A stretch of 64,000 nucleotides of DNA, taken from NCBI RefSeq assembly GCF_021491375.1, contig NZ_JAKEVY010000008.1, positions 1 to 64,000 on the forward strand, given 5' to 3'. The position numbers and the translations under genes are program-made. This DNA comes from Flavihumibacter fluminis. GTDB taxonomy: Bacteria > Bacteroidota > Bacteroidia > Chitinophagales > Chitinophagaceae. Position 1 is the stretch's first letter; each line of letters begins with the position of its first letter. The notes under the pieces are model-generated. The model was not told the DNA's origin. It made no database searches and saw only the letters and a list, made by a program, of their open reading frames with translations. Positions 1 through 64,000 of the stretch are shown here, piece after piece.

Positions 1-118
1 GCCAGCTTCCTTCAGATTCTACCTCGCGATAGACACCCTTGCTCTTGGCTAATGGTTGGCGATTACATACCCCCATAACGGACTTGCACCGTCGAGTCTG
101 ACGCCATGCATGGCGCAC
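1..118 (-). mobile_element. 5' end of a group II intron (class C type), continuing off the left edge
   Basis: Read on the minus strand, the segment starting at 118 opens with GTGCGCC, the conserved 5' splice-site start of bacterial group II introns. It continues with a GGTGCAAGTCC segment and ends with the domain I signature GCAAGGGTGTC ... AATCTGAAGGAAGC, in the same order as in known group IIC introns such as that of Oceanobacillus. The intron begins directly after the T6 tract of a terminator hairpin (124-155), the insertion habit known for class C introns. The reverse transcriptase/maturase, domains V-VI and 3' splice site would lie left of the window, so completeness and activity cannot be judged. 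Confidence 0.82.
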
Positions 119-155
119 AAAAAAGAGGCGGGAAACCGTGTAGGTACCCGCCTCT
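119..155 (-). terminator. Intrinsic terminator of the ArsR gene; intron insertion site
   Basis: A perfect 9-bp stem (124-132 with 147-155, arm AGAGGCGGG) with a 14-nt loop is followed on the minus strand by six T residues (119-124). It lies 20 bp past the stop of the ArsR gene and immediately precedes the first base of the group II intron. Confidence 0.85.
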
Positions 156-175
156 AAACAAAATTGAACGAGGGT

Positions 176-517
176 TTAGCTGATAATGTCCTCTACACAA
201 CGACTGATTTCTACAATGCGTGGTTCATTCAGCCGATAATAAATGAATTTACCATCGCGCTCAGTCTTCACAATGCCTGCTCTGCGCAAAATTGCAAGAT
301 GCTGAGAAGCAACAGATTGCTCCAGACGCAACCGTACATAAATTTCTGTAACGGTTAACTTGTCGTTTTCTTCCAACAACTTCATGATTTGCTGGCGCAA
401 TTTGTGATTCATTGCTCTGAGCGTGAGTGCTGCTTTTTTTACATGTAAGAAATCAACCTTCAATTCAGCGCCTTCCGCCTCATTAACCAATAGATAATTT
501 CCTGCTACTGTGTTCAT
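176..517 (-). CDS. ArsR-family helix-turn-helix transcriptional regulator
   Basis: This 113-residue protein has the winged-helix fold of the ArsR/SmtB family: a helix with NHKLRQQIMKLL near residue 37, the recognition helix around EQSVASQHLAILRRAG (residues 66-81), and the wing TERDGKFIYYRL. Such dimeric repressors respond to metals, redox or other signals. No cysteine cluster typical of the metal sensors is present; the only Cys is near the C terminus, so the signal is unknown. A promoter lies at 560-567 and a terminator at 119-155, so it appears monocistronic. It runs in the same direction as the downstream intron. Confidence 0.88.
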   Translation of the reverse strand: MNTVAGNYLLVNEAEGAELKVDFLHVKKAALTLRAMNHKLRQQIMKLLEENDKLTVTEIYVRLRLEQSVASQHLAILRRAGIVKTERDGKFIYYRLNEPRIVEISRCVEDIIS

Positions 518-559
518 GTCTCAGATGGGATTTAAATGTTTAGCCTTAACCTTAACAAG

Positions 560-567
560 CAAATTTA
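560..567 (-). promoter_or_regulatory. -7 box of the ArsR gene promoter
   Basis: On the minus strand this reads TAAATTTG, a perfect match to the Bacteroidota -7 consensus TAnnTTTG, 42 bp before the ATG at 517. No clear -33 TTTG is visible at the expected spacing, only an AT-rich stretch. Confidence 0.5.
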
Positions 568-589
568 CATAGCAATTAATTAAAATACA

Positions 590-1264
590 TCAGGATTTTG
601 CTTTTACAGGGTCATAAAAAGCTTTTACGTAAAATGGTTCCGAATAAGCAAGTTCAGCAAACTCCCCTCTATCGTACATTTCCTGTGCAATTCTCACAAA
701 ATCCATTGCCCCGGGCTGCCAGTCAGGGAAGTAAGCATTCGCCGATTTTAACAGGACTTTATATTTCGCGGCTCCGTTTCCTATGAAAAAAACAGGTTCC
801 ACGTTGATCCAGTTATTAAAACTGTCTGCCTCCAATACCAGGGCAGCAGGTGCCATCAACATATTTTTGGAGGAATCGTAAACAGCGGTAAATACTTCCA
901 TTCTTCGTGCATCGATCATTGGACAAACGATTCCTTTGCCGTTATGATGCAAATAAGAGGCAGCCATTACATATAAATTATCCAATAGGATCAAAGGAAC
1001 TTTCAAGGCATAACACAAACCTTTTGCACTCGCCATCCCAACCCGAAGGCCAGTGTAGGAGCCCGGACCAGCAACTACTGCAATCGCGTTCAACTCAGCA
1101 AATGAAATAACTGTATCCTTTAAAAGCTTTTCCAGAGCCGGTTGCAGCCAGCTCGCATGGTCTTTCTGAGAATGGTTTGAACTACTCTTTAGGAGCACTC
1201 CATCCCGGGAAATACAGAGCAGGGCGGTTTCTAGAGAAGTATCAATGGTTAACAAACAGCTCAT
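590..1264 (-). CDS. tsaB: tRNA threonylcarbamoyladenosine biosynthesis protein TsaB
   Basis: TsaB is the non-catalytic partner of TsaD that helps form the t6A modification at position 37 of ANN-decoding tRNAs in the cytoplasm. The 224-residue protein starts with the ASKHA-fold phosphate-1 strand (LTIDTSLETALLCI), has the family hallmark AGPGSYTGLRVGMASAKGL near residue 65 and the MIDARRMEVFTAVY segment near residue 118. The length is normal. Its start overlaps by 4 bp the stop of the upstream dehydrogenase-like gene, so the two are probably translationally coupled. Confidence 0.95.
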   Translation of the reverse strand: MSCLLTIDTSLETALLCISRDGVLLKSSSNHSQKDHASWLQPALEKLLKDTVISFAELNAIAVVAGPGSYTGLRVGMASAKGLCYALKVPLILLDNLYVMAASYLHHNGKGIVCPMIDARRMEVFTAVYDSSKNMLMAPAALVLEADSFNNWINVEPVFFIGNGAAKYKVLLKSANAYFPDWQPGAMDFVRIAQEMYDRGEFAELAYSEPFYVKAFYDPVKAKS

Positions 1265-1899
1265 GTAGGAAGTAATGATTGTTCCAGCAACCTGGAAGGT
1301 TTATAGGCAGGATTTTCACCAGCCAGTATGATTAATAGTTGCAACACATTCTTTTCTCCAATCAGGCTGGTCCACTCAAAAGGGCCCATAGGATAATTCG
1401 TTCCAAGTTTCATAGCGATATCGATCTCTTCCCTGGTGCTGATCCCTTCTTCTAACGTCATCCAGGCTTCATTCAGAATCATAGCAAGAATTCTCGGGCG
1501 AATCATGCCTGCTACATCAGGTACTTTCATCCATGTTTTACCACATGCTTTTAAGAAATAATCCAATTCTTTCGGAAGCATATCCTGGGTGAATGCCAAC
1601 TCCACCAATTCAGGATGTGTAAATCCGGGCCAGGCATTTATCCGGACAAATCCCGGAGGTAACTTACTGCAAGGCCAGTTGACAGCATTTACAGCGATTG
1701 GTTTTTTCAGTTTTGCCAGATTTTCCTTTCGTTGTTCAGAGCCATCAAAATCCAGGTCTATAAAAAGGTCAGCAGGAAATTCAAGAAATGACTCCAGCTT
1801 ATCCATCCAGACCAGTTCTACAGGCGCTTCACAGTTAGCCGGGAACAGATCCTGCCGATTGCTGTTCAGAATAGCTACTTTAATTGGAGGAATCCTCAT
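1261..1899 (-). CDS. 3-hydroxyacyl-CoA dehydrogenase-like protein with degenerate NAD domain
   Basis: The C-terminal half (about residues 95-212) matches the helical domain of 3-hydroxyacyl-CoA dehydrogenases, with VPDVAGMIRPRILAMILNEAW and the YPMGPFEWTSLIG segment. The N-terminal part is shorter than a full Rossmann domain and lacks the GxGxxG dinucleotide motif and the usual active-site His context. At 212-214 residues it is about 70 shorter than the active enzymes. I chose the ATG at 1899 because a TAnnTTTG match at 1903-1910 covers the alternative ATG at 1905. It overlaps tsaB by 4 bp. Probably not an active dehydrogenase; function unknown. Confidence 0.75.
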   Translation of the reverse strand: MRIPPIKVAILNSNRQDLFPANCEAPVELVWMDKLESFLEFPADLFIDLDFDGSEQRKENLAKLKKPIAVNAVNWPCSKLPPGFVRINAWPGFTHPELVELAFTQDMLPKELDYFLKACGKTWMKVPDVAGMIRPRILAMILNEAWMTLEEGISTREEIDIAMKLGTNYPMGPFEWTSLIGEKNVLQLLIILAGENPAYKPSRLLEQSLLPT

Positions 1900-1931
1900 A
1901 ATCAAAAGTACAAAGCATTTATTTTTACCGC

Positions 1932-2312
1932 ATGGAAAAAAAGATCATCAAAACAGAACAGGCACCAGCCCCCATTGGCCCATATAGCCAGGCCGTACAG
2001 CTGGGCAATTTCCTCTTTATTTCAGGACAAGTGCCAATCAATCCTGCAACCAATACCATTGAGGCAACCGATATCAGCGGAGAGGCTGAACAGGTAATGC
2101 AAAACCTGAAGGCTGTACTGGAAACAGCCGGTTATAATTTTGCAGATGTGGTCAAGACCACGATTTTCCTTACCGACATGGCCAATTTCCCAGCGGTGAA
2201 TGAAGTATATGGTAAGTACTTTGACGGTAATTACCCTGCACGTGAAACGGTTGCAGTTAAAGGATTGCCCCGAAATGTGAACGTGGAAATCAGTATGATT
2301 GCCTCAAAATAG
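1932..2312 (+). CDS. ridA: RidA family reactive enamine/imine deaminase
   Basis: RidA hydrolyses reactive 2-aminoacrylate and related enamines made by PLP enzymes such as threonine/serine dehydratase, protecting other PLP enzymes. The 126-residue length is standard. Visible family marks are APAPIGPYSQAV (residues 11-22), SGQVPINP, and YPARETVAVKGLP with the carboxylate-binding Arg at residue 104 and a Glu near residue 119 in VEISMIA. It is transcribed divergently from the dehydrogenase-like gene and converges 8 bp before the end of kbl, another PLP enzyme. Confidence 0.96.
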   Translation: MEKKIIKTEQAPAPIGPYSQAVQLGNFLFISGQVPINPATNTIEATDISGEAEQVMQNLKAVLETAGYNFADVVKTTIFLTDMANFPAVNEVYGKYFDGNYPARETVAVKGLPRNVNVEISMIASK

Positions 2313-2320
2313 CCGATCGC

Positions 2321-3511
2321 TTATTTTGACAATACACCCAATTCCCGGCCCACTTTGGTAAATGCTGCAATGGCTTTATCGAGGTGCTCCCGGGTATGGG
2401 CGGCACTCAGCTGAACACGAATTCTAGCCTGCCCCTTTGGAACCACCGGAAAGAAAAATCCGATCACATAAATACCTTCTTCAAGTAAACGTGCTGCAAA
2501 TTGCTGTGCAACTACTGCGTCGTACAACATGATTGGAACAATCGGATGATCGCCGGGTTTGATATCAAATCCTGCTTCCGTCATTTGTTTTCTGAAATAA
2601 CTGGTGTTGGATTCCAGACGGTCACGCAGTTCCGTTGTTTCACTCAACATATCCAGCACCGCAATGGAAGCCCCTACGATGGACGGAGCCAGGGTGTTAC
2701 TAAAGAGGTATGGCCGACTTCTTTGTCGCAACATTTCAATTACTTCTTTTCTTCCACTCGTAAATCCTCCTGATGCTCCGCCAAGGGCTTTACCCAGGGT
2801 GCCCGTAATAATATCTACCCTTCCCATTACACCGCGGTATTCATGGGTACCACGACCAGTTTTTCCCAGAAAACCGGATGAGTGACACTCATCAATCATC
2901 ACAATAGCGTCGTATTGATCTGCCAGATCGCAGATTTTATCCAGTTGGGCAATGGTACCATCCATACTAAAGGAGCCATCCGTAACAATAATACGGCTTC
3001 TTGCCCCGGAGGCAGCCTGAAGCTGCAGTTCCAAATCCGCCATATCGTTGTGTTTGTAGCGGAACCGTTGTGCTTTGCATAGGCGAATGCCATCAATTAT
3101 GGAAGCATGATTCAGTTCATCAGAAATAATGGCATCTTCCTGACCAAATAAGGGTTCAAAGACACCTCCGTTGGCATCAAAAGCAGCCGCATATAAAATG
3201 GTATCTTCCGTACCAAGGAATTCGGCAATTTTTCTCTCCAGTGTTTTATGTATATCCTGGGTTCCGCAAATAAAACGGACACTACTCATGCCATATCCAT
3301 GAGAATCAATGGCTTCATGGGCTGCCTGGATCACTTTGGGATGTGAGGATAATCCAAGGTAATTATTTGCACAAAAGTTCAGTACTTTTTTCCCATTAAC
3401 CAGTATCTCTGGTCCCTGCTCACTGGTAATAACCCTTTCCTTTTTAAATAAACCTACCTCTTCGATGGATTGCAGTTCCTCTTTTATTCGCTGTACAAAT
3501 TTCTCGTTCAT
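2321..3511 (-). CDS. kbl: Glycine C-acetyltransferase (2-amino-3-ketobutyrate CoA ligase)
   Basis: This PLP enzyme of the alpha-oxoamine synthase family cleaves 2-amino-3-ketobutyrate with CoA to glycine and acetyl-CoA, the second step of threonine breakdown. The 396 residues show [14 protein letters not shown] (44-58), the cofactor-contacting [10 protein letters not shown] near 207-216 and the Schiff-base Lys241 in GTLGKALGG. The length equals that of E. coli Kbl. Threonine dehydrogenase (tdh) is not next to it. Alternatives in the family (BioF, serine palmitoyltransferase) are less likely given the [11 protein letters not shown] and ANGGVFEPL segments. Confidence 0.92.
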
Positions 3512-3667
3512 ATTACCGATTTAGGGTGTAAAAATAAGGAAGATTGCATGGCTAACGACTGTTCGTGAAATCGATTGAGTTGGCTGAAGTTGATCTTTTT
3601 TTAACTTTTTAGACTCGAAGATGTAACATCCCCTATCTATCTTGCGTCTAATTCGAAAACCGAAGCA

Positions 3668-3904
3668 ATGAAACGCCCGATTTCCAAAACCAACCTTATT
3701 CTTAGCTGTGCAGCACTCCTTACGGGCCTCATTCTAACAACTTATCTGTTGACTTTTTCAGGATTCTCCTTCCGGTCTGCAAGCACCAATGCAGCAGCTA
3801 CCTGTACTGAAATTGCGGAGGATGCCGCTCCTTCTCCTTTACCAGTAAGCAGTTCCATTATTTTTGAAGCAGTAACCGGCCACCTTCTTTCTACCGGATT
3901 CTAA
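3668..3904 (+). CDS. Hypothetical small membrane or exported protein
   Basis: A 78-residue open frame starts with a basic N terminus (MKRPISKTN) and one strong hydrophobic segment (about residues 10-32), then a short Ser/Ala-rich and acidic tail. It may be a single-pass membrane or exported peptide. An upstream match to the -7 box (TATCTTGC near 3640) supports expression. I recognise no family. It sits alone between kbl and the ECF sigma gene. Confidence 0.45.
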   Translation: MKRPISKTNLILSCAALLTGLILTTYLLTFSGFSFRSASTNAAATCTEIAEDAAPSPLPVSSSIIFEAVTGHLLSTGF

Positions 3905-3957
3905 ACCGCCTATCTTTCATCTTTACTGTCTTATATAGTTTTTTACTATATAATTAT

Positions 3958-4050
3958 CTTCCGTTTCCCCCTCTTCCATTCCTCCCTCTTCCATTCTCCT
4001 TTGTCTCCGGTCTCCTCTGTCTCCAGTCTCCTCTGTCTCCAGTCTCCTCT
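3958..4050. repeat. Pyrimidine-rich repeat block A, with 3 x 16-bp tandem array
   Basis: The plus strand is almost purely C/T. Within it, 3967-3999 shares 30 of 33 bases with 25019-25051, and 4003-4050 is a tandem array of three 16-bp units (GTCTCCRGTCTCCTCT), the second and third identical. The 13-mer CTCCTTTGTCTCC also occurs in the block near 52460. It occupies most of the 244-bp gap before the ECF sigma gene. Confidence 0.85.
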
Positions 4051-4067
4051 GTATCATCTTCCACACC

Positions 4068-4110
4068 TTTTTTCTATTTCCCTGTAACTTTATCCTCTTG
4101 CTATCCGTAT
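4068..4110 (+). promoter_or_regulatory. Probable promoter of the ECF sigma operon
   Basis: A T-rich stretch (4068-4079) is followed by CCTGTAACTTTAT (4081-4093) and then a short CTATCCGTAT segment. TAACTTTA fits the -7 consensus with one mismatch. From memory, this T-tract plus CTGTMACTTT arrangement is common ahead of ECF sigma genes of Bacteroidota; that part is recollection, not shown here. Confidence 0.4.
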
Positions 4111-4148
4111 AACATACAGAACCACCTGAAAATTCAACAAAACTGTTT

Positions 4149-4634
4149 ATGACAGAGAGGGAATACAATGAATGTGTGAGGACCCATGCGGATAATGTAT
4201 ACCGCTTCATTCTCAAAAACCTTCGGCACGAAGACGACGCGCAGGATATTGTGCAGTCTGCATTTGAGAAAATGTGGCTACACCGGGAAACGATCGATTA
4301 TGAAAAGAGCAAAAGTTATCTGTTTACTGTGGCCTATAACCAGATGATAGACCATATCCGGAAAACCAGCAGGGTGCAATTGAAGGAAGAGTTTTCAGAA
4401 CAAACCCGGATTACTGACCGGCCAGCCAGTAATCTCCGCAAAGTACTTGAAGACGCATTGGCCCGCCTTAGTGAGACTCAACGCAGCCTGGTGCTGTTGA
4501 AGGATTACGAGGGTTATTCCTACGAAGAAATCGGACGGATTACATCCCTGAGTGAGAGCCAGGTTAAAGTGTACCTGCACCGGGCCAGGATTCAATTGAA
4601 AAATTACCTGGTAAGTCCGGAAAACGTACTCTAA
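4149..4634 (+). CDS. RNA polymerase ECF-type sigma-70 factor
   Basis: The 161-residue protein has the two ECF domains only. Region 2 (about residues 8-75) includes EDDAQDIVQSAFEKMWLHR and the promoter-melting segment SYLFTVAYNQMIDHIRK. Region 4 (about 102-155) contains LSETQRSLVLLKDYEGYSYEEIGRITSLS as the -35 recognition helix-turn-helix, ending with SQVKVYLHRARIQLK. It is followed after 23 bp by a membrane protein with anti-sigma layout and then an outer-membrane barrel gene, so the trio is probably one envelope-stress operon. The regulon is unknown. Confidence 0.94.
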   Translation: MTEREYNECVRTHADNVYRFILKNLRHEDDAQDIVQSAFEKMWLHRETIDYEKSKSYLFTVAYNQMIDHIRKTSRVQLKEEFSEQTRITDRPASNLRKVLEDALARLSETQRSLVLLKDYEGYSYEEIGRITSLSESQVKVYLHRARIQLKNYLVSPENVL

Positions 4635-4657
4635 CCGTTCACCCAAATTTTGAAACC

Positions 4658-5761
4658 ATGAACATTAACAGAAATAATTACGAGGTTTTTTTCCTGCTGT
4701 ATATTGACCGCGAGTTGAACGCGGAGGAGATGCTGGCAGTGGAAAACTTTCTCGAAGAAAACCCGGATCTCCAAGTGGAAATGGATATGCTGTCAAACAC
4801 TATTCTTCCGGAAGATCAGGCAGCTGCTGTTTTTCCCGAAAAATCGAAATTGTATCGCACAGCAGATACAAGCAGCACGGTTTCCATTCTGAACTATGAA
4901 TCCTATTTCGTTCAATATGCCGATGATGAATTAAATAATGAAGAAAAAGCGGCTACTGAAAAATTTGTTTATGATAACCCTGAGTTTCAGGCTGAATTTG
5001 AATTAATTCAGCAGGCAAAACTGGTACCAGATAACACAGTAGTTTTTCCAGGAAAAGAAAAATTGTACCGTGGAAATTCAACCACTGTACGGCCCATGTT
5101 CCCGGTTTGGACCCGTTATGCAGCCGCTGCGATGGTACTTTTAATGGCCGGTTTGTTTTGGTTGGGACGCCAGGCTGAAACATCTAATATAAATATTAGT
5201 CAACAGGGAAGTATCGCAACGAATCAATCTCAAGCAAAAATACAACCTGCTGAAATTGTCGAATCCATAACAACACCAGGTGAACTTCCATCTGAGCAAG
5301 CAACATTGACAGCAAGTTCAAAGCCAACAGCTGCATCAGAAAAAACCTTGAGCAATGATGAATCTACCATACAGCTGGCAGTTATAAGTCAACCTCAGAA
5401 GATACAGGAAGTAAAGCTGCAAGCAAGTGTGCCGGGCCAAACCACCAATACAAAACTTCCGGTTGGTACTTCAATTGCAGCAAAAGTTGACGAACCGGCT
5501 GAAGGTTCTTTGGCGATAAACAGTTTAACTACCACTGAGAATTCCGTTATCCCTGTTCAGATTGATGATGAACCAGTGATAGTTGTAGCTGTCAATGATA
5601 ATTCGAGAGATGACGATACATTCTCCCCGGGAAAAGAAATAATACGAAAAACACCCTTGCGTGGACTACTTCGCAAAGCCGGCCGCATCGTAGGAAAAAC
5701 CAACCCATTCTCTGAAGATCGGGCAAAAGGCGGCGTATTCACCGCTTCCAATGAACAATAA
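4658..5761 (+). CDS. Putative anti-sigma factor with duplicated N-terminal domain, single-pass membrane protein
   Basis: Two copies of a 60-residue helical unit are visible: residues 7-67 (NYEVFFLLYIDRELNAEE ... FPEKSKLYR) and 79-138 (NYESYFVQYADDELNNEE ... FPGKEKLYR). One transmembrane helix follows at about 153-170. The rest is a Ser/Thr/Gln-rich periplasmic region ending in a basic segment. The layout of cytoplasmic domain, one membrane span and periplasmic tail next to an ECF sigma gene fits an anti-sigma factor. No His/Cys zinc motif is present, unlike zf-HC2 anti-sigma factors. The role is inferred from context. Confidence 0.75.
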   Translation: MNINRNNYEVFFLLYIDRELNAEEMLAVENFLEENPDLQVEMDMLSNTILPEDQAAAVFPEKSKLYRTADTSSTVSILNYESYFVQYADDELNNEEKAATEKFVYDNPEFQAEFELIQQAKLVPDNTVVFPGKEKLYRGNSTTVRPMFPVWTRYAAAAMVLLMAGLFWLGRQAETSNINISQQGSIATNQSQAKIQPAEIVESITTPGELPSEQATLTASSKPTAASEKTLSNDESTIQLAVISQPQKIQEVKLQASVPGQTTNTKLPVGTSIAAKVDEPAEGSLAINSLTTTENSVIPVQIDDEPVIVVAVNDNSRDDDTFSPGKEIIRKTPLRGLLRKAGRIVGKTNPFSEDRAKGGVFTASNEQ

Positions 5762-5781
5762 AAAAACGAAAAATCATATCT

Positions 5782-6618
5782 ATGTTTAAGAAGATCGGCC
5801 TGATGGCCCTGGCAACCTGTGCCCTTTTAAGTACGCAGGCACAAACCGATACCACCCAATCACCCGTAAAGGAAAGTGATACCATGCGAATCGGAAATAT
5901 CATCATCCTGAAAAACGGACAGCCGTCCAATCAATCCCAGGAAGTTCAGGATTATTTCAAACACAGAAAGTATAACAAGTCCAACCATGTAACCCATTGG
6001 TTTGCCTTTGATCTTGGCTTCAACAATTTTGTTGATAACACAGATTACAGTAGTCCGGAAGCTCAGGCATTTGCTCCGGGAGCAACCGACGACTGGTTCA
6101 ACCTCCGGAATTCAAAATCGGTCAATGTCAACATCTGGTTTGTACAGGGTCGGCTAAATATGATCAAACATGTGATCAATCTCCGGTATGGAGCCGGACT
6201 TGAGTTCTACAATTTCCGGTTCGAGGAAGATATCCGGTTCAGGAAGAATCCGCCGTCTGTTTATCTCGATGATCAGATCAATTACAACAAGAATAAACTG
6301 GCATTGAATTATATCACCGTTCCGGTTATGCTGAATATTAACTTCACGCCTGGTAAATCTCTGGAAAGATCCTTTGGAATCAGTGCAGGTGTAAGTGGGA
6401 GTTATCTCTATGGATCCCGTCAAAAATATCGCAGTGCAGAAACCGGAAAAGAGAAATTAAAAGGCAATCTTGGATTGAATGATTTCAAACTGGCTTATGT
6501 AGGTGAAATTCATCTTGGCCCAGTTCAGGTTTATGGTTCTTACGCCACAGAGTCCATGTTTAAAAAGGGGCTGGACTTCACGCCCTATACCGTTGGACTT
6601 AGGCTAAGCGCATTCTAA
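5782..6618 (+). CDS. Outer membrane beta-barrel protein of the sigma/anti-sigma operon
   Basis: The 278-residue protein begins with a signal peptide (MFKKIGLMALATCALLSTQAQ, cleavage after about residue 20). After a 60-residue linker comes alternating amphipathic beta-strand sequence (HWFAFDLGFNNF, INLRYGAGLEFYNFRF, YITVPVMLNINF, FGISAGVSGSYLYGS) ending with YTVGLRLSAF, an aromatic C terminus as in BAM substrates. It resembles the PorT-like/outer membrane barrel families. It lies 20 bp after the putative anti-sigma gene and is closed by a terminator at 6634-6668. It may be the target or a sensor of the operon; this is inference. Confidence 0.8.
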   Translation: MFKKIGLMALATCALLSTQAQTDTTQSPVKESDTMRIGNIIILKNGQPSNQSQEVQDYFKHRKYNKSNHVTHWFAFDLGFNNFVDNTDYSSPEAQAFAPGATDDWFNLRNSKSVNVNIWFVQGRLNMIKHVINLRYGAGLEFYNFRFEEDIRFRKNPPSVYLDDQINYNKNKLALNYITVPVMLNINFTPGKSLERSFGISAGVSGSYLYGSRQKYRSAETGKEKLKGNLGLNDFKLAYVGEIHLGPVQVYGSYATESMFKKGLDFTPYTVGLRLSAF

Positions 6619-6633
6619 TATGATCTACTTATT

Positions 6634-6668
6634 AAAAAAGCAGCTCCGGGAATCGGGGCTGCTTTTTT
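6634..6668. terminator. Intrinsic terminator after the ECF operon
   Basis: A perfect 11-bp stem (6634-6644 with 6658-6668; AAAAAAGCAGC / GCTGCTTTTTT) has a 13-nt loop, and its right arm ends in six T. It closes the barrel gene. Confidence 0.85.
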
Positions 6669-6701
6669 ATTGTATATTTAAGTAAATCAAAGTAAGGACT
6701 T

Positions 6702-7109
6702 ATGCCATACAATGTAATTGACATCGAAGGTATCGGAAGTACATATGCCGCAAAACTGGAAGTTCATGGAATCAAAACAACCTCTGACTTATTACAAAAA
6801 GCCGGAACCAAGGCAGGACGGGAAGTACTGGCTGCCGGATCCAAACTTCCGGAATCACTCATTCTGACCTGGGTGAATCATGCCGATCTGATGCGAATTA
6901 ATGGAATCGCAGGGCAAACCGCCGAATTACTGGAAGCAGCAGGAGTAGATACGGTAAAAGAACTGGCAACCCGTAATGCTGCCAATCTTCATACAAAACT
7001 GCAGGAAGTAAATAATCAGTTTGGATTATCCGGAAGGGTACCCTCCATGGAAATGCTGGCAGACATGATTGAAGCTGCCAAAAACCTGGAACCGAAGGTT
7101 TTCCACTAA
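6702..7109 (+). CDS. Helix-hairpin-helix protein, DUF4332 type
   Basis: The 135-residue protein contains two helix-hairpin-helix-like units: IEGIGSTYAAKLEVHGIKTTSDLL (residues 8-31) and the matching INGIAGQTAELLEAAGVDTVKELA (about 67-90). This arrangement is that of DUF4332 proteins, whose hairpins resemble those of DNA-binding and polymerase proteins. There is no signal peptide, so it should be cytoplasmic. It starts a run of same-strand small genes (BON lipoprotein, LysM protein). Function is not established. Confidence 0.82.
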   Translation: MPYNVIDIEGIGSTYAAKLEVHGIKTTSDLLQKAGTKAGREVLAAGSKLPESLILTWVNHADLMRINGIAGQTAELLEAAGVDTVKELATRNAANLHTKLQEVNNQFGLSGRVPSMEMLADMIEAAKNLEPKVFH

Positions 7110-7154
7110 ACAGTGGTTCAAAGCTGTCTTTTTTACCATTAAACCAGAATACAA

Positions 7155-7634
7155 ATGAAAAGTATCAGCAGATCACTATGGGTATTGTTCCTGATGGGAG
7201 CATTGACCTTCACCGGCTGTAAACCCAAAGATGCAGACATCGAAAAAAATGTTACAACTGCACTTGGAGCCTATCCAGGTGTGCAGGTTACAGTTACTGA
7301 TGGCGTTGCGACTCTTTCCGGTGAGGTAGCAGACGAAGCAACCCGATCAGCAGCGGAAACAGCTGCCAAAGGAGTCAAAGGTGTAAAATCCGTGAACAGC
7401 AAGCTAACAGTTACACCTCCGCCTGCCCCGGTTGTAATCAATCCGGATACAACTCTCCAGGAAACGGCCAATTCGGCAATCACAGCCTTGAACCTTTCTA
7501 AAGTGCAGGCAGCGGTTCAGGATGGAGTAATTACACTAACAGGAGAAATCAAAAAATCTGAATTACAGGGATTAATGATGAAAATCAATGAGTTAAAACC
7601 CAAAAAAATTGAAAACAAATTAACCATCAAATAA
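7155..7634 (+). CDS. Lipoprotein with two BON domains
   Basis: A signal peptide with lipobox LTFTGC puts the lipidated Cys at residue 22. Two BON domains follow, about residues 26-86 ([20 protein letters not shown] ... [13 protein letters not shown]) and 99-159 ([18 protein letters not shown]), joined by a Pro-rich linker. BON domains bind phospholipid or peptidoglycan-associated surfaces in OsmY and related stress proteins. The protein is likely anchored in the inner or outer membrane facing the periplasm. The next gene begins 10 bp downstream and is probably co-transcribed. Confidence 0.9.
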
Positions 7635-7644
7635 AACTGCAGCT

Positions 7645-8022
7645 ATGGCACTTCAGGATAATAAATACAAAAGCCTGGTTGACCTGGCAACTTCGCAAGG
7701 TGTAGCCAACTTACAAGTTAGAGAACAGGATGGTGTTTTGTATATCGACGGGATCGCCCCCAGTACTTCGGTAAAAGATGCCATCTGGGATCATTATGAA
7801 ACTTTGAACCCCGAATTCAGGGATGCTGACCTGATCATGAATCTCAGTCTGGCCGAAGGGGCAGAAGAGATTTATACCGTTAAATCCGGAGATAACCTCA
7901 GTAAAATTGCTAAGAAGTATCCCGGATTAAGCTGGAAGGATATCTATGAAGCCAATACTGACCTGATCAAAAACCCGGATCTTATCCACCCTGGATGGCA
8001 ATTAAAAATACCACGTAAATAA
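7645..8022 (+). CDS. BON-like plus LysM domain protein
   Basis: The 125-residue protein has a BON-like N-terminal half ([21 protein letters not shown], residues 20-40) and a C-terminal LysM domain (about 75-124: [30 protein letters not shown] ... PGWQLKIP). The arrangement is that of YgaU/Kbp, a potassium-binding BON-LysM protein of E. coli. There is no signal peptide, as in Kbp, so a cytoplasmic place is possible. It is translated just after the BON lipoprotein gene and closed by a terminator at 8035-8064. Confidence 0.88.
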
Positions 8023-8034
8023 TTGATTGTAAAG

Positions 8035-8064
8035 CAGAAAAGTCCCGAAATCGGGGCTTTTCTG
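8035..8064 (+). terminator. Intrinsic terminator after the BON/LysM genes
   Basis: An 8-bp outer stem (8035-8042 CAGAAAAG with 8057-8064 CTTTTCTG) encloses a CCCG/CGGG inner stem; the T run lies within the right arm. Confidence 0.75.
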
Positions 8065-8165
8065 TTAAGTTTTTCCAAAGTTTATCCACAGCCGAAATAA
8101 ATTAATATAAGGCAACGTTTTTGTGATACCCTAACCGTCGAAGCTAGTTTACAAAAATCAATTAT

Positions 8166-8723
8166 ATGCAGCTCTCACGTGTATCCGTATCCTTGCTGGC
8201 CCTGTGCACCGTTGGCCTGCTCTCCTTTTCCGGCCATAATTACCGGAAAGTCCGATTTAACCGGCTAAACTCCGAATTGAATGGCACTCCCCGCATTTTG
8301 GTGGACAAGACCGATTATGAACTGAGTATTTTTGATGATGAAGGCTGGTATGCCACTTATCCTGTGGTTTTTGGTGAAAAAACCCTGGGAGATAAGATGT
8401 GGGAAGGTGATCGCAAAACCCCTGAAGGTGAATACAAAATCGTTTCCAAACGCCCGCACGACAAATGGGGGAAAATTATGTTGCTGGATTATCCAACACC
8501 CGCAGACTGGGCGAAATACAAAGAAAGAAAAGCTAAAGGGCTGATTCCCAAGAACAAAGGCATCGGAAATGGGATCGCCATTCATGGTACCTGGATGCGG
8601 GACGACATGGCGGTAGACTATTTCCAGAACTGGACCAATGGCTGTGTCAGCCTGAAAAGATCCGAAATGGATGAACTTTTTGAAATGATCCCCATCGGCA
8701 CCAAAGTAACGATACGTAAGTAA
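8166..8723 (+). CDS. L,D-transpeptidase (YkuD family)
   Basis: This periplasmic cysteine transpeptidase makes 3-3 peptidoglycan cross-links or attaches proteins to the wall. An N-terminal hydrophobic segment (residues 4-22) acts as signal or anchor. The YkuD domain follows with ILVDKTDYELSIF, the substrate loop GDRKTPEGEY, catalytic His140 in IAIHGTW and nucleophile Cys160 in NWTNGCVSLKR. The last motif differs slightly from the usual HGCIR pattern. It is monocistronic, with a strong terminator at 8756-8784. Confidence 0.9.
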   Translation: MQLSRVSVSLLALCTVGLLSFSGHNYRKVRFNRLNSELNGTPRILVDKTDYELSIFDDEGWYATYPVVFGEKTLGDKMWEGDRKTPEGEYKIVSKRPHDKWGKIMLLDYPTPADWAKYKERKAKGLIPKNKGIGNGIAIHGTWMRDDMAVDYFQNWTNGCVSLKRSEMDELFEMIPIGTKVTIRK

Positions 8724-8755
8724 AAATACTGGGAATAAATATATTAGTTAAAATT

Positions 8756-8784
8756 ATAGTCATATCTTGGATATGACTATTTTT
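8756..8784 (+). terminator. Intrinsic terminator of the L,D-transpeptidase gene
   Basis: A perfect 11-bp stem (8756-8766 with 8770-8780; ATAGTCATATC) with a 3-nt loop is followed by TTTT. Confidence 0.85.
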
Positions 8785-8866
8785 GTCAGTGCATACGTCT
8801 AGTCTTCCAAATCCTTCGGAATAACCACAGTTTTCCAAATTCCTTATTAAGACTATTTCCTAAACC

Positions 8867-8894
8867 GTAACCAGGTGTCAAATACCATGGTTAC
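8867..8894. promoter_or_regulatory. Inverted repeat upstream of the T9SS cargo gene
   Basis: GTAACCA (8867-8873) and TGGTTAC (8888-8894) form a 7-bp inverted repeat with a 14-nt centre, 28 bp before the first ATG of the next gene. It could be an operator or a leader hairpin; no known binding site is recognised. Confidence 0.3.
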
Positions 8895-8921
8895 TTAGTC
8901 ATTTTCAAAACTGTGTTATCC

Positions 8922-11630
8922 ATGAATACATTCTATCACAAATACTCTACCATGAGAAGACTTGTACATTTCACAATCCTACTCTTATTTGTTTCGGCAA
9001 GTGCAACCGCACAATTTAAATATTGGGTTGCGCCCGGAGTTTCCGGAAACTGGTCAAATGCCTCCAACTGGTCATCTACTTCCGGAGGTCCGGGCGGAGC
9101 TGGAGCTCCTACTGCAAGCCAAACTGCAGTATTTGATAACGGAAGTAATGCAAATTGCCTGCTTGACCAGCCTTCAATTACACTTAACAATATTCTGATC
9201 CCTTCCGCCTACACAGGAACAATCAGTCCCAGTGGAACAACCAGTATGACCATCCGGTTTGATGTAATTATGTCTACTGGTAACATTGTTTTACCAGATG
9301 TCTCTTCTATAGGTGGCTTCCTGACAATAAACGGAGGATCCGTTACAACAGGTGCTGTTTCATCATCAGTTGGTAACAATTTCAGTGTAAGTACTGGTAC
9401 ATTTAATGCCAATGGAAGTCTATCTCTCGGGGCTAATATGGCAATTATTAACGGTGGCAGTTTTAATGCTGGCACCAGTACGATCACACTGACTGGATCA
9501 ACCCATACTTCTATAAATAATAACGGTAGCCTGCCAGGGACTACTACCTTTTTCAACTTGGTGCTTCAAAAAACTCAAACTGCCAACAATCTGGTTATTG
9601 GTACAAATGACCAGGTTGTTGTTACCAACGATTTAAACCTGATTGATGGTTTAATCAGTGGTCCCAATGGTTCGCTTCAGGTTGGCAGAAACCTTACTGT
9701 TGGAACTGCATTTGATGGCGCACAAACCAATTTCACGCTCAATGGCGCTTCGGATGCAGTTGTTACTGTAAATGCACCTTTCATTTCAACATTTTCAGGA
9801 TCAACTACTATTAACAAATCCAATCCAGCCAGCCAGGTATCTTTCGTAACCGATTTGCCCAGTAATCTGATAAATTTCAATTCGTTGACTACCAACACAC
9901 TTAACATTACTCAGGGAACTATCAATTTTCCTGACAATGATGCAGTTGTGTGGAATTTCAACAACTTCAATATAGGTGCAAATGCAACTTTTAACGCACC
10001 ATCTAACACCATGACTATACTGGGAAACTTCAACAACTCCGGATCATTCAATGCGAATAATGGTACAGTTGAATTTACATCTGCTGCGAATAGATTTTAT
10101 TCTTTTGGCACAAGCGCTCAGAATGGAACGACCACATTTTTTGATGTTATAATTAATAACACCAACAGTGATGGAAGTTTTAATATTGAAATAGGCGACC
10201 GTTTAGCTATTTCCAATAATCTTACAATAAATGCGGGTTATTTAAACTCTATTGGTGGAAATCTATCCAATCAATCCTTTGTATCTGTTGGTGGAGCTTT
10301 ATCCATTCAGTCTAGTGCAAAACCTTGGGCTATAGGTGTTCATTTAGAATTTACAGGTGCTAATCCTCAATCCGTAACACTTGCGGCAAGCGCAACTTCA
10401 CACATCAATGGAAATGTTTCATTTTTAAAGACTGCGCCAGGACCCATTACATTAAATTCTCCGGTTGTATTGAATGTTGTTGGCCAGGTTGTAACATTTA
10501 CAGGTGGTGTAGTAGAAACTACAAATACCAATATCCTAAACTTTGCAGTTAATGGGGTGGTTGCCTTAGGTGGTAACGCAATTAGTCACGTAGATGGTCC
10601 TATACTAAGATCAGGCATTTCCGCATTCACATTCCCAACTGGTGACGCTGGTATATATGCACCTATTCACATAAGTGGTACAGGATTTAATTCAAATATT
10701 CCGTCTGCAACCTACATAGCGCAGTATATTAGAAATAGCCCTGATCCATTATACCCAATTGATCAACTATCTCCTACCAACCCTCCTGATCTACAAATTA
10801 GTGACCTGGAGTACTGGATTCTGGATCAACAGGGACCTGTTACTGCTGGACCAAGAATATGGCTTTCGTATTCCGGCAACAGTGGTGTAACAGATCCTAC
10901 CACCATCGGTGTTACTCAATGGGATAATCCAGGTTTCTGGCAATTAATCGGAAACGGTGGTTTGCAGAATGTTGGAGGAGCATCTTATGTAGCATCAGCA
11001 AGTACAAACGTTTCAAATGTAAGTTCCGCTGATCCGGTATTTACCCTGAGTACGATTGACCCAATTGCGAACCCGCTGCCTGTAACCTGGCTGAGCTTCA
11101 CAGGCCGCTATTTCAATGGATCAGTAGATCTGAACTGGAGCACTTCTCTGGAAGTGAACAACGAAGAATATACCATCGAACGCTCTGCTGATGGTCAGAA
11201 CTTCACTGCCATTGGAAATGTACCTGGTATAGGAAATACAACAAGTATCTCCCGCTATAGCTTTAAAGACACCAATCCGCTTTCTGGTTCCGCTTATTAC
11301 CGGATTAAACAAACAGATCGCGATGGTAAATTCAGCTATAGTGATGTAATCCGCGTATCCAACAACGAAGTTGCGTTGAAAGGTATCCGTCTCTTCCCGA
11401 ACCCGGTTTCTGGCAATATGCCACTGACTATTGAGAACGGAAACTGGAGCAATAAGAAAGTGACAATCACTATCTATAACGCAGTTGGAGGAATTGTACG
11501 CCAGGAGCAAATCACCTTCGGTTCTGATAGTCGCGCTAAAATCAATGTGGAATCATTGCAGAAAGGCAGCTACTTCATTACCACATCAATCAATAACGAA
11601 CGTCAGACAATGCAATTCTTTATCCAGTAA
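8922..11630 (+). CDS. Large secreted protein with beta-solenoid body and T9SS type A sorting domain
   Basis: A signal peptide is encoded after the in-frame ATG at 8952 (MRRLVHFTILLLFVSASATAQ), so translation may start at 8922 or 8952; a GTG at 8913 is less likely. The body is rich in Asn, Thr, Gly and short beta-strand repeats of the type GNLTINGG and SVGGALSI, suggesting a beta-helix surface protein. Near the C terminus an Ig-like region (LNWSTSLEVNNEEYTIERSADGQNF) precedes the type A sorting domain, with LFPNPVSG and the final FFIQ. Such proteins cross the outer membrane by the type IX system and are anchored to the surface. Ligand unknown. Confidence 0.9.
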   Translation: MNTFYHKYSTMRRLVHFTILLLFVSASATAQFKYWVAPGVSGNWSNASNWSSTSGGPGGAGAPTASQTAVFDNGSNANCLLDQPSITLNNILIPSAYTGTISPSGTTSMTIRFDVIMSTGNIVLPDVSSIGGFLTINGGSVTTGAVSSSVGNNFSVSTGTFNANGSLSLGANMAIINGGSFNAGTSTITLTGSTHTSINNNGSLPGTTTFFNLVLQKTQTANNLVIGTNDQVVVTNDLNLIDGLISGPNGSLQVGRNLTVGTAFDGAQTNFTLNGASDAVVTVNAPFISTFSGSTTINKSNPASQVSFVTDLPSNLINFNSLTTNTLNITQGTINFPDNDAVVWNFNNFNIGANATFNAPSNTMTILGNFNNSGSFNANNGTVEFTSAANRFYSFGTSAQNGTTTFFDVIINNTNSDGSFNIEIGDRLAISNNLTINAGYLNSIGGNLSNQSFVSVGGALSIQSSAKPWAIGVHLEFTGANPQSVTLAASATSHINGNVSFLKTAPGPITLNSPVVLNVVGQVVTFTGGVVETTNTNILNFAVNGVVALGGNAISHVDGPILRSGISAFTFPTGDAGIYAPIHISGTGFNSNIPSATYIAQYIRNSPDPLYPIDQLSPTNPPDLQISDLEYWILDQQGPVTAGPRIWLSYSGNSGVTDPTTIGVTQWDNPGFWQLIGNGGLQNVGGASYVASASTNVSNVSSADPVFTLSTIDPIANPLPVTWLSFTGRYFNGSVDLNWSTSLEVNNEEYTIERSADGQNFTAIGNVPGIGNTTSISRYSFKDTNPLSGSAYYRIKQTDRDGKFSYSDVIRVSNNEVALKGIRLFPNPVSGNMPLTIENGNWSNKKVTITIYNAVGGIVRQEQITFGSDSRAKINVESLQKGSYFITTSINNERQTMQFFIQ

Positions 11631-11646
11631 GAATTACTGTCAACAT

Positions 11647-11680
11647 AAAAAGACCGTCACTAATAGTGGCGGTCTTTTTT
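11647..11680 (+). terminator. Intrinsic terminator of the T9SS cargo gene
   Basis: AAAAAGACCG (11647-11656) pairs with CGGTCTTTTT (11670-11679), with an inner CAC/GTG pairing and T run. It lies between the cargo gene and the acyltransferase ATG at 11695. Confidence 0.88.
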
Positions 11681-11694
11681 TATTATTGTATTTC

Positions 11695-12954
11695 ATGTTA
11701 TACAGGCTGGTAAAACTTTTAATGACCCTGGCCACCAGGATTTTTTACAGGAAAATTCATTTCCTGAACAGCCATAACATTCCGGCTACCGGTCCGGCCA
11801 TCCTGATAGCAAATCATCCCGGCTCACTAATGGATGCAGCTTTGCTTGGATTGTTATTAAACCGGCCTATTCACTTTTTTGCAAGAGGAGACATTTTTAA
11901 AAGCAGGCTGATACACCGTATCCTGAATGCACTGCACATGCACCCTATCCACCATCACCAGTATAACCGCTCCTTCCTGGGTGTGAACGACGATAGTTTT
12001 GAAATAGCCCTCAACCTACTGCAAAAAGGAGAACTTGTACTTTTTTTTCCCGAAGGCTTCAGCCATGTTGAATACTTCCTGTTGCCTTTTAAAAAAGGAA
12101 CCTTTCGCCTGGCTTTTCAGGCGCTGGAAAAAAATCAGCACATTTCGCTCCCTATTGTACCTGTTGGATTTCATTACAGCCATCCAACTGAGCTGTTTAG
12201 TACTGTTTGGGTAAAAGCTGGCGCACCTATTGAAACAGCAGATTTTTATGCCGCCTACCAAACAAACCCAGCCCAGGCAATTCGCAAACTAACCGACATT
12301 GCTTTTGAATCCATTCAGGAACTGACAATACAAGTTCAAGCTTCCTTTTCCAGGGAACTCTTTCATTTGCTTCAATTGTTCAGAAGTCATAACAGCTACC
12401 AGATCGCAGATCCAATGGAACAATGGCAACAGGAAAAAAAAATCAGCCTTAATTTTTCAAGGATTCATGAAAAGCTATTGGATACCTATAGATTCTATGT
12501 ACATCTTTTAAAACAGCATCAGATCAAAGAGGAAGGACTGCTTCCAATCAACTTATCCCCCGTTTCGAAAACAAACAAGCTTATGTGCAGACTTCTTGCG
12601 GCACCCGGATTTCTTCTCCATGCGCCCCCCCTTTTTATCGCAAAATGGATTGCCGATACAAAAGTTACCCGAATAGATTTTTATGCCTGGATTCTTGTAG
12701 CATCTGCAGCCCTGCTGGATATCTGTTGGATCTTATTGATTTTCCTGGTATTCACTATTGATCATTCTCTTCTTGCTGGAATGACTTTTTTCATCATCAG
12801 CATTTTTTTCGGGTGGTTAACCTGGAAATGCGCACCCTGCCTTATCCTACACAGGCAGGAGCTGGAGCTAAAAAAAATACCCGAATCCACAGTTCAGCAG
12901 ATCCGGGTAATGAAAGAGGAGTTGATTTCTTCGCTTAGAGTTTTCCTTTCTTGA
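11695..12954 (+). CDS. 1-acylglycerol-3-phosphate acyltransferase-like (PlsC domain) membrane protein
   Basis: The 419-residue protein carries the PlsC acyltransferase motifs: NHPGSLMD with His41/Asp47 (the HX4D active site) and FPEGFSH (residues 118-124, phosphate binding). It would acylate lysophosphatidate or another glycerolipid at the inner membrane. Two or three hydrophobic segments lie near the C terminus (about 345-395), more than in simple PlsC. I chose the ATG at 11695, just after the terminator; an open frame reaches further upstream but runs across the terminator and the previous gene. The 3' end overlaps acs by 20 bp, tail to tail. Confidence 0.85.
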   Translation: MLYRLVKLLMTLATRIFYRKIHFLNSHNIPATGPAILIANHPGSLMDAALLGLLLNRPIHFFARGDIFKSRLIHRILNALHMHPIHHHQYNRSFLGVNDDSFEIALNLLQKGELVLFFPEGFSHVEYFLLPFKKGTFRLAFQALEKNQHISLPIVPVGFHYSHPTELFSTVWVKAGAPIETADFYAAYQTNPAQAIRKLTDIAFESIQELTIQVQASFSRELFHLLQLFRSHNSYQIADPMEQWQQEKKISLNFSRIHEKLLDTYRFYVHLLKQHQIKEEGLLPINLSPVSKTNKLMCRLLAAPGFLLHAPPLFIAKWIADTKVTRIDFYAWILVASAALLDICWILLIFLVFTIDHSLLAGMTFFIISIFFGWLTWKCAPCLILHRQELELKKIPESTVQQIRVMKEELISSLRVFLS

Positions 12955-14848
12955 TTTCGTCCACCACTGCCGGATCCAGCAGGGTGCTGGTATCTCCGAG
13001 ATTCTCCATCTCACCTTCAGCTATTTTCCTGAGGATACGTCGCATTATTTTGCCACTCCGTGTTTTGGGTAAGCCAGGCACAAACTGAATTTTATCCGGC
13101 TTGGCAATCGGGCCAATGATTCGGCTGACCGTTTGCGTGATATCCTGGCGATTCAGGTTCTCATCTCCATGAGAACCCTGGAAAATCACAAAACAATAAA
13201 TACCCTGCCCTTTGATATCATGCGGATACCCTACTACTGCACTTTCCACTACACCTGCGTGCATATTGATGGCATTTTCCACTTCGGCAGTACCAATACG
13301 GTGCCCGCTCACATTCAACACATCATCCACCCGACCAGTAATGCGATAATAACCTTCTTCATCGCGATAACAACCATCACCGGTAAAATACATATTCTCA
13401 TAAGCCGAGAAATAATTCGTTCTGCAACGCTCATGATCTCCGTAAGTTGTCCGGATGATCGATGGCCAGGGAAAACGGATACAAAGATTGCCACTCACAT
13501 TATTACCAGTGATTTCCTTTCCATTCTCATCCACCAATACCGGCTGTACACCGGGCATTGGCAAGGTTGCATAACTGGGTTTAGCAGGAGTAACCCCAGC
13601 CATATTGCTGATCAGTACGCCACCTGTTTCAGTCTGCCACCAGGTATCAACAATCGGACAGCGCCCCTTCCCAATATTTTCATTGTACCAATGCCAGGCT
13701 TCTTCATTAATGGGCTCACCAACTGTACCTAATACCTTCAGCGAACTCAACTGCTTTCCCTGCAATGGACCCAGGCCAAATCCCATCAGGGAACGAATAG
13801 CAGTTGGTGCCGTATACAGGACATTTACTTTGTATTTATCAACAACCTCCCAGAATCGACCTGCATCCGGCCAGGTTGGAATTCCTTCAAATAATAAGGT
13901 GGTAGCACCTGCACTCAATGGACCGTACACAATATAACTGTGCCCTGTAATCCAACCTATATCTGCGGTACAAAAGTGGATATCACCCGGCTGGTATTGA
14001 AAGGTATTGACAAAAGTATAGTTGGTGTACACCATATAGCCGGCACAGGTATGTACAACACCCTTGGGTTTGCCAGTAGAGCCTGAGGTATACAGAATGA
14101 ACAGGGGATCTTCTGAATCCATCTCTTCAGCCGGACAATCAGGATTGCCCATGGTCTCTACTTTCCTTATTTCATCTTCCCACCAAACATCACGACCTTT
14201 GATCATAGAAACCGGAGTACGGGTACGGGTTAAAACAATCACCCGCTTTACAAAACGACACTGCACCAGGGCATCGTCAATTACCGACTTTAATGGAATT
14301 TCTTTATTACCCCGATAAGCGCCATCACAGGTAATTACATATTCTGCCTGGGCATCCATCAAACGATCGGCAATACTCTGCGCGCTAAAGCCCCCAAATA
14401 TTACGGAATGAATAGCACCAATTCTTGCACAAGCCAGTACTGCGATTGCCAGTTCAGGAACCATCCCCATATACAGACAAACCCGATCCCCTTTCTGAAC
14501 GCCATTATTCTTTAAGACATTGGCAAACTGAACCACTTTGGTATGAAGCTCCCGATACGTTAAAATGCGGTGATGTTCCTCCGGATCATTGGGCTCCCAG
14601 ATAATAGCCGGCTTGTTTCCTAAAGACCCCAGGTGACGATCCAGACAGTTTTCAGTTATATTCAGCCGACCACCAATAAACCATTCTACCTTAGGATCCT
14701 TGAAATTCCAGTTCAGCACTTTATCCCAACGCTTCCGCCAGTAAAAATGACCGGCAATATCCCCCCAGAACCCTTCCGGATCCATCACACTTTTATTGTA
14801 AACCGACTTGTATTCTTCGAAAGACTTAATCTGATAAGGATATGACAT
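12935..14848 (-). CDS. acs: Acetyl-CoA synthetase
   Basis: Acs activates acetate with ATP and CoA to acetyl-CoA through acetyl-AMP. The 637 residues show the P-loop YTSGSTGKPKGVVHT, the adenylation motif TWWQTETGG, the hinge GRVDDVLNVSGHRIG and the C-terminal SGKIMRRILRKI whose Lys is the regulatory acetylation site in the family. The start at 14848 (MSYPYQIKSFEEY) gives the usual length; the open frame reaches 14908 but would enter the divergent promoter region. It is divergent from the zinc-ribbon regulator-like gene, and the downstream transporter and sensor-kinase genes suggest an acetate-utilisation module. Confidence 0.97.
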   Translation of the reverse strand: MSYPYQIKSFEEYKSVYNKSVMDPEGFWGDIAGHFYWRKRWDKVLNWNFKDPKVEWFIGGRLNITENCLDRHLGSLGNKPAIIWEPNDPEEHHRILTYRELHTKVVQFANVLKNNGVQKGDRVCLYMGMVPELAIAVLACARIGAIHSVIFGGFSAQSIADRLMDAQAEYVITCDGAYRGNKEIPLKSVIDDALVQCRFVKRVIVLTRTRTPVSMIKGRDVWWEDEIRKVETMGNPDCPAEEMDSEDPLFILYTSGSTGKPKGVVHTCAGYMVYTNYTFVNTFQYQPGDIHFCTADIGWITGHSYIVYGPLSAGATTLLFEGIPTWPDAGRFWEVVDKYKVNVLYTAPTAIRSLMGFGLGPLQGKQLSSLKVLGTVGEPINEEAWHWYNENIGKGRCPIVDTWWQTETGGVLISNMAGVTPAKPSYATLPMPGVQPVLVDENGKEITGNNVSGNLCIRFPWPSIIRTTYGDHERCRTNYFSAYENMYFTGDGCYRDEEGYYRITGRVDDVLNVSGHRIGTAEVENAINMHAGVVESAVVGYPHDIKGQGIYCFVIFQGSHGDENLNRQDITQTVSRIIGPIAKPDKIQFVPGLPKTRSGKIMRRILRKIAEGEMENLGDTSTLLDPAVVDEIKKGKL

Positions 14849-14889
14849 ATGGCATCGTTTTGTTTGCAGTTCTAAAAGTAGAAAAGTTG

Positions 14890-14899
14890 TTTGGCCAAA
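14890..14899. promoter_or_regulatory. Palindrome in the acs divergent promoter region
   Basis: TTTGGCCAAA is a perfect 10-bp palindrome in the 86-bp gap between the starts of acs and the zinc-ribbon gene. Near-matches to the -7 consensus lie close by (TAATTTG on plus, TACTTTTA on minus), so it could be an operator for both genes. No known regulator site is recognised. Confidence 0.35.
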
Positions 14900-14934
14900 A
14901 ATCAACAAAGTTTGGTAATTTGGTATATTTATTT

Positions 14935-15354
14935 ATGAAAGCGATTTCCTGTCCGCGCTGCTCCGCATCCAACCCCATCAAAAGCGGCATTGTAAAAGGC
15001 AGGCAACGATACCATTGCAAAACCTGCCGCTACTATTTTACTGTTTTTAAAAAAGGTAAATCAACAGAGCCCTACTACGTTATCAAAGCACTGCAGTTAT
15101 ATCTGGAAGGTGTTTCCCTTCGGGAGATCGAACGGCTCCTTGGCATCAGTCACGCCTCCGTTCATAACTGGATAAAAAAAGCCAATCTGCAGTTGCCTCA
15201 AGGTCCCTCCTATCGCCCTTCCTATAAAGTACTTTCCCATACAGAACTGAATCAATTCCTGCAAGACCCGGCTGCTCTTCGCAAAGCCGGATGTATGATC
15301 ACCGAACTTGGTGACAAATTCATGGTGATCCGCTGGGAACGATTTAGAAAATAA
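14935..15354 (+). CDS. Zinc-ribbon/HTH protein related to IS1-type transposase N-terminal domains
   Basis: The 139-residue protein starts with a C4 zinc ribbon (Cys6, Cys9, Cys28, Cys31; CPRC ... HCKTC) like that of InsA of IS1. A helix-turn-helix follows at about residues 55-85 (YLEGVSLREIERLLGISHASVHNWIKKA). There is no transposase DDE core and no inverted repeats around it, so it is more likely a free-standing DNA-binding protein, perhaps domesticated. I chose the ATG at 14935 because it begins directly before the ribbon. Its place, divergent from acs and ahead of the transporter and kinase genes, suggests a regulator of this module; that is inference. Confidence 0.82.
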   Translation: MKAISCPRCSASNPIKSGIVKGRQRYHCKTCRYYFTVFKKGKSTEPYYVIKALQLYLEGVSLREIERLLGISHASVHNWIKKANLQLPQGPSYRPSYKVLSHTELNQFLQDPAALRKAGCMITELGDKFMVIRWERFRK

Positions 15355-15443
15355 ACTGTTAGCTATACTAATTTACAATTGGCGGCGACTTCTTTGTATA
15401 CTTATCCGGATTACGTAATATGTAGCTACAAGATTGCTTAGCT

Positions 15444-16979
15444 ATGTCCCAACCAACTAACACAGGTATCTGGAAAGTTATCGGCGCTTCATCCGTAGGC
15501 ACCCTCATCGAATGGTATGATTTTTACATTTTTGGAAGCCTGGCTACTGTTATTGCCAGCCAGTTTTTTCCCAACACCAATCCAACAGCTGCGCTGCTGA
15601 GTACCCTAGCCACTTTCGCAGCAGGTTTTATTGTTCGCCCCTTTGGCGCCCTGGTCTTTGGTCGCCTGGGAGACCTGATCGGCAGGAAATATACTTTTCT
15701 CTTAACCCTTGTATTAATGGGTGGCTCCACCTTCGCTATCGGACTAATCCCCTCGTATGAAACCATCGGATTTGCCGCTCCAATACTGGTATTGATGCTT
15801 CGTTTGTTACAGGGATTGGCACTGGGCGGCGAATACGGAGGTGCCGCCACCTATGTTGCTGAACATGCCCCGGCAAACAGAAGAGGTTACTTTACTTCCT
15901 GGATTCAGACAACCGCTACACTCGGACTTTTTGTATCTCTCGGTGTTATTCTGCTGACTAGACATAGTCTCGACAGCGACCCGGAAGTTTCCATTCGTAA
16001 ATTCAACGATTGGGGCTGGCGGATTCCCTTCCTGGTTTCTATCCTTCTGGTAGTGGTGTCTATTTATATCCGGCTGAAAATGAACGAATCGCCCCTGTTT
16101 ACCAAATTGAAATCGGAAGGAAAAGTTTCAGTCAACCCGCTCAAAGAAAGTTTTGGTCATAAAACCAACCTGAAAATGGTATTACTGGCCCTGTTTGGCG
16201 CTACAATGGGCCAGGGAGTGGTGTGGTATACCGGACAGTTTTATGCCCAATCCTTCATCGAAAATGTATGCAAGGTTGATTTCGACCAAAGCCGCACCAT
16301 CCTGATCTGGGCCATCGTTTTTGCAACCCCATTTTTTGTTCTGTTCGGATCGTGGAGTGATAAGATTGGAAGGAAATGGATTATGATGGCAGGCATGCTG
16401 CTGGCCGTATTTTCCTACAGACCCATCTACAAAGAACTCATGACAGCAACGGATATCCCTAACCGAATTAGTGCAGAAACCCCTGCAGTTGCTTCCGTTA
16501 GCCGCGAAACCCGCCCCCTGCCGGATGGTTCCGCAACCCTGCAAATAACATCCTCCCGCTATTCATTCAGCACAGGAATGTCTTTTACTGAAGTTAAATC
16601 CGACACTCTTAGGAATAATGTAACAACTGCCGGCAAACTCACTTATACAGAAAAAAAACTTGACAACCCCACCTACTGGAAATTTGTATTGCTGATCTTC
16701 ATCCAGGTATTCTTTGTAACCATGGTATATGGCCCGATTGCTGCCTTCCTGGTTGAATTGTTCCCCACCAAAATACGATACACCAGTATGTCACTCCCTT
16801 ACCATATCGGGAATGGAGTTTTTGGCGGACTAACCCCTTTTATCGCCACCCTGCTCACCACCATTTATACACAAGATGCCCTGGTCGGACTTTGGTACCC
16901 AATCCTGATTGCAGCCGTTTGCCTGGTAATCGGCACCCTTTATATCAGCAATAAAATTGATCCAAACGTAAACGATTAA
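15444..16979 (+). CDS. MFS transporter, metabolite:H+ symporter type
   Basis: Twelve membrane spans with MHS-family marks are visible: SVGTLIEWYDFYIFGSLA at the N terminus, the MFS loop GRLGDLIGRKYTF, LALGGEYGGAATYVAEHAP and the second-half repeat GSWSDKIGRKWIM. Related carriers move carboxylates with protons. A long hydrophilic insert of about 70 residues lies between the eighth and ninth spans (about residues 328-402, rich in Ser/Thr). The gene is followed after 4 bp by small membrane proteins and then a symporter-type sensor kinase. An acetate or short-chain acid substrate is suggested by acs nearby but not shown. Confidence 0.9.
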   Translation: MSQPTNTGIWKVIGASSVGTLIEWYDFYIFGSLATVIASQFFPNTNPTAALLSTLATFAAGFIVRPFGALVFGRLGDLIGRKYTFLLTLVLMGGSTFAIGLIPSYETIGFAAPILVLMLRLLQGLALGGEYGGAATYVAEHAPANRRGYFTSWIQTTATLGLFVSLGVILLTRHSLDSDPEVSIRKFNDWGWRIPFLVSILLVVVSIYIRLKMNESPLFTKLKSEGKVSVNPLKESFGHKTNLKMVLLALFGATMGQGVVWYTGQFYAQSFIENVCKVDFDQSRTILIWAIVFATPFFVLFGSWSDKIGRKWIMMAGMLLAVFSYRPIYKELMTATDIPNRISAETPAVASVSRETRPLPDGSATLQITSSRYSFSTGMSFTEVKSDTLRNNVTTAGKLTYTEKKLDNPTYWKFVLLIFIQVFFVTMVYGPIAAFLVELFPTKIRYTSMSLPYHIGNGVFGGLTPFIATLLTTIYTQDALVGLWYPILIAAVCLVIGTLYISNKIDPNVND

Positions 16980-16983
16980 TGTC

Positions 16984-17229
16984 ATGAATCAACTCAAACG
17001 ATACCTCGGAATTCTTTGGATTGCACTCGCACCTCTTGCCATCTACTACCTGGTAAAAACAGCAGCATCGGAGATTGCCGCCAAACCGGTTATTGATACC
17101 AAAATCCAATGGGGTGTATTTGTAATTATATTCATTCCAATCGCCATCGGTCTTGCCCTATTTGGCTACTTCGCACTTAAAGGCGAATATGATCACCTGC
17201 CGGAGCGATCCGATGAAATAAGCGATTAA
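16984..17229 (+). CDS. Small two-span membrane protein
   Basis: This 81-residue protein has two hydrophobic helices (about residues 8-26 and 43-68) and a charged, acidic C-terminal tail. It starts 4 bp after the MFS gene and lies 10 bp before the next small membrane gene, so it is probably part of the transporter/kinase operon. It resembles small DUF proteins found with MFS carriers in Bacteroidota, but I cannot assign a function. Confidence 0.75.
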   Translation: MNQLKRYLGILWIALAPLAIYYLVKTAASEIAAKPVIDTKIQWGVFVIIFIPIAIGLALFGYFALKGEYDHLPERSDEISD

Positions 17230-17239
17230 ATTTGTGGCT

Positions 17240-17455
17240 ATGTCAGCCTCTAAAAAAAACCAGAAGGCAGTGCTGATAGCAATTGCCTGCCTCTTGTTTT
17301 TTAACTTTCCCCTGCTCTCCATTGCAAATCAACCCAAACAGATTGGCGATCTGCCTTTATTGCTGGTCTACCTGTTTTCCGGATGGCTGCTCTTTATTTT
17401 TCTGATTCGATCCATTCACCGCACTGCTCCCAAAAAACCAGATGAGCATGAGTAG
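17240..17455 (+). CDS. Small membrane protein preceding a symporter-type kinase
   Basis: The 71-residue product has two hydrophobic helices (about residues 10-27 and 36-58) separated by a short loop, and ends in a charged tail. This is the layout of DUF3311-like partners that precede sodium:solute symporter-family proteins. The ATG at 17240 is preferred over a GTG at 17234. Its end overlaps the kinase start by 14 bp, implying translational coupling. Confidence 0.75.
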   Translation: MSASKKNQKAVLIAIACLLFFNFPLLSIANQPKQIGDLPLLLVYLFSGWLLFIFLIRSIHRTAPKKPDEHE

Positions 17456-20159
17456 CTGGATCATTGCCGGAACCGCTTTAGGCTATTTGCTCCTGCTCAG
17501 CCTGCTGGCCTGGAGCGCAGAATCCGTGAGAAAAAAAAGGAAATCCTGGATAAATAACGGATATGTATATGCGTTATCAATGGCCGTTTACTGTACCGCC
17601 TGGACCTACTACGGCAGTGTTGGCAGAGCTGCCACCAGCGGACTGGATTTCCTGACTATTTATATTGGTCCAACAATTTTGTGTGCGCTTTTTTGGCCGG
17701 TTCTGCTCAAAATCATCCGCATCTGCAGAACACAGGGAATCACCAGTATTGCCGACCTGGTTTCAACCCGTTATGGAAAGAATTTTTCTCTGGCCGTTCT
17801 GGTTACCATTTTTTGCGTGATGGGAGTGATACCCTATATCGCACTTCAACTGAAAGCCATTGCCACCAGTTTCGATCTGCTTGCAGGTACAACTGGCAAC
17901 ACGAATCAGTCCATCTGGAAGGATAGCACATTTTATGGCACCCTGCTGCTAACTATTTTCATTCTGTTTTTTGGCACCAGATCGGTGGATGCAGCTGAAA
18001 AACATGAGGGACTGATAGCCGCGATTGCATTTGAATCAGTCATCAAGCTCGTAGCCTTTCTGGCAGCCGGTTTATTCATTACCTATGGTGTATTTAATGG
18101 CTTTTCTGATCTGTTTCAGCAGGCAAATGCGCAACCAAGATTGCAGCAGTTATTTACCTTCCAGGAAAACAATGCCTATACCAGTTGGTTTTCTATGCTG
18201 ACACTCTCCTTCTTCGCAATGCTGTTTCTGCCAAGACAGTTTCAGGTGAACGTAGTTGAAAACCTGGATGAAAACCACCTGAAAACAGCAGGCTGGGTTT
18301 TCCCCCTATATCTTTTTGTGATCAACCTTTTTGTAGTTCCCATAGCACTTGCAGGCTCTGTTTTATATCCCGGTGCTACTGCTAACCCAGACCTTTATGT
18401 ATTGAATATTCCCCTCGACCAGGGAAGACATCTGCTGAGCCTGCTGATATTTATCGGTGGGTTCTCGGCAGCAACAGGAATGATCATTGTAGAAACCATC
18501 GCACTAACAACTATGATTAGTAATCACCTGGCGCTTCCCTTACTTTTTTCGACCAACCGGCTGCACCAGGAATCCAGGCGCAACCTTTCTGCTGTTGTAC
18601 TTTGGGTGCGCAGAGGAAGTATCCTGCTCGTAATCGGCCTTTCATTGTTATACGACAAACTGGTGGCAGAACAGTATAGTCTTGTTTCCATAGGCCTTGT
18701 ATCTTTTGCAGCTGTTGCGCAGCTGGCACCTGCTGTACTGGGAGGCCTCTATTGGAAAGGAGCCTCTAAGAATGGAGCACTGGCCGGACTCGCCGCCGGC
18801 TTTATCTGCTGGATGTTCACCCTGCTGCTGCCTTCCCTTGCAGGAGCAGGACTGCTGGATAATTCCATTTTAGAAAATGGATATTTCGGGATCTCCTGGT
18901 TAAGGCCGGATGCACTATTCGGACTTACTTCCCTGGACCCCGTTTCACATTCCCTATTCTGGAGCCTTTTATTAAACAGCGGACTATTTGTGCTGGTTTC
19001 CATCAATGGCCAAAAGGGTACGAGGGAAACTTTCCAGGCAGAACTCTTTGTAGACTTTTTGACCAAAGAAAAGTTTGAAGTTGAACCCGCCGCTTGGAAG
19101 AATACAGCAAATCTGCCTGCACTCAGACTGCTTCTGCAAAATTTTATTGGTAGTGAAAGAGCTGTTAGTCTTTTTCAGAAGTATGCAAGCCGGCACCAAA
19201 TTCCCCTGAATACAACCACTGCAGATCCTCGGCTGGTGCAATTCACGGAAAAAATATTGGCCGGCGTAATTGGATCCGCATCAGCGCATATCCTGGTTTC
19301 ACGCGTTGCCAAAGCGGAGGAACTGAGCATGGAGGAAGTATTGAACCTTTTGCGGGAATCGCAGCAAATGATGGAACTGAATAAAGAACTAAGAAGAAAA
19401 TCGGCTGAACTGACACGTGTAACTGAACAACTTTCTGCACTCAATCGCCAATTGATGGCAATGGATGAAATGAAAGATGAATTTCTTTATACAGTAACGC
19501 ATGAACTCCGGACTCCCCTTACATCCATCCGGGCATTAACAGAACTGGTTCATGATAATCCAGAAATGCCGGAAAACCAAAAAACTGAATTCCTGGCTGC
19601 TGTGGTACGGGAAACAGAACGCTTGAGTCATTTAATTACCCAGGTGTTAAGTCTTGAACGCTTTGAATCCGGCAAACAGCCTTTAGAACTTCAAACTATA
19701 CAGACCAAAGAGCTGTTGGATGAAGCACTTTCTGATATTCAGCCACTTGTTCAGCAAAAAAAACTACGGATACAAACCCAACTCACTCATCCTTTTCAGT
19801 TGATCGAACTGGATCCAATTCTTGTTCGTCAGGTACTTTATAATCTTCTCACCAATGCAATACGGTTCTCGCCTGAATCAGGTACAATCCTTTTTGCAGC
19901 CGAAGTTTCCGGCAATCATCTTGAGATATCCGTGTCTGACCAGGGGAAAGGAATTCCTGAAGCAGCACTGGAGCTGATCTTTGATAAATTTTATCAGGCG
20001 CCCAACCAAACACTAAAAAAACCGGAAGGCAGCGGGCTTGGGCTGGCGATTTCCAAAAAAATTATTGAACTGCATACTGGAAATATCCGTGCTGAAAACA
20101 GGGAGGATGGAGGCGCCCGTTTTATCTTTATTCTGCCATTATCCCAAATAAACCTCTGA
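17442..20159 (+). CDS. Sodium:solute symporter-like sensor histidine kinase (CbrA/CrbS type)
   Basis: The N-terminal 530 residues form about 13 membrane spans of the SSS family (for example YALSMAVYCTAWTYYGSVGRAA and TQGITSIADLVSTRYGK). A coiled linker leads to a histidine kinase core: H-box with His687 in TVTHELRTPLTSI, the N-box NLLTNAIRFSPESG, and GKGIPEAALELIF and GSGLGLAISKKI. In Vibrio and Pseudomonas, kinases of this build (CrbS, CbrA) sense acetate or histidine flux and control acs. The response regulator follows after 1 bp. A link to acs is strongly suggested by position, not proven. Start may also be 17448. Confidence 0.93.
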   Translation: MSMSSWIIAGTALGYLLLLSLLAWSAESVRKKRKSWINNGYVYALSMAVYCTAWTYYGSVGRAATSGLDFLTIYIGPTILCALFWPVLLKIIRICRTQGITSIADLVSTRYGKNFSLAVLVTIFCVMGVIPYIALQLKAIATSFDLLAGTTGNTNQSIWKDSTFYGTLLLTIFILFFGTRSVDAAEKHEGLIAAIAFESVIKLVAFLAAGLFITYGVFNGFSDLFQQANAQPRLQQLFTFQENNAYTSWFSMLTLSFFAMLFLPRQFQVNVVENLDENHLKTAGWVFPLYLFVINLFVVPIALAGSVLYPGATANPDLYVLNIPLDQGRHLLSLLIFIGGFSAATGMIIVETIALTTMISNHLALPLLFSTNRLHQESRRNLSAVVLWVRRGSILLVIGLSLLYDKLVAEQYSLVSIGLVSFAAVAQLAPAVLGGLYWKGASKNGALAGLAAGFICWMFTLLLPSLAGAGLLDNSILENGYFGISWLRPDALFGLTSLDPVSHSLFWSLLLNSGLFVLVSINGQKGTRETFQAELFVDFLTKEKFEVEPAAWKNTANLPALRLLLQNFIGSERAVSLFQKYASRHQIPLNTTTADPRLVQFTEKILAGVIGSASAHILVSRVAKAEELSMEEVLNLLRESQQMMELNKELRRKSAELTRVTEQLSALNRQLMAMDEMKDEFLYTVTHELRTPLTSIRALTELVHDNPEMPENQKTEFLAAVVRETERLSHLITQVLSLERFESGKQPLELQTIQTKELLDEALSDIQPLVQQKKLRIQTQLTHPFQLIELDPILVRQVLYNLLTNAIRFSPESGTILFAAEVSGNHLEISVSDQGKGIPEAALELIFDKFYQAPNQTLKKPEGSGLGLAISKKIIELHTGNIRAENREDGGARFIFILPLSQINL

Positions 20160-20160
20160 T

Positions 20161-20529
20161 ATGCCGGGAAAAAAAATACTGGTTGTTGATGATGACCCAT
20201 ACATCCTGATGTCGCTGGAATTCCTGATGCAGAAAAACGGGTATTCAGTTGTTGTTGCCCGGAATGGAACGGAAGCACTTCAACTCGTTCAGCAGGAAAT
20301 TCCAGACCTGGTGGTACTCGATATCATGATGCCGGATATCGATGGTTATGCAATTTGTGAATTCATAAAAAAACAGCCCGCACTCAACCACATTATTGTA
20401 GTATTCCTGAGCGCGAAAACCAGGGAGTCCGACCAACGGAAAGGCCTTGAATTGGGCGCTGCAGCCTTTGTTTTCAAACCTTTCTCAACCCGCTCTCTTA
20501 TTAAAGAGATAAATCAATTATTGCGATAA
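20161..20529 (+). CDS. Single-domain response regulator
   Basis: The 122 residues consist only of a CheY-like receiver: acidic pocket Asp10-Asp12 (VVDDDPY), phosphorylation site Asp54 in LVVLDIMMPDIDG, a switch Ser in FLSAKT, and the conserved Lys in FVFKPFS. There is no output domain, unlike CrbR or CbrB, so it must signal through a partner protein or phosphorelay. It starts 1 bp after the kinase gene and is its likely cognate partner. A hairpin covers its stop codon. Confidence 0.94.
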   Translation: MPGKKILVVDDDPYILMSLEFLMQKNGYSVVVARNGTEALQLVQQEIPDLVVLDIMMPDIDGYAICEFIKKQPALNHIIVVFLSAKTRESDQRKGLELGAAAFVFKPFSTRSLIKEINQLLR

Positions 20530-20564
20530 CTCTTTGTTAAATGCCTTAACAATTAGTTATCTTT
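20525..20564 (+). terminator. Hairpin overlapping the response-regulator stop codon
   Basis: Two nested inverted repeats are seen: GATAACT (20525-20531) with AGTTATC (20555-20561), and TTGTTAA (20534-20540) with TTAACAA (20546-20552), 5-nt loop, followed by a short CTTT tract. AT-rich; a weak terminator or RNA-stabilising hairpin. Confidence 0.5.
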
Positions 20565-20591
20565 CAAGCTATTAATTTATTTTCGACCGCC

Positions 20592-20945
20592 ATGAAAAAT
20601 ACCCCCATAACAGGAAGGCCGAAATTCTTCGGTTCAAAAATGCTGATTACCGGCATTACCCTGTTATTCCTGGGTTTATTGGGTACAACACTGATTATGC
20701 TTCCGCTGGTTTCCAAGCAGAATAAATACTGTGTACTTAATTCAGTGGAAGAAGAAGCCGGCAGTAATAATCCAATCAACGAAGAACATAAGAGCGGAAA
20801 AACATTCTCAGTTTGTAATCTGGACGCTTGTGCCCTCCTGAGAACCGTTAATGCAGAAGATATTTTAAGGGTTGTTCCGGTATCCGAAAATCTTCCGGAC
20901 GATCAACTCTCCCAAACCCTCATTCAGCCTCCGGATCAGGCCTGA
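20592..20945 (+). CDS. Hypothetical single-pass membrane protein
   Basis: The 117-residue product has one strong hydrophobic helix (about residues 17-40: MLITGITLLFLGLLGTTLIM) and a polar C-terminal part with three Cys residues (NKYCVL, FSVCNLDACALL). By the positive-inside rule the tail would face the periplasm. I recognise no family. It lies between the kinase operon and the SulP gene on the same strand. Confidence 0.55.
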   Translation: MKNTPITGRPKFFGSKMLITGITLLFLGLLGTTLIMLPLVSKQNKYCVLNSVEEEAGSNNPINEEHKSGKTFSVCNLDACALLRTVNAEDILRVVPVSENLPDDQLSQTLIQPPDQA

Positions 20946-21033
20946 GCTTTTTATTGAAGTTTTTTACGGTACCCTGCCCCTTCCCTGTTGAAGACTGGTT
21001 ATCCCTTTCTATTATTCGAAACAATCAACCTGT

Positions 21034-22602
21034 ATGTCCAAACGTTTACAAAATCCGTTTGGGAATCTGTCGTCAGATATCCCATCCTCTATCGTAGTTT
21101 TTTTAGTTGCACTTCCCCTTTGCCTTGGTATTGCGCTGGGCTCCAACGCCCCCCTGTTTTCAGGTATTATTGCCGGAGTAGTGGGTGGTATCGTCATTGG
21201 CGCCCTAAGTGGCTCCCAACTTAGTGTTAGTGGTCCGGCTGCAGGACTAACAGCCATTGTTGTGGCAGCACTCGCTAAACTGCCAAGTTTTGAAGCTTTT
21301 TTAGTTAGCGTGGTAATTGCCGGGGTTTTGCAAATCATTCTTGGATATCTGAAAGCAGGGGTGCTGGGCGATTACATACCAGGAGCTGTCATCAAAGCAA
21401 TGCTGGCAGCTATCGGTTTGATCCTCATTCTGAAACAGTTACCTCACCTGGTTGGCTACGATGCAGATTTCGAAGGGGATGAAAGTTTCCGTCAACCGGA
21501 TGGCTCTAATACATTTACAGGCATCCTCAATTCCCTTAATCATATTATACCTGGTGCCGCCCTTATTGGTATTGCTTCTCTTCTGATTCATATAGTGTGG
21601 GATAAATATGTGGTGAAAATCGGCAAGTTTATGCAGCTGATTCCTGCACCATTGGTAGTGGTGCTAATTGGGGTAGCTATTAATCAGTTCTTCATCGCCT
21701 CGCAATCTCCCCTCGTGCTGCCCGATCATACCCTGGTGAATATTCCAAAAGCAGAAACCGTTGAGGAGTTTGTTAGCTTTTTTCAATTCCCGGATTTTGG
21801 TCATATCGCCAACTACAATGTATGGGTCGTAGCATTTACGCTTGCGATCGTAGCAAGCCTTGAAACTTTATTAAATATCGAAGCTTCGGATGAACTGGAT
21901 CCTTACCAGCGCGTAACCCCAACCAACCGCGAATTGAAGGCCCAGGGAGTAGGTAACCTGCTATCCGGATTCATTGGCGGCCTGCCCATCACTTCTGTTA
22001 TTGTAAGAACTTCAGCAAACGTTAATGCCGGTGCCAAAACCAAAATGTCGGCAATCCTTCATGGTTTGTTATTACTGCTATGTGTGGCATTTATCCCCAA
22101 TATCCTAAATATGATTCCATTACCAGCACTGGCAGCTGTACTCATTTATACCGGTTTCAAACTGGCGAAACCTTCTATTTTCAAAAAATTCTATCAAAGA
22201 GGCTGGGACCAGTTTGTTCCCTTCATCGTTACAATCATTGCTATCCTGCTGACCGATCTGCTGAAAGGCATCCTGGTAGGCTGTGTGGTTGGACTATTCT
22301 TTGTATTGCGCAGTAATTTCCGCTCAGCAGTTTTTGTGGTAAACGACGATAAAAACTATCTTTTCCGCCTGAGAAAGGATGTATCCTTCCTAAACAAACC
22401 AATCATTAAACACAAACTGGCCAAAGTTCCGGAAGACTCCTTTGTATTGATTGACGCCACCCGAGCCGACTTTCTCGACAAGGATGTAGTGGAAGTGATT
22501 GAAGATTTTATAATCAGTGCCCCTTTAAAAAATATTACTGTTCAACTTAAAAAAAGCGCGAATAAAGAACAGGGATTTTCTAACCATTCAGAAACTATTT
22601 AA
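21034..22602 (+). CDS. SulP family anion transporter, probable bicarbonate carrier
   Basis: The 522-residue protein has the SulP transmembrane core with GIALGSNAPLFSGIIAGVVGGI, the substrate-site LSVSGPAAGLTAIV and an EASDELDPYQRVTPTNRELKAQGVGNL segment, and ends in a STAS-like domain (about 445-515: FVLIDATRADFLDKDVVEVIEDF). SulP proteins exchange or symport sulfate, bicarbonate or other anions. The beta-carbonic anhydrase gene starts 12 bp downstream, an arrangement known for SulP bicarbonate importers, so bicarbonate is the favoured substrate. Confidence 0.9.
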   Translation: MSKRLQNPFGNLSSDIPSSIVVFLVALPLCLGIALGSNAPLFSGIIAGVVGGIVIGALSGSQLSVSGPAAGLTAIVVAALAKLPSFEAFLVSVVIAGVLQIILGYLKAGVLGDYIPGAVIKAMLAAIGLILILKQLPHLVGYDADFEGDESFRQPDGSNTFTGILNSLNHIIPGAALIGIASLLIHIVWDKYVVKIGKFMQLIPAPLVVVLIGVAINQFFIASQSPLVLPDHTLVNIPKAETVEEFVSFFQFPDFGHIANYNVWVVAFTLAIVASLETLLNIEASDELDPYQRVTPTNRELKAQGVGNLLSGFIGGLPITSVIVRTSANVNAGAKTKMSAILHGLLLLLCVAFIPNILNMIPLPALAAVLIYTGFKLAKPSIFKKFYQRGWDQFVPFIVTIIAILLTDLLKGILVGCVVGLFFVLRSNFRSAVFVVNDDKNYLFRLRKDVSFLNKPIIKHKLAKVPEDSFVLIDATRADFLDKDVVEVIEDFIISAPLKNITVQLKKSANKEQGFSNHSETI

Positions 22603-22614
22603 AAATCAGTAAAC

Positions 22615-23247
22615 ATGAAACAATACGAAAAACTTTTACTTGAAAACAAAGCATGGGCAGCAGAAACGGTTGAAGAAGATCCGGATTTTTTCAAACGCCT
22701 GGAGAATATTCAGCGTCCTGATTTCCTTTGGATAGGTTGCAGCGACAGCCGGGTGCCTGCCAATGAGATTACCAACACCCAGCCGGGTGAGATTTTCGTA
22801 CATAGAAATATCGCCAACATGGTCGTACACACAGATCTGAACCTGTTAAGTGTACTCGAATATGCTGTGGTTCATTTGAAAGTAAAACATGTGATCGTTT
22901 GCGGTCATTATGGTTGCGGTGGCGTAAAAGCAGCGATGACCCAACATAATTTTGGCATCATCAACAAATGGCTCAGAAATATTAAAGATGTATACCGATT
23001 CCACCGGGATGAAATCGATGCCATTCCCGATGAAGAGCAAAGAACCAACCGTTTGATTGAACTGAATGTGATTGAAGGAGTAATGAATCTCGCTAAAACA
23101 TCCATCATTCAGAAAGCCTGGAAATACAACCAGCAACCTCACCTGCATGGTTGGGTGTACGGGCTGAAAGACGGCTTGATCAAACCTGTATTTGAAATGC
23201 CAGCCAATACACATATTGACAGCATCTATGAGTATGATGACTTATAA
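22615..23247 (+). CDS. Beta-class carbonic anhydrase
   Basis: Interconverts CO2 and bicarbonate in the cytoplasm. The zinc ligands are visible as Cys42 (GCSDSRVPANEI, with the Asp44-Arg46 dyad), His98 and Cys101 (CGHYGCGGVKAA). The length of 210 residues is normal for Can-type enzymes. It follows the SulP gene by 12 bp, so the pair probably imports and equilibrates bicarbonate for carboxylation reactions. Confidence 0.96.
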   Translation: MKQYEKLLLENKAWAAETVEEDPDFFKRLENIQRPDFLWIGCSDSRVPANEITNTQPGEIFVHRNIANMVVHTDLNLLSVLEYAVVHLKVKHVIVCGHYGCGGVKAAMTQHNFGIINKWLRNIKDVYRFHRDEIDAIPDEEQRTNRLIELNVIEGVMNLAKTSIIQKAWKYNQQPHLHGWVYGLKDGLIKPVFEMPANTHIDSIYEYDDL

Positions 23248-23267
23248 TTCTGTAGGTTTGTTGAACT

Positions 23268-24176
23268 ATGTCAATCGCGGTTCAGTCTCTCAAGAAAGTT
23301 TATGGTCAGCAAACAGCTGTCAATAATATCTCCTTCTCTGTAAATCAGGGAGAAATAGTTGGATTTCTCGGCCCAAATGGTGCCGGGAAATCCACTACTA
23401 TGAAAATCCTTACCGGTTATCTGCAACCAGATGGCGGCACTGCCATGATTGCAGGGGTGGATGTTACGAAAGATCCCCTCGCTACCAAATCCAGGATCGG
23501 TTACCTGCCTGAATCCAACCCGCTTTATTATGACATGTATGTGCGGGAATACCTTCAGTTTATGGCTGAAGTACATGGTATAAGCGACAAAAAAGGCCGC
23601 ATCAATACCGTTATCAACCAGGTCGGATTAACACCGGAAAGCCATAAAAAAATCGGACAACTCTCCAAAGGTTATAAACAACGGGTTGGACTAGCGGCAG
23701 CTTTGATCCATGACCCGGAGGTTCTGATTCTGGATGAGCCCACCACCGGACTTGATCCCAACCAGATAATAGAAATAAGGGAAGTCATCCGTTCTCTCGG
23801 AGCCCAAAAAACCATTCTCTTTTCCACTCATATCCTTCAGGAAGTGGAAGCTGTTTGCAGCCGGGTAATCATTATCAATAAGGGAAACCTGATCGCAGAT
23901 AACAACCTGAAAGACCTCCAGGCCAGCCACAGTAAACCAGTGATCCGGGTTCAATTCAAAGAAGCCCTGGAAGCTCAATGGCTGGAAAGAGCGGTTACGA
24001 GCCTGAAAGCATTACAGAAAATCAATGCCTTTGAATGGCAACTGGAAGCAGCCGATCCTGTAGAAGCAAAAAAACAGCTGCTGGCCCTCAGTGTTGAACA
24101 TAACTTGAACATCGTATCTCTCCAAAGTAGTGATCAAAGCCTGGAAGATGTGTTCCGTTCACTAACGAACTCTTAA
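23268..24176 (+). CDS. gldA: ABC transporter ATP-binding protein, GldA-like
   Basis: The 302 residues form an ABC ATPase: Walker A GPNGAGKST (35-43), Q-loop region YLPESNPLYYDMYVREYL, signature LSKGYKQRVGLAAAL and Walker B ILDEPTTGLD with the His switch STHILQEVEAVC. YLPESNPLYYDM is typical of GldA, which with GldF and GldG supports gliding motility in Bacteroidota. gldF/gldG are not adjacent. The gene is followed without a gap by an FkbM methyltransferase frame. A generic ABC-2 exporter ATPase is the alternative. Confidence 0.82.
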   Translation: MSIAVQSLKKVYGQQTAVNNISFSVNQGEIVGFLGPNGAGKSTTMKILTGYLQPDGGTAMIAGVDVTKDPLATKSRIGYLPESNPLYYDMYVREYLQFMAEVHGISDKKGRINTVINQVGLTPESHKKIGQLSKGYKQRVGLAAALIHDPEVLILDEPTTGLDPNQIIEIREVIRSLGAQKTILFSTHILQEVEAVCSRVIIINKGNLIADNNLKDLQASHSKPVIRVQFKEALEAQWLERAVTSLKALQKINAFEWQLEAADPVEAKKQLLALSVEHNLNIVSLQSSDQSLEDVFRSLTNS

Positions 24177-24187
24177 AACTCTATCAC

Positions 24188-24970
24188 CTGAATCTGATAT
24201 TTGATCTTGGTGCCAATAAAGGAAAGAATATTCCTTATTACCTCTCTAAAGCTGCTACTGTAGTTGCGGTTGAGGCGAATCCTGTTTTAGCCAAAGCATT
24301 GGCAAACCAATACCAGAAAGAAATTCAAAGTGGTCGTTTGATAATTGAAAATAAATGTATTACTGGTCAAAACGTAGATGAAAAGGAAATTGAATTTTAT
24401 ATCCACCGCTACCATTCAGGACTTAGTACTTTAAATGTGCCTAAGAATAATAGCTATGATTATAAGAAAATTCGGGTAATCGGGTGTTCCTTCAAGGATC
24501 TTATAACAACATATGGAGCGCCTGATATGGTCAAAATTGATCTTGAAGGTGCTGATCTAAATGTGTTGGAATCGATCCATCAAAATCCTCCTTTCCCAGA
24601 TTATATTTCAGTAGAGAATTGTGGGCCTGAGACCTTAAACAACTTATTGAAATTCAATAAATATTCAAGATTCAATATTGTCTCCTTTTATAATTTCAAG
24701 TCTGTTTATGGATATACCGGAATTGACACGGCAGGTCCCTTTGGAGCAGATATTAAAAGCCCCTGGCTTAGTAGAGAAAAAATAATTGAAGTTTTTGATC
24801 AAATGCCTGACCCATGGTTTGATATTCATGCAACATCCATCAATTTCCCATTACATATGCCAGACCTGAATTTTTATCAAAAAAAAATCAATCTGCTACT
24901 CTGGTTGAAATCAATCCTTCCCAATCCACTCAAATCCTTAATAAAAAAAATTATTGGATTTTCCCGTTAA
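24188..24970 (+). CDS. FkbM family methyltransferase lacking a canonical start codon
   Basis: The frame encodes a SAM-binding motif (IFDLGANKGKN), a second strand VVAVEANPVLAKAL and the FkbM feature MVKIDLEGADLNVLESI, so it is an FkbM-type O-methyltransferase, often acting on sugars or lipids. In this frame there is no ATG, GTG or TTG between the stop at 24131 and a TTG at 24299 that lies after motif I. Translation from CTG at 24188 or 24194 would give about 260 residues with motif I intact; otherwise the 5' end has been lost. It begins 12 bp after gldA and has lower GC content than its neighbours, consistent with acquisition. Confidence 0.6.
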   Translation: MNLIFDLGANKGKNIPYYLSKAATVVAVEANPVLAKALANQYQKEIQSGRLIIENKCITGQNVDEKEIEFYIHRYHSGLSTLNVPKNNSYDYKKIRVIGCSFKDLITTYGAPDMVKIDLEGADLNVLESIHQNPPFPDYISVENCGPETLNNLLKFNKYSRFNIVSFYNFKSVYGYTGIDTAGPFGADIKSPWLSREKIIEVFDQMPDPWFDIHATSINFPLHMPDLNFYQKKINLLLWLKSILPNPLKSLIKKIIGFSR

Positions 24971-25079
24971 CCCCCTTCTGGCATTCACCCCCCCTTTTGC
25001 CCCGGTACTCCATCTCTACTCCCTCTTCCATTCCTCCATCTTCTATTCTCCTTCTCACTCCTCACGTTTCACATCTCAC
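24971..25079. repeat. Composite repeat block B: pyrimidine tract plus heptamer array
   Basis: A C/T-rich tract (24971-25053) contains the 33-bp segment 25019-25051 shared with block A. It is followed by about four reverse-oriented copies of the GTGARAC heptamer (25052-25079; TCACGTTTCACATCTCAC on plus). It ends 8 bp before the -7 box of korA. Confidence 0.8.
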
Positions 25080-25086
25080 CTCTCCT

Positions 25087-25094
25087 TACCTTTG
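25087..25094 (+). promoter_or_regulatory. -7 box of korA, very close to the start codon
   Basis: TACCTTTG is a perfect TAnnTTTG match and ends 4 bp before the ATG at 25099. If used, the transcript would be leaderless or nearly so. The heptamer repeat lies just upstream; a TTTC occurs 16 bp before the box. Confidence 0.55.
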
Positions 25095-25098
25095 CACC

Positions 25099-26961
25099 AT
25101 GATGCATAAAGAAGAACTCCTTCCGGAGGTAGTTATAAAGTTTGCAGGCGACAGTGGAGATGGCATGCAATTGACTGGTACTCAATTCACTAACAATACC
25201 GCTTTACTGGGCATAGACCTTGCCACCTTTCCCGATTTCCCCGCTGAAATCAGGGCTCCCCAGGGAACCATTCCCGGTGTCAGTGGTTACCAGTTACGGT
25301 TTTCAAGCACCCCCGTTTATACACCCGGCGACGAATGTGATGTGTTGGTAGCGATGAATGCCGCAGCTCTGAAAACCAATCTCAAGGCACTGAAAAAAGG
25401 TGGCAAAATCATTGTCAATACCGATGGTTTCGACGCCAAAAACCTGCGACTGGCCAACTATCCTGATGGCGTAAACCCCATTGAAGATGATAGCCTCGCC
25501 AATTATGAAGTCATTCGCATGGATATTACCAAGATGACCCGTGAGGCACTAAAAGAATTCCCACTCGGAACCAAGGAGAAAGACCGTGCGAAAAACATGT
25601 TCGTCCTTGGCTTTTTGTACTGGATGTACAACCGGGACATGGATAGCAGCCTTCAATTTCTCAAGGATAAATTTGGCAAAAAACCAGACCTCCTCAACAG
25701 CAACATCAAAGCACTTCAAGCCGGTTACAACTATGGTGATACCACTGAAACCTTTACAACCCGCTATAAGGTTGAAAAAGCCAAAATTGAACCAGGGTCC
25801 TATCGTAATATCATGGGAAACCAGGCACTGGCATACGGACTGATCGCTGCCTCCCGAAAGGCGTCGCTGCCCATGTTCCTTGGAACCTATCCCATTACTC
25901 CAGCGTCTGATATCCTGCATGAGCTTAGCCGTCACAAGAGTTTTGGCATCCGTACCTTCCAGGCAGAAGACGAGATTGCGGGCATCACTGCAGCGATCGG
26001 TGCATCTTATGGCGGCTCACTGGGGGTAACAACTACTTCTGGTCCAGGTATGGCACTGAAAACAGAAGCCATGGGACTCGCAGTTATGCTGGAAATTCCA
26101 TTGGTAATAATAAATATCCAGCGTGGTGGCCCCTCCACCGGTCTGCCCACCAAAACAGAACAAAGCGATCTGCTCCAGGCTTATTATGGAAGAAACGGAG
26201 AATGTCCTATGCCGGTCATCTCTGCCTCCACGCCCAGTGATTGTTTCGCGGCGGTATATGAAGCAGTACGTATCTCGGTTCAGCACATGACACCGGTTAT
26301 TTTCCTAAGTGACGGATACATCGCCAATGGTGCAGAACCCTGGAAATTTCCTACCAGCGATCAACTGGCCCCAATCGAAGTAAACTTCAAGAAAGATCTG
26401 GGGCATGGAGAAGAAAAGTTCATGCCCTATCAGCGCGATGAAAAACTGGTTCGCCCCTGGGCTATTCCCGGCACACCAGGACTGGAACACCGGGTGGGCG
26501 GACTCGAAAAACAAAATATAACCGGCAATATCAGCTATGAACCGGAGAATCATCAACTGATGGTAAAAATCCGGCAGGAAAAAGTAGACAAGGTCGCAGA
26601 TTATATACCCGAGCAAAAACTCGACAGTGGTCCGGAGAAAGGAAAGATTCTGGTTCTCGGCTGGGGTTCAACCTATGGTGCAATTAAAAGCGCGGTGCAG
26701 GAATTGCAGGAAGCCGGACAGGAAGTAAGCCATGCTCATCTTCGTTATATCCGTCCTTTTCCTAAAAACCTGGGAGATATTATCAAAAACTTTGAACAGG
26801 TTTTGATTCCGGAAATAAATAATGGCCAGCTTATTAAAATCATTCGTGATCAATACCTGGTGGATGCCAAAGGATATAATAAGATCATGGGGGTTCCGAT
26901 TACCAAAACGGAGCTGGTAAACAAACTGAAAGACATGTTGGGAATGACCATTCCAGCTTAA
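25099..26961 (+). CDS. korA: 2-oxoacid:ferredoxin oxidoreductase, fused gamma-alpha subunit (KorA type)
   Basis: The 620 residues fuse a gamma domain (about 1-190; VVIKFAGDSGDGMQLTG, EIRAPQGTIPGVSGYQLRFSS) with an alpha subunit (about 220-620; FLGTYPITPASDILHELSRH, RGGPSTGLPTKTEQSDL). It would oxidatively decarboxylate 2-oxoglutarate or another 2-oxoacid to the acyl-CoA with ferredoxin as acceptor. The thiamine-binding beta subunit normally follows but here the next gene is convergent yccS, so it must be elsewhere. The ATG at 25099 is chosen because the upstream open frame runs through repeat sequence. Confidence 0.93.
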   Translation: MMHKEELLPEVVIKFAGDSGDGMQLTGTQFTNNTALLGIDLATFPDFPAEIRAPQGTIPGVSGYQLRFSSTPVYTPGDECDVLVAMNAAALKTNLKALKKGGKIIVNTDGFDAKNLRLANYPDGVNPIEDDSLANYEVIRMDITKMTREALKEFPLGTKEKDRAKNMFVLGFLYWMYNRDMDSSLQFLKDKFGKKPDLLNSNIKALQAGYNYGDTTETFTTRYKVEKAKIEPGSYRNIMGNQALAYGLIAASRKASLPMFLGTYPITPASDILHELSRHKSFGIRTFQAEDEIAGITAAIGASYGGSLGVTTTSGPGMALKTEAMGLAVMLEIPLVIINIQRGGPSTGLPTKTEQSDLLQAYYGRNGECPMPVISASTPSDCFAAVYEAVRISVQHMTPVIFLSDGYIANGAEPWKFPTSDQLAPIEVNFKKDLGHGEEKFMPYQRDEKLVRPWAIPGTPGLEHRVGGLEKQNITGNISYEPENHQLMVKIRQEKVDKVADYIPEQKLDSGPEKGKILVLGWGSTYGAIKSAVQELQEAGQEVSHAHLRYIRPFPKNLGDIIKNFEQVLIPEINNGQLIKIIRDQYLVDAKGYNKIMGVPITKTELVNKLKDMLGMTIPA

Positions 26962-29186
26962 GTGGTGCGTTCCCGTAACCGCTGCGCCAGCTTTTCCAGC
27001 TCGATACTGATTTTATTAATATACTCAAACTGATCGGCAATGGTTTTCAACTCCGAAAACCGTTGCCGGGTTTCAGTATCCATGTCACCTTCAGCCAACT
27101 CTTTTAACCGCAGTTCCAATAATTGTTTAAGCTCTTCCCGGATAACAAAATTTTCTTCGGCACTCAGCAGCAGGTTCGGTGCAGGTTCCTGTTTTACCAG
27201 CTCAGCCGCTGTCTGAAGATGCTGCAGTGAGGCAGAAATAATGGGTTGAAATTTTTCCGAAGCATACCGCTCTGCCATTTTCCGATAGGAAGAAAGGGTT
27301 GCAATATGTGAAGCGAGCATGTGATTATTCACTACCATCTGGTGAACCAGTTGTACCTTTTTCTGCTGCCGCTTGGGTTCATTCAGCATCCGTTGAAAAG
27401 CATCAGAGAGGTTGGCCAGCTTTACAAATGCTTCTTTCCTGCTGAGCTTATAAGCTTCATTACCTAGTGATACGCCAATAAATAACTTGCTTATACTTTC
27501 AAAATAACGCGCATTCGCTTCGATGGCTTCCTCCAGCAACTCCTGAATCTGCTCATGCTCCCATTTTGGAGGGATGGCAAAGGTTGCAATGAAGGCAATC
27601 ATCGAGCCCGCAAATGTATCAATCAGGCGATCACGCAACACTTCAGAAAAATCACCGGGCTTCAGAAAATGAAAAGCGATCAATATGTAGGCTGTCATTG
27701 CCACAACACTTACCAGGTATTTTACCCTTACCATGCTGTATGCGATTACCATTCCGATAATCATAACAGTTACCAATAACCGATCATCCCGTATAAGCCA
27801 CAAAACTCCCACTCCAATCAAGGCGCCAAAAAAAGTTCCTGTTAAACGCTCAATATTTCTTTGTTTGGTTAAACTATAAGCCGGCTTAAGAATAACCAGG
27901 ATAGTCAATAAAATCCAATACCCATGCCCGAATGGCAAAATGCGACTTAGAAAATAACCTGCCAGTAAGGATATCGCTACTCTGATTGAATGACGGAAAA
28001 TCGTTGAATGAATACTAAGGTTGTTGGTCAGCAGTTTGATATTAAAATCAGAGGGCGAAACAAATTTGGTATAATCTACGGTTCGTGAAAATGCCGCACC
28101 GATTTTCTTGTCAAAACTGGTATAGCGATGAATGGTCAGAATTCTGCTCTGAATGTCTTTAATACTGTTGAGTATATGACGCAGGCTTACAAACCCCTCA
28201 ATATTACTATCATCCATCGTAGCATTACGCACCTCTACAAATTCGGTTTCCAGCTTTTTCAACAAATCCTCCAGGTCTTCTCTGGCTTCGGAAACTCTTC
28301 CTTCCTGCAAAGCCAACCCGATTTTCTCCAGTTCATCAGATAAGAGACGTATTTGCGTTTGAAAAGCCGGTAACAATCCTGAATTATCCATCAGCTGATG
28401 CAAGAGCCGATAGTCCTGCTGGGATGTCATGATCCGTTCAAACAGATCCACACTGTCGAGGAAGATCATCATCAGGATCCGGCTTTTATGCGTTGACTCG
28501 CGAACAATATCACGCGTTTTAAACAGCATTTCACGAACCAGGCTTTGCTTATTATGCACCAGCACCTGCTGCTCAAGTACTTCCTTGTAATTTTTATCGT
28601 AATCAACCTGCGCATCGTAGAATCCGGCGCGGGTACTCAGGTAATCAGACATAGAAAGCAGGGAGTCACCAAGTGCCTGCTCAATAAGTTTATACGGACG
28701 CAGACGATATAATAATAAGCTAATCGTAAAATAGAAAAAACCGCCAGCAGCTACCAGTAGGGCATTCCTTACTACCTCCCAGCTCGTATAACGTTCATCA
28801 ATACTTAGTATCATAACCAGCAAGCCTGCCACTCCAACTGCAGCCGCCCGCACGCCATACACACCAATAATGGAATAGGCAAACCCCATCAACACGATCA
28901 GCACAGCCAGCAACCAGGGATAAGGCATGCAGAAGCCCGTAATAAGCGTGGAAATAAAGATCAAAATAAGAGCCGCCATCATTCCGTTCACCCGGTGATG
29001 AATGGGCCCGGTATTATCCGCAATACTCACACAAAGAGCGCCCAGTCCGAGTGCCATTCCAACATCCAGATGTCCAAAATAACTGGCTGTCAGTATTGGA
29101 AGCATCACACCCGCCGTGGTACGAATGCCTTCCGATACATAATAACTGCTGCTGTACTTTTTATATTCCCGGATGTATTCAATCAT
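26958..29186 (-). CDS. yccS: FUSC/YccS family inner membrane protein
   Basis: The 742-residue protein has two sets of about five to six membrane spans (residues about 20-160 and 395-510) flanking cytoplasmic helical regions, the FUSC/YccS layout related to aromatic-acid exporters such as AaeB. Visible segments are GVMLPILTASYFGHLDVGMALGLGAL and GYWILLTILVILKPAYSLTKQRNIERLTGTFFGALIG. The substrate is unknown. It lies 12 bp after an HD/Pycsar-type membrane protein gene, so the two are probably one operon. Its 3' end overlaps that of korA by 4 bp. Confidence 0.88.
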   Translation of the reverse strand: MIEYIREYKKYSSSYYVSEGIRTTAGVMLPILTASYFGHLDVGMALGLGALCVSIADNTGPIHHRVNGMMAALILIFISTLITGFCMPYPWLLAVLIVLMGFAYSIIGVYGVRAAAVGVAGLLVMILSIDERYTSWEVVRNALLVAAGGFFYFTISLLLYRLRPYKLIEQALGDSLLSMSDYLSTRAGFYDAQVDYDKNYKEVLEQQVLVHNKQSLVREMLFKTRDIVRESTHKSRILMMIFLDSVDLFERIMTSQQDYRLLHQLMDNSGLLPAFQTQIRLLSDELEKIGLALQEGRVSEAREDLEDLLKKLETEFVEVRNATMDDSNIEGFVSLRHILNSIKDIQSRILTIHRYTSFDKKIGAAFSRTVDYTKFVSPSDFNIKLLTNNLSIHSTIFRHSIRVAISLLAGYFLSRILPFGHGYWILLTILVILKPAYSLTKQRNIERLTGTFFGALIGVGVLWLIRDDRLLVTVMIIGMVIAYSMVRVKYLVSVVAMTAYILIAFHFLKPGDFSEVLRDRLIDTFAGSMIAFIATFAIPPKWEHEQIQELLEEAIEANARYFESISKLFIGVSLGNEAYKLSRKEAFVKLANLSDAFQRMLNEPKRQQKKVQLVHQMVVNNHMLASHIATLSSYRKMAERYASEKFQPIISASLQHLQTAAELVKQEPAPNLLLSAEENFVIREELKQLLELRLKELAEGDMDTETRQRFSELKTIADQFEYINKISIELEKLAQRLRERTT

Positions 29187-29198
29187 AGATTTACCGGG

Positions 29199-30437
29199 TT
29201 ATTTCATTCCAATAAAACTGGCAATCGCAAAAGAAAGAACCGCCACCACCAGGCCATACATAAATACATTATAGGAAATACGCAAATAATAATATTTCCT
29301 TGCCAGCACTTTACCGAGGTAATAAATATCTTTTATCATACTATCGTACAGATACTCACTATCGTTCATCATTTCTTTCATACCCCATTCGTACTCTTTC
29401 AGTTCCATTTTAAAAAAATTGCCAAAGAACAAGAGATTAGCCTTTTTCTGACGAATGTCTTCTTCCGTAAAAACACCCCCCGTTATAGTTGGACGGGTTG
29501 CACGAATGGCAAAGATTACAGCCGTCAGGCAAACCAATGCCAGTATTGCTGTAGGCAGAATAAACTGAGGGTAATATTGCAATTTTCCCAATAAAACAGA
29601 AACCAATATAGATAACACGATGGTATTAACCGAGATCATAATATTGGCTTTGCTATCTGCCATTTGACTAAGGCTCACATGATTTTCACTCATGATACGG
29701 AACATCGTAGCAATGCCCCTGTCGGTTCGCGATTGACTGGCTTTATCAACCGGTTTCTTTTCCTTTTCTGTACTGGTTGGCTCCAATGCGGGCACATCTT
29801 CGATGGTGCCTACAGGGGTTTCAACAGTTTCTCCTTTAGCAGCTGCTTCCTTATCCAGCAATGCCTTTAAATGCGCCTGTTTAACCGGCTCAAAATGAGT
29901 ACGCGCATACTCCGTAAAATACCGATGCTCCTGAAGAAACCGAATATTCGTTCTTCGCCACGCTTTTTTACTGATGTCTTTATTAAAGACAGTATTGATT
30001 TCCTTTCTGAGTAATTTACTTTCCTCCGGATAATGGGCGGACCCAAGATGCGCCATATCAGCATCACAGATGATCTGCTCAATAGGGTTAGCCGGCGACT
30101 GAGGCATGCTGGTAGCCAGAATGCAGGAACTCATTTTAGCAATCAGGGCCTCTGCCAGTCCCTGCTCCCTGCAAAACTTACAGGCAATTTCAACGCTGTA
30201 TTCTTCATGCCCCTCATATTGTGTACTATATCCCGCATCATGAAACCAGGCAGCGAGCAGCAAAGCAAGCCGGTCCTCCTCCGGAAGGTGCATGGCAGCT
30301 GCCATCTGGCTGGAAGCATCCACTACCTGAAGGGTATGGTGGAGGTCATGAAAATAAAGCGTTGCCGGAACGTTTTTTTCAAAATGTTGCCGAACCTGGT
30401 TAGCCGCCTTATCCAGAATGCCCGAATTTGCTTCCAT
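29199..30437 (-). CDS. HD-domain phosphohydrolase fused to a Pycsar-effector-type membrane domain
   Basis: The N-terminal part (residues about 15-190) is an HD domain with His34, His66-Asp67 in WFHDAGY and Asp125 in CDADMAHLG. After a Pro/Glu-rich linker the C-terminal part (about 245-411) has the DUF5706/Pycsar effector pattern: DSKANIMISVNTIVLSIL, a helix pair at about 265-316, and a last membrane helix near 388-410. Pycsar effectors respond to cyclic pyrimidine nucleotides. No cyclase gene is next to it, and it precedes yccS by 12 bp. It may hydrolyse or sense a nucleotide signal at the membrane; this is inference. Confidence 0.82.
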   Translation of the reverse strand: MEANSGILDKAANQVRQHFEKNVPATLYFHDLHHTLQVVDASSQMAAAMHLPEEDRLALLLAAWFHDAGYSTQYEGHEEYSVEIACKFCREQGLAEALIAKMSSCILATSMPQSPANPIEQIICDADMAHLGSAHYPEESKLLRKEINTVFNKDISKKAWRRTNIRFLQEHRYFTEYARTHFEPVKQAHLKALLDKEAAAKGETVETPVGTIEDVPALEPTSTEKEKKPVDKASQSRTDRGIATMFRIMSENHVSLSQMADSKANIMISVNTIVLSILVSVLLGKLQYYPQFILPTAILALVCLTAVIFAIRATRPTITGGVFTEEDIRQKKANLLFFGNFFKMELKEYEWGMKEMMNDSEYLYDSMIKDIYYLGKVLARKYYYLRISYNVFMYGLVVAVLSFAIASFIGMK

Positions 30438-30505
30438 GTAGCTGTTTATTAAACTAAATTAACGCAAATCAAGCATTGAATCTCAGGTGAAACTAACTTG
30501 CAGTC

Positions 30506-31381
30506 ATGTTCCACCGTCTTACCTGGAATAGTTTTCTATCGCTGTTGGTTGTAACAGGTTTTTTATCCTGTAATCAACTGAGCGGTGTTTGTTTTGTGCC
30601 TGCCCTTCCCGGTTATCCGAATCAGCCTTCCCATACACTGTTACTTAAGAAGCCACTTCGCGAAATATCGGGAATCAGTTTTCATAATAATGGCCAACTG
30701 GCTGCCATAAACGATGAACAGGGAAAACTCTTCGTACTATCTACTACTTCTGGCAAAATCAACACCCTGAGTTTTGGAGAAAAAGGCGACTATGAAGATA
30801 TCGTCCGAACACCAGAAGGATACTATGTACTGAGAAGCGACGGAAGTCTATTTCTGCTGGATGGACGAAACGGAAAACTACTGGCTGATTACCCGTTGAG
30901 CTTTAGCAAATACACAGAATTCGAAAGTATTGCCTACGACCAGGATCAGAACCGACTATTGCTTTTTTGTAAGAACTGCGGTCAAGGAGAACCTGTTGTG
31001 TTCGGATGGGCTTTTAACCTGAACACTCACCAGCTGGAAGAACAACCAGTAGTGCAAATAGGATGGGATATTTTTCGTAAGCTGGCCAAAGATGATACCA
31101 TTGAATTTCAGCCTTCCGCTGCAGCTTTTCATCCGATTACTGGCGATTTGTATATACTATCCTCAACAGCCAAACTACTCGCAGTCTGTAACAGGGAGGG
31201 ACAACCGGAATCAGTATATGGATTGAACCCCGACCTGTTTCAACAACCGGAAGGTCTTTGCTTTGCCCCTAATGGAGATCTTTATATTTCCAATGAAGGC
31301 CGTCAGTCCAAAGCGACCCTGCTCTATTTCCCGTTTGATCCGGAACAAGCTGAGACCAACATTCAAACCATAAATAAATGA
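30506..31381 (+). CDS. SdiA-regulated-type beta-propeller lipoprotein
   Basis: The N-terminal hydrophobic stretch ends in the lipobox-like VTGFLSC with Cys near residue 22, suggesting a lipoprotein. The body shows propeller-type repeats (LREISGISFHNNGQLAAINDEQGKLFVL, GDYEDIVRTPEGYYVLRSDGSLFLL, QQPEGLCFAPNGDLYISNEG), similar to SdiA-regulated/YjiK-like proteins. Function unknown; possibly binding or phytase-like. Its stop overlaps the start of the metallophosphoesterase gene by 4 bp (ATGA), so both are probably made together at the cell envelope. Confidence 0.82.
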   Translation: MFHRLTWNSFLSLLVVTGFLSCNQLSGVCFVPALPGYPNQPSHTLLLKKPLREISGISFHNNGQLAAINDEQGKLFVLSTTSGKINTLSFGEKGDYEDIVRTPEGYYVLRSDGSLFLLDGRNGKLLADYPLSFSKYTEFESIAYDQDQNRLLLFCKNCGQGEPVVFGWAFNLNTHQLEEQPVVQIGWDIFRKLAKDDTIEFQPSAAAFHPITGDLYILSSTAKLLAVCNREGQPESVYGLNPDLFQQPEGLCFAPNGDLYISNEGRQSKATLLYFPFDPEQAETNIQTINK

Positions 31382-34300
31382 ACCCCTTCGCAATCAGACT
31401 CCTGTTTTCATCCCTTCTGATATTGGGTTCAATGCTGGTATCCGCACAAACAGATTCCGTAGTACAGGAAATAATCTTTATAGGCGACGCTGGCGAATTG
31501 ACAAATAATCAACACCCGGTATTAAATAAACTGCTGCAAAGCCAGCATTCGAAAAACGGGAAAGCAACCGCATTGTTTTTCCTCGGAGATAATATCTACC
31601 CTGCCGGTTTACCGGATGAACAGAGCAAGCATTACTCCAGGTACAAAGCAATTCTTGATACGCAATGGAAAGCAGGGGTGCAACTGGCAGATCAAATCTA
31701 TTTTATTCCTGGCAACCACGATTGGGCAAAGGGCCATAGTAACGGATGGCAACAGGTAAAAAACCAGGGGGAATACATACAAAACCTCAATCTTCCCAAC
31801 TTGTTTTTCCTACCTGCTGATGGCTGTCCCGGCCCCGAAGAACGAAACCTGAGTGATCAACTAACGGTTATCATCATGGATAGTCAGTGGTGGCTGCAGC
31901 AAACAGAAAAACCTGGTATTAGCAGCGACTGCGATTGCAATACCGAAGAAGAAGTATTGTTCCGTCTGCAGGAAATCCTGTACCGGAACAGAGAGAAGAC
32001 CATTCTGTTTCTGAGTCACCATCCTTTTGTTTCTTCGGGTATCCATGGAGGTTATTATCAGTTCAGGCAGCATCTTTTCCCACTTACAGAAATCAATCCC
32101 AAACTTTATATACCCCTTCCTATCATTGGTTCCATTTACCCTATAGTACGAGGTGGTTTTGGGAATATCCAGGACAACAAACATCCCACATACAAAAACA
32201 TGTCGTCCAGAATAGACTCGCTGTTGACTTATCATGGACGCGTACTCCGCTTTGCCGGTCATGAACATGGCCTGCAACATATCCGGATCAATAACCAGCA
32301 CTACATAGTTAGCGGTGCCGGATCCAAAGCAACCAGGCACAGAAAAAATAATGGTGACCAAATTAGTTTTTCAACCACCGGTTATGCAAAACTGCAATGG
32401 TTTACAGATGGAAAAATGCAACTGGTATTTATGGAAGCTGGTGAAGTAACACATCAGGAAGTATACAGGCAAGTTATTTTGCTCCCAGCCCCCAAAACGT
32501 CTGACACTGCAGATTTACCCGTTTCAAAATGGCCGGATAGCATCTCACTGGCAGCTGCACCTTACTTTACAGCCGGCAGACTCAGGCAACTAATTTTCGG
32601 ATCCAATTACCGGCAGGAATGGACAACGCCGGTAAAAGTGCCCGTTTTCTCTATAAAAGATTTTAACGGCGGATTACATCCAACCAAACGGGGCGGTGGT
32701 ATGCAAAGCCGTTCACTCCGACTGGAAGACAGCAGCGGCAGGGAATATGTCTTGAGAAGTATTGAGAAATATCCTGACAAAACCCTGCCAGAAGAATTGC
32801 GGCAAACTTTCGTAAAGGATGCGATTGTTGATGGCATTTCAGCCTCCTATCCATATGCAGCATTATCAGTTCCTGGTTTAGCAAAAGCAGCCGGAATTCC
32901 TCATACTAAACCAAAGCTGGTTTTTCTGCCAAATGATCCTGCCCTGGGTCAGTATCGCGCTGATTTTGGAAACAAACTCTATCTTTTCGAACCACGCGAA
33001 CCGGATGGCCTGGCAAAAACCTACAGCACAGATAAAGTACTTGAAGCCATTAGAAAAGACAACGACAATATTACAGATCAGCAGGCTGTTTTAAAAGCAC
33101 GCCTGCTGGACATGTTTATAATGGATTTTGACCGCCATGATGACCAGTGGCGTTGGGGCAGCAGAAACACAAAAGAAGGTCGAATTTATTTTCCGATTCC
33201 CCGTGATCGTGATCAGGCTTTCTTTACCAACCGTGGCTGGATCCCCTGGCTTATCAGCAGATCCTGGTTGCTGCCAAAATTCCAGGGGTTCAATATACAG
33301 GCAGAGAATATCAATCGCTTTAATTATAATGCCCGTTATTTTGACAGAAGTTTTTTAAACCGAACCAGCAGAGCGGATTGGGAGAAATTAAGCATTCAAT
33401 TGGTCAAGCAAATTTCGGATGCTGTAATTGATAGTGCCCTTGCTGCACAACCCACAGAGCTTCAATCCATGCAGGCAGGCACTATTGCAGCTATTTTAAA
33501 AAAGAGAAAACTATTTTTTGTTGATGAAGTGTTGGAATACCAGTCTTTTTTACACAGGACAATTGATATAGCGGGATCCAACAAAAAAGACTGGTTTGAA
33601 CTGGAATGGAAAGAAAAGGGAGACTTAAAGCTGACCATTTTTGATATCAACAAAGAAGGGAAACCGTCTGACAAATTATCTGAACAACGGATCGACCCTT
33701 TTATAACCAGAGAACTCAGACTATATGGACTAAAAGGGAGCGATGTTTTTCATATCAGGGGTGAAATGCCAAGAGGTTTTACCGTCCGTATTATCAGCGG
33801 TGAAGGAAATGACAGCCTGGTACTTGATCAATCCGGTAACCGGTCCTCTGACATTAAATGGTACGATATAGAACAGGAAGCCAATCAACTAACCGGGCCA
33901 GGAAAGCTGAAAAAAAAATTTTCCCATCTGCCATCTGTACACAACTACGATCGGAAAAGTTTTCGTTACAATATCACAACACCTCTTCTTCTGGCAACTT
34001 ACAACCGGGATGATGGTGTTTTTCTGGGGGCTGGCCTTCGATCAACACATCACCGGTTCAGAAAAGAACCCTTTGCTTACCAGCATCAATTCAATGCTTA
34101 TTATGCAGTAGCAACGGGAGCTTACCAGTTTCGATATTTATTTGATGCGCCTTCCTTTCGATTTTTTGCTAACCTGAAAGCCCCCAACAATACCCGAAAC
34201 TTTTTTGGATTTGGAAATCAGACAAAATTTGTAAAAACCGACCAGATCAATATCACGTATTACAGATCCCGCTTCAACCTTTTCGAATTGGCTGCCCTTG

Positions 34301-35007
34301 CAAAGTATGATCCGGCACCTTCTCTACAGTTGAATGCAGGCCCTGTATTTCAACATTACTGGATTGATTACGATGACAACCAAGATCGTTTCATTACAAA
34401 ACCGGAGAGCGGCCTCGATCAGGAGCGGTTAAAGCAGAAAAAAACCTATCTGGGCTTGCAGGCTCAAACGGTATTGGATACCCGGAATAATCAAACAGCC
34501 CCCACCAGGGGTGTACATTGGATTAATACGGCGAGATGGATAAATGGCGTTAGCAGGATTTCAAATTCATTCACGCAGTGGGAATCCACTTTCTCTTATT
34601 TTGTTAACCTTATAGCTCCTAACCAGGTAGTATTGGCTGGAAGAATTGGCGGTGGTGCCAACTACGGGAACTATGAATTTTTCCAGGCACAATACCTGGG
34701 TGGGAATGAAAGCCTCAGGGGTTACCGCAATTTCAGATTCGCAGGCAACAAACGATTCTACAACAACCTTGACCTTCGGATCAAACTGACTGAACTCAGA
34801 GGTTATATTTTGCCGGGTACACTCGGACTGTTATTCTTTCAGGATCTAGGCCGGGTATGGCTGAAGAACGAAAGTTCCAGGCGCTGGCACCTGGGTTATG
34901 GTGGCGGCATTTGGCTGGCACCCGCCAACCGGTTTGTTCTGGCTGCCTGTTATGGTCAATCAGAAGAAGGCGGACTTCCTTTTGTCAGCCTGGGATTTCA
35001 ATTCTGA
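31378..35007 (+). CDS. Three-part surface protein: metallophosphoesterase, kinase-like middle region, outer membrane barrel
   Basis: A signal peptide (residues 1-23) is followed by a calcineurin-type phosphoesterase with GDAGE (Asp37), GDN (Asp71-Asn72), GNHDW (113-117), SHHP (His214) and GHEH (295-298). The middle region (about 420-700) has EYVLRSIEK with Lys464, DFDRHDDQW (Asp585-Arg586-His587) and RDRDQAF (Asp610, Asp612), a pattern like the catalytic parts of HipA/PI3K/FAM20-type kinases; this is inference. From about 862 to 1209 there is an Omp85-type barrel (GGGANYGNYEFFQAQYLGG) ending in GFQF. The protein is probably in the outer membrane. It overlaps the preceding lipoprotein gene by 4 bp and the GAF gene by 10 bp. 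Confidence 0.85.
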   Translation: MNPFAIRLLFSSLLILGSMLVSAQTDSVVQEIIFIGDAGELTNNQHPVLNKLLQSQHSKNGKATALFFLGDNIYPAGLPDEQSKHYSRYKAILDTQWKAGVQLADQIYFIPGNHDWAKGHSNGWQQVKNQGEYIQNLNLPNLFFLPADGCPGPEERNLSDQLTVIIMDSQWWLQQTEKPGISSDCDCNTEEEVLFRLQEILYRNREKTILFLSHHPFVSSGIHGGYYQFRQHLFPLTEINPKLYIPLPIIGSIYPIVRGGFGNIQDNKHPTYKNMSSRIDSLLTYHGRVLRFAGHEHGLQHIRINNQHYIVSGAGSKATRHRKNNGDQISFSTTGYAKLQWFTDGKMQLVFMEAGEVTHQEVYRQVILLPAPKTSDTADLPVSKWPDSISLAAAPYFTAGRLRQLIFGSNYRQEWTTPVKVPVFSIKDFNGGLHPTKRGGGMQSRSLRLEDSSGREYVLRSIEKYPDKTLPEELRQTFVKDAIVDGISASYPYAALSVPGLAKAAGIPHTKPKLVFLPNDPALGQYRADFGNKLYLFEPREPDGLAKTYSTDKVLEAIRKDNDNITDQQAVLKARLLDMFIMDFDRHDDQWRWGSRNTKEGRIYFPIPRDRDQAFFTNRGWIPWLISRSWLLPKFQGFNIQAENINRFNYNARYFDRSFLNRTSRADWEKLSIQLVKQISDAVIDSALAAQPTELQSMQAGTIAAILKKRKLFFVDEVLEYQSFLHRTIDIAGSNKKDWFELEWKEKGDLKLTIFDINKEGKPSDKLSEQRIDPFITRELRLYGLKGSDVFHIRGEMPRGFTVRIISGEGNDSLVLDQSGNRSSDIKWYDIEQEANQLTGPGKLKKKFSHLPSVHNYDRKSFRYNITTPLLLATYNRDDGVFLGAGLRSTHHRFRKEPFAYQHQFNAYYAVATGAYQFRYLFDAPSFRFFANLKAPNNTRNFFGFGNQTKFVKTDQINITYYRSRFNLFELAALAKYDPAPSLQLNAGPVFQHYWIDYDDNQDRFITKPESGLDQERLKQKKTYLGLQAQTVLDTRNNQTAPTRGVHWINTARWINGVSRISNSFTQWESTFSYFVNLIAPNQVVLAGRIGGGANYGNYEFFQAQYLGGNESLRGYRNFRFAGNKRFYNNLDLRIKLTELRGYILPGTLGLLFFQDLGRVWLKNESSRRWHLGYGGGIWLAPANRFVLAACYGQSEEGGLPFVSLGFQF

Positions 35008-37379
35008 ACGATCTCAATAACCTCCGGTTTGTTTTCGGTGCTTTCAGATTCGTCTGGTTCCATATTGATACTTACCCGAAGTGCCTTTAGTCCTACCACT
35101 CCCTGAAGTTCTTCCAGCTCCAGCTGCTCAAGGTCGTGCAGCAGCATGCGCTGATTTTGAAGGAATTCAATATAATCCAGGTATTCTGCAGCTTCGCGCG
35201 ACTGAGAGAAAACAATTGCCAGTTTGCCAGGTTGCGTTAGCCTTTCATTGCTACCCTTTACATGCACCTTATCAATACGCTTCTTGATTATTTCATAGCG
35301 GATGTTATAAGCGCCATCCACATCAAATTTTCGCTCAGCAGTTCTGAAACTGATGGAAATCGGAACGCTGTGAGCAAGTATCAGTTGCGTTGTTTTTAAA
35401 GGATTGGATATCCTTGTCTGCAACTGGTTAGCCAGCCTCGCAGCCCTTGTAAGGGTAGTCAACTGCCACATCTTCAAATTCTTCAGATAAAAAGTATCAA
35501 AAGGTTTGTCCGGTGTAATAGACTGACCGATATACATATTGAAATCCACACCATCAGTCACAAATCGCTCAAAATAATGCGGATAAATTTTTTGCGCTAC
35601 ATCCTGTTCTGCATCAATAAAGCGGGCAAGTTCCTGATTGATAAACGTTATGCTTTCTTCAAACTCGTGCCGGTGAGTAACTTTTAAACGGATAGCAGGA
35701 TCTATCTGCTCAAAATATCCATCTACAAAGGCACCTAGTTCCGGAAGCAAAACACGTAGGTGTTCAAATAGCTCCACCACTTCATTCCGAAGAAAATGAT
35801 CAATGATGACCTCATCACCGGAAAACAGGATATTGGAAACATTGTAACTGTATTTCTCAATTCGGTAGGCCACTTCCTGAAGCAGTGGCATATTTGTTTT
35901 TTCCTTCGCTTTCTGCACTACTTCTCCCGCATACCTCAGCTGTTCCAGCAGATCCTGCTGAATGGCAAGGTTTCGCTCAATGGATGAATTGCGAATATCT
36001 ATTGCACCATACAATGGAAATACCTGATCAAATACGATCGGTTCAATTTTTGCTTTACCTCCTTTTGCCTTGGTTGCAATAAACTGAAGTGCCGCTTCTG
36101 TGAATTTCCATTCTACTGAACTTTGTACGGCAGTGAAATGCTGTTTGATAACTTTGTCAACTTCATTATCCAGCGTTTCCGCAGCCTGTTCCATGGCTAA
36201 TACAAATAGCGGAATGGCTTCCACAACTTCACTCAGATGCTGGTGTTTGATTGCATGCGCCTCCTTATGAACCACCGATAAAATACCAATTAATTTTCCC
36301 ATGCTTTTTAACGGGAAAAAGGCAGCGCTGTAATACCCGATGGAAGTAAGATTCATAAGCATCGGATAACGTTCCAACCACTCATGCGTAATTGATGAGA
36401 TCAGCAAAGGCTGATCGGTTTCTTTAAATAATTCCTGAAAAATCTTACAGAGATTATCCGTTCCTTTTTGACTGCCATCTGCTTTAAGCAGGATACTGTG
36501 ATGCGTGAATTGTTCAGCCACAATCTGATGTTCATTGACCCTAAAAAACGGAGTGACCCCCATTTTCAGATCAGGGATACCCATCAGCGCCTGAACCTGT
36601 CGCTCGATTTGATGGAATACCTGATTTTCGCCAAAACCGTGCTGTTCCAGTAAGATATTTTTGATGGAATTGATAACCTCCCGATGTGTTACATCTTTAA
36701 TCCGGACAACGGTAATTCCCTCAAACCGAAATTTTTCGAGTGGAAAAAGCTTTCGCAGTTTATCCTGCTGCAACACATCTGTTACATTACAACATTGCGG
36801 TAAACTGGAAACATCCGGAAGTTCCCCCTGAGCATGCACTTTAATGAACGTCGTATCCAGATCAAGTTCATAATAGATATCCAGTCCCGTTTGTGGATTG
36901 GGCAGCCTTACAATACTGGTAACATTTCCGTCAATGTTCTGACCGTATAACTGGGAAAGTATTAGTTTATAGGCGGATGCACATTTTTCTTCCTGCAGGT
37001 GCTGGGTAGCTACTTCTTCAGGAATGCTGTTCAGCTTACCGGATGCATCCAGGAACAACTCCCGAAAACGTTTACTGCAGTAAATCATTTCCCTGCCGAA
37101 GGGAAGCCCTACTCCATAGAGATCTTCCTGATCAGAGTAGGAAACAGGGAAAAGGGTAGCCATTAGCATGTCTACCCATTCCTCGTGTTCTTTTAAAATG
37201 GAGATATCTTCTATCGGCTCCAGCAGTTCTGGATGCCGCTTAATTCGATCCAGCAATGTTTGGTAGAGCTTGCGCGTTCCAGGTCTGCCTTCTGCTGCCG
37301 TTCTGGCCCATGCATCTACCAGTGGGGCGAAGGATAATCGGGATTGGATTTCCTGTTCCCCTGAATAATTCGGTTCCAT
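34998..37379 (-). CDS. Large GAF-domain-containing cytoplasmic protein
   Basis: The 793-residue protein (start at MEPNYSGEQ chosen; an ATG at 37424 is possible) has no signal peptide or membrane span. A GAF-like region is seen around residues 300-420 (ILLKADGSQKGTDNLCKIFQEL ... AAFFPLKSMGKLIGILSVVHKE). The flanking parts are mostly helical with no motif I recognise. It may sense a small ligand or act in signalling. It ends tail to tail with the barrel protein gene (10-bp overlap). Homologues without assigned function are likely in Bacteroidota. Confidence 0.75.
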   Translation of the reverse strand: MEPNYSGEQEIQSRLSFAPLVDAWARTAAEGRPGTRKLYQTLLDRIKRHPELLEPIEDISILKEHEEWVDMLMATLFPVSYSDQEDLYGVGLPFGREMIYCSKRFRELFLDASGKLNSIPEEVATQHLQEEKCASAYKLILSQLYGQNIDGNVTSIVRLPNPQTGLDIYYELDLDTTFIKVHAQGELPDVSSLPQCCNVTDVLQQDKLRKLFPLEKFRFEGITVVRIKDVTHREVINSIKNILLEQHGFGENQVFHQIERQVQALMGIPDLKMGVTPFFRVNEHQIVAEQFTHHSILLKADGSQKGTDNLCKIFQELFKETDQPLLISSITHEWLERYPMLMNLTSIGYYSAAFFPLKSMGKLIGILSVVHKEAHAIKHQHLSEVVEAIPLFVLAMEQAAETLDNEVDKVIKQHFTAVQSSVEWKFTEAALQFIATKAKGGKAKIEPIVFDQVFPLYGAIDIRNSSIERNLAIQQDLLEQLRYAGEVVQKAKEKTNMPLLQEVAYRIEKYSYNVSNILFSGDEVIIDHFLRNEVVELFEHLRVLLPELGAFVDGYFEQIDPAIRLKVTHRHEFEESITFINQELARFIDAEQDVAQKIYPHYFERFVTDGVDFNMYIGQSITPDKPFDTFYLKNLKMWQLTTLTRAARLANQLQTRISNPLKTTQLILAHSVPISISFRTAERKFDVDGAYNIRYEIIKKRIDKVHVKGSNERLTQPGKLAIVFSQSREAAEYLDYIEFLQNQRMLLHDLEQLELEELQGVVGLKALRVSINMEPDESESTENKPEVIEIVQN

Positions 37380-37426
37380 CTTGTTGACCGTTGCCTTAAT
37401 GCAAACGACTACAAAATTAACCAATT

Positions 37427-38725
37427 CTACATCATCGGAATGTACGTGTCGTCATACATCCACATCAGTATGGGTTTCTTGCTGTTATCGATCATATCGC
37501 TCAGCTTTTCCATGATTTTTGGTGCAACAGACGGACAGCCTTCACTCTGCCAGATTGGGAAATTGGTTTCAAGATCCGGTACTGTTCCCATGGCATGGAG
37601 TACAATATAACGTTTCAGGGCATTGCTATTGGAAGTTTCCAGTCCATGTAAACGGTAGGAAAGGCCGAAATCACCCTGATAAGACTTGCCAACTTTATAA
37701 ACCCCCAGCGAACTGCAGTTACTACCCGGAGTATTGGAATACTCTTTATCCAGGTTCAGGTTTTGTTTACCTCTTCCCTGTGCAACCAGTGCACTCTTTT
37801 CAATTCGCATGGTTTTCAGGTTCACAATGAAAAAACGATACTTGTTGGATTTTACGCTCATATCCAGCAGGAAGGCATATTCATTATTATACCCCCCTTT
37901 ATTCGCCATAGCCGCCAGCTTTTTGGCTTTCTGGATAACTTCAGTTCGATCGGCTGATTCATTTCCGATTTCCGGTGAAAATCCGTCCCAGAAGGGAGGA
38001 ATGTATTTATACAAACTGGACTTAACCTCTGTTTTGCCACGGAAACTGTACGTTTTTTCTTTCTTTTCAACTTTAGCCACGGCTACAGCAGCATCCGCTC
38101 CGGTTTCAACCCGAACTTCATTGGCTGCCTCATTTCCATGAGGGAATCGATCCTTACTTGTATTAACAATATTTTCCGCTTCTGTTTTATACGAAGTATT
38201 TACAACGGTTTCTTCATTGTCGTAATTGATAACTGTTCTTCCAGGGCGCTTCGGACTGGCATTCACCAATACCTCCTCAGGCATCTCCACTTCAGGTTTT
38301 GGGGTTTTATTTTTTACCCGACGACTTGCAGTTTTGCTGGATGCCACATATGGATGCAGGTTATCCTCCTCGGCTTCTTTTTTCAGCAAACTGGCAACCA
38401 TTTCTTCAGATTTTTTAGCAACCGGCTCAACTTCACTGATTGTTTTTGCTTTGGGTTGGGTTTTAGCCAGAACAGCTTTAACTTTTTTAGGATTTTTGCG
38501 AATCTCCGCTACTTCAGCCTTGTTTACTATCGCAACTTTTGCAGGTGTTTTAACCTCAAGCCCTGGTATGGCTGCCTGCTCATAATTCAGGACAGATCGA
38601 CCAGCGGATAAATCTTCAGTCGATTGTGCTACGGATTTAGAAGTGAATCGAACGAACGGCTGGTATATTGCAATCAGCAATAGCAAACAGCCGCTAATTC
38701 CAGCTACGTAGAGCTTAGTCTTCAT
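37427..38725 (-). CDS. Murein L,D-transpeptidase catalytic domain protein (YkuD_2 type)
   Basis: The N-terminal anchor (about residues 4-24) precedes about 180 residues of Lys/Glu-rich linker. The C-terminal domain (about 250-432) has AFLLDMSVKSNKYRFFIVNL, GSNCSSLGVYKVG, YIVLHAMGTVPD and SEGCPSVAP, where the His and Cys would be catalytic. This is the second type of L,D-transpeptidase in the window, unlike the one at 8166. The start at 38725 (MKTKLYVAG) is chosen over 38803 because it gives a normal signal anchor. It would modify peptidoglycan in the periplasm. Confidence 0.85.
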   Translation of the reverse strand: MKTKLYVAGISGCLLLLIAIYQPFVRFTSKSVAQSTEDLSAGRSVLNYEQAAIPGLEVKTPAKVAIVNKAEVAEIRKNPKKVKAVLAKTQPKAKTISEVEPVAKKSEEMVASLLKKEAEEDNLHPYVASSKTASRRVKNKTPKPEVEMPEEVLVNASPKRPGRTVINYDNEETVVNTSYKTEAENIVNTSKDRFPHGNEAANEVRVETGADAAVAVAKVEKKEKTYSFRGKTEVKSSLYKYIPPFWDGFSPEIGNESADRTEVIQKAKKLAAMANKGGYNNEYAFLLDMSVKSNKYRFFIVNLKTMRIEKSALVAQGRGKQNLNLDKEYSNTPGSNCSSLGVYKVGKSYQGDFGLSYRLHGLETSNSNALKRYIVLHAMGTVPDLETNFPIWQSEGCPSVAPKIMEKLSDMIDNSKKPILMWMYDDTYIPMM

Positions 38726-38954
38726 AAGGGGTACATTTTCGTTTTTAACAGAATGCGGATTATAACTAAAACGAAAAGTAGCAGCTTTTATGCTGGCCCG
38801 CAAGGTAAAATCTGCTGAATTTACCCTATAGTAAACTTACTATTTGATTTATTTAGCTGATTTTCAAATGATTGTATTTTGCCCCTTCGACGAACGGACT
38901 GCATTTTTCGACGAATAAACAGTACTTTTTTATACAGATTAGCCCTTAAATTAC

Positions 38955-39626
38955 CTACTTACCATGAGTAGTTTTGGTTGGTTGTTTTGCTTGAGTCCGC
39001 TTGTAAAAAACACAAATATCGCTGAGGCCACAACCTGAACATTGAGGGGATCTTGCGGTGCAAACATACCTGCCATGAAGAATTAACCAATGGTGCGCAA
39101 TATGCACCAGCTCTTTCGGAAGATGTCTGATCAATTGTTTTTCAGCCGCCAGCGGGGTTCGGGCGTTTTTTGTTAATCCCAATCTTGCAGATACCCTGAA
39201 TACATGGGTATCAACGGCCATATTGGGCTGAGCGTCCACAACAGAAGTTATAACATTAGCAGTTTTCCGACCCACCCCAGGAAGTCGAACCAGCTCTTCC
39301 ACTGTCATGGGAACTTCTCCATTAAATTGTTCCATCAACATTTTCCCCAGTCCAACCAGATGCTTGGCTTTGTTATTGGGATAGGAAATGCTCCTGATGA
39401 GAGCGAAAACTTCTTCCACTGAGGCGTTGGAAAGCGCTTCTGCATCCGGAAAGCGCTCAAACAGGGCGGGGGTGGTGAGATTGACCCGCTTGTCTGTACA
39501 TTGGGCTGACAAAACAACGGCCACCAACAACTGAAACGGATTATCATACAATAATTCCGTTTCAGCATTGGGGGCCTGTTGTTGAAAATACGCTATTACT
39601 TTTGAATACCTTTCTTTAATCGTCAT
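38955..39626 (-). CDS. nth: Endonuclease III
   Basis: A base-excision repair DNA glycosylase/AP lyase that removes oxidised pyrimidines. The 223 residues show the helix-hairpin-helix LPGVGRKTA with catalytic Lys121, the conserved Asp139 in MAVDTHVFR, and the 4Fe-4S ligands Cys189, Cys196, Cys199 and Cys205 with the standard Cx6Cx2Cx5C spacing. The length is normal. Its start overlaps by 4 bp the stop of a small anti-sigma-like gene. Confidence 0.97.
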   Translation of the reverse strand: MTIKERYSKVIAYFQQQAPNAETELLYDNPFQLLVAVVLSAQCTDKRVNLTTPALFERFPDAEALSNASVEEVFALIRSISYPNNKAKHLVGLGKMLMEQFNGEVPMTVEELVRLPGVGRKTANVITSVVDAQPNMAVDTHVFRVSARLGLTKNARTPLAAEKQLIRHLPKELVHIAHHWLILHGRYVCTARSPQCSGCGLSDICVFYKRTQAKQPTKTTHGK

Positions 39627-39853
39627 GCGCCAGTTTCCACCACTTCTCTCGCGTAGTTCAGAACATTCAATACCACCTCAGTACGGGGTGCTACAGAAGG
39701 CTGATCGAGTAATTGGATGGATTCCTGCAAGGTAGCTAAACTCTGACGGAGTTCATAATCCTGTTGAAGAGCAGCTTCGATTAAAGCGTTTTGCTGAGCG
39801 GAAGTTTCTTTGTACAAATAAAGTAGTAAATCTTCCTGTGTAAAGATTGACAT
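39623..39853 (-). CDS. Small helical protein resembling an anti-sigma N-terminal domain
   Basis: The 76-residue product (MSIFTQEDLLLYLYKETS) has the same pattern as the repeated unit of the anti-sigma-like protein at 4658: an aromatic/Leu-rich LLLYLYKE start, then a helix of NALIEAALQQDYELRQSLATLQ. There are no Cys or His zinc ligands and no membrane span. No sigma factor gene is next to it; it overlaps nth by 4 bp. An ATG 6 bp upstream (39859) is an equal start. Function unknown. Confidence 0.7.
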   Translation of the reverse strand: MSIFTQEDLLLYLYKETSAQQNALIEAALQQDYELRQSLATLQESIQLLDQPSVAPRTEVVLNVLNYAREVVETGA

Positions 39854-40035
39854 AAGCAAACCATTTTTGTCCAGTAAATAAATTACCCGGGGTCCAGTCC
39901 GGGGTTTCGTCCGACTATAAAACGATCGTTATAAATAGATTATTGCGATAACCTAAAAATAATTTTACTTTTTTTTCGAAGCGTTTCTACAGTGAATTAG
40001 GGGAATCTTACAATTTTCCAAAACCTTATCGCTAA

Positions 40036-40338
40036 TTATTGATCTTCAATAATATAGAGATCTTCATCGGCCCTTTTCATGCGATATCTTTCGCGGGCAT
40101 AGCGTTCCAGGGTTTGAGGGTCGTTTTTCAATTGCTCCAGCTCTTTCCTGGTTTCAGCAATCTGCTCCTGATAATAGGCTTTACTATCCTCCAGGTTCCG
40201 TAACTCTTTTTTATAACGGAAATGAGTAGTAATGATATCCCGGTCGTCAAAAAACACCATCCAGACAGCAAAGAACAGGAGTGTAAGAATGTATTTATTC
40301 TTAAGGAAACCCGGGATATGGGAAAGTATCTTCTGCAT
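40036..40338 (-). CDS. FtsB/DivIC-type septum formation initiator
   Basis: The 100-residue protein has a short cytoplasmic N terminus, one membrane helix (about residues 15-30: YILTLLFFAVWMVFF) and a coiled coil (about 38-78) followed by the family segment LERYARERYRMKRADEDLYII. FtsB/DivIC links FtsL and FtsQ in the divisome. In many Bacteroidota this gene follows enolase, as here, where eno lies just upstream with a strong hairpin between them. Confidence 0.9.
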   Translation of the reverse strand: MQKILSHIPGFLKNKYILTLLFFAVWMVFFDDRDIITTHFRYKKELRNLEDSKAYYQEQIAETRKELEQLKNDPQTLERYARERYRMKRADEDLYIIEDQ

Positions 40339-40346
40339 GGGTTAGG

Positions 40347-40377
40347 AACAGTCGGATAGCAAAACTATCCGACTGTT
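40347..40377. terminator. Strong hairpin between eno and the FtsB-like gene
   Basis: A perfect 13-bp stem (40347-40359 with 40365-40377) with a 5-nt loop lies 9 bp past the eno stop and 9 bp before the start of the FtsB-like gene. On the minus strand no T run follows, so it may attenuate or stabilise the transcript rather than fully terminate it. Confidence 0.65.
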
Positions 40378-40385
40378 TCAGTAGT

Positions 40386-41780
<1,395 letters not shown>

Positions 41781-41791
41781 GAATCCTTACC

Positions 41792-44719
41792 TCACTTTTC
41801 TCCAACACCCATTGACCGATAGATGATATCCTGCACTTTCGGTCGTACGCTCATTCTCAAAAATTTGTTGGGATCACCATTATTCACCACCCGGTTACTG
41901 AGAAAAATATAGGTAAGGTTGTATTTGGGATCAATCCATACGCAGGTGCCGGTAAAACCGGTATGACCAAAAGTTTCAGGTGATGCATACGTTGCAGGAT
42001 AGGGTTCTTTGCGAATGGGATTGTCGCGCTCGGGTTTATCAAAACCCAGCGCGCGGCGACTGATCCCGCTGGCGTAAACCGTAAACAGATCCACTGTTGA
42101 TGGTTTGAAAAATGTTTGTCCCTGCAGGGTTCCCTTACTCAGTAGCAACTGGGATAATACCGCCAGGTCATAAGCAGTACTGAATAGCCCTGCATGGCCA
42201 GCCACACCACCAAACATGGCGGCGCCGGGATCATGTACATCCCCCTGCAAACGTTGTTTCCGGAATACGGGTTCTGTTTCGGTAGGCGCCATATACCCTG
42301 CAGGGAATCGGGTTCTTGGCTTAAAGCCTGTATTGGTAAGTCCTAGTGGTTCATAAAAAGTGGATCGGGTGTAGGTGTCCAGATCCTGACCAGTAATGGC
42401 TTCTACTATCCTTCCGAGAAAGATAAAATCATTGTCGCTATACACATACTTACCTGCCGGCCCGAGTTCGCTTTGTAATATGCGCTTGTGCAGGGTATCG
42501 GTAAAATCTTTACGTAAGAAAACGTTCTCTGCTACCCGAATGGAGTAAACGCTATCAGGCCAGTTGGAATAAATGGCCCCATTTGGACTGCCGTCAACCG
42601 GATCTATTGTCTCCCGGTAAAATGGGATAAAAGATTTCAGTCCGGCTTCGTGTAATAAAATATCCTTGATTCTCAATCCGGCTTTATCCGACCCTATGGT
42701 CCATACCAGGTAATCACCCAGTGTTTTATTGATGTCCAGCCGCCCTTCATCCACCAGTTTCATGACAGATAAAGTGGTAGCCATGATTTTTGTAACAGAG
42801 GCCATATCAAAGATGGTTTCGCAATACATGGGGGTGGAATCATTGTAAGTATAAGTACCATAGGACCGTTCAAAAGCGATCTTACCGTCCCGGGCCACCA
42901 GCACCACTGCTCCCGGAATGGCCTGTTGTTTAATGGCATCCAGGCAAACGGAGTCAATTTTTACCAGCTGGTCGTACCTGAATCCAAGATTACCTGGCCA
43001 GGTTTCGGGAAGCAGTCGCTGTGTTACCAGGCCTGTCCCTACCGGAAGTTCAGGGCATACTGATACCGGCAATTTGCCTTTGGGACGGATCTTTCCATTG
43101 ATCAGATCGGCGGCAGTTTCCTGGGTAATGGGATCATCATCATAAGCCGCCAGTAAGACCTTGTTATCACAGGCATTTTTAATAGCATAGGGGTTGCCAA
43201 AAAACACGGTTATTGTTGGGATATTATCCCGAAGATGTCCAAGCAGATGTAAACCAGCCGGATTCAATCCAAAATTGCGGGCTGGTGTTCGGTTATAAGA
43301 ATGGACTCCTGCAATTACAACATCGTACTGACCGATCATAAACTGAATCAGCGAATTGGCAGCATTTTCATCCAGCTTATTGCTGAAAAAATAAGTATGG
43401 GCTCCATAATCTTTCCGCATGCGGTTGGCCAATAAATTATCCTGGTTGGTACCAATTGCAACATAGGCAACCCTGCGGTTGGTGCCTGGCTGCAACGGAA
43501 AAATGGCCCTGTTTTCATTGCGCAAAACAGTAATTGCTTCCTCCGCCACTCTTCGGCGGAGGGCAGGAATATCTTTATTCAGGTCCGCCGTTAAGTTGTG
43601 AAGGTCAATCGGATTTAGATTAGCAAGGCCATATTGGTACTTAGCATACAGAACTTTCCGTACTTTTTCGTTAATGCTGGCCCAGGTGAGTCGCTTTTTG
43701 CGTATAGCTTTTTTAACTGCCTGGATTCCTCCGGGGATATCTCCAGGCAGGCAAAGCAGATCGTTGCCGGCAATCAACGATTGTGCGGATGCTTCCCCAT
43801 CAGGATAATAATTCGCAATACCTTTCATTTCCAGGGCATCGGTAAAGGTTAAGCCTTTGAAGCCAAGCTCCTTTCTCAGGAGTTCATTGATGTGTTTGGC
43901 TGATACCGAGCTGGGGCGGTTTTTGGCGTCATCAATGGCAGGAACAGCCAGATGCCCAACCATTACGCTACCCACTCCGGCCTCGATCATTTTGCGAAAG
44001 GGATAGAGTTCCATAGAATCCAGCTCCTGCCGTGATTTAGGAATAAGTGGCAGATCGTAATGTGAATCAACAGCAACATCGCCATGTCCTGGGAAATGTT
44101 TTGCACAGGCCATTACTCCATGATCCTGTAGGCCTTTCATATACTGGATACCTAATTCTGTAACTTTAAACTTATCCTCGCCGGCAGAACGTTCTCCGAT
44201 TACAGGATTCGCCGGATTATTATTGATATCAACAACCGGTGCATAGTTTACCTGGATCCCGACCCGTTTGCACTGTTCCGCCACGGCCTTTCCATAATCA
44301 TACATCAACGAAGGATCATTGGTTGCCCCCAGCATTACCTGGCGTGGCAGACTCATCACGCTATCGAAGCGCATACCCAATCCCCATTCTCCGTCTACGG
44401 TTACCAGTAAGGGAGTTTTAGCCAGTTGCTGAAAATTATTGATGCGCAGGGCATGCTGAACAGGCCCGCCCTGGAAAACACAGATGCCACCGATATTGTA
44501 TTTTTTGATCGCCTCTTCCACTTCCTTATCGTAAAAAACAGGTATCCCGTTTTTCATGCCGGAACTTCGGACAATCATTAACTGAGCGATCTTCTGATCA
44601 TTGTTCAGTGTTTTGAATACACTGTCTACCCACTGATCTGCATTCAGGGCTGATTTCTTTTGTGCCGTAAGGCTGCCGGCTGCGAACAGGGCAGCTGCCA
44701 ATAACCAGATTTGTTTCAT
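41792..44719 (-). CDS. Fusion of GH3 beta-N-acetylglucosaminidase and class C beta-lactamase-type serine hydrolase
   Basis: A signal peptide (residues 1-19) precedes a NagZ-type GH3 domain (about 25-370) with KHFPGHG (207-213), the Asp218-His220 acid/base pair in DSH and nucleophile Asp294 in TFTDALEMKG. A GH3 C-terminal domain follows (about 385-570). The last part (about 585-970) is a beta-lactamase-fold serine hydrolase with SVTK (Ser641, Lys644) and YSDN (760-763). It would cut GlcNAc-containing muropeptides and a peptide or ester bond in the periplasm. The fusion is seen in other Bacteroidota. Antibiotic hydrolysis is not implied. Confidence 0.92.
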   Translation of the reverse strand: MKQIWLLAAALFAAGSLTAQKKSALNADQWVDSVFKTLNNDQKIAQLMIVRSSGMKNGIPVFYDKEVEEAIKKYNIGGICVFQGGPVQHALRINNFQQLAKTPLLVTVDGEWGLGMRFDSVMSLPRQVMLGATNDPSLMYDYGKAVAEQCKRVGIQVNYAPVVDINNNPANPVIGERSAGEDKFKVTELGIQYMKGLQDHGVMACAKHFPGHGDVAVDSHYDLPLIPKSRQELDSMELYPFRKMIEAGVGSVMVGHLAVPAIDDAKNRPSSVSAKHINELLRKELGFKGLTFTDALEMKGIANYYPDGEASAQSLIAGNDLLCLPGDIPGGIQAVKKAIRKKRLTWASINEKVRKVLYAKYQYGLANLNPIDLHNLTADLNKDIPALRRRVAEEAITVLRNENRAIFPLQPGTNRRVAYVAIGTNQDNLLANRMRKDYGAHTYFFSNKLDENAANSLIQFMIGQYDVVIAGVHSYNRTPARNFGLNPAGLHLLGHLRDNIPTITVFFGNPYAIKNACDNKVLLAAYDDDPITQETAADLINGKIRPKGKLPVSVCPELPVGTGLVTQRLLPETWPGNLGFRYDQLVKIDSVCLDAIKQQAIPGAVVLVARDGKIAFERSYGTYTYNDSTPMYCETIFDMASVTKIMATTLSVMKLVDEGRLDINKTLGDYLVWTIGSDKAGLRIKDILLHEAGLKSFIPFYRETIDPVDGSPNGAIYSNWPDSVYSIRVAENVFLRKDFTDTLHKRILQSELGPAGKYVYSDNDFIFLGRIVEAITGQDLDTYTRSTFYEPLGLTNTGFKPRTRFPAGYMAPTETEPVFRKQRLQGDVHDPGAAMFGGVAGHAGLFSTAYDLAVLSQLLLSKGTLQGQTFFKPSTVDLFTVYASGISRRALGFDKPERDNPIRKEPYPATYASPETFGHTGFTGTCVWIDPKYNLTYIFLSNRVVNNGDPNKFLRMSVRPKVQDIIYRSMGVGEK

Positions 44720-44804
44720 CTGCCTAAGTTACTGAAAAATACCGCACAATTCAGCAAATTCCCGCATCCACCGGTCGGGTGGGAAGCGCAGCGGCAGACT
44801 GAAA

Positions 44805-46691
44805 TCAAAACTCTCGTTCGAGGTGGAAAGTAATGGGCTGTTTAAAGTAACAGTTAACCGCCTGACCTTTTTGTTTGGCAGGAGCCCACTTTCCGCTGGC
44901 TTCCAGCACTCGTTTTGCTTCCTGTCCTAGTCCTTTACCTGGATCGCTGATTATCGAAATATCTGCTAAGGTGCTGTCTGCTCTAACTACAAATCCGAGT
45001 AATACGGTGCCCGTTGTTTCGGAATCAATTGCTTCCTGGGGATATCGCAGTGTAGTGTTTAAAAACTTTTGCCAGGCTTCTTTTCCTCCCGGATAAAATG
45101 GCATTTGTTCGGCCTGTGTAAATGTAATTTCACCTTTGCCGGGTGTTTTTGACATAGGAACCGTATCTATCTGGACAGCTTTATTGCCCCGCTGATGTTC
45201 AGCAAATAATACAGCTGACTCGAGGATTTTCCGGGCAATGGTTTCCTGATTCTTTGTTTCCCTGATAAACTCATAATCACCCGGATTGGTAAGAAAACCA
45301 CATTCAATCAGTAAAGCGGGAGTTTCAGATTTGTCAAGCACCCAGATTCCTTTATTTTGACGTTCTTTTATTCCATTTACTTTGACAACCGGACTTAACT
45401 GATTTTGCAAAATCTGAGCTGCTGTTAAAGAGGCATTCAGATGTTGGTGCGGCCCGTTTGACCGGGGAACATGTAGCTCGTATCCGTTTAATGAATTGTT
45501 ATCGCTACCATTTAAATGCACCGATAGAAGCAATGCTGGCTTTATGGAATTGGAATACAAAACACGCCACTTATTCGCTTCAAATGGATCCGTTAAATTA
45601 TCTGGCAATGACTCGTCCATTCTGGTTAGGAGAACCTTGACATTGTAATCAGGACCCAGACTGGCAATTTTCCGGCTAATTTGTAATGCCAGTTGCTGTT
45701 CTGTTTGGCCGTCTGGTAACTTAATACCCGGATCAGGTCCGCCGTGCCCGGCATCCACTACAATGGTAACCGGCTCTTTGGCAACAAAACCACCTTCGGA
45801 TGGCTTACGAATGACAAAAGCAACTAACAGGAAGGAAAGGCTGGCAACCAAAGGCAGGGCCAGCACCCGGCTTAGGTAGCCGGATTTTTGGAAAGGTTTA
45901 ATGGTTAACATGGTTATTCGACGTTTAAGTTGTGACTGAAAAAATGGATGGGTAAGCGCCAGCTGCTTTTCCTGAATGCTTCGTTCCAGTAAAATTTCTG
46001 CGTATTCGAGTGGACCATCATTACCTATGGCATGCTGATCCGCGAGATACTCATGAACAGCCCTTAATTCATTCCTTATCAGATAGTAAAAAGGATTAAA
46101 CCAGCAAACCAGAATGGCCAGCTGACAAAAGAGGATATCCAGGCTGTGATATTGCCGTATATGGTAAAGTTCATGCCTGAAAATCTGTTGACCGGCTCTG
46201 CTATTCAGGGAAACCTGGTCGTTCCAGAATACAGATCGGAAAAATGAAAAAGGCGTTCCTTTTTCCCTGGTATGATAAATTGTAATATCATCCAGTTGCT
46301 CACCTTTATAGATTTTTCGCATCCTGTGAATCCTTCGAAGCGCAATACCCAATCCCCAAAAACCAACACCTATACCAGCAGAATAGATTAGTTTTAAAAT
46401 TGTAATTGATCTCAACATCGATCCAACAGGGCTTACTTCCACATTTTCACCTTCCCCATACACGGAGATTACCTCGATAGTTCGGATTACAGTTTGGCTG
46501 ATTATCCCTTCATTAAAGAACGACAAATCAAAATGAAGCAATGGAAGCACCATTGAGATGATCAGCACTCCTAAAAGGTAATACCGGTTATACTGATGAA
46601 AACGCTGATCCCGTAGAAAGATCCAGTAATAACCCAGCAGAATAGCCGAGGAAACAAGCATTTTGAAGAGGTACAACAAATAGGGGAGCAT
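44805..46691 (-). CDS. BlaR1-like M56 metallopeptidase fused to N-acetylmuramoyl-L-alanine amidase and TonB C-terminal domain
   Basis: Residues 1-295 form a BlaR1/MecR1-type membrane peptidase: spans near 5-25, 35-53, 95-118, 185-205 and 280-295, HELYH zinc motif (173-177) and ADQHAIG with Glu214 upstream. Residues about 307-500 are an Amidase_3 domain with DAGHGG (His316), Glu331, SVHLNG (His392) and IECGF (Glu463), all ligands and catalytic residues present. Residues about 528-626 are a TonB_C domain (YPQEAIDSETTGTVLLGFVV). In BlaR1 this place holds a penicillin-sensing domain. It follows the BlaI-type repressor gene by 3 bp, so it probably relieves repression by proteolysis when the wall is damaged; this is inference. 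Confidence 0.9.
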   Translation of the reverse strand: MLPYLLYLFKMLVSSAILLGYYWIFLRDQRFHQYNRYYLLGVLIISMVLPLLHFDLSFFNEGIISQTVIRTIEVISVYGEGENVEVSPVGSMLRSITILKLIYSAGIGVGFWGLGIALRRIHRMRKIYKGEQLDDITIYHTREKGTPFSFFRSVFWNDQVSLNSRAGQQIFRHELYHIRQYHSLDILFCQLAILVCWFNPFYYLIRNELRAVHEYLADQHAIGNDGPLEYAEILLERSIQEKQLALTHPFFQSQLKRRITMLTIKPFQKSGYLSRVLALPLVASLSFLLVAFVIRKPSEGGFVAKEPVTIVVDAGHGGPDPGIKLPDGQTEQQLALQISRKIASLGPDYNVKVLLTRMDESLPDNLTDPFEANKWRVLYSNSIKPALLLSVHLNGSDNNSLNGYELHVPRSNGPHQHLNASLTAAQILQNQLSPVVKVNGIKERQNKGIWVLDKSETPALLIECGFLTNPGDYEFIRETKNQETIARKILESAVLFAEHQRGNKAVQIDTVPMSKTPGKGEITFTQAEQMPFYPGGKEAWQKFLNTTLRYPQEAIDSETTGTVLLGFVVRADSTLADISIISDPGKGLGQEAKRVLEASGKWAPAKQKGQAVNCYFKQPITFHLEREF

Positions 46692-46694
46692 GGC

Positions 46695-47057
46695 TTATTT
46701 TTTAGCTGATCGAATCTGTTTCAAAAGTGCTTCCAGTTCATCAACTGAAATTTTTTCGTCCTTCACAAACTGGCTCACCAGGTTAGTAGCGGATCCTTCA
46801 AAATATCCTTTTACAATTTGCTGAACGGATCGCTTGCCATAATCGGCTTTACTGATTAGAGGACGATAAAGGTTATTTCTTCCCTGCTGAATTGCTTCCA
46901 CAAAGCCTTTTTCGATCAGAATTTTAAGAATCGTGGCAATGGTATTGGAGTGCGGCTTTGGCTCCTCCGTAGCTTCCATGATATCCTTTAAGAATCCCTG
47001 GCCAATTCCCCACAAAACCTGCATCACTTCCTCTTCGGCTTTTGTCAACGATTTCAT
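46695..47057 (-). CDS. BlaI/MecI/CopY-family transcriptional repressor
   Basis: The 120-residue protein has the winged-helix of the BlaI family (LTKAEEEVMQVLWGIGQGFLKDIMEA; NTIATILKILIEKGFVEAIQQGRNNLYRPLI) and a C-terminal dimerisation part (VQQIVKGYFEGSATNLVSQFVKDEKIS). BlaI-type repressors are inactivated by a cognate M56 peptidase, here the next gene, 3 bp downstream. Two dyads in the promoter (47061-47074, 47089-47102) are likely operators for autorepression. Targets beyond its own operon are unknown. Confidence 0.94.
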   Translation of the reverse strand: MKSLTKAEEEVMQVLWGIGQGFLKDIMEATEEPKPHSNTIATILKILIEKGFVEAIQQGRNNLYRPLISKADYGKRSVQQIVKGYFEGSATNLVSQFVKDEKISVDELEALLKQIRSAKK

Positions 47058-47060
47058 ATA

Positions 47061-47102
47061 ACTAATAATTTAGTCATAGCAATCTAAAACTATATTTTTA
47101 GT
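47061..47102. promoter_or_regulatory. Twin operator dyads of the BlaI-like repressor
   Basis: Two 14-bp dyads are seen on the minus strand, ACTAAATTATTAGT (47061-47074) and ACTAAAAATATAGT (47089-47102), with arms ACTA/TAGT and centres 28 bp apart. They lie 3-45 bp before the repressor start, with a TTTG at 47107-47110 upstream. Their match to each other and their place suggest operators. Confidence 0.6.
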
Positions 47103-47145
47103 TATGCAAATATTTTTTCAAGTAGTTTAAACCCGACCGGTGAGG

Positions 47146-49056
47146 TTAGAGACCAAAGGAACGGGAGAGGTAATCCTGGTTGAAGTCGATGAAGGTAGGG
47201 CGGCCGTTCGCAGTAATGTTGGGCTGCGCACAGCGCAGCAGATCTTCCGCCAGCCGGCGCATTTCCACCTGGGTAAGTGCAGTTCCGGACTTGATGGAAT
47301 GTTGGGATGCCAGGGAACGTATCAGTTTTTCCCGCCGGGAAAATTTGACATCACTGCTAAAATGTTTGTACTGATCCAGCAATTGTTCAATCGCGGCTTT
47401 CTCATTGCCCTGAACAATATCGGCCGGACTCCCCTGAACCACAAAGCTATTATTACCAAAGGGATCAATCTGGTAGCCGAGTAATAGCATATCTGAAAGC
47501 AGTTCCGTCAGCAGGGCCGCATCCGCCGGGGCCAGTTCCAGGGTCACTGGAAAAAGACTTTGCTGGGATGCTATGATTTTTCCAACCAGGGCTGCAGCGT
47601 AACGTTCATACAAAACCCGTTCATGAGCAAATTGCTGGTGAATCAGCAGAAAGCCCTGGAGGGTTGGAGCAATCAGGTACTGCAACTGGATTTGAAGCAA
47701 CTCAGCATGCTCCAGCAACTGCCATTTTTTTCGGGGCTTTTCCCAATCAAAATACAATTCACCTTCTTCATCACCCAATTTGCCTGCTGGCAATCCACCA
47801 GTATGCTTATCTGTTGCTGGTTTCTCAAAAAAATCTTTCCAGGAAGGCATCGCTTTCTCCTGTGCAGCTCCACCTGTTGCAGCACCAGACCCGCCGATTC
47901 CTGAATAACCTCCCTTTTCGATAAAGTGTGCCTGGTTGGATTTGCTGAAAGCCTGGTACAGCTCAGAACTGCTCGCTGCCTGCCGGTGTTCATCCGTAAA
48001 TGGTTTGGCAACCGCATCTGATTGTTGAATACCGGCATCGATATCAAATTCCAGGGTAGGCGTTATACTGAATTGTGCAAGCGCATGTTTCACGGCAGCC
48101 TGTACAAATGCATATACAATTTTTTCGTCTTCAAATTTGATTTCCTGCTTGGTTGGATGCACATTCACATCAATCTGTTCCGGATTCAGATCAATGAATA
48201 ATACATAAAGCGGGAAACTATCGGCCGGTATCAGATCCTGAAAAGCCTGCATCACTGCATGATTCAGGTAAGCGCTTCTGATAAACCGGTTGTTAACGAA
48301 AAAATATTGATCCCCCCGGGTCTTCTTGGCGGCATCCGGTTTACCAATAAAGCCCTGGATATTGAGATAATCGGTTTGTTCCTGAACAGGCACTAACCTC
48401 GATAAATAGGCATTCCCAAGCAATTGAACAATCCGTTGTTTGAGCGATCCTTTATCCAGGTGAAAAACCTGCTGGTCATTATGAGAAAGCGAGAAAAAGA
48501 TATGGGGAAAAGCCATTGCTACCCTGGTAAACTCATCAATGATATGCCGCATTTCGGCAGCATTACTTTTCAAAAAATTTCTCCGGGCCGGAACATTAAA
48601 AAACAGGTTCTTCATCGCGATGCTGGTGCCGGCTGCTGTAGCACACGGCTCCTGCCTTACCACCATACTGTTCTCCATTTCCAGGTAGGTACCCAGTTCA
48701 TCCTGTGACCTTCTGGTTTTTAACTCAACCTGCGCAACTGCCGCAATAGAAGCAAGTGCTTCCCCGCGAAACCCCATTGTATTGATATGAAAGAGATCGT
48801 CGATCTGACGGATCTTGGAGGTAGCATGCCGTTCAAAACAGAGCCTCGCATCCGTTTCATTCATCCCTTTTCCATTGTCGATTACCTGAATAAGGGATTT
48901 TCCGGCCTCTTTAACCAGCAGCCGAATTTCGGTTGCTCCTGCATCCACTGCATTTTCCAACAATTCCTTTACTGCACTAGCCGGACGTTGAATCACTTCT
49001 CCCGCCGCGATCTGGTTAGCTATATGATCGGGCAATAATTGTATGGTATCTGCCAA
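47146..49056 (-). CDS. mutL: DNA mismatch repair protein MutL
   Basis: MutL couples mismatch recognition by MutS to strand incision. The 636 residues have the GHKL ATPase with VKELLENAVDAGA, IDNGKGM and GFRGEALASIAAV, and a C-terminal dimerisation domain. The endonuclease motif region reads IHQQFAHERVLYE in place of DQHAxxE, so the usual first Asp and His are changed. The start codon is TTG at 49056, supported by a Shine-Dalgarno AAAGGAG 8 nt upstream and by the family N terminus (IIQLLPDHIANQIAAGEV pattern). A -7 box lies at 49075-49082. Confidence 0.96.
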   Translation of the reverse strand: MADTIQLLPDHIANQIAAGEVIQRPASAVKELLENAVDAGATEIRLLVKEAGKSLIQVIDNGKGMNETDARLCFERHATSKIRQIDDLFHINTMGFRGEALASIAAVAQVELKTRRSQDELGTYLEMENSMVVRQEPCATAAGTSIAMKNLFFNVPARRNFLKSNAAEMRHIIDEFTRVAMAFPHIFFSLSHNDQQVFHLDKGSLKQRIVQLLGNAYLSRLVPVQEQTDYLNIQGFIGKPDAAKKTRGDQYFFVNNRFIRSAYLNHAVMQAFQDLIPADSFPLYVLFIDLNPEQIDVNVHPTKQEIKFEDEKIVYAFVQAAVKHALAQFSITPTLEFDIDAGIQQSDAVAKPFTDEHRQAASSSELYQAFSKSNQAHFIEKGGYSGIGGSGAATGGAAQEKAMPSWKDFFEKPATDKHTGGLPAGKLGDEEGELYFDWEKPRKKWQLLEHAELLQIQLQYLIAPTLQGFLLIHQQFAHERVLYERYAAALVGKIIASQQSLFPVTLELAPADAALLTELLSDMLLLGYQIDPFGNNSFVVQGSPADIVQGNEKAAIEQLLDQYKHFSSDVKFSRREKLIRSLASQHSIKSGTALTQVEMRRLAEDLLRCAQPNITANGRPTFIDFNQDYLSRSFGL

Positions 49057-49074
49057 TGTTCACACTCCTTTCGG

Positions 49075-49082
49075 CAAAGATA
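49075..49082 (-). promoter_or_regulatory. -7 box and ribosome binding site of mutL
   Basis: TATCTTTG (minus strand) matches TAnnTTTG exactly. The leader contains AAAGGAG, 8 nt before the TTG start at 49056, a rare clear Shine-Dalgarno for this genome. Confidence 0.55.
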
Positions 49083-49092
49083 ACACCTGCCT

Positions 49093-50433
49093 TTAATACC
49101 GCTCCCAGACTTTTTGAAGATACGCTTCCACGGCCCTTCGAACTTTTACTGCACTGGTCTGGTGATTGTTTACTAAAACCGAAAAAATCAATCGCTTTCC
49201 TTTTTTTGTAGTCAGATAGCCGCTCAATGCAACCTGCCCGCTTAATGTCCCGGTCTTCGCTTTCATTGCATCACCTAAATCAGAATAGTAATTCGATAAT
49301 GTTCCTTTTCCGCCGGATGCAAGTATGGCATCTACTCTATTGCGGCCAAACTCCTGCTCCATTTTTTCCAGTAGCCATACCATATCAACCGGCGTGAATA
49401 AATTATAACGGCTCAAACCGGATCCATCCACCCAATTTGGTGAATGTGGCAAACCTTTGAGGTCGGCCTTTAAAATGGTATCAATCATTTTTCGGGTATT
49501 CATCCAGCCATAAACCTGTTGCGATGCCATCAGCAAAACCTGTTCGGCATAAAAATTATCGCTGCGTAGCATCATCAGCTTTAAGAGACTGTCTGTTGGC
49601 TGCGAATATAAAACCCGGTCGGCCTTTCTGGTATTCTCGCCAGGCACCAGAAGAATGGAACGACCGATTGTATCCCTTAATAAATCAAGCGCGGAAAAAA
49701 GGCCATTTGTTACAAAAGGAATCTCCAGTGTTTTTAAAATCTCCTTCCCTTCCGAGATGGTAAACTGGTTGGAGTACCGGTCACGTATAACCGAAAAACT
49801 GGATGTTTTTGCCGGATTAAAATTCACCTTCCAGGAAACTTCAGGTTCTGAATACACAAAGGCTTCGTTTACCAGCTGTCCGTCTTCTGATTCGGATTTT
49901 TCGAGTACCTGCGTCCAGCGGATGGTATTGCCATATACCGGTAGTGGACTCCGCTCCGCCATATATGAACTGTTGTAATCGTCCCAGGACCAGCCATAAC
50001 CCAGTTCTTTCTCCCGCCAGTTCTCCTGTTGAATAACCAGCTCTTTCTGATTTGATTTCAACCAGTCGATAACCGGGTGAACAGGAAAATCAGGATGCAG
50101 CAAACTGGGATCACCAGTAGGCAGCAGGTAGATACTGTCTGCAGTTTCAGCATATCGGATGCCAGGAAGCGAATCCCCCAGATACCGCATCCCTGCATAC
50201 ATAGTGAACAGTTTGGTATTGCTGGCCGGAATAAAATATTTATCGCCTTGGTAGTTGTATAAATAACTGGCTTTTTGTGGATCGTAAATACTGATGCCAA
50301 TATGAGCCTGTCTCAGTCCCTCTTCCTGAAGAACCAGTTTTTGAGCGTATTGATCCAGTTTTTTGGAAACCGAACAAGCCGACAGGATAAGCATCAGCAA
50401 AACTGAAAAAACTACATGTGTGTATAAGCGCAT
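49093..50433 (-). CDS. dacB: D-alanyl-D-alanine carboxypeptidase/endopeptidase, PBP4 (S13) family
   Basis: The protein starts with a lipobox (LILSAC, Cys20), so it is probably a lipoprotein. The active-site SxxK is SNTK (Ser71, Lys74), the second motif SDN lies in MLRSDNFYAEQ, and KTG in AKTGTLSG. It would cut D-Ala-D-Ala or cross-links in peptidoglycan. The 446-residue length is near normal for the family. It lies 22 bp downstream of the ureohydrolase-like gene on the same strand and may share its transcript. Confidence 0.92.
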   Translation of the reverse strand: MRLYTHVVFSVLLMLILSACSVSKKLDQYAQKLVLQEEGLRQAHIGISIYDPQKASYLYNYQGDKYFIPASNTKLFTMYAGMRYLGDSLPGIRYAETADSIYLLPTGDPSLLHPDFPVHPVIDWLKSNQKELVIQQENWREKELGYGWSWDDYNSSYMAERSPLPVYGNTIRWTQVLEKSESEDGQLVNEAFVYSEPEVSWKVNFNPAKTSSFSVIRDRYSNQFTISEGKEILKTLEIPFVTNGLFSALDLLRDTIGRSILLVPGENTRKADRVLYSQPTDSLLKLMMLRSDNFYAEQVLLMASQQVYGWMNTRKMIDTILKADLKGLPHSPNWVDGSGLSRYNLFTPVDMVWLLEKMEQEFGRNRVDAILASGGKGTLSNYYSDLGDAMKAKTGTLSGQVALSGYLTTKKGKRLIFSVLVNNHQTSAVKVRRAVEAYLQKVWERY

Positions 50434-50455
50434 TCTTTAAAAATAACTAAAATAC

Positions 50456-51595
50456 TCAGTTTCTTTCCTGCGCCCGTAACCAGCGTTCGGGAATATCATT
50501 ATTGCTCGCAATCAGATAATCTTTATAGGAACAGGCGATGAATCGGTTATCGGGCAATTGCATCCACCAGCGGCCGGTCCGTTTACTTTGCAGGAACAGG
50601 GTTTCCACTTCTGCAAACGCTGTATTGTATTCATAAAAGGAATCTCTTTCCTTTAAGGCAGCCTCCGTTTTCCCCTTATTAATACCATCAATATAATACC
50701 AGATCATCTGGCTGATCTGCTGCGCGGTCAGTTCTTCCGGATCTTTTGCCAGTTGGTATCCATAAATTCCAAAACTGTTTACAACCGGGCTCATGCCTGC
50801 ATACCGGGCAAGTACACAGGCTTCTTCTCCATTCAACCCGTTGGGAGAAATAGCAGATCCCGGGGCATAGGCATGGGCCATAGCTGACAAATCAAAACTT
50901 ACCATGCGACAGTTCCGGATGACCGGTTCCATTTCATCAATCTGTTCCTTTACGGTTCCAACCCTGAAACAATCAAACCGGAGTTTATCCATGTTCTCCA
51001 GCATATAGGGATGTACATAATAACTCTGAAAAGCCAGGTGGCTATAATGTTTCATGAAATTGGGTTCGCCGGTCAGCATTTCCATCAAAAAATGATCAGC
51101 CTGGGGCAACGCTTCCATATCCAGATCAATTTTTGCATCAATGCAAACAGCTTCGATGAGTTGCTGTCTGCTCGCATAAGCATGGTATTGGGCAAGCGTA
51201 AGATCATGTGAACCACCAAGGATCAAAACCCGCTTTCCTGCGTCAGTCAATTCCCGGATGACAAGATTTAGTGCTGCATAGGTATCGCTGAGTGATGCAC
51301 CAGGTTTGATATTGCCGATATCTGCAATCCTGATTTCGGTATGCCAGTAAAAACTTCTATAAAACATTTTCCTAATCTGATCGGTTCCCTTACAAAAGGG
51401 TCTGCCCATTCCCAGTCCTCTTTGTTCTCCACAACCTACCAAAACCAGATCAACAGCATCCAATTCCGGGAAGGCGTCTTCTTCATATACCAGGATCTGT
51501 TTTCCCATCTGACCTGCTCGGAAACCCTGGTCTTCACTGATGGCAGCCAATGAAACCGGCAAAACAAAATCCGTTAAATGTTGCATTTCACTCAT
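50456..51595 (-). CDS. Ureohydrolase-fold protein with degenerate metal site (arginase/formimidoylglutamase family)
   Basis: The 379-residue protein (start at 51595 chosen, ahead of MQHLTDF; the upstream frame crosses the divergent psd start) matches the arginase/formiminoglutamase fold: VLVGCGEQRGLGM, ILGGSHDLTLAQY, AVCIDAKIDLDM, MVSFDLSAMAHAYAPG. The canonical metal motifs GGDHS, DAHxD and SxDxDxxDP are here GGSHD, DAKID and SFDLSAM, so one His ligand is Lys and one Asp is Ser. It is probably not a normal Mn-dependent hydrolase. Annotators often call it formimidoylglutamase. It is divergent from psd. Confidence 0.8.
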   Translation of the reverse strand: MSEMQHLTDFVLPVSLAAISEDQGFRAGQMGKQILVYEEDAFPELDAVDLVLVGCGEQRGLGMGRPFCKGTDQIRKMFYRSFYWHTEIRIADIGNIKPGASLSDTYAALNLVIRELTDAGKRVLILGGSHDLTLAQYHAYASRQQLIEAVCIDAKIDLDMEALPQADHFLMEMLTGEPNFMKHYSHLAFQSYYVHPYMLENMDKLRFDCFRVGTVKEQIDEMEPVIRNCRMVSFDLSAMAHAYAPGSAISPNGLNGEEACVLARYAGMSPVVNSFGIYGYQLAKDPEELTAQQISQMIWYYIDGINKGKTEAALKERDSFYEYNTAFAEVETLFLQSKRTGRWWMQLPDNRFIACSYKDYLIASNNDIPERWLRAQERN

Positions 51596-51658
51596 GGCTG
51601 CAAGATAATAATTGGACTCTTTAGCGTTATGCCTAATTTTACGGTTTAATCGACCAAC

Positions 51659-52321
51659 ATGACTATTCACAAAGAAGGCTATAAATCCATCGCCATTGCC
51701 ACCCTTATTTTTGTAATCCTCAACCTGCTGTCATTCTTTTTTATCAGTGCATCTGCACCCCTGATCAGCTGGATCATTTTTGTTGGATTGCTAGGGCTGC
51801 TTCTTTTCATCATATCCTTTTTCAGACTGCCTAACAGAACACATACATTTGGAGAAGATAAAGTTATATGTCCGGCCGATGGAAAAGTAGTGGTTATCGA
51901 AGAAGTATTTGATGAAGAATATTTCCACGACAAACGCCTGCAGGTGAGCATTTTTATGAGTCCGGCTAATGTGCATGTCAACCGCAATCCGATATCTGGT
52001 GAGGTTATTTACAGCAAATATCACAAAGGAAAATACCTGGTGGCCTGGCATCCCAAATCATCTACCGAAAACGAACGTCACAGTGTGGTCTTAAAAACCG
52101 GTAATACAGAAATCCTGGTAAAACAAATCGCCGGTGCACTCGCAAAAAGGATTGTCAATTACCTGAAAGCCGGCATGAAAGTGAAACAGAACGAAGAACT
52201 GGGTTTCATTAAATTTGGTAGTCGCGTGGATCTTCTGCTACCTGTTGGCACCGAGGTAAATGTACAACTCGGCCAGGCTGTGAAAGGCGGGGTAGATGTG
52301 TTGGCGACATTGAAGAAGTGA
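51659..52321 (+). CDS. psd: Phosphatidylserine decarboxylase
   Basis: The enzyme decarboxylates phosphatidylserine to phosphatidylethanolamine at the inner membrane. The 220-residue protein is of the short bacterial class: two N-terminal membrane helices (about 10-30, 36-54), CPADGKVVVIEEV, FMSPANVHVNRNPISGEV, and the self-cleavage site at Gly187-Ser188 in FIKFGSRVDL, giving the pyruvoyl alpha chain. The stop codon lies inside the first unit of a heptamer repeat array. Confidence 0.95.
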   Translation: MTIHKEGYKSIAIATLIFVILNLLSFFFISASAPLISWIIFVGLLGLLLFIISFFRLPNRTHTFGEDKVICPADGKVVVIEEVFDEEYFHDKRLQVSIFMSPANVHVNRNPISGEVIYSKYHKGKYLVAWHPKSSTENERHSVVLKTGNTEILVKQIAGALAKRIVNYLKAGMKVKQNEELGFIKFGSRVDLLLPVGTEVNVQLGQAVKGGVDVLATLKK

Positions 52322-52373
52322 AAGGTGAAAAGTGAGACGTGAGACGTGAAACGTGAAACGTGAGATGTGAAAA
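52318..52373 (+). repeat. Heptamer repeat block D overlapping the psd stop codon
   Basis: Eight in-phase heptamers, consensus GTGARAN, fill 52318-52373 (GTGAAAG, GTGAAAA, GTGAGAC x2, GTGAAAC x2, GTGAGAT, GTGAAAA). The psd stop TGA (52319-52321) is part of the first unit. No known protein site is recognised. Confidence 0.92.
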
Positions 52374-52458
52374 CCCTAATTTGCACGCTTCTATGGAGTC
52401 ATTAATTTGTACATAAGCCGTGGCATTGAACGGCAGTACCTCCTTTGCTTTCAATGAA

Positions 52459-52527
52459 CTCCCTGTCTCCTTTGTCTCCCGTTTCCGTTGTTCCCCCTTC
52501 CTTTCTCCCCTCTTCCTTTCCTCCCTT
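52459..52527. repeat. Pyrimidine-rich tract of block D
   Basis: The plus strand is nearly pure C/T and contains TCTCCTTTGTCTCC, also found in block A. It ends at the yjjG stop codon. Together with the heptamer array it fills most of the psd-yjjG convergent gap. Confidence 0.85.
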
Positions 52528-53224
52528 AAAATATCTCCATTATTTCCTTTAAACTATACACTGTATAAGTTGGTGCAAAACTTGCCGTTTCGCGGATATG
52601 GTTCACAAATACCTGGTCCATTCCGGCATTTTTGGCGCCCATAATATCCGCTTCCAGGTGATCGCCGATCATGATACTGGTGTGTGGAACAGCACCCGTT
52701 TTACGAAAAGCAAATTCAAAGATTTCCTTATTGGGTTTGAGGCTATTGCTGCCTTCGGATGTAATAACTTCCCCAAAAAAATGATCTATTCCTGCGTTCT
52801 TCAGTTTGGCATGCTGAACATCTTCAAATCCATTGGTGATTAAATGTAAAGCATACCCTTTTTCATGCAGGTAGGTCAGTAATTCATGGGCATGCGGAAA
52901 CAATATATTCCGGTGCGGCAAATGAGCCAGGAAAGCCGCACTGAGTTCTTTTGCCAGTTGTTCATTCCCGATTTTAAAATCCAGCAGGGTATGCCACATT
53001 CTCTTCCACCGAAGCTCATCCACTTTAATCAAGCCATTACGATAGCGCTCCCATAGCCGGTCGTTATGCGCACAATACTGTTTATGGAAATAAGTAAAAT
53101 CACTTATTCCCTTTGTAGATAATTCCATCTCTTTGTAGAGATGTTCCAGGGTTTTTTTTGCGTTTTCTTCAAAATCCCACAGTGTATGATCCAAATCGAA
53201 GAATAAATGTGAATAATGCTTCAT
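52526..53224 (-). CDS. yjjG: YjjG-family pyrimidine nucleotidase (HAD superfamily)
   Basis: The 232-residue HAD hydrolase dephosphorylates non-canonical pyrimidine nucleotides. The motifs are FDLDHTLWDF (Asp10, Asp12), ITNGFED as motif II (about 117-123), LKPNKEIFEFA (Lys) and MIGDHLEADIMGAKNAGM (motif IV). The FDLDHTLWDFE start is the YjjG hallmark. I chose the ATG at 53224 (MKHYSHLF). It converges on psd, separated by the repeat block. Confidence 0.93.
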   Translation of the reverse strand: MKHYSHLFFDLDHTLWDFEENAKKTLEHLYKEMELSTKGISDFTYFHKQYCAHNDRLWERYRNGLIKVDELRWKRMWHTLLDFKIGNEQLAKELSAAFLAHLPHRNILFPHAHELLTYLHEKGYALHLITNGFEDVQHAKLKNAGIDHFFGEVITSEGSNSLKPNKEIFEFAFRKTGAVPHTSIMIGDHLEADIMGAKNAGMDQVFVNHIRETASFAPTYTVYSLKEIMEIF

Positions 53225-53304
53225 ATATGATTGACAAAGGTATTGCATGATTCTAAAGAATTATTATCTTGGCAGTCCGTAGCATCCTAAATATTCTGAT
53301 CCCT

Positions 53305-54225
53305 ATGACCAAAATTCTACTCGCAGGCAGCGCTCTGATTGCTTCCTTGTCTGCCTATGCTGAACCGATCGATAGTGTTCAGCTGGCATCCTCTGAACCC
53401 AGTCAAATTCAGGCAACTTTCAAAAAACAGGCAGATTCCCTTAACCAGGTTCTGAAATTTCATTCAGGTAAACTCCGGTTTTCTGACCAGTCGATTCGAA
53501 TGAAAGTTCCTGACGGACATTATTTTATTGAACCAGATCAGGCCAGGTATATCCTGGAAAATATCTGGGGAAATATTCCGGATGAAGAGGTTCTGGGCAT
53601 GATTGTTCGATCCGATTTTGTTCCTTCCAACATTAACAACGATTATAGTTTTGTAATCAGCTATGCTCCGATCGGATATGTTTCAAGCGAGAAACAGAAA
53701 GAATTTGACCATCTTGAATTGCTTAATAATATTCGCGAACAACTACAGGAAGCCAATGAAAAAAGATTGGAGCAGGGATTCAATGCACTTCAGGTGGAAA
53801 ACTGGGTAATGATCCCCTATTTCGATGATTATAAAAAAGCGCTTTACTGGGCTACTGAACTCAAAGTAAACGGAAGTGATGAATCGCTTGTGAATTACAA
53901 CCTTCGCTTACTCGGTAAAAACGGAGTTCTCAAGATCAATGCTGTTGGTACAATGGATCAGTTGCCTGCAATTAAAAAGGTATTACCTTTTATCTTGTCA
54001 CAAAGTGAATTCATGGAAGGATTTCGTCATTCCGATCAGGCAAACCCGGTTTCCTCGGAAAAGAACTGGCAACTGGAGGAACTGATTTCAGGAAAGCAGC
54101 AGAAGAGTATGTTGGCTGCATTCCCTAAACCCATTGCTGCCGGATCCCTGCTGATGATCGGTACAATATTCTTTATACGTCGTTTTAGCAATTCTAAAAG
54201 AAAACCTGGCAAGGCAACTGCATAA
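53305..54225 (+). CDS. DUF2167 membrane-anchored periplasmic protein
   Basis: A signal peptide (MTKILLAGSALIASLSAYA) is followed by the DUF2167 domain (about residues 60-255; SIRMKVPDGHYFIEPDQARYILENIWGN, YAPIGYVSSEKQKEFDHLELLNNIREQ, WVMIPYFDDYKKALYWATELK) and a C-terminal membrane helix (about 272-292) with basic tail. The domain would face the periplasm. Function unknown. The SDR gene starts 18 bp downstream and may be co-transcribed. Confidence 0.88.
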   Translation: MTKILLAGSALIASLSAYAEPIDSVQLASSEPSQIQATFKKQADSLNQVLKFHSGKLRFSDQSIRMKVPDGHYFIEPDQARYILENIWGNIPDEEVLGMIVRSDFVPSNINNDYSFVISYAPIGYVSSEKQKEFDHLELLNNIREQLQEANEKRLEQGFNALQVENWVMIPYFDDYKKALYWATELKVNGSDESLVNYNLRLLGKNGVLKINAVGTMDQLPAIKKVLPFILSQSEFMEGFRHSDQANPVSSEKNWQLEELISGKQQKSMLAAFPKPIAAGSLLMIGTIFFIRRFSNSKRKPGKATA

Positions 54226-54243
54226 GATGGCGTACATTTACGC

Positions 54244-54942
54244 ATGATTATTGTGATAACAGGCTCCAGCAAGGGTATTGGAAAAGCTGTGGCCGAGGAG
54301 TTTGCTTCAGAAGCACATCAGTTTTTTTTATGCAGCCGGAATGATTTCCAGTTATACGAAACGCTAAAGGACCTGCAAAACAGGTTCCCCACCAGTGAAT
54401 TTAAAGCACGCCCAACCGATCTTTCCAAACGGGAGGAAGTAAGAGATTTTGCCGACTGGGTGTTATCTCATGGTGTTCCCGATATTTTGATTAACAATGC
54501 TGGCCTTTTTATACCAGGAAGCATCCACAATGAAGAAGAGGGTGCACTTGAAACTTCTCTATCCGTAAACTTATTATCTGCCTACCATCTTACCCGCCAT
54601 TTTTTACCGGGCATGATGGCCAGAAAATCCGGCCATATTTTCAATATCTGTTCCATCGCTTCCATTTCCGCTTATCCAAATGGAGGCGCTTACAGCATCA
54701 GCAAATATGCCCTGCTCGGCTTCAGCAAAAACCTTCGGGAAGAAATGAAGCCCCATGGTATAAAGGTTACCGCCGTTTTACCTGGCGCCGCCTACACTGA
54801 TAGCTGGTCCGGATCAGGTATAGATCCGAATCGTATGATGGAAGCCCGTGATATTGCCCTTATGATTGTTGCCACCAGCCGTTTATCAAGCAGGGCATGC
54901 GTTGAAGACATTATTCTTCGCCCCCAATTAGGTGATTTGTAA
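54244..54942 (+). CDS. Short-chain dehydrogenase/reductase
   Basis: The 232-residue protein has the classical SDR set: TGSSKGIG (residues 6-13), NNAG near 82, and catalytic Ser in FNICSIAS with YSISKYA (Tyr-Lys). NAD(P)-dependent oxidoreductase, substrate unknown; it resembles 3-oxoacyl-ACP reductase-type enzymes. It lies 11 bp before batD. Confidence 0.93.
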   Translation: MIIVITGSSKGIGKAVAEEFASEAHQFFLCSRNDFQLYETLKDLQNRFPTSEFKARPTDLSKREEVRDFADWVLSHGVPDILINNAGLFIPGSIHNEEEGALETSLSVNLLSAYHLTRHFLPGMMARKSGHIFNICSIASISAYPNGGAYSISKYALLGFSKNLREEMKPHGIKVTAVLPGAAYTDSWSGSGIDPNRMMEARDIALMIVATSRLSSRACVEDIILRPQLGDL

Positions 54943-54953
54943 TTTGTGCTTGC

Positions 54954-56792
54954 ATGCAGCTTCGTTTTTCTACTATACTTCTGATTGTATCAATCTTACT
55001 GTTGCCATTTTTTTCAACAGCACAGGTCAACTTTACTACACTTGCCGATAAGCAGTCTATTGGACTGAACGATATTTTACAAGTGCAGTTCATTGCTGAA
55101 AATGCCAGCCAGATTGAATCTTTTGAAGCGCCTCCATTTACTGATTTCAATGTATTGCAGGGACCAATTGAAACCAGTGGTATGAGCCTGGTGAATGGTG
55201 AAATTTCAAGGTACCAGGCAATGACATTCATTCTGCGACCAAAGCGTACCGGCAAATTAATCATACAGGGAGCGACTGCGCTCATTAACGGGAAACGGAC
55301 GAAGTCGAATCAGTTGAGGATTGAAGTTGGTAATGCCACCCCTCAGTCTGCAAATCCCTATCCGATTGATCCTGGCATTAGTGCATACCGCCGTCAGATC
55401 CAGGAAGATTATATTCTTCAACCTGGGGAAACACCCGCTGAGAAAATAAAAAAAGGACTCCTCGTGGTTTTGGATCTCGACAAAACCACCGCATATGTTG
55501 GAGAACCCATCGTTTCCACCTATAAATTATTGACAAGACTTCGTTCCGATTCAAGAGTCAGCAAACGCCCCTCCATGAATGGATTCAGTGTATACGATAT
55601 GATTGAGCTGGACGGTGCTGGTCCCACTATCGAAGAAAGGAATGGTAAGGAATACCAGTCGCATATCATTCGTAAAACCCAGCTTATCCCGCTGCAGGAA
55701 GGTACGTTTGAACTGGAACCGGTTGAGCTGGAAAACAAGGTTCGTTTCCTTCGGACCGACCAAACATCCGGATCAGCCAACAGGAGTTCCTTGCAACGAC
55801 TGATTGATGATCTGATGGGTGATGCATCCGGAACCTGGGAAGAACACCAGATAACAGTTGCAAGTCCGGCCCGTACAGTAACCATCCTTCCTCTTCCGCA
55901 AGGCGCCCCCAACAGTTTCTCCGGCGCAGTTGGCAAATTCACCATCAAGGGAGCTACTTCGACTAACAAAATAGCAGCGGGTGAGAACCTGACCTATGTC
56001 CTTGAAATTGAAGGAAGCGGCAACCTTCCCCTTATCAATGCTCCCGAATGGTTTTTACCGGATAGCATCACCAGTTTTGATCCGCAGATCACAGAAGAAC
56101 TGAACAAAAGCATTAGTCCGATGGAGGGTAAAAAAACAATTACCTATACCATTACCAGTTCAGCACCCGGAACTTTTCAATTGCCCGGGATTGAATTCAG
56201 CTTTTTTGATCCGGGAACAAAGGCATATAAAACACTCAGGACAGATAGCATCCCTCTGACAATAACACCCTCCCTTAACCGAATGCCCGAGAAACCCGCG
56301 ACGCAAAAAATTTCTGAGCCTGTTTTATCTCCCGGCAAACTGATAATCATAGGTGTAGGGCTGCTGGTATTTGGTGGCATGATCTGGCTAATAATGGGAA
56401 GAAAAAAAACAGGTCATGCTCCTGCAAATCCAAAGCCGTCCGAACTTGTATCTGTTAATCCTGAACCTGTACATAGAACAATATCAGACTATCTAATATC
56501 GCCCAGATGGGCAGCAGGAAAAGAGGATCCCGTGCTTTTCTTCAAGGAATTGGAAACAAGCATCTGGAATTGCATCGGGGATCATTTTGGACTTGCTCCA
56601 TCTGAAAGAAAGAAAGAAACCGTAGTTCCGATGCTGAAAGCAAGGGGATGGAGTGATAACGATCTGGCGGCGCTCGATTCAATCTGGAATCGGTGTGAGT
56701 GGGCCTTGTATGCACCCGGAATAGCAGTTGCGGATGCTGCAGCTATATTGACAGAGGTGGAAGGTTTGCTTACTAAAGTGCAGCAATCCTAA
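54954..56792 (+). CDS. batD: BatD family protein (aerotolerance-type)
   Basis: The 612-residue protein begins with a signal peptide (to FFSTAQ near residue 23) and has the BatD layout: beta-rich repeated domains (FTTLADKQSIGLNDILQVQFIAENAS, YRRQIQEDYILQPG, GNLPLINAPEWFLPDSI) and one membrane helix near residues 463-482 followed by a cytoplasmic tail. Bat proteins of Bacteroides were linked to aerotolerance with MoxR-type ATPases. batA, batB and batC are not next to it here. Its end faces the response regulator gene, 3 bp away. Confidence 0.9.
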   Translation: MQLRFSTILLIVSILLLPFFSTAQVNFTTLADKQSIGLNDILQVQFIAENASQIESFEAPPFTDFNVLQGPIETSGMSLVNGEISRYQAMTFILRPKRTGKLIIQGATALINGKRTKSNQLRIEVGNATPQSANPYPIDPGISAYRRQIQEDYILQPGETPAEKIKKGLLVVLDLDKTTAYVGEPIVSTYKLLTRLRSDSRVSKRPSMNGFSVYDMIELDGAGPTIEERNGKEYQSHIIRKTQLIPLQEGTFELEPVELENKVRFLRTDQTSGSANRSSLQRLIDDLMGDASGTWEEHQITVASPARTVTILPLPQGAPNSFSGAVGKFTIKGATSTNKIAAGENLTYVLEIEGSGNLPLINAPEWFLPDSITSFDPQITEELNKSISPMEGKKTITYTITSSAPGTFQLPGIEFSFFDPGTKAYKTLRTDSIPLTITPSLNRMPEKPATQKISEPVLSPGKLIIIGVGLLVFGGMIWLIMGRKKTGHAPANPKPSELVSVNPEPVHRTISDYLISPRWAAGKEDPVLFFKELETSIWNCIGDHFGLAPSERKKETVVPMLKARGWSDNDLAALDSIWNRCEWALYAPGIAVADAAAILTEVEGLLTKVQQS

Positions 56793-56795
56793 TAC

Positions 56796-57503
56796 TTATT
56801 CATTTTCCGCGTATTTGTAACCCACTCCTCTCACGGAGTGAAAATATTTGGGATTGCGGCTGTCTTCTTCAAAATATTTACGGAAGCTAAGAATGAAATT
56901 ATCAATGGTACGTGTAGTTGGGTATACATTATATCCCCATACAGTCTGCAGGATTTTCTCCCTTGGTACCACTTCGTTTTTGTTTTCAATCAGCAGTTTC
57001 AGTAACATGGCTTCCTTTTTACTGAGCTGGATCTTTTGTCCATCATGAGTGGTAGCTTCCTGCGCCCTGAAATCAATTTTATTGGACCCAAACTGGTAGG
57101 TATCTCCAATGGTATCCTTATCCTTTAATTTTTTATTTTTTTGAATCAGTTTATGGACCCGTAACATTAATTCTTCCAGGTTAAATGGTTTGGTCAGGTA
57201 ATCATCGGCTCCTTTTTTCAAACCTGTAACCCGATCAGCACTACTGTTTTTAGCGCTTAAAATTAATATGGGCACTTCGTTGTGCTGAATGCGAATGGAT
57301 TCCAGGACTGTAAGTCCGTCCATCCCCGGCAGCATGATATCCAATATAACCAGATCGAAATACTCTTGCTGAACAGCTTTTACAGCCGATAAACCATCAT
57401 AGGCCGAACTTACTTCATATCCTTCCAGTTCAAGGTTCAGTTTTAATGCCTCGTGCAGGTTTTCTTCGTCTTCAACCAGCAAAATGGAAATATTGTCTGC
57501 CAT
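56796..57503 (-). CDS. OmpR-type response regulator
   Basis: A receiver domain (residues 1-120; Asp55 in LVILDIMLPGMDG, Lys in DDYLTKPF) is joined to a winged-helix DNA-binding domain (about 135-233; LLKLLIENKNEVVPREKILQTVWG, IDNFILSFRKYFEEDSRNPKYFHSVRGVGYKY). It is the cognate partner of the histidine kinase just upstream (5 bp). Targets are unknown. Confidence 0.96.
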   Translation of the reverse strand: MADNISILLVEDEENLHEALKLNLELEGYEVSSAYDGLSAVKAVQQEYFDLVILDIMLPGMDGLTVLESIRIQHNEVPILILSAKNSSADRVTGLKKGADDYLTKPFNLEELMLRVHKLIQKNKKLKDKDTIGDTYQFGSNKIDFRAQEATTHDGQKIQLSKKEAMLLKLLIENKNEVVPREKILQTVWGYNVYPTTRTIDNFILSFRKYFEEDSRNPKYFHSVRGVGYKYAENE

Positions 57504-57508
57504 GTTGT

Positions 57509-58492
57509 TTAATTGTTGGGTAACTGAACTATAAAGTTAGCTCCACTGGGCTGATTATCTGAAACCCGAATGGAACCCCGGTGATCTGTTGTGATTTTTT
57601 TACACAGATAGAGCCCCAAACCGGTTCCCTGGGTGGTTCGTACGGATTCATTCCCGATTCGATAAAACCGCTTAAAAATTTTTCCTTTTTCTTCATCCGG
57701 AATGCCGGGTCCCTGGTCTGCTATTGACATTTCAACATTGGATGTACCCCGTCCTAATTTCACTTGAACAGAAGCTGACCTGGGACTATATTTCACTGCA
57801 TTGTCCAGCAGATTATTAATCAGAATCTGGATAAGTAAAGGATCGGCTTTGAGATGAATAGAATCGGGTATCTCAAGGATCCAGGTGCGGTCAGGAAAGC
57901 GTTGTTTAAAATCCATAACCAGCCGTGAAATCAAGGCAGATAAATCCAGGTCTTCCTTTACCAGTTTGTAACCACCGCCTTCCAGTTGGGATGAAATAAG
58001 AATATTATTGGTGAGCGTATTAAGTCGATTGGTTTCCTGAAGGGTCATCCGGATAAGTTTGTCTTTTTTCTCTTCATCCAGTTTGTGTTTCTGAAGTGTT
58101 TCCAGGTTCAGCTTGGCTACTGCGATAGGTGTTTTCAGTTCATGTGTAATAGCCATCATGAAATTCTGTTGCTGTTGGGCAACTTTAAACTGCCGCCGTA
58201 CTGCCCTGAAAACAAAAACAGCTCCCACTAGAATGATGAATAAAAAGGTAGCGCCTTCTCCGCGGTATTGGTGTGTTTTACGAATGGACTCTTCATTGAT
58301 CTGCTCCACTTTTTTAAGGTACTGCGGGTCATCGGCAACCAGTTCCATTAGCCGGTAATTGGCCATCTGGCTGCTTTGCTCCTGTAAGCGGATATACCAG
58401 AAAAGAAGGGCGGCAATAATATACAATAGCAAAAACCAGTAGAGAATGGTAGCAAGTGCCAGTTTCTGTTTAGGTAAAAAGCGGAGAGGCAT
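57509..58492 (-). CDS. Membrane sensor histidine kinase
   Basis: The 327-residue kinase has two membrane helices (about 13-34 and 82-99) around a short periplasmic loop of about 45 residues, no HAMP, the H-box THELKTPIAVAK with His117, and N, G1, G2 boxes (NLLDNAVKYSPRSA, DQGPGIPDEE, GTGLGLYLCKKI). It lies between gldH (2 bp upstream) and the response regulator (5 bp downstream), so the three genes are likely one operon with yicC at the head. Confidence 0.95.
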   Translation of the reverse strand: MPLRFLPKQKLALATILYWFLLLYIIAALLFWYIRLQEQSSQMANYRLMELVADDPQYLKKVEQINEESIRKTHQYRGEGATFLFIILVGAVFVFRAVRRQFKVAQQQQNFMMAITHELKTPIAVAKLNLETLQKHKLDEEKKDKLIRMTLQETNRLNTLTNNILISSQLEGGGYKLVKEDLDLSALISRLVMDFKQRFPDRTWILEIPDSIHLKADPLLIQILINNLLDNAVKYSPRSASVQVKLGRGTSNVEMSIADQGPGIPDEEKGKIFKRFYRIGNESVRTTQGTGLGLYLCKKITTDHRGSIRVSDNQPSGANFIVQLPNN

Positions 58493-58494
58493 AA

Positions 58495-58968
58495 TTAGTC
58501 AGGAGCTTTTTCGACCCGAACTCCCACATTTAAGATATGTTCCAACGGATCATCGCGCATGATCTGTTCCAACTTGAATTGGTAAGTACCCGCTTTCAAT
58601 GAAACAGGAGCCTGGGAAATTCGAACCCGATGTTCATAAATATCATCCATCCCTGCACCCAGCCAACCTTTATCATTGGTCGCTAATTGCAGATCAAGCG
58701 CCTGCACCTGTGCTACTGAATCTCCAGGCGCTTTGGTATGAATATTCAACCACAAATTATTGTAGCGGTATGCATCAGCATGACGCACTACTACAAAAAT
58801 ATTATAACGGGAAACGGTATCTGTAATATTGAATTCGAAAGATGGCTTATCAGCAACCTGCCAGCTATGATTTTCCAGCGTTGCGTTACGTTCAAACACA
58901 TCAATGGTTTGGCAGGAAACAAACAACAGCATCAAAATCGGAAGCCATGCAAAATGGAATCTTTTCAT
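58495..58968 (-). CDS. gldH: Gliding motility lipoprotein GldH
   Basis: The 157-residue protein has a lipobox (LFVSC, Cys19) and the GldH body (FEFNITDTVSRYNIFVVVRHADAYRYNNLWLNIHTK ... RISQAPVSLKAGTYQFKLEQIMRDDPLEHILNVGVRVE). GldH is a lipoprotein needed for gliding in flavobacteria and conserved more widely. It lies 15 bp downstream of yicC and 2 bp upstream of the sensor kinase, a context common in Bacteroidota. Confidence 0.93.
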   Translation of the reverse strand: MKRFHFAWLPILMLLFVSCQTIDVFERNATLENHSWQVADKPSFEFNITDTVSRYNIFVVVRHADAYRYNNLWLNIHTKAPGDSVAQVQALDLQLATNDKGWLGAGMDDIYEHRVRISQAPVSLKAGTYQFKLEQIMRDDPLEHILNVGVRVEKAPD

Positions 58969-58983
58969 ATCCGTAAAAATAGC

Positions 58984-59859
58984 TTATAAGACATTCAGAA
59001 CCTGCTCCTTTGCTTTTTCCAGCTCATCTTTCATCAGCACTACCGATTGCTGGATGGTGGAATCATATGCTTTGGCTCCGGTGGTATTAATTTCTCTGCC
59101 AATTTCCTGCAGCAGGAAAGAAAGCTTTTTCCCGATTTCGGCATCGTTATCACGAAGAAGGGTGCGAAAATAGTCGCAGTGATTCTTCAGCCTTACCTGT
59201 TCTTCACTGATATCAATTTTTTCGATATAGTAAATGATTTCCTGTTCCAATCGGTTCTTGTCATACTGTTCTGCGCCCACATTTTCTTCCAGTAGTTTCA
59301 CCAGGCCCTCCCGAATCTTCAACTTCCGTTTTGGTTCTAACGCTGCTATCAGCTCCTCCTGCTTTTCGATGTTGGAAATCCTGTTCAGCAGATCAGCTTC
59401 CAGCACTTTTCCTTCTTCCAGGCGGTGTTGATTCAGATCATCCGCAGCTTCATCAAGGATCGACTGGAAAACCAGCCATTCGTCCTCCGTCAATGTATCT
59501 GAGGTAGGGGTGATAACTTCAGGAAGCTTTAAAATATTTCCCAGAATATGGGAATCATCCAATCCCAACTCTTTGGAAAGTTCAGCAATTGGCTGAAAGT
59601 AAGCTTTGGCCAGCGAGATATTTATACTTACGGGTTTTGCATTTCCGGTTTGCTTCAGGCTGATGGTGCAATCGATGGTTCCTCTCTGCAGTTTTTCAGA
59701 AAGGCGCTTGCGGATATCAAACTCGAAAGGTTTTATAAATCCAGGCATTTTCAAGGAACAATCAAATTGTTTCCCGTTCAATGATTTTATGTCTATCAAA
59801 AATGTTTTGTCCCCGACATTCCGTTCAGCTCTTCCAAATCCGGTCATTGATTTCAGCAT
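58984..59859 (-). CDS. YicC-family endoribonuclease
   Basis: The 291-residue length, the start MLKSMTGFGRAERN and the C-terminal NHCDYFRTLLRDNDAEIGKKLSFLLQEIGREINTTGAKAYDS are diagnostic of YicC. In E. coli YicC acts as an RNase affecting sRNA RyhB turnover. It is the first gene of the yicC-gldH-kinase-regulator run; a near -7 match (TACCTTGC) lies just upstream. Confidence 0.95.
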   Translation of the reverse strand: MLKSMTGFGRAERNVGDKTFLIDIKSLNGKQFDCSLKMPGFIKPFEFDIRKRLSEKLQRGTIDCTISLKQTGNAKPVSINISLAKAYFQPIAELSKELGLDDSHILGNILKLPEVITPTSDTLTEDEWLVFQSILDEAADDLNQHRLEEGKVLEADLLNRISNIEKQEELIAALEPKRKLKIREGLVKLLEENVGAEQYDKNRLEQEIIYYIEKIDISEEQVRLKNHCDYFRTLLRDNDAEIGKKLSFLLQEIGREINTTGAKAYDSTIQQSVVLMKDELEKAKEQVLNVL

Positions 59860-59904
59860 GTGAATCTGTTTTATTGGGCAAGGTAAGGAATCTATTGACT
59901 ATGG

Positions 59905-60489
59905 CTACGCAAATACCAGTGACGTTAGTTCCTTTTTGGAATAGGTTCTGAGTTCGCCCGACTCCCAGCCATCGGCACTTAACTTGCCAATCCGGTAGCG
60001 TATCAGCCGTAGCGTTGGGAAACCGGTTTTGGCCGTCATCTTTCTTACCTGGCGATTCTTTCCTTCTGTCAAGGTCAGTTCAATCCAGCTGGTCGGTATG
60101 TTTTTTCGATATCGGATTGGCGGATTTCGTTCAGGTACGGCAGGTTCTTTCTCCAGCAGTTTCACTTTTGCAGGCCTGGTCAGATGAGTTGTTCCATTTA
60201 CGGAAATCTCAACACCATTCTGCAATTGCTGCAATGCCTGGCTGGTTATAGTACCTTCTACCTGCACGAGATAGGTGCGGGAATGCCCCTTTGCAGGTTG
60301 CAGTAGCGCAGCATTCATGGTCCGGTCGTTTGTGAGCAACAACAATCCTTCGCTATCATAATCCAACCTGCCAACCGGATAAACATCCACCGGCACTGAG
60401 CAAATATCTTTCAGTGTCTTCTTATCTCCTTCCTTGCTGAATTGTGATAAAACCTCGTAAGGTTTGTATAGTACGAAGTAGTATAGCAT
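59905..60489 (-). CDS. rluE: RluE/RsuA-family ribosomal RNA pseudouridine synthase
   Basis: The 194-residue protein has the catalytic Asp43 in GRLDYDSEGLLLLTND, YLVQVEGTIT and the C-terminal LTEGKNRQVRKMTAKTGFPTLRLIRYRIG of the RsuA/RluB/E/F group. It lacks an N-terminal S4 domain, as RluE does, so 23S rRNA is the likely substrate. It appears monocistronic. Confidence 0.88.
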   Translation of the reverse strand: MLYYFVLYKPYEVLSQFSKEGDKKTLKDICSVPVDVYPVGRLDYDSEGLLLLTNDRTMNAALLQPAKGHSRTYLVQVEGTITSQALQQLQNGVEISVNGTTHLTRPAKVKLLEKEPAVPERNPPIRYRKNIPTSWIELTLTEGKNRQVRKMTAKTGFPTLRLIRYRIGKLSADGWESGELRTYSKKELTSLVFA

Positions 60490-60653
60490 GTATAAAAAAA
60501 GCCCGGGAGTAAACCGAGCTTTATTATTATGATGGGTTAGTAAGTAGGGAACAGAAATTCCCTACACAATATTAAAAATAATTTTCTCTATTGAAAAAAA
60601 TATTTACAAAAATTTTATTCACATTTTATTTTAGTCTGTGGAAAAGGATGGAC

Positions 60654-60685
60654 TTTATCAATCCAATTCAATGCAATTACCTTTG
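60654..60685 (+). promoter_or_regulatory. Promoter of lpxD
   Basis: TTTA (60654-60657) is followed after 20 bp by TACCTTTG (60678-60685), a perfect -7 TAnnTTTG with near-normal spacing, 15 bp before the lpxD ATG at 60701. Confidence 0.6.
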
Positions 60686-60700
60686 TTCAAATTTTAAACT

Positions 60701-61645
60701 ATGCAGTTTCCTTCACCTGTTGCCATCACGTGGATTGCCGACCTGATTAATGCAACTGTAATTGGCAATAAAAACGGACAGGCAACAGGTATCAATGAAA
60801 TACACCGCGTAGAAAATGGTGACCTGGTTTTCGTTGACCATCCCAAGTATTATCAGAAATGTATTCAGTCTGCCGCATCTTTTATCATCATTAATACAGA
60901 CAAAGTTGTAGTGCCTGACGGAAAAGCCTTACTGGTAGTGGAAAATCCATTCGAAGCCTATCTTGCCATTGTTGCTCATTTCAGACCTTTTCAGCCAGCC
61001 TTTCGTTCTATTGCAGAGAGTGCAAAAATTGGTGAAGGCAGTTATATCGCGCCAAATGTTTTCATTGGTCACCAGGTTGAAATTGGAAAAAACTGTCGGA
61101 TTCATCCAAATGTTACCATCCTGGATCATTGCATAATAGGCGACGACGTAATCATTCAGTCCGGAACCGTTATTGGCTCAGATGCATTTTATTACAACGG
61201 GAAAAAGGATCGGGAAGTCTGGTATAAAAAAATGGAGAGCTGTGGTAGAGTAATTATTGAAGACCAGGTTGAAATTGGCGCCGGTTGCACTATAGATCGA
61301 GGAGTTAGTCATGATACCCGCATCGGAAAAGGAACCAAACTCGACAACATGGTCCATATCGGTCATGATACCATCATCGGGAAAAACTGTTTGTTTGCTG
61401 CACAGGTAGGGATTGCAGGAGCTACCACTATTGAGGATGGTGTAATTTTATGGGGACAGGTTGGCGTGAGCAAAACACTCACGATTGGCAAGAATGCAAT
61501 TGTGCTGGCTCAGTCTGGTGTAGGTGGAGACCTGGAAGCCGGTAAGGTTTATTTTGGCTCCCCAGCTGAAGATGCATCCACAAAAAAACGGGAACTCGTT
61601 TGGATCAAACGAATTCCCGAAATATGGAAGAAACTGAATGCCTGA
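60701..61645 (+). CDS. lpxD: UDP-3-O-acylglucosamine N-acyltransferase (LpxD)
   Basis: LpxD adds the second hydroxyacyl chain in lipid A synthesis in the cytoplasm. The 314 residues have an N-terminal UDP-binding domain (about 1-100) and a left-handed beta helix of hexapeptide repeats ([20 protein letters not shown] ... ), with the catalytic His in [18 protein letters not shown]. It is somewhat shorter than E. coli LpxD (341). A family relative with another acyl acceptor is possible, as Bacteroidota often carry extra copies. Upstream promoter at 60654-60685. Confidence 0.88.
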
Positions 61646-61648
61646 TTG

Positions 61649-62737
61649 CTATTCTCTCTGGGGATTATAATCATAAGGAACAGCATCTGCAATTCGTTCA
61701 TAACTCCAGTAGCCGGTATTGATCAGGTCTGCCTGTTCCCACCAGTAACCGTTTTCTTCAATAACAAAATCATCCAGAATATCCAGTACTGTTAGCTGTA
61801 CCCGGATATGTGGAGGCAGTTTATAAAACTTGACAAAAGCCGGATCAGGCAACTCTTTGTAGTACTTGATACGGAATTTCCCAGGTAACAGAATTTCAAC
61901 TACCCCACTGTCTTTAAAATAAAAACTGGTATCATAATATTCGGGCAGGCGGGCTGATTCAAATTCACGGGCATCCTGATTGGTAACCTGCTCGAGTACA
62001 AACCCTTCTTCTTCTATCGTTTTTGCATGCCAGCTGCGCATAAAATGCAACTTACTTCCCATGTATGCTTTCTTCCGGTTCTTTTCCCATAAAGCTTCTT
62101 CTTCCGGAGTGCCATTCATGGTTTCATAAAATGGGTAACCGCTGAAAGTGGAGATCTTGGTTCCATACTCATAACTCAAAGAATCCATCCCGTACCTGAT
62201 TTTATAACCCAGTGCGCGATTCACTATCCGGAGCTCTTCCTTTGCCAGCACTTTGAGACGATTTCTTTTTTTGCTGTAGAAAAAACGCAGTGCTTCAGGA
62301 TTTTCCAGTTCACATTCCCGGGAATTGATAGTAGTGCCAAAAAATTGCTCTTTAAAAAAACTGCCGTATTTATTCCATCCATCCGGTACTTCATTACTGC
62401 CCGCAATTGTTACCGACTCCATACTGTTATCCTTTGGGATCAGTTGGATGAACAAAGGCTCTGTATTGGAAGCATTGATGCGCTGTTCACCTGACTGATA
62501 TCCTGTAAAAGAAACTACCAGATCGTATCCGCCTTTAGGCAGTGAGATACTGAATTCTCCTTCATTATTGGTAATAACTCCAAAAGTGGTATTCTGGCAA
62601 AACACAGATGCACCTTTGAGCGGTTGCTGACTGGCTGAGTCCAGCACTTTTCCAGTTACGGTAAATCTTTCCTGCGCCAGCAATGCCGGCAAGGAAAACA
62701 GGAAAATGAAAAACGAAAGAAGCAATACTCTTTTCAT
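61649..62737 (-). CDS. Exported protein with carboxypeptidase-like regulatory domain
   Basis: A signal peptide (to LPALLAQ) is followed by a CarboxypepD_reg-like beta sandwich (about residues 24-105; VTGKVLDSASQQPLKGASVFC ... NNEGEFSISLPKGGYDLVVSFTGYQ), a fold common at the N terminus of Bacteroidota TonB receptors. The rest (about 110-362) is unassigned, with many aromatic residues. It lacks a barrel, so it is likely a surface or periplasmic protein of unknown role. It converges on lpxD, 3 bp away. Confidence 0.87.
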   Translation of the reverse strand: MKRVLLLSFFIFLFSLPALLAQERFTVTGKVLDSASQQPLKGASVFCQNTTFGVITNNEGEFSISLPKGGYDLVVSFTGYQSGEQRINASNTEPLFIQLIPKDNSMESVTIAGSNEVPDGWNKYGSFFKEQFFGTTINSRECELENPEALRFFYSKKRNRLKVLAKEELRIVNRALGYKIRYGMDSLSYEYGTKISTFSGYPFYETMNGTPEEEALWEKNRKKAYMGSKLHFMRSWHAKTIEEEGFVLEQVTNQDAREFESARLPEYYDTSFYFKDSGVVEILLPGKFRIKYYKELPDPAFVKFYKLPPHIRVQLTVLDILDDFVIEENGYWWEQADLINTGYWSYERIADAVPYDYNPQRE

Positions 62738-62811
62738 GCGATATTGATTTCAGGTAATTTGAACGTGAATTTGCAGTCGATGGTATATCGTGAATGCAAA
62801 AAAGAAGCCAT

Positions 62812-63834
62812 TTATCTTGAATAGTGAAGTAAGTACCGCTCGGCAGCGGAAAGAACAGCCTTTTCAAGGGGGGTATAGTGAAAATCCGGAAGGAATTGCA
62901 GCAATTTACTGTTATCAAAATAGGTTTTACTCTGCGCTATTTTCGCAGTTTCCCGGCTAAGCAATGGTTTTTTTCCTGTAAAAGCAGCCTTGATTTTTTC
63001 CAATCTCCAGGCGAGGCTGCTTAAAAAGGGGCCTGCTTCTCTATAGGGAGGGTTTTTATTCAATCCTTTTGCAATCGTTTCAAGTAGTTGTTTAAAACTC
63101 CAGCTCTCTCCATTTAATATAAAGCGCTCCATTGTTACAGTATGCTCCAATAAGCCAACGATTGCTCTGGCAGCATCCTGCACATCGATGAACCCATTCA
63201 CACCGTTGGTATACCAGGGAAACTCCTGGTATACATTTTTAAAGATGGCGCAACTGCTGTTATCCCAATTACCAAATCCAAGAATAGTACTTGGGTTTAC
63301 AATTACACCTTCAAGTCCTTCTGCAAGTCCTCTCCAGACTTCCATTTCAGCCCGGTGTTTGGTATAAGCATAGTGTGTATTCAACCTGCTGTCCACCCAT
63401 TTTTTTTCTTCCGTAACCGATTCGCCATTTGCTGTTCTACCCAGGGCGGCGACAGAGCTAACATGAACGAAACGTTTGATGCCTGCTTCGATAGAAAAGT
63501 TGACAACATTAGCAGTGCCATTTATATTGGTGGCATACATTTTTTTCCGGTCCGCACGATGAAAGGATACAATTGCTGCGGAATGAATTACAGCATCCAT
63601 GCCCTGCAGCGCGTCTTCCAATGACCCGAGGTCCAGCACATCACCTTCCACCCATTCAACTTGTTGCAGGATTTCAGGTGCAATAAAAAAAGGCCTGGAT
63701 GAAGTGTTTCTAGCAAGTCCCCGCACTTTATATCCATTTTGAATCAGTACCTGCAGAATATAGGCACCTAAAAAGCCGGTTGCCCCGGTTACCAGTACGG
63801 ATTTTATTATTGGATGAGGAGATGCTGCAATCAT
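62812..63834 (-). CDS. NAD-dependent epimerase/dehydratase (extended SDR)
   Basis: The 340-residue protein has the Rossmann motif VTGATGFLGAYIL near residue 15 and the YAYTKHRAE Tyr-x3-Lys pair, the layout of dihydroflavonol-4-reductase-like extended SDRs. The substrate is unknown. Its start overlaps the stop of the upstream dehydrogenase gene by 4 bp (ATGA), so they are translationally coupled. Confidence 0.9.
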   Translation of the reverse strand: MIAASPHPIIKSVLVTGATGFLGAYILQVLIQNGYKVRGLARNTSSRPFFIAPEILQQVEWVEGDVLDLGSLEDALQGMDAVIHSAAIVSFHRADRKKMYATNINGTANVVNFSIEAGIKRFVHVSSVAALGRTANGESVTEEKKWVDSRLNTHYAYTKHRAEMEVWRGLAEGLEGVIVNPSTILGFGNWDNSSCAIFKNVYQEFPWYTNGVNGFIDVQDAARAIVGLLEHTVTMERFILNGESWSFKQLLETIAKGLNKNPPYREAGPFLSSLAWRLEKIKAAFTGKKPLLSRETAKIAQSKTYFDNSKLLQFLPDFHYTPLEKAVLSAAERYLLHYSR

Positions 63835-64000
63835 GATTTGTACGTGTAATAACCGGCCCCGGTTTTTCTGCCCAGATTACCTTCTTTAACTTTTTGCTCC
63901 TGTACAGATGAGGGGCGAAGTCGTTCGGGTTTTCCGAGTTGTTCATAAACACTGCAACTGACGGCATAGTTCACATCATTTCCAATCAGATCCATCAGCC
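63831..64000 (-). CDS. 3-hydroxyacyl-CoA dehydrogenase, C-terminal end only (runs off the window)
   Basis: The last 55 codons on the minus strand read LMDLIGNDVNYAV ... GNLGRKTGAGYYTYKS, the C-terminal helical domain and the closing GxGYYxY of 3-hydroxybutyryl-CoA-type dehydrogenases. The N-terminal NAD domain lies right of the window. The stop overlaps the start of the epimerase gene by 4 bp. Unlike the degenerate relative at 1261-1899, this end looks canonical. Confidence 0.85.
   Translation of the reverse strand, partial: LMDLIGNDVNYAVSCSVYEQLGKPERLRPSSVQEQKVKEGNLGRKTGAGYYTYKS

Follow-up and report, generated by a model that had tools for sequence, protein, structure and literature searches.

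A kinase-like domain between a metallophosphoesterase and an Omp85-type barrel in Bacteroidota: a candidate extracytoplasmic kinase

Introduction

What might a phosphatase, a domain carrying kinase motifs and an outer-membrane barrel do together in one polypeptide? The question is raised by a gene of Flavihumibacter fluminis in the window, the whole stretch of DNA that was analysed (64,000 nucleotides, positions 1-64,000 of the forward strand of NZ_JAKEVY010000008.1, assembly GCF_021491375.1). A first-pass annotation had read its product as a phosphoryl-transfer and phosphatase pair at the outer membrane. Having followed up this reading with structure prediction, fold and profile searches and a survey of relatives, we think it rather likely, if far from certain, that the protein belongs to a new family of outer-membrane-anchored extracytoplasmic kinases with an atypical (CtkA/PI4K/CotH-like) fold, with an attached phosphatase that has sometimes decayed; the kinase activity is a prediction.

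Results

Layout of the protein

A single ORF does encode all three parts, and Pfam matches both of its ends (Metallophos at residues 32-230, E 2.9e-6; Omp85 at 943-1192, E 8.9e-12). Along the 1209-residue chain, a signal peptide is followed by the metallophosphoesterase, the middle domain, a β-rich linker and the barrel, and the full-length model is confident (pLDDT 88.9, pTM 0.83). By a crude hydrophobicity rule, a signal peptide is present in 91 of 99 fusion ORFs.

31378..35007, + strand: whole gene, phosphoesterase, kinase-like domain and Omp85 barrel; ATG start, 1209 aa
31378..31449, + strand: signal peptide, about residues 1-24; called from its hydrophobic N-terminal sequence
31471..32412, + strand: metallophosphoesterase, purple-acid-phosphatase-like, about residues 32-345; Pfam Metallophos
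32536..33594, + strand: kinase-like domain, residues 387-739; AlphaFold2 model, fold search, conservation
33559..33924, + strand: β-rich linker, about residues 728-849; secondary structure of the full-length model
33973..34992, + strand: 16-strand Omp85 barrel, about residues 866-1205; Pfam Omp85, model

The middle domain is predicted to have a kinase-like fold

The middle domain has no Pfam match at E ≤ 1, and in neither the 1209-residue protein nor the 52 members compared does the kinase-like domain reach a Pfam family above cut-off. The fold check set in advance for this region gave a confident AlphaFold2 model (pLDDT 91.6, pTM 0.91), with CtkA, PI4KII-alpha and CotH as the best matches. 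Foldseek against the PDB returned 464 matches at E ≤ 10, of which 11 had E ≤ 0.001: four chains of CtkA (best 6.7e-6), four of PI4KII-alpha (best 4.8e-5), two of CotH (best 1.0e-4) and Rio2 (7.2e-4). Among the best 50 of the 464, each either bears a kinase-like title or is an entry that we take to be kinase-like (YihE, MSMEG_1954, Rv3197, WaaP, Gcn2, Stt7, COQ8A, Yck2 and the pre-40S chains z). A fold search of a viral library gave eight matches at E ≤ 0.001, headed by a phage protein named PI3/4-kinase (6.2e-8), with three of the eight unnamed or uncharacterised. Against this reading, CtkA and CotH reach TM-scores of no more than moderate size (0.33-0.51), and rmsd values among the nine best matches run from 6 to 12 Å.

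At the sequence level the relationship is fainter. A profile search against the PDB placed CtkA (3akj) first at E 0.02, in an alignment spanning the DRH loop, but unrelated proteins followed at E 0.07-1.3. Profile-profile comparison of the family with CotH and HipA alignments (the latter from 21 HipA loci tried, two of them without a usable ORF) gave E 0.065 and 0.079, neither significant when an unrelated control reached 0.026 and reversed ones 0.27 and 0.58; the comparison is itself weak, because HipA against CotH obtained only 0.015. Plain membership of CotH or HipA is thus ruled out by Pfam and unsupported by profile comparison.

Sampling of relatives

The whole protein or its kinase-like domain served as query in every search for relatives, so that their possession of this domain is in large part a consequence of the method. 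Matches occur in 111 of 296 sampled Bacteroidota genomes, some of them decayed forms. Eighty loci (59 fusion loci and 21 others) were fetched as the best 80 of 594 confirmed ones, all selected for matching D[WF]DRHx[DGK]QW; conservation of DRH and QW is therefore built into these loci and into alignments A2 and A3. Four rows of the 154-row alignment (L005, L010, L084 and L091) are cut or interrupted ORFs. The tree holds 152 rows, having dropped these four, duplicates and domains outside 320-400 residues in length, and includes 18 of the 19 phosphatase-degenerate fusions. A further 41 ORFs come from 20 of the weakest and 20 of the middle matches, picked by hand (G163 repeats L056).

Kinase motifs and their conservation

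The residues that had been singled out from the sequence (K464, D585-R586-H587, D610 and D612) stand at exactly the numbers given, and their kinase-like order is borne out on the secondary structure of the model. The predicted order is a Gly-rich loop, a basic residue, the catalytic loop DxDRHxxQ and then DxD; combined with the fold matches, it supports the proposed kinase-like reading of this region, which had been based on an order as in PI3K/HipA/FAM20-type kinases.

32692..32706, + strand: Gly-rich loop GGGMQ, residues 439-443; joins two strands of the model
32755..32769, + strand: R460 and K464, candidate β-3 basic residues; R460 in 154/154, K464 in 153/154
33124..33147, + strand: catalytic loop DFDRHDDQ, residues 583-590; covered by the CtkA 3akj profile match
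33205..33213, + strand: DxD, residues 610-612, metal-binding candidate; D610 and D612 in 154/154

Near relatives keep these positions almost without exception: G440 in 154 of 154 rows, G439 in 153 and Q443 in 149; in the catalytic loop, D583 and R586 in all 154, Q590 in 153, and D585 and H587 in 152 each. Either R460, placed within a strand of the model, or K464, three residues past the end of that strand's R460 side, is a candidate for the β-3 basic residue; the DxD directly follows a strand. Among 69 whole-genome rows not chosen by pattern, though mostly best matches of homology searches, D585 is kept in 67, R586 in 69, H587 in 67 and Q590 in 68. A DRH followed by DxD some 20-32 residues on arose in one of 2000 shuffles of residues 385-745, in a post-hoc test. 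A chance motif is ruled out by the model, the fold matches and the conservation. Two departures from common kinases count against our main reading: Gln replaces the usual Asn five residues past the catalytic Asp (153 of 154), and Arg occupies the strand position.

The metallophosphoesterase is complete here and degenerate in some relatives

The claim that all phosphoesterase ligands are present proved correct: the 1209-residue protein has the complete five-block set (D37, D71, Y74, N113, H114, H214/H215, H295 and H297) in the form DxG/GDxxY/GNHD/HH/GHxH. We take DxG/GDxxY/GNH(D/E)/xxxH/GHxH to be the purple acid phosphatase (PAP) pattern. Weak PAP/TRAP sequence matches cover residues about 265-323 (E 0.07-0.5), and GAP50 (3tgh) is the first Foldseek match of the full-length model.

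All seven core ligands are kept in 96 of 126 fusions (75 of 98 plus 21 of 28); two or more are lost in 26 of 126 (19 of 98 plus 7 of 28), and 18 of those 19 stem from pattern-chosen loci. The proposed pair of phosphoryl transfer and phosphatase is therefore supported only in part: a putative kinase and a putative phosphatase with complete ligands stand side by side in the present protein, and 26 fusions lack at least two of these ligands.

Gene neighbourhood and the phosphate donor

30506..31381, + strand: SdiA-regulated/NHL β-propeller protein, upstream; Pfam; 4-base overlap with the start of the fusion gene
29199..30437, − strand: membrane protein combining an HD domain with PycTM (Pfam); a conserved neighbour
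34998..37424, − strand: large protein, matched weakly by GAF under the Pfam cut-off; convergent, overlapping the fusion 3′ end by 10 bases

The SdiA-regulated/NHL gene lies near 26 of 59 fusion loci, on the same strand in all 26 and upstream in 21, six of these with the 4-base overlap. The HD-PycTM gene is found near 40 of the 59, versus 1 of the 21 other loci, and the GAF-like large-protein gene near 19 of the 59. A lipobox-like Cys is visible by eye in the upstream SdiA-regulated/NHL protein. A defence system was considered and rejected: at E 0.001, PADLOC finds nothing in the 1209-residue protein and matches only the PycTM part of the neighbour.

PPK1, present at some of the loci, bears on the choice of donor. 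The periplasm contains no ATP, according to the available text of PMC11116518, which counts against our main reading. The kinase-like domain might instead use the same fold for another transfer, either of AMP or of phosphate taken from polyphosphate or pyrophosphate rather than from ATP, the latter donors suiting a compartment without ATP. We regard this as unlikely but plausible. The Gln in place of the metal-binding Asn and the Arg inside the strand, as departures from common kinases, would fit it, and human TRAP, itself a PAP, degrades polyphosphate (PMC3817253, in the part available). Of the 80 fetched loci, 11 contain PPK1, made up of 9 of the 59 fusion loci and 2 of the 21 others. In 13 of the 44 genomes with a listed position for it, all 13 belonging to a single family (f23), PPK1 and the kinase domain are 7.6-15.9 kb apart. 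In the other 31 genomes, however, the two genes are far apart on one contig (4) or on different contigs (27, including G195, where a second PPK1 adjoins the kinase gene), and in F. fluminis PPK1 also sits on another contig than the fusion gene. Moreover, PPK1 is cytoplasmic, and the DRH loop with DxD resembles that of a usual phosphotransferase.

The barrel lacks POTRA domains

34714..34725, + strand: LRGY motif of the barrel, residues 1113-1116; L1113 in 94/98, G1115 in 96/98

We counted 16 strands of at least eight residues in the barrel of the full-length model. It scores 45.6 bits with Pfam Omp85 (cut-off 24), matches BamA/TamA folds (for example 4n74, TMt 0.74) and carries LRGY, which we take to be the Omp85 loop-6 motif; with NCBIfam Omp85_fam (NF047779) it reaches 87.3 bits, under the 200-bit threshold. 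Residues 728-849 contain no helix of four or more residues in the model, and therefore no POTRA. POTRA-free Omp85 members are on record as 'noNterm' (PMC4104836, in the part available).

The strand number, LRGY and the BamA/TamA-like fold would also be expected if the barrel were a working Omp85 insertase or translocase, with the kinase-like and phosphatase domains regulatory or structural in outer-membrane protein or lipid assembly, and distant kinase-barrel forms do retain the barrel while the kinase site decays. We nevertheless judge this unlikely, given the missing POTRA, the kinase-like domains that occur without any barrel, and the absence of known outer-membrane assembly genes among the clustered neighbours of the fetched loci.

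Decay of the kinase site and alternative anchors

Of 126 fusions, the present protein included, 125 retain the kinase residues that were checked, and 69 of the 126 (one counted twice) were not picked by the DRH pattern. Among the 41 further ORFs, on the other hand, 13 have changed catalytic-site residues: 12 of the 13 without a phosphatase and 1 of the 28 fusions (L237, D585G). Near relatives thus conserve the site very strongly, distant barrel-only forms less so. Among kinase-barrel forms without the phosphatase, both states occur: near relatives keep the site and 12 distant ones have lost it. A kinase that never decays was also considered and rejected, as this is true of the fusions only (125 of 126).

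This decay, together with the Asn-to-Gln change, the unusual Arg or Lys placement and the repeated decay of the attached phosphatase, would suit a pseudokinase serving for binding or as a scaffold, in the present protein too, a reading that we find improbable since the site is intact in 125 of 126 fusions and the two lipoprotein-like copies without D585 (D585S/H587R) adjoin an intact copy, as in an active/inactive pair.

The kinase-like domain also occurs on other extracytoplasmic anchors, namely a barrel alone, a lipobox-like lipoprotein and a single N-terminal hydrophobic helix. In one locus (L069), separate genes encode kinase, phosphoesterase and Omp85 barrel; the three lie side by side on the same strand, with 6 bases between one pair and a 4-base overlap at the other junction.

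Discussion

A possible mechanism and its meaning

If the protein is an outer-membrane-anchored kinase, its POTRA-free barrel would sit in the outer membrane, and the kinase-like and phosphatase domains would most likely face the periplasm. A nucleotide or another phosphate donor might then be bound by the Gly-rich loop, R460/K464 and E538, Q590 and D610/D612 would bind metal, and D585 would take part in phosphate transfer to an envelope substrate, be it protein, lipid or glycan. An intact PAP-like domain, as here, could dephosphorylate the same substrate or recycle phosphate, and one deprived of its ligands may act as a scaffold.

The three-part chain points to phosphate transfer in a compartment without a known ATP supply. 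In a bolder version, which we consider quite doubtful, Bacteroidota would possess a phosphorylation system at the outer membrane, built from a kinase and an opposing phosphatase, placed on one barrel-anchored chain or encoded by three adjacent genes, in an ATP-free compartment and with another donor, perhaps polyphosphate, as hinted by the linkage of PPK1 in several lineages.

To our knowledge, little is known of reversible phosphorylation outside the cytoplasm in bacteria. In animals it is well known: Fam20C acts as a kinase on SIBLING proteins, and TRAP removes phosphate from osteopontin (PMC5486932, in the part available). A kinase-fold domain whose active site is conserved, which is anchored at the outer membrane and which has matches, decayed forms included, in 111 of 296 sampled genomes of the phylum would make envelope phosphorylation directly testable.

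Comparison with known systems

The first-pass annotation knew of no described protein of this build, which holds for the kinase part only. In 2014 Heinz and Lithgow had already listed a class, 'Metallo', that joins PF00149 to Omp85, under the label 'metalloprotease' (PMC4104836), and the word 'kinase' is absent from the main text of that survey, as far as it is available. Sharing the PF00149 domain and the Omp85 barrel, its members are probably the same proteins as the present fusions, memberships not having been compared one by one; the kinase-like domain and the barrel-free relatives are new here, and the record of a class listed as metalloprotease would be corrected. Beyond this survey, our literature search did not find the build among the matches listed, and neither 'kinase' nor 'phosphoesterase' occurs in the main text of PMC12611786 and PMC12045153.

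Among kinases, CtkA and its HipA-like relatives provide the best fold match (3akk) and the first profile match (3akj). HipA_C (PF07804) matches only two of 52 members weakly (best E 0.2) and the present protein not at all. HipA-type catalytic loops read DRHxxN, and that of CtkA DRHNGN, whereas the present family has DRHxxQ and resides on extracytoplasmic anchors. CotH (5jd9/5jda) matches in fold and has a secretory location in common; its Pfam family (PF08757) is matched by one of 52 members, at E 0.013 only, and not by the present protein, with no significant profile relation. The available text of PMC7821199 gives D228 and D251 as its essential Asp residues, a spacing of 23 compared with 25 and 27 here (D585 to D610/D612). 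Type II PI4-kinases match in fold (4hnd, 4hne, 4pla and 5eut), but are missing from the five matches that the PDB profile search gave down to a cut-off of E 10, and differ in compartment and domain build. FAM20 has no entry among the best 50 of the 464 fold matches or in the PDB profile search, and the available part of a FAM20 review (PMC7948968) contains none of the terms sought.

The phosphatase half shares its five-block ligand pattern with purple acid phosphatases/TRAP, but is here fused to a kinase-like domain and a barrel, and has lost two or more ligands in 26 of 126 fusions; GAP50 leads the fold matches of the full-length model. For an enzyme on an Omp85 barrel, the precedent is PlpD, a patatin-Omp85 protein (PMC11116518, in the part available): it has one POTRA and a lipase domain, whereas the present protein lacks a POTRA, yet both carry an enzyme on an Omp85 barrel, and in PlpD the enzyme domain has been shown to face the periplasm, as our main reading expects.

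Domain build and fold

An intact gene at 31378-35007 on the forward strand encodes a protein of 1209 residues, in which Pfam recognises two domains and matches nothing between them:

Residues 32-230, Metallophos
Residues 943-1192, Omp85

Just upstream, and overlapping the start of this gene by 4 bases, lies:

30506-31381, SdiA-regulated/NHL propeller gene

Elsewhere in the genome, only one match was found at E ≤ 0.001, a 361-aa frame aligned with residues 215-340 at 30% identity.

The middle domain (residues 387-739) was modeled with AlphaFold2 from an alignment of 88 such domains (pLDDT 91.6, pTM 0.91). A Foldseek search of the PDB returned 464 matches at E ≤ 10, and the 11 at E ≤ 0.001 are CtkA (best 6.7e-6), PI4KII-alpha (4.8e-5), CotH (1.0e-4) and Rio2 (7.2e-4). 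The best 50 of the 464 are all kinase-like proteins, some of them recognisably so by title. Eight matches at E ≤ 0.001 came from a viral library, led by a phage protein named PI3/4-kinase (6.2e-8). In a profile search with 52 domains CtkA also ranked first (E 0.02, the match spanning the DRH loop); the remaining four matches (E 0.07-1.3) were unrelated proteins. Since the TM-scores for CtkA and CotH are modest (0.33-0.51), the middle domains form a distant family. Judged from the model, the fold is almost certainly kinase-like. The first-pass annotation had proposed just this, and the AlphaFold2 model with its Foldseek matches, the motifs and the conservation in fusions bear it out; the joining of a phosphoesterase, a kinase-like middle and an Omp85-type barrel in one protein is likewise confirmed.

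Although the fold is kinase-like, membership of the CotH or HipA families is unsupported, because the window protein fails to reach Pfam CotH and HipA_C and the profile comparisons fall short of a control. Weak Pfam matches were limited to one (CotH) and two (HipA_C) of 52 members. With hhalign, our alignment gave E-values of 0.065 against CotH and 0.079 against HipA (19 sequences each, from the window's bacterial family), compared with 0.026 for an unrelated control, 0.27 and 0.58 for reversed profiles, and just 0.015 for the HipA-CotH pair itself. The HipA alignment, at its E-value of 0.079, pairs D585 and H587 with a HipA Asp and His, and Q590 with a HipA Asn. On the Pfam result we rejected assignment to either family.

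Barrel and phosphoesterase

The full-length AlphaFold2 model, built from 59 sequences (pLDDT 88.9, pTM 0.83), has 16 strands of at least 8 residues at residues 866-1205, a β-rich linker and no POTRA domain. Within the linker, LKGSDVF and GEGNDS stretches at residues 785-815 (33730-33822) resemble β-roll turns by the look of the sequence. The first PDB match, taken over the full-length model as a whole, is GAP50 (3tgh, 2.5e-10), whose title describes a Plasmodium protein serving as inner membrane complex anchor; the remainder of the best 50 of 675 matches are BamA, TamA and related barrels. GAP50 has a PAP-like fold, and the phosphoesterase ligands of the window protein fit the purple acid phosphatase pattern. 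PlpD is described in PMC11116518 as having its enzyme domain on the periplasmic side; for the window protein, we infer that the enzyme domains are periplasmic.

The phosphoryl-transfer and phosphatase pair envisaged in the first-pass annotation is partly supported, and its two enzymes may be active and opposing. On the kinase side the fold is supported, and all seven core phosphoesterase ligands are kept in 75/98 fusions (at least six in 79/98) and in 21 of 28 further ones; however, four or more were lost in 19/98 and two or more in 7 of the 28. On an unrooted FastTree phylogeny of 152 domains, the degenerate state corresponds to four changes among fusions, which we would read as losses.

Conservation and architectures

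The near relatives comprise 154 sequences including the window's, 4 of them cut or interrupted frames: 98 fusions, 37 kinase-barrel, 11 kinase-linker and 8 kinase-only forms. The three forms without phosphatase measure about 850-940 aa (kinase-barrel), about 500-570 aa (kinase-linker, often with a lipobox: 6/11 by a crude rule, one of these cut) and 423-425 aa (kinase-only, with a single N-terminal hydrophobic helix, 5 loci). Fusions account for 59/87 kinase-domain frames in the best 80 of 594 loci, a set chosen by a pattern that builds in DRH and QW. R460, E538, D578, D583, R586, D610, D612, G440 and P692 are invariant among the 154; K464 and Q590 are each kept in 153, D585 and H587 in 152. 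In the model, two strands flank a Gly-rich loop, and the strand that comes next contains R460, with K464 a little beyond. The DxDRHxxQ loop is bounded by a helix on one side and a strand on the other, and the DxD immediately follows a strand. On this modeled secondary structure, the motifs succeed one another in kinase order.

As the earlier sequences were mostly best matches, 40 further phylum matches (20 weakest, 20 middle) were fetched. They hold 41 kinase-like frames, one repeating L056; all 12 checked sites are kept in 28, and one or more are changed in 13. Of the fusions, 27/28 keep every checked site, the exception being L237 with Gly for D585, so that 125/126 of all fusions (98 + 28) do so. 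Frames without phosphatase have changed sites in 12/13 cases (e.g. Arg at 610, Tyr at 612); the 12 are distant kinase-barrel proteins (L204-L212, L214, L217, L221), which, given these changes, are probably outer-membrane pseudokinases.

Divergent pairs of kinase-like genes occur at L062 (7756-9378, 9439-11151) and L063 (7433-9055, 9192-10778), where one copy carries D585S and H587R and its neighbour is intact, a sequence pattern resembling the pairing of an active kinase and a pseudokinase. At L084 the kinase-barrel gene is split into two frames (5908-7170, 7183-8490). At L126 a separate metallophosphoesterase (4761-5750), whose Pfam match is stronger (1.6e-18), lies immediately upstream of a kinase-barrel gene. 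Three consecutive genes at locus L069 encode the parts separately:

5237-6793, reverse strand, kinase, 6 bases from the phosphoesterase gene
4019-5230, reverse strand, phosphoesterase, the middle gene
2838-4022, reverse strand, Omp85 barrel, overlapping the phosphoesterase gene by 4 bases

Parts fused in one lineage and adjacent in another support joint function of phosphatase, kinase and barrel.

Spread and neighbourhood

In the window's bacterial family, 28/60 genomes (the window's included) match the protein at E ≤ 1e-5, one of them (G042) through the barrel only; across the phylum, 111/296 genomes match the middle domain. Neighbours were counted within flanks of up to 6 kb at related loci, and the counts are lower bounds. 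The commonest neighbour is represented in the window by:

29199-30437, reverse strand, HD domain joined in one protein with a 2TM domain of the Pycsar type (HD-PycTM)

It accompanies fusions at 59 loci in at least 40 cases, followed by SdiA-regulated (26), GAF (19), PPK1 (9), a His-phosphatase of one kind (7), nucleotide cyclase (6), histidine kinase (5), SixA-like (4) and PAP2 (2). The corresponding minima at 21 non-fusion loci are GAF 4, PAP2 4, PPK1 2, SdiA-regulated 2, histidine kinase 2, HD-PycTM 1 and separate phosphoesterase 1. As a nucleotide cyclase is sometimes close by, the HD-PycTM neighbour perhaps has a non-defence signalling role. In several lineages PPK1 lies near the kinase-like gene: at L072, L089, L093, L095, L097, L100, L106, L111, L112, L117, L145 and L146, some with SixA-like phosphatases. 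A PPK1 position is listed for 44 of the genomes that carry the domain; in these, the two are 7.6-15.9 kb apart in 13, all from one bacterial family (f23), far apart on one contig in 4, and on different contigs in 27; in the window's own genome PPK1 is on contig C21 and the fusion on C40. The phosphate theme among neighbours is suggestive, not proof.

Relation to known systems

In their 2014 article (PMC4104836), Heinz and Lithgow include an Omp85 class that carries PF00149; they call it a 'metalloprotease' and describe its conservation as 'at genus-level'. The word 'kinase' is absent from the main text of that article. Our literature searches yielded no description of this kinase-like domain among the matches listed. 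Support for reading the modeled domain as kinase-like comes from its fold, from its motifs and from how well the fusions are conserved. The window protein is likely to be a catalytic phosphotransferase; that its kinase and phosphatase would act on the same substrate is a tentative and rather doubtful idea. In contrast to usual kinases, the kinase-like domain has Gln rather than Asn five residues past the catalytic Asp, and its candidate donor-binding residue is R460 or K464.
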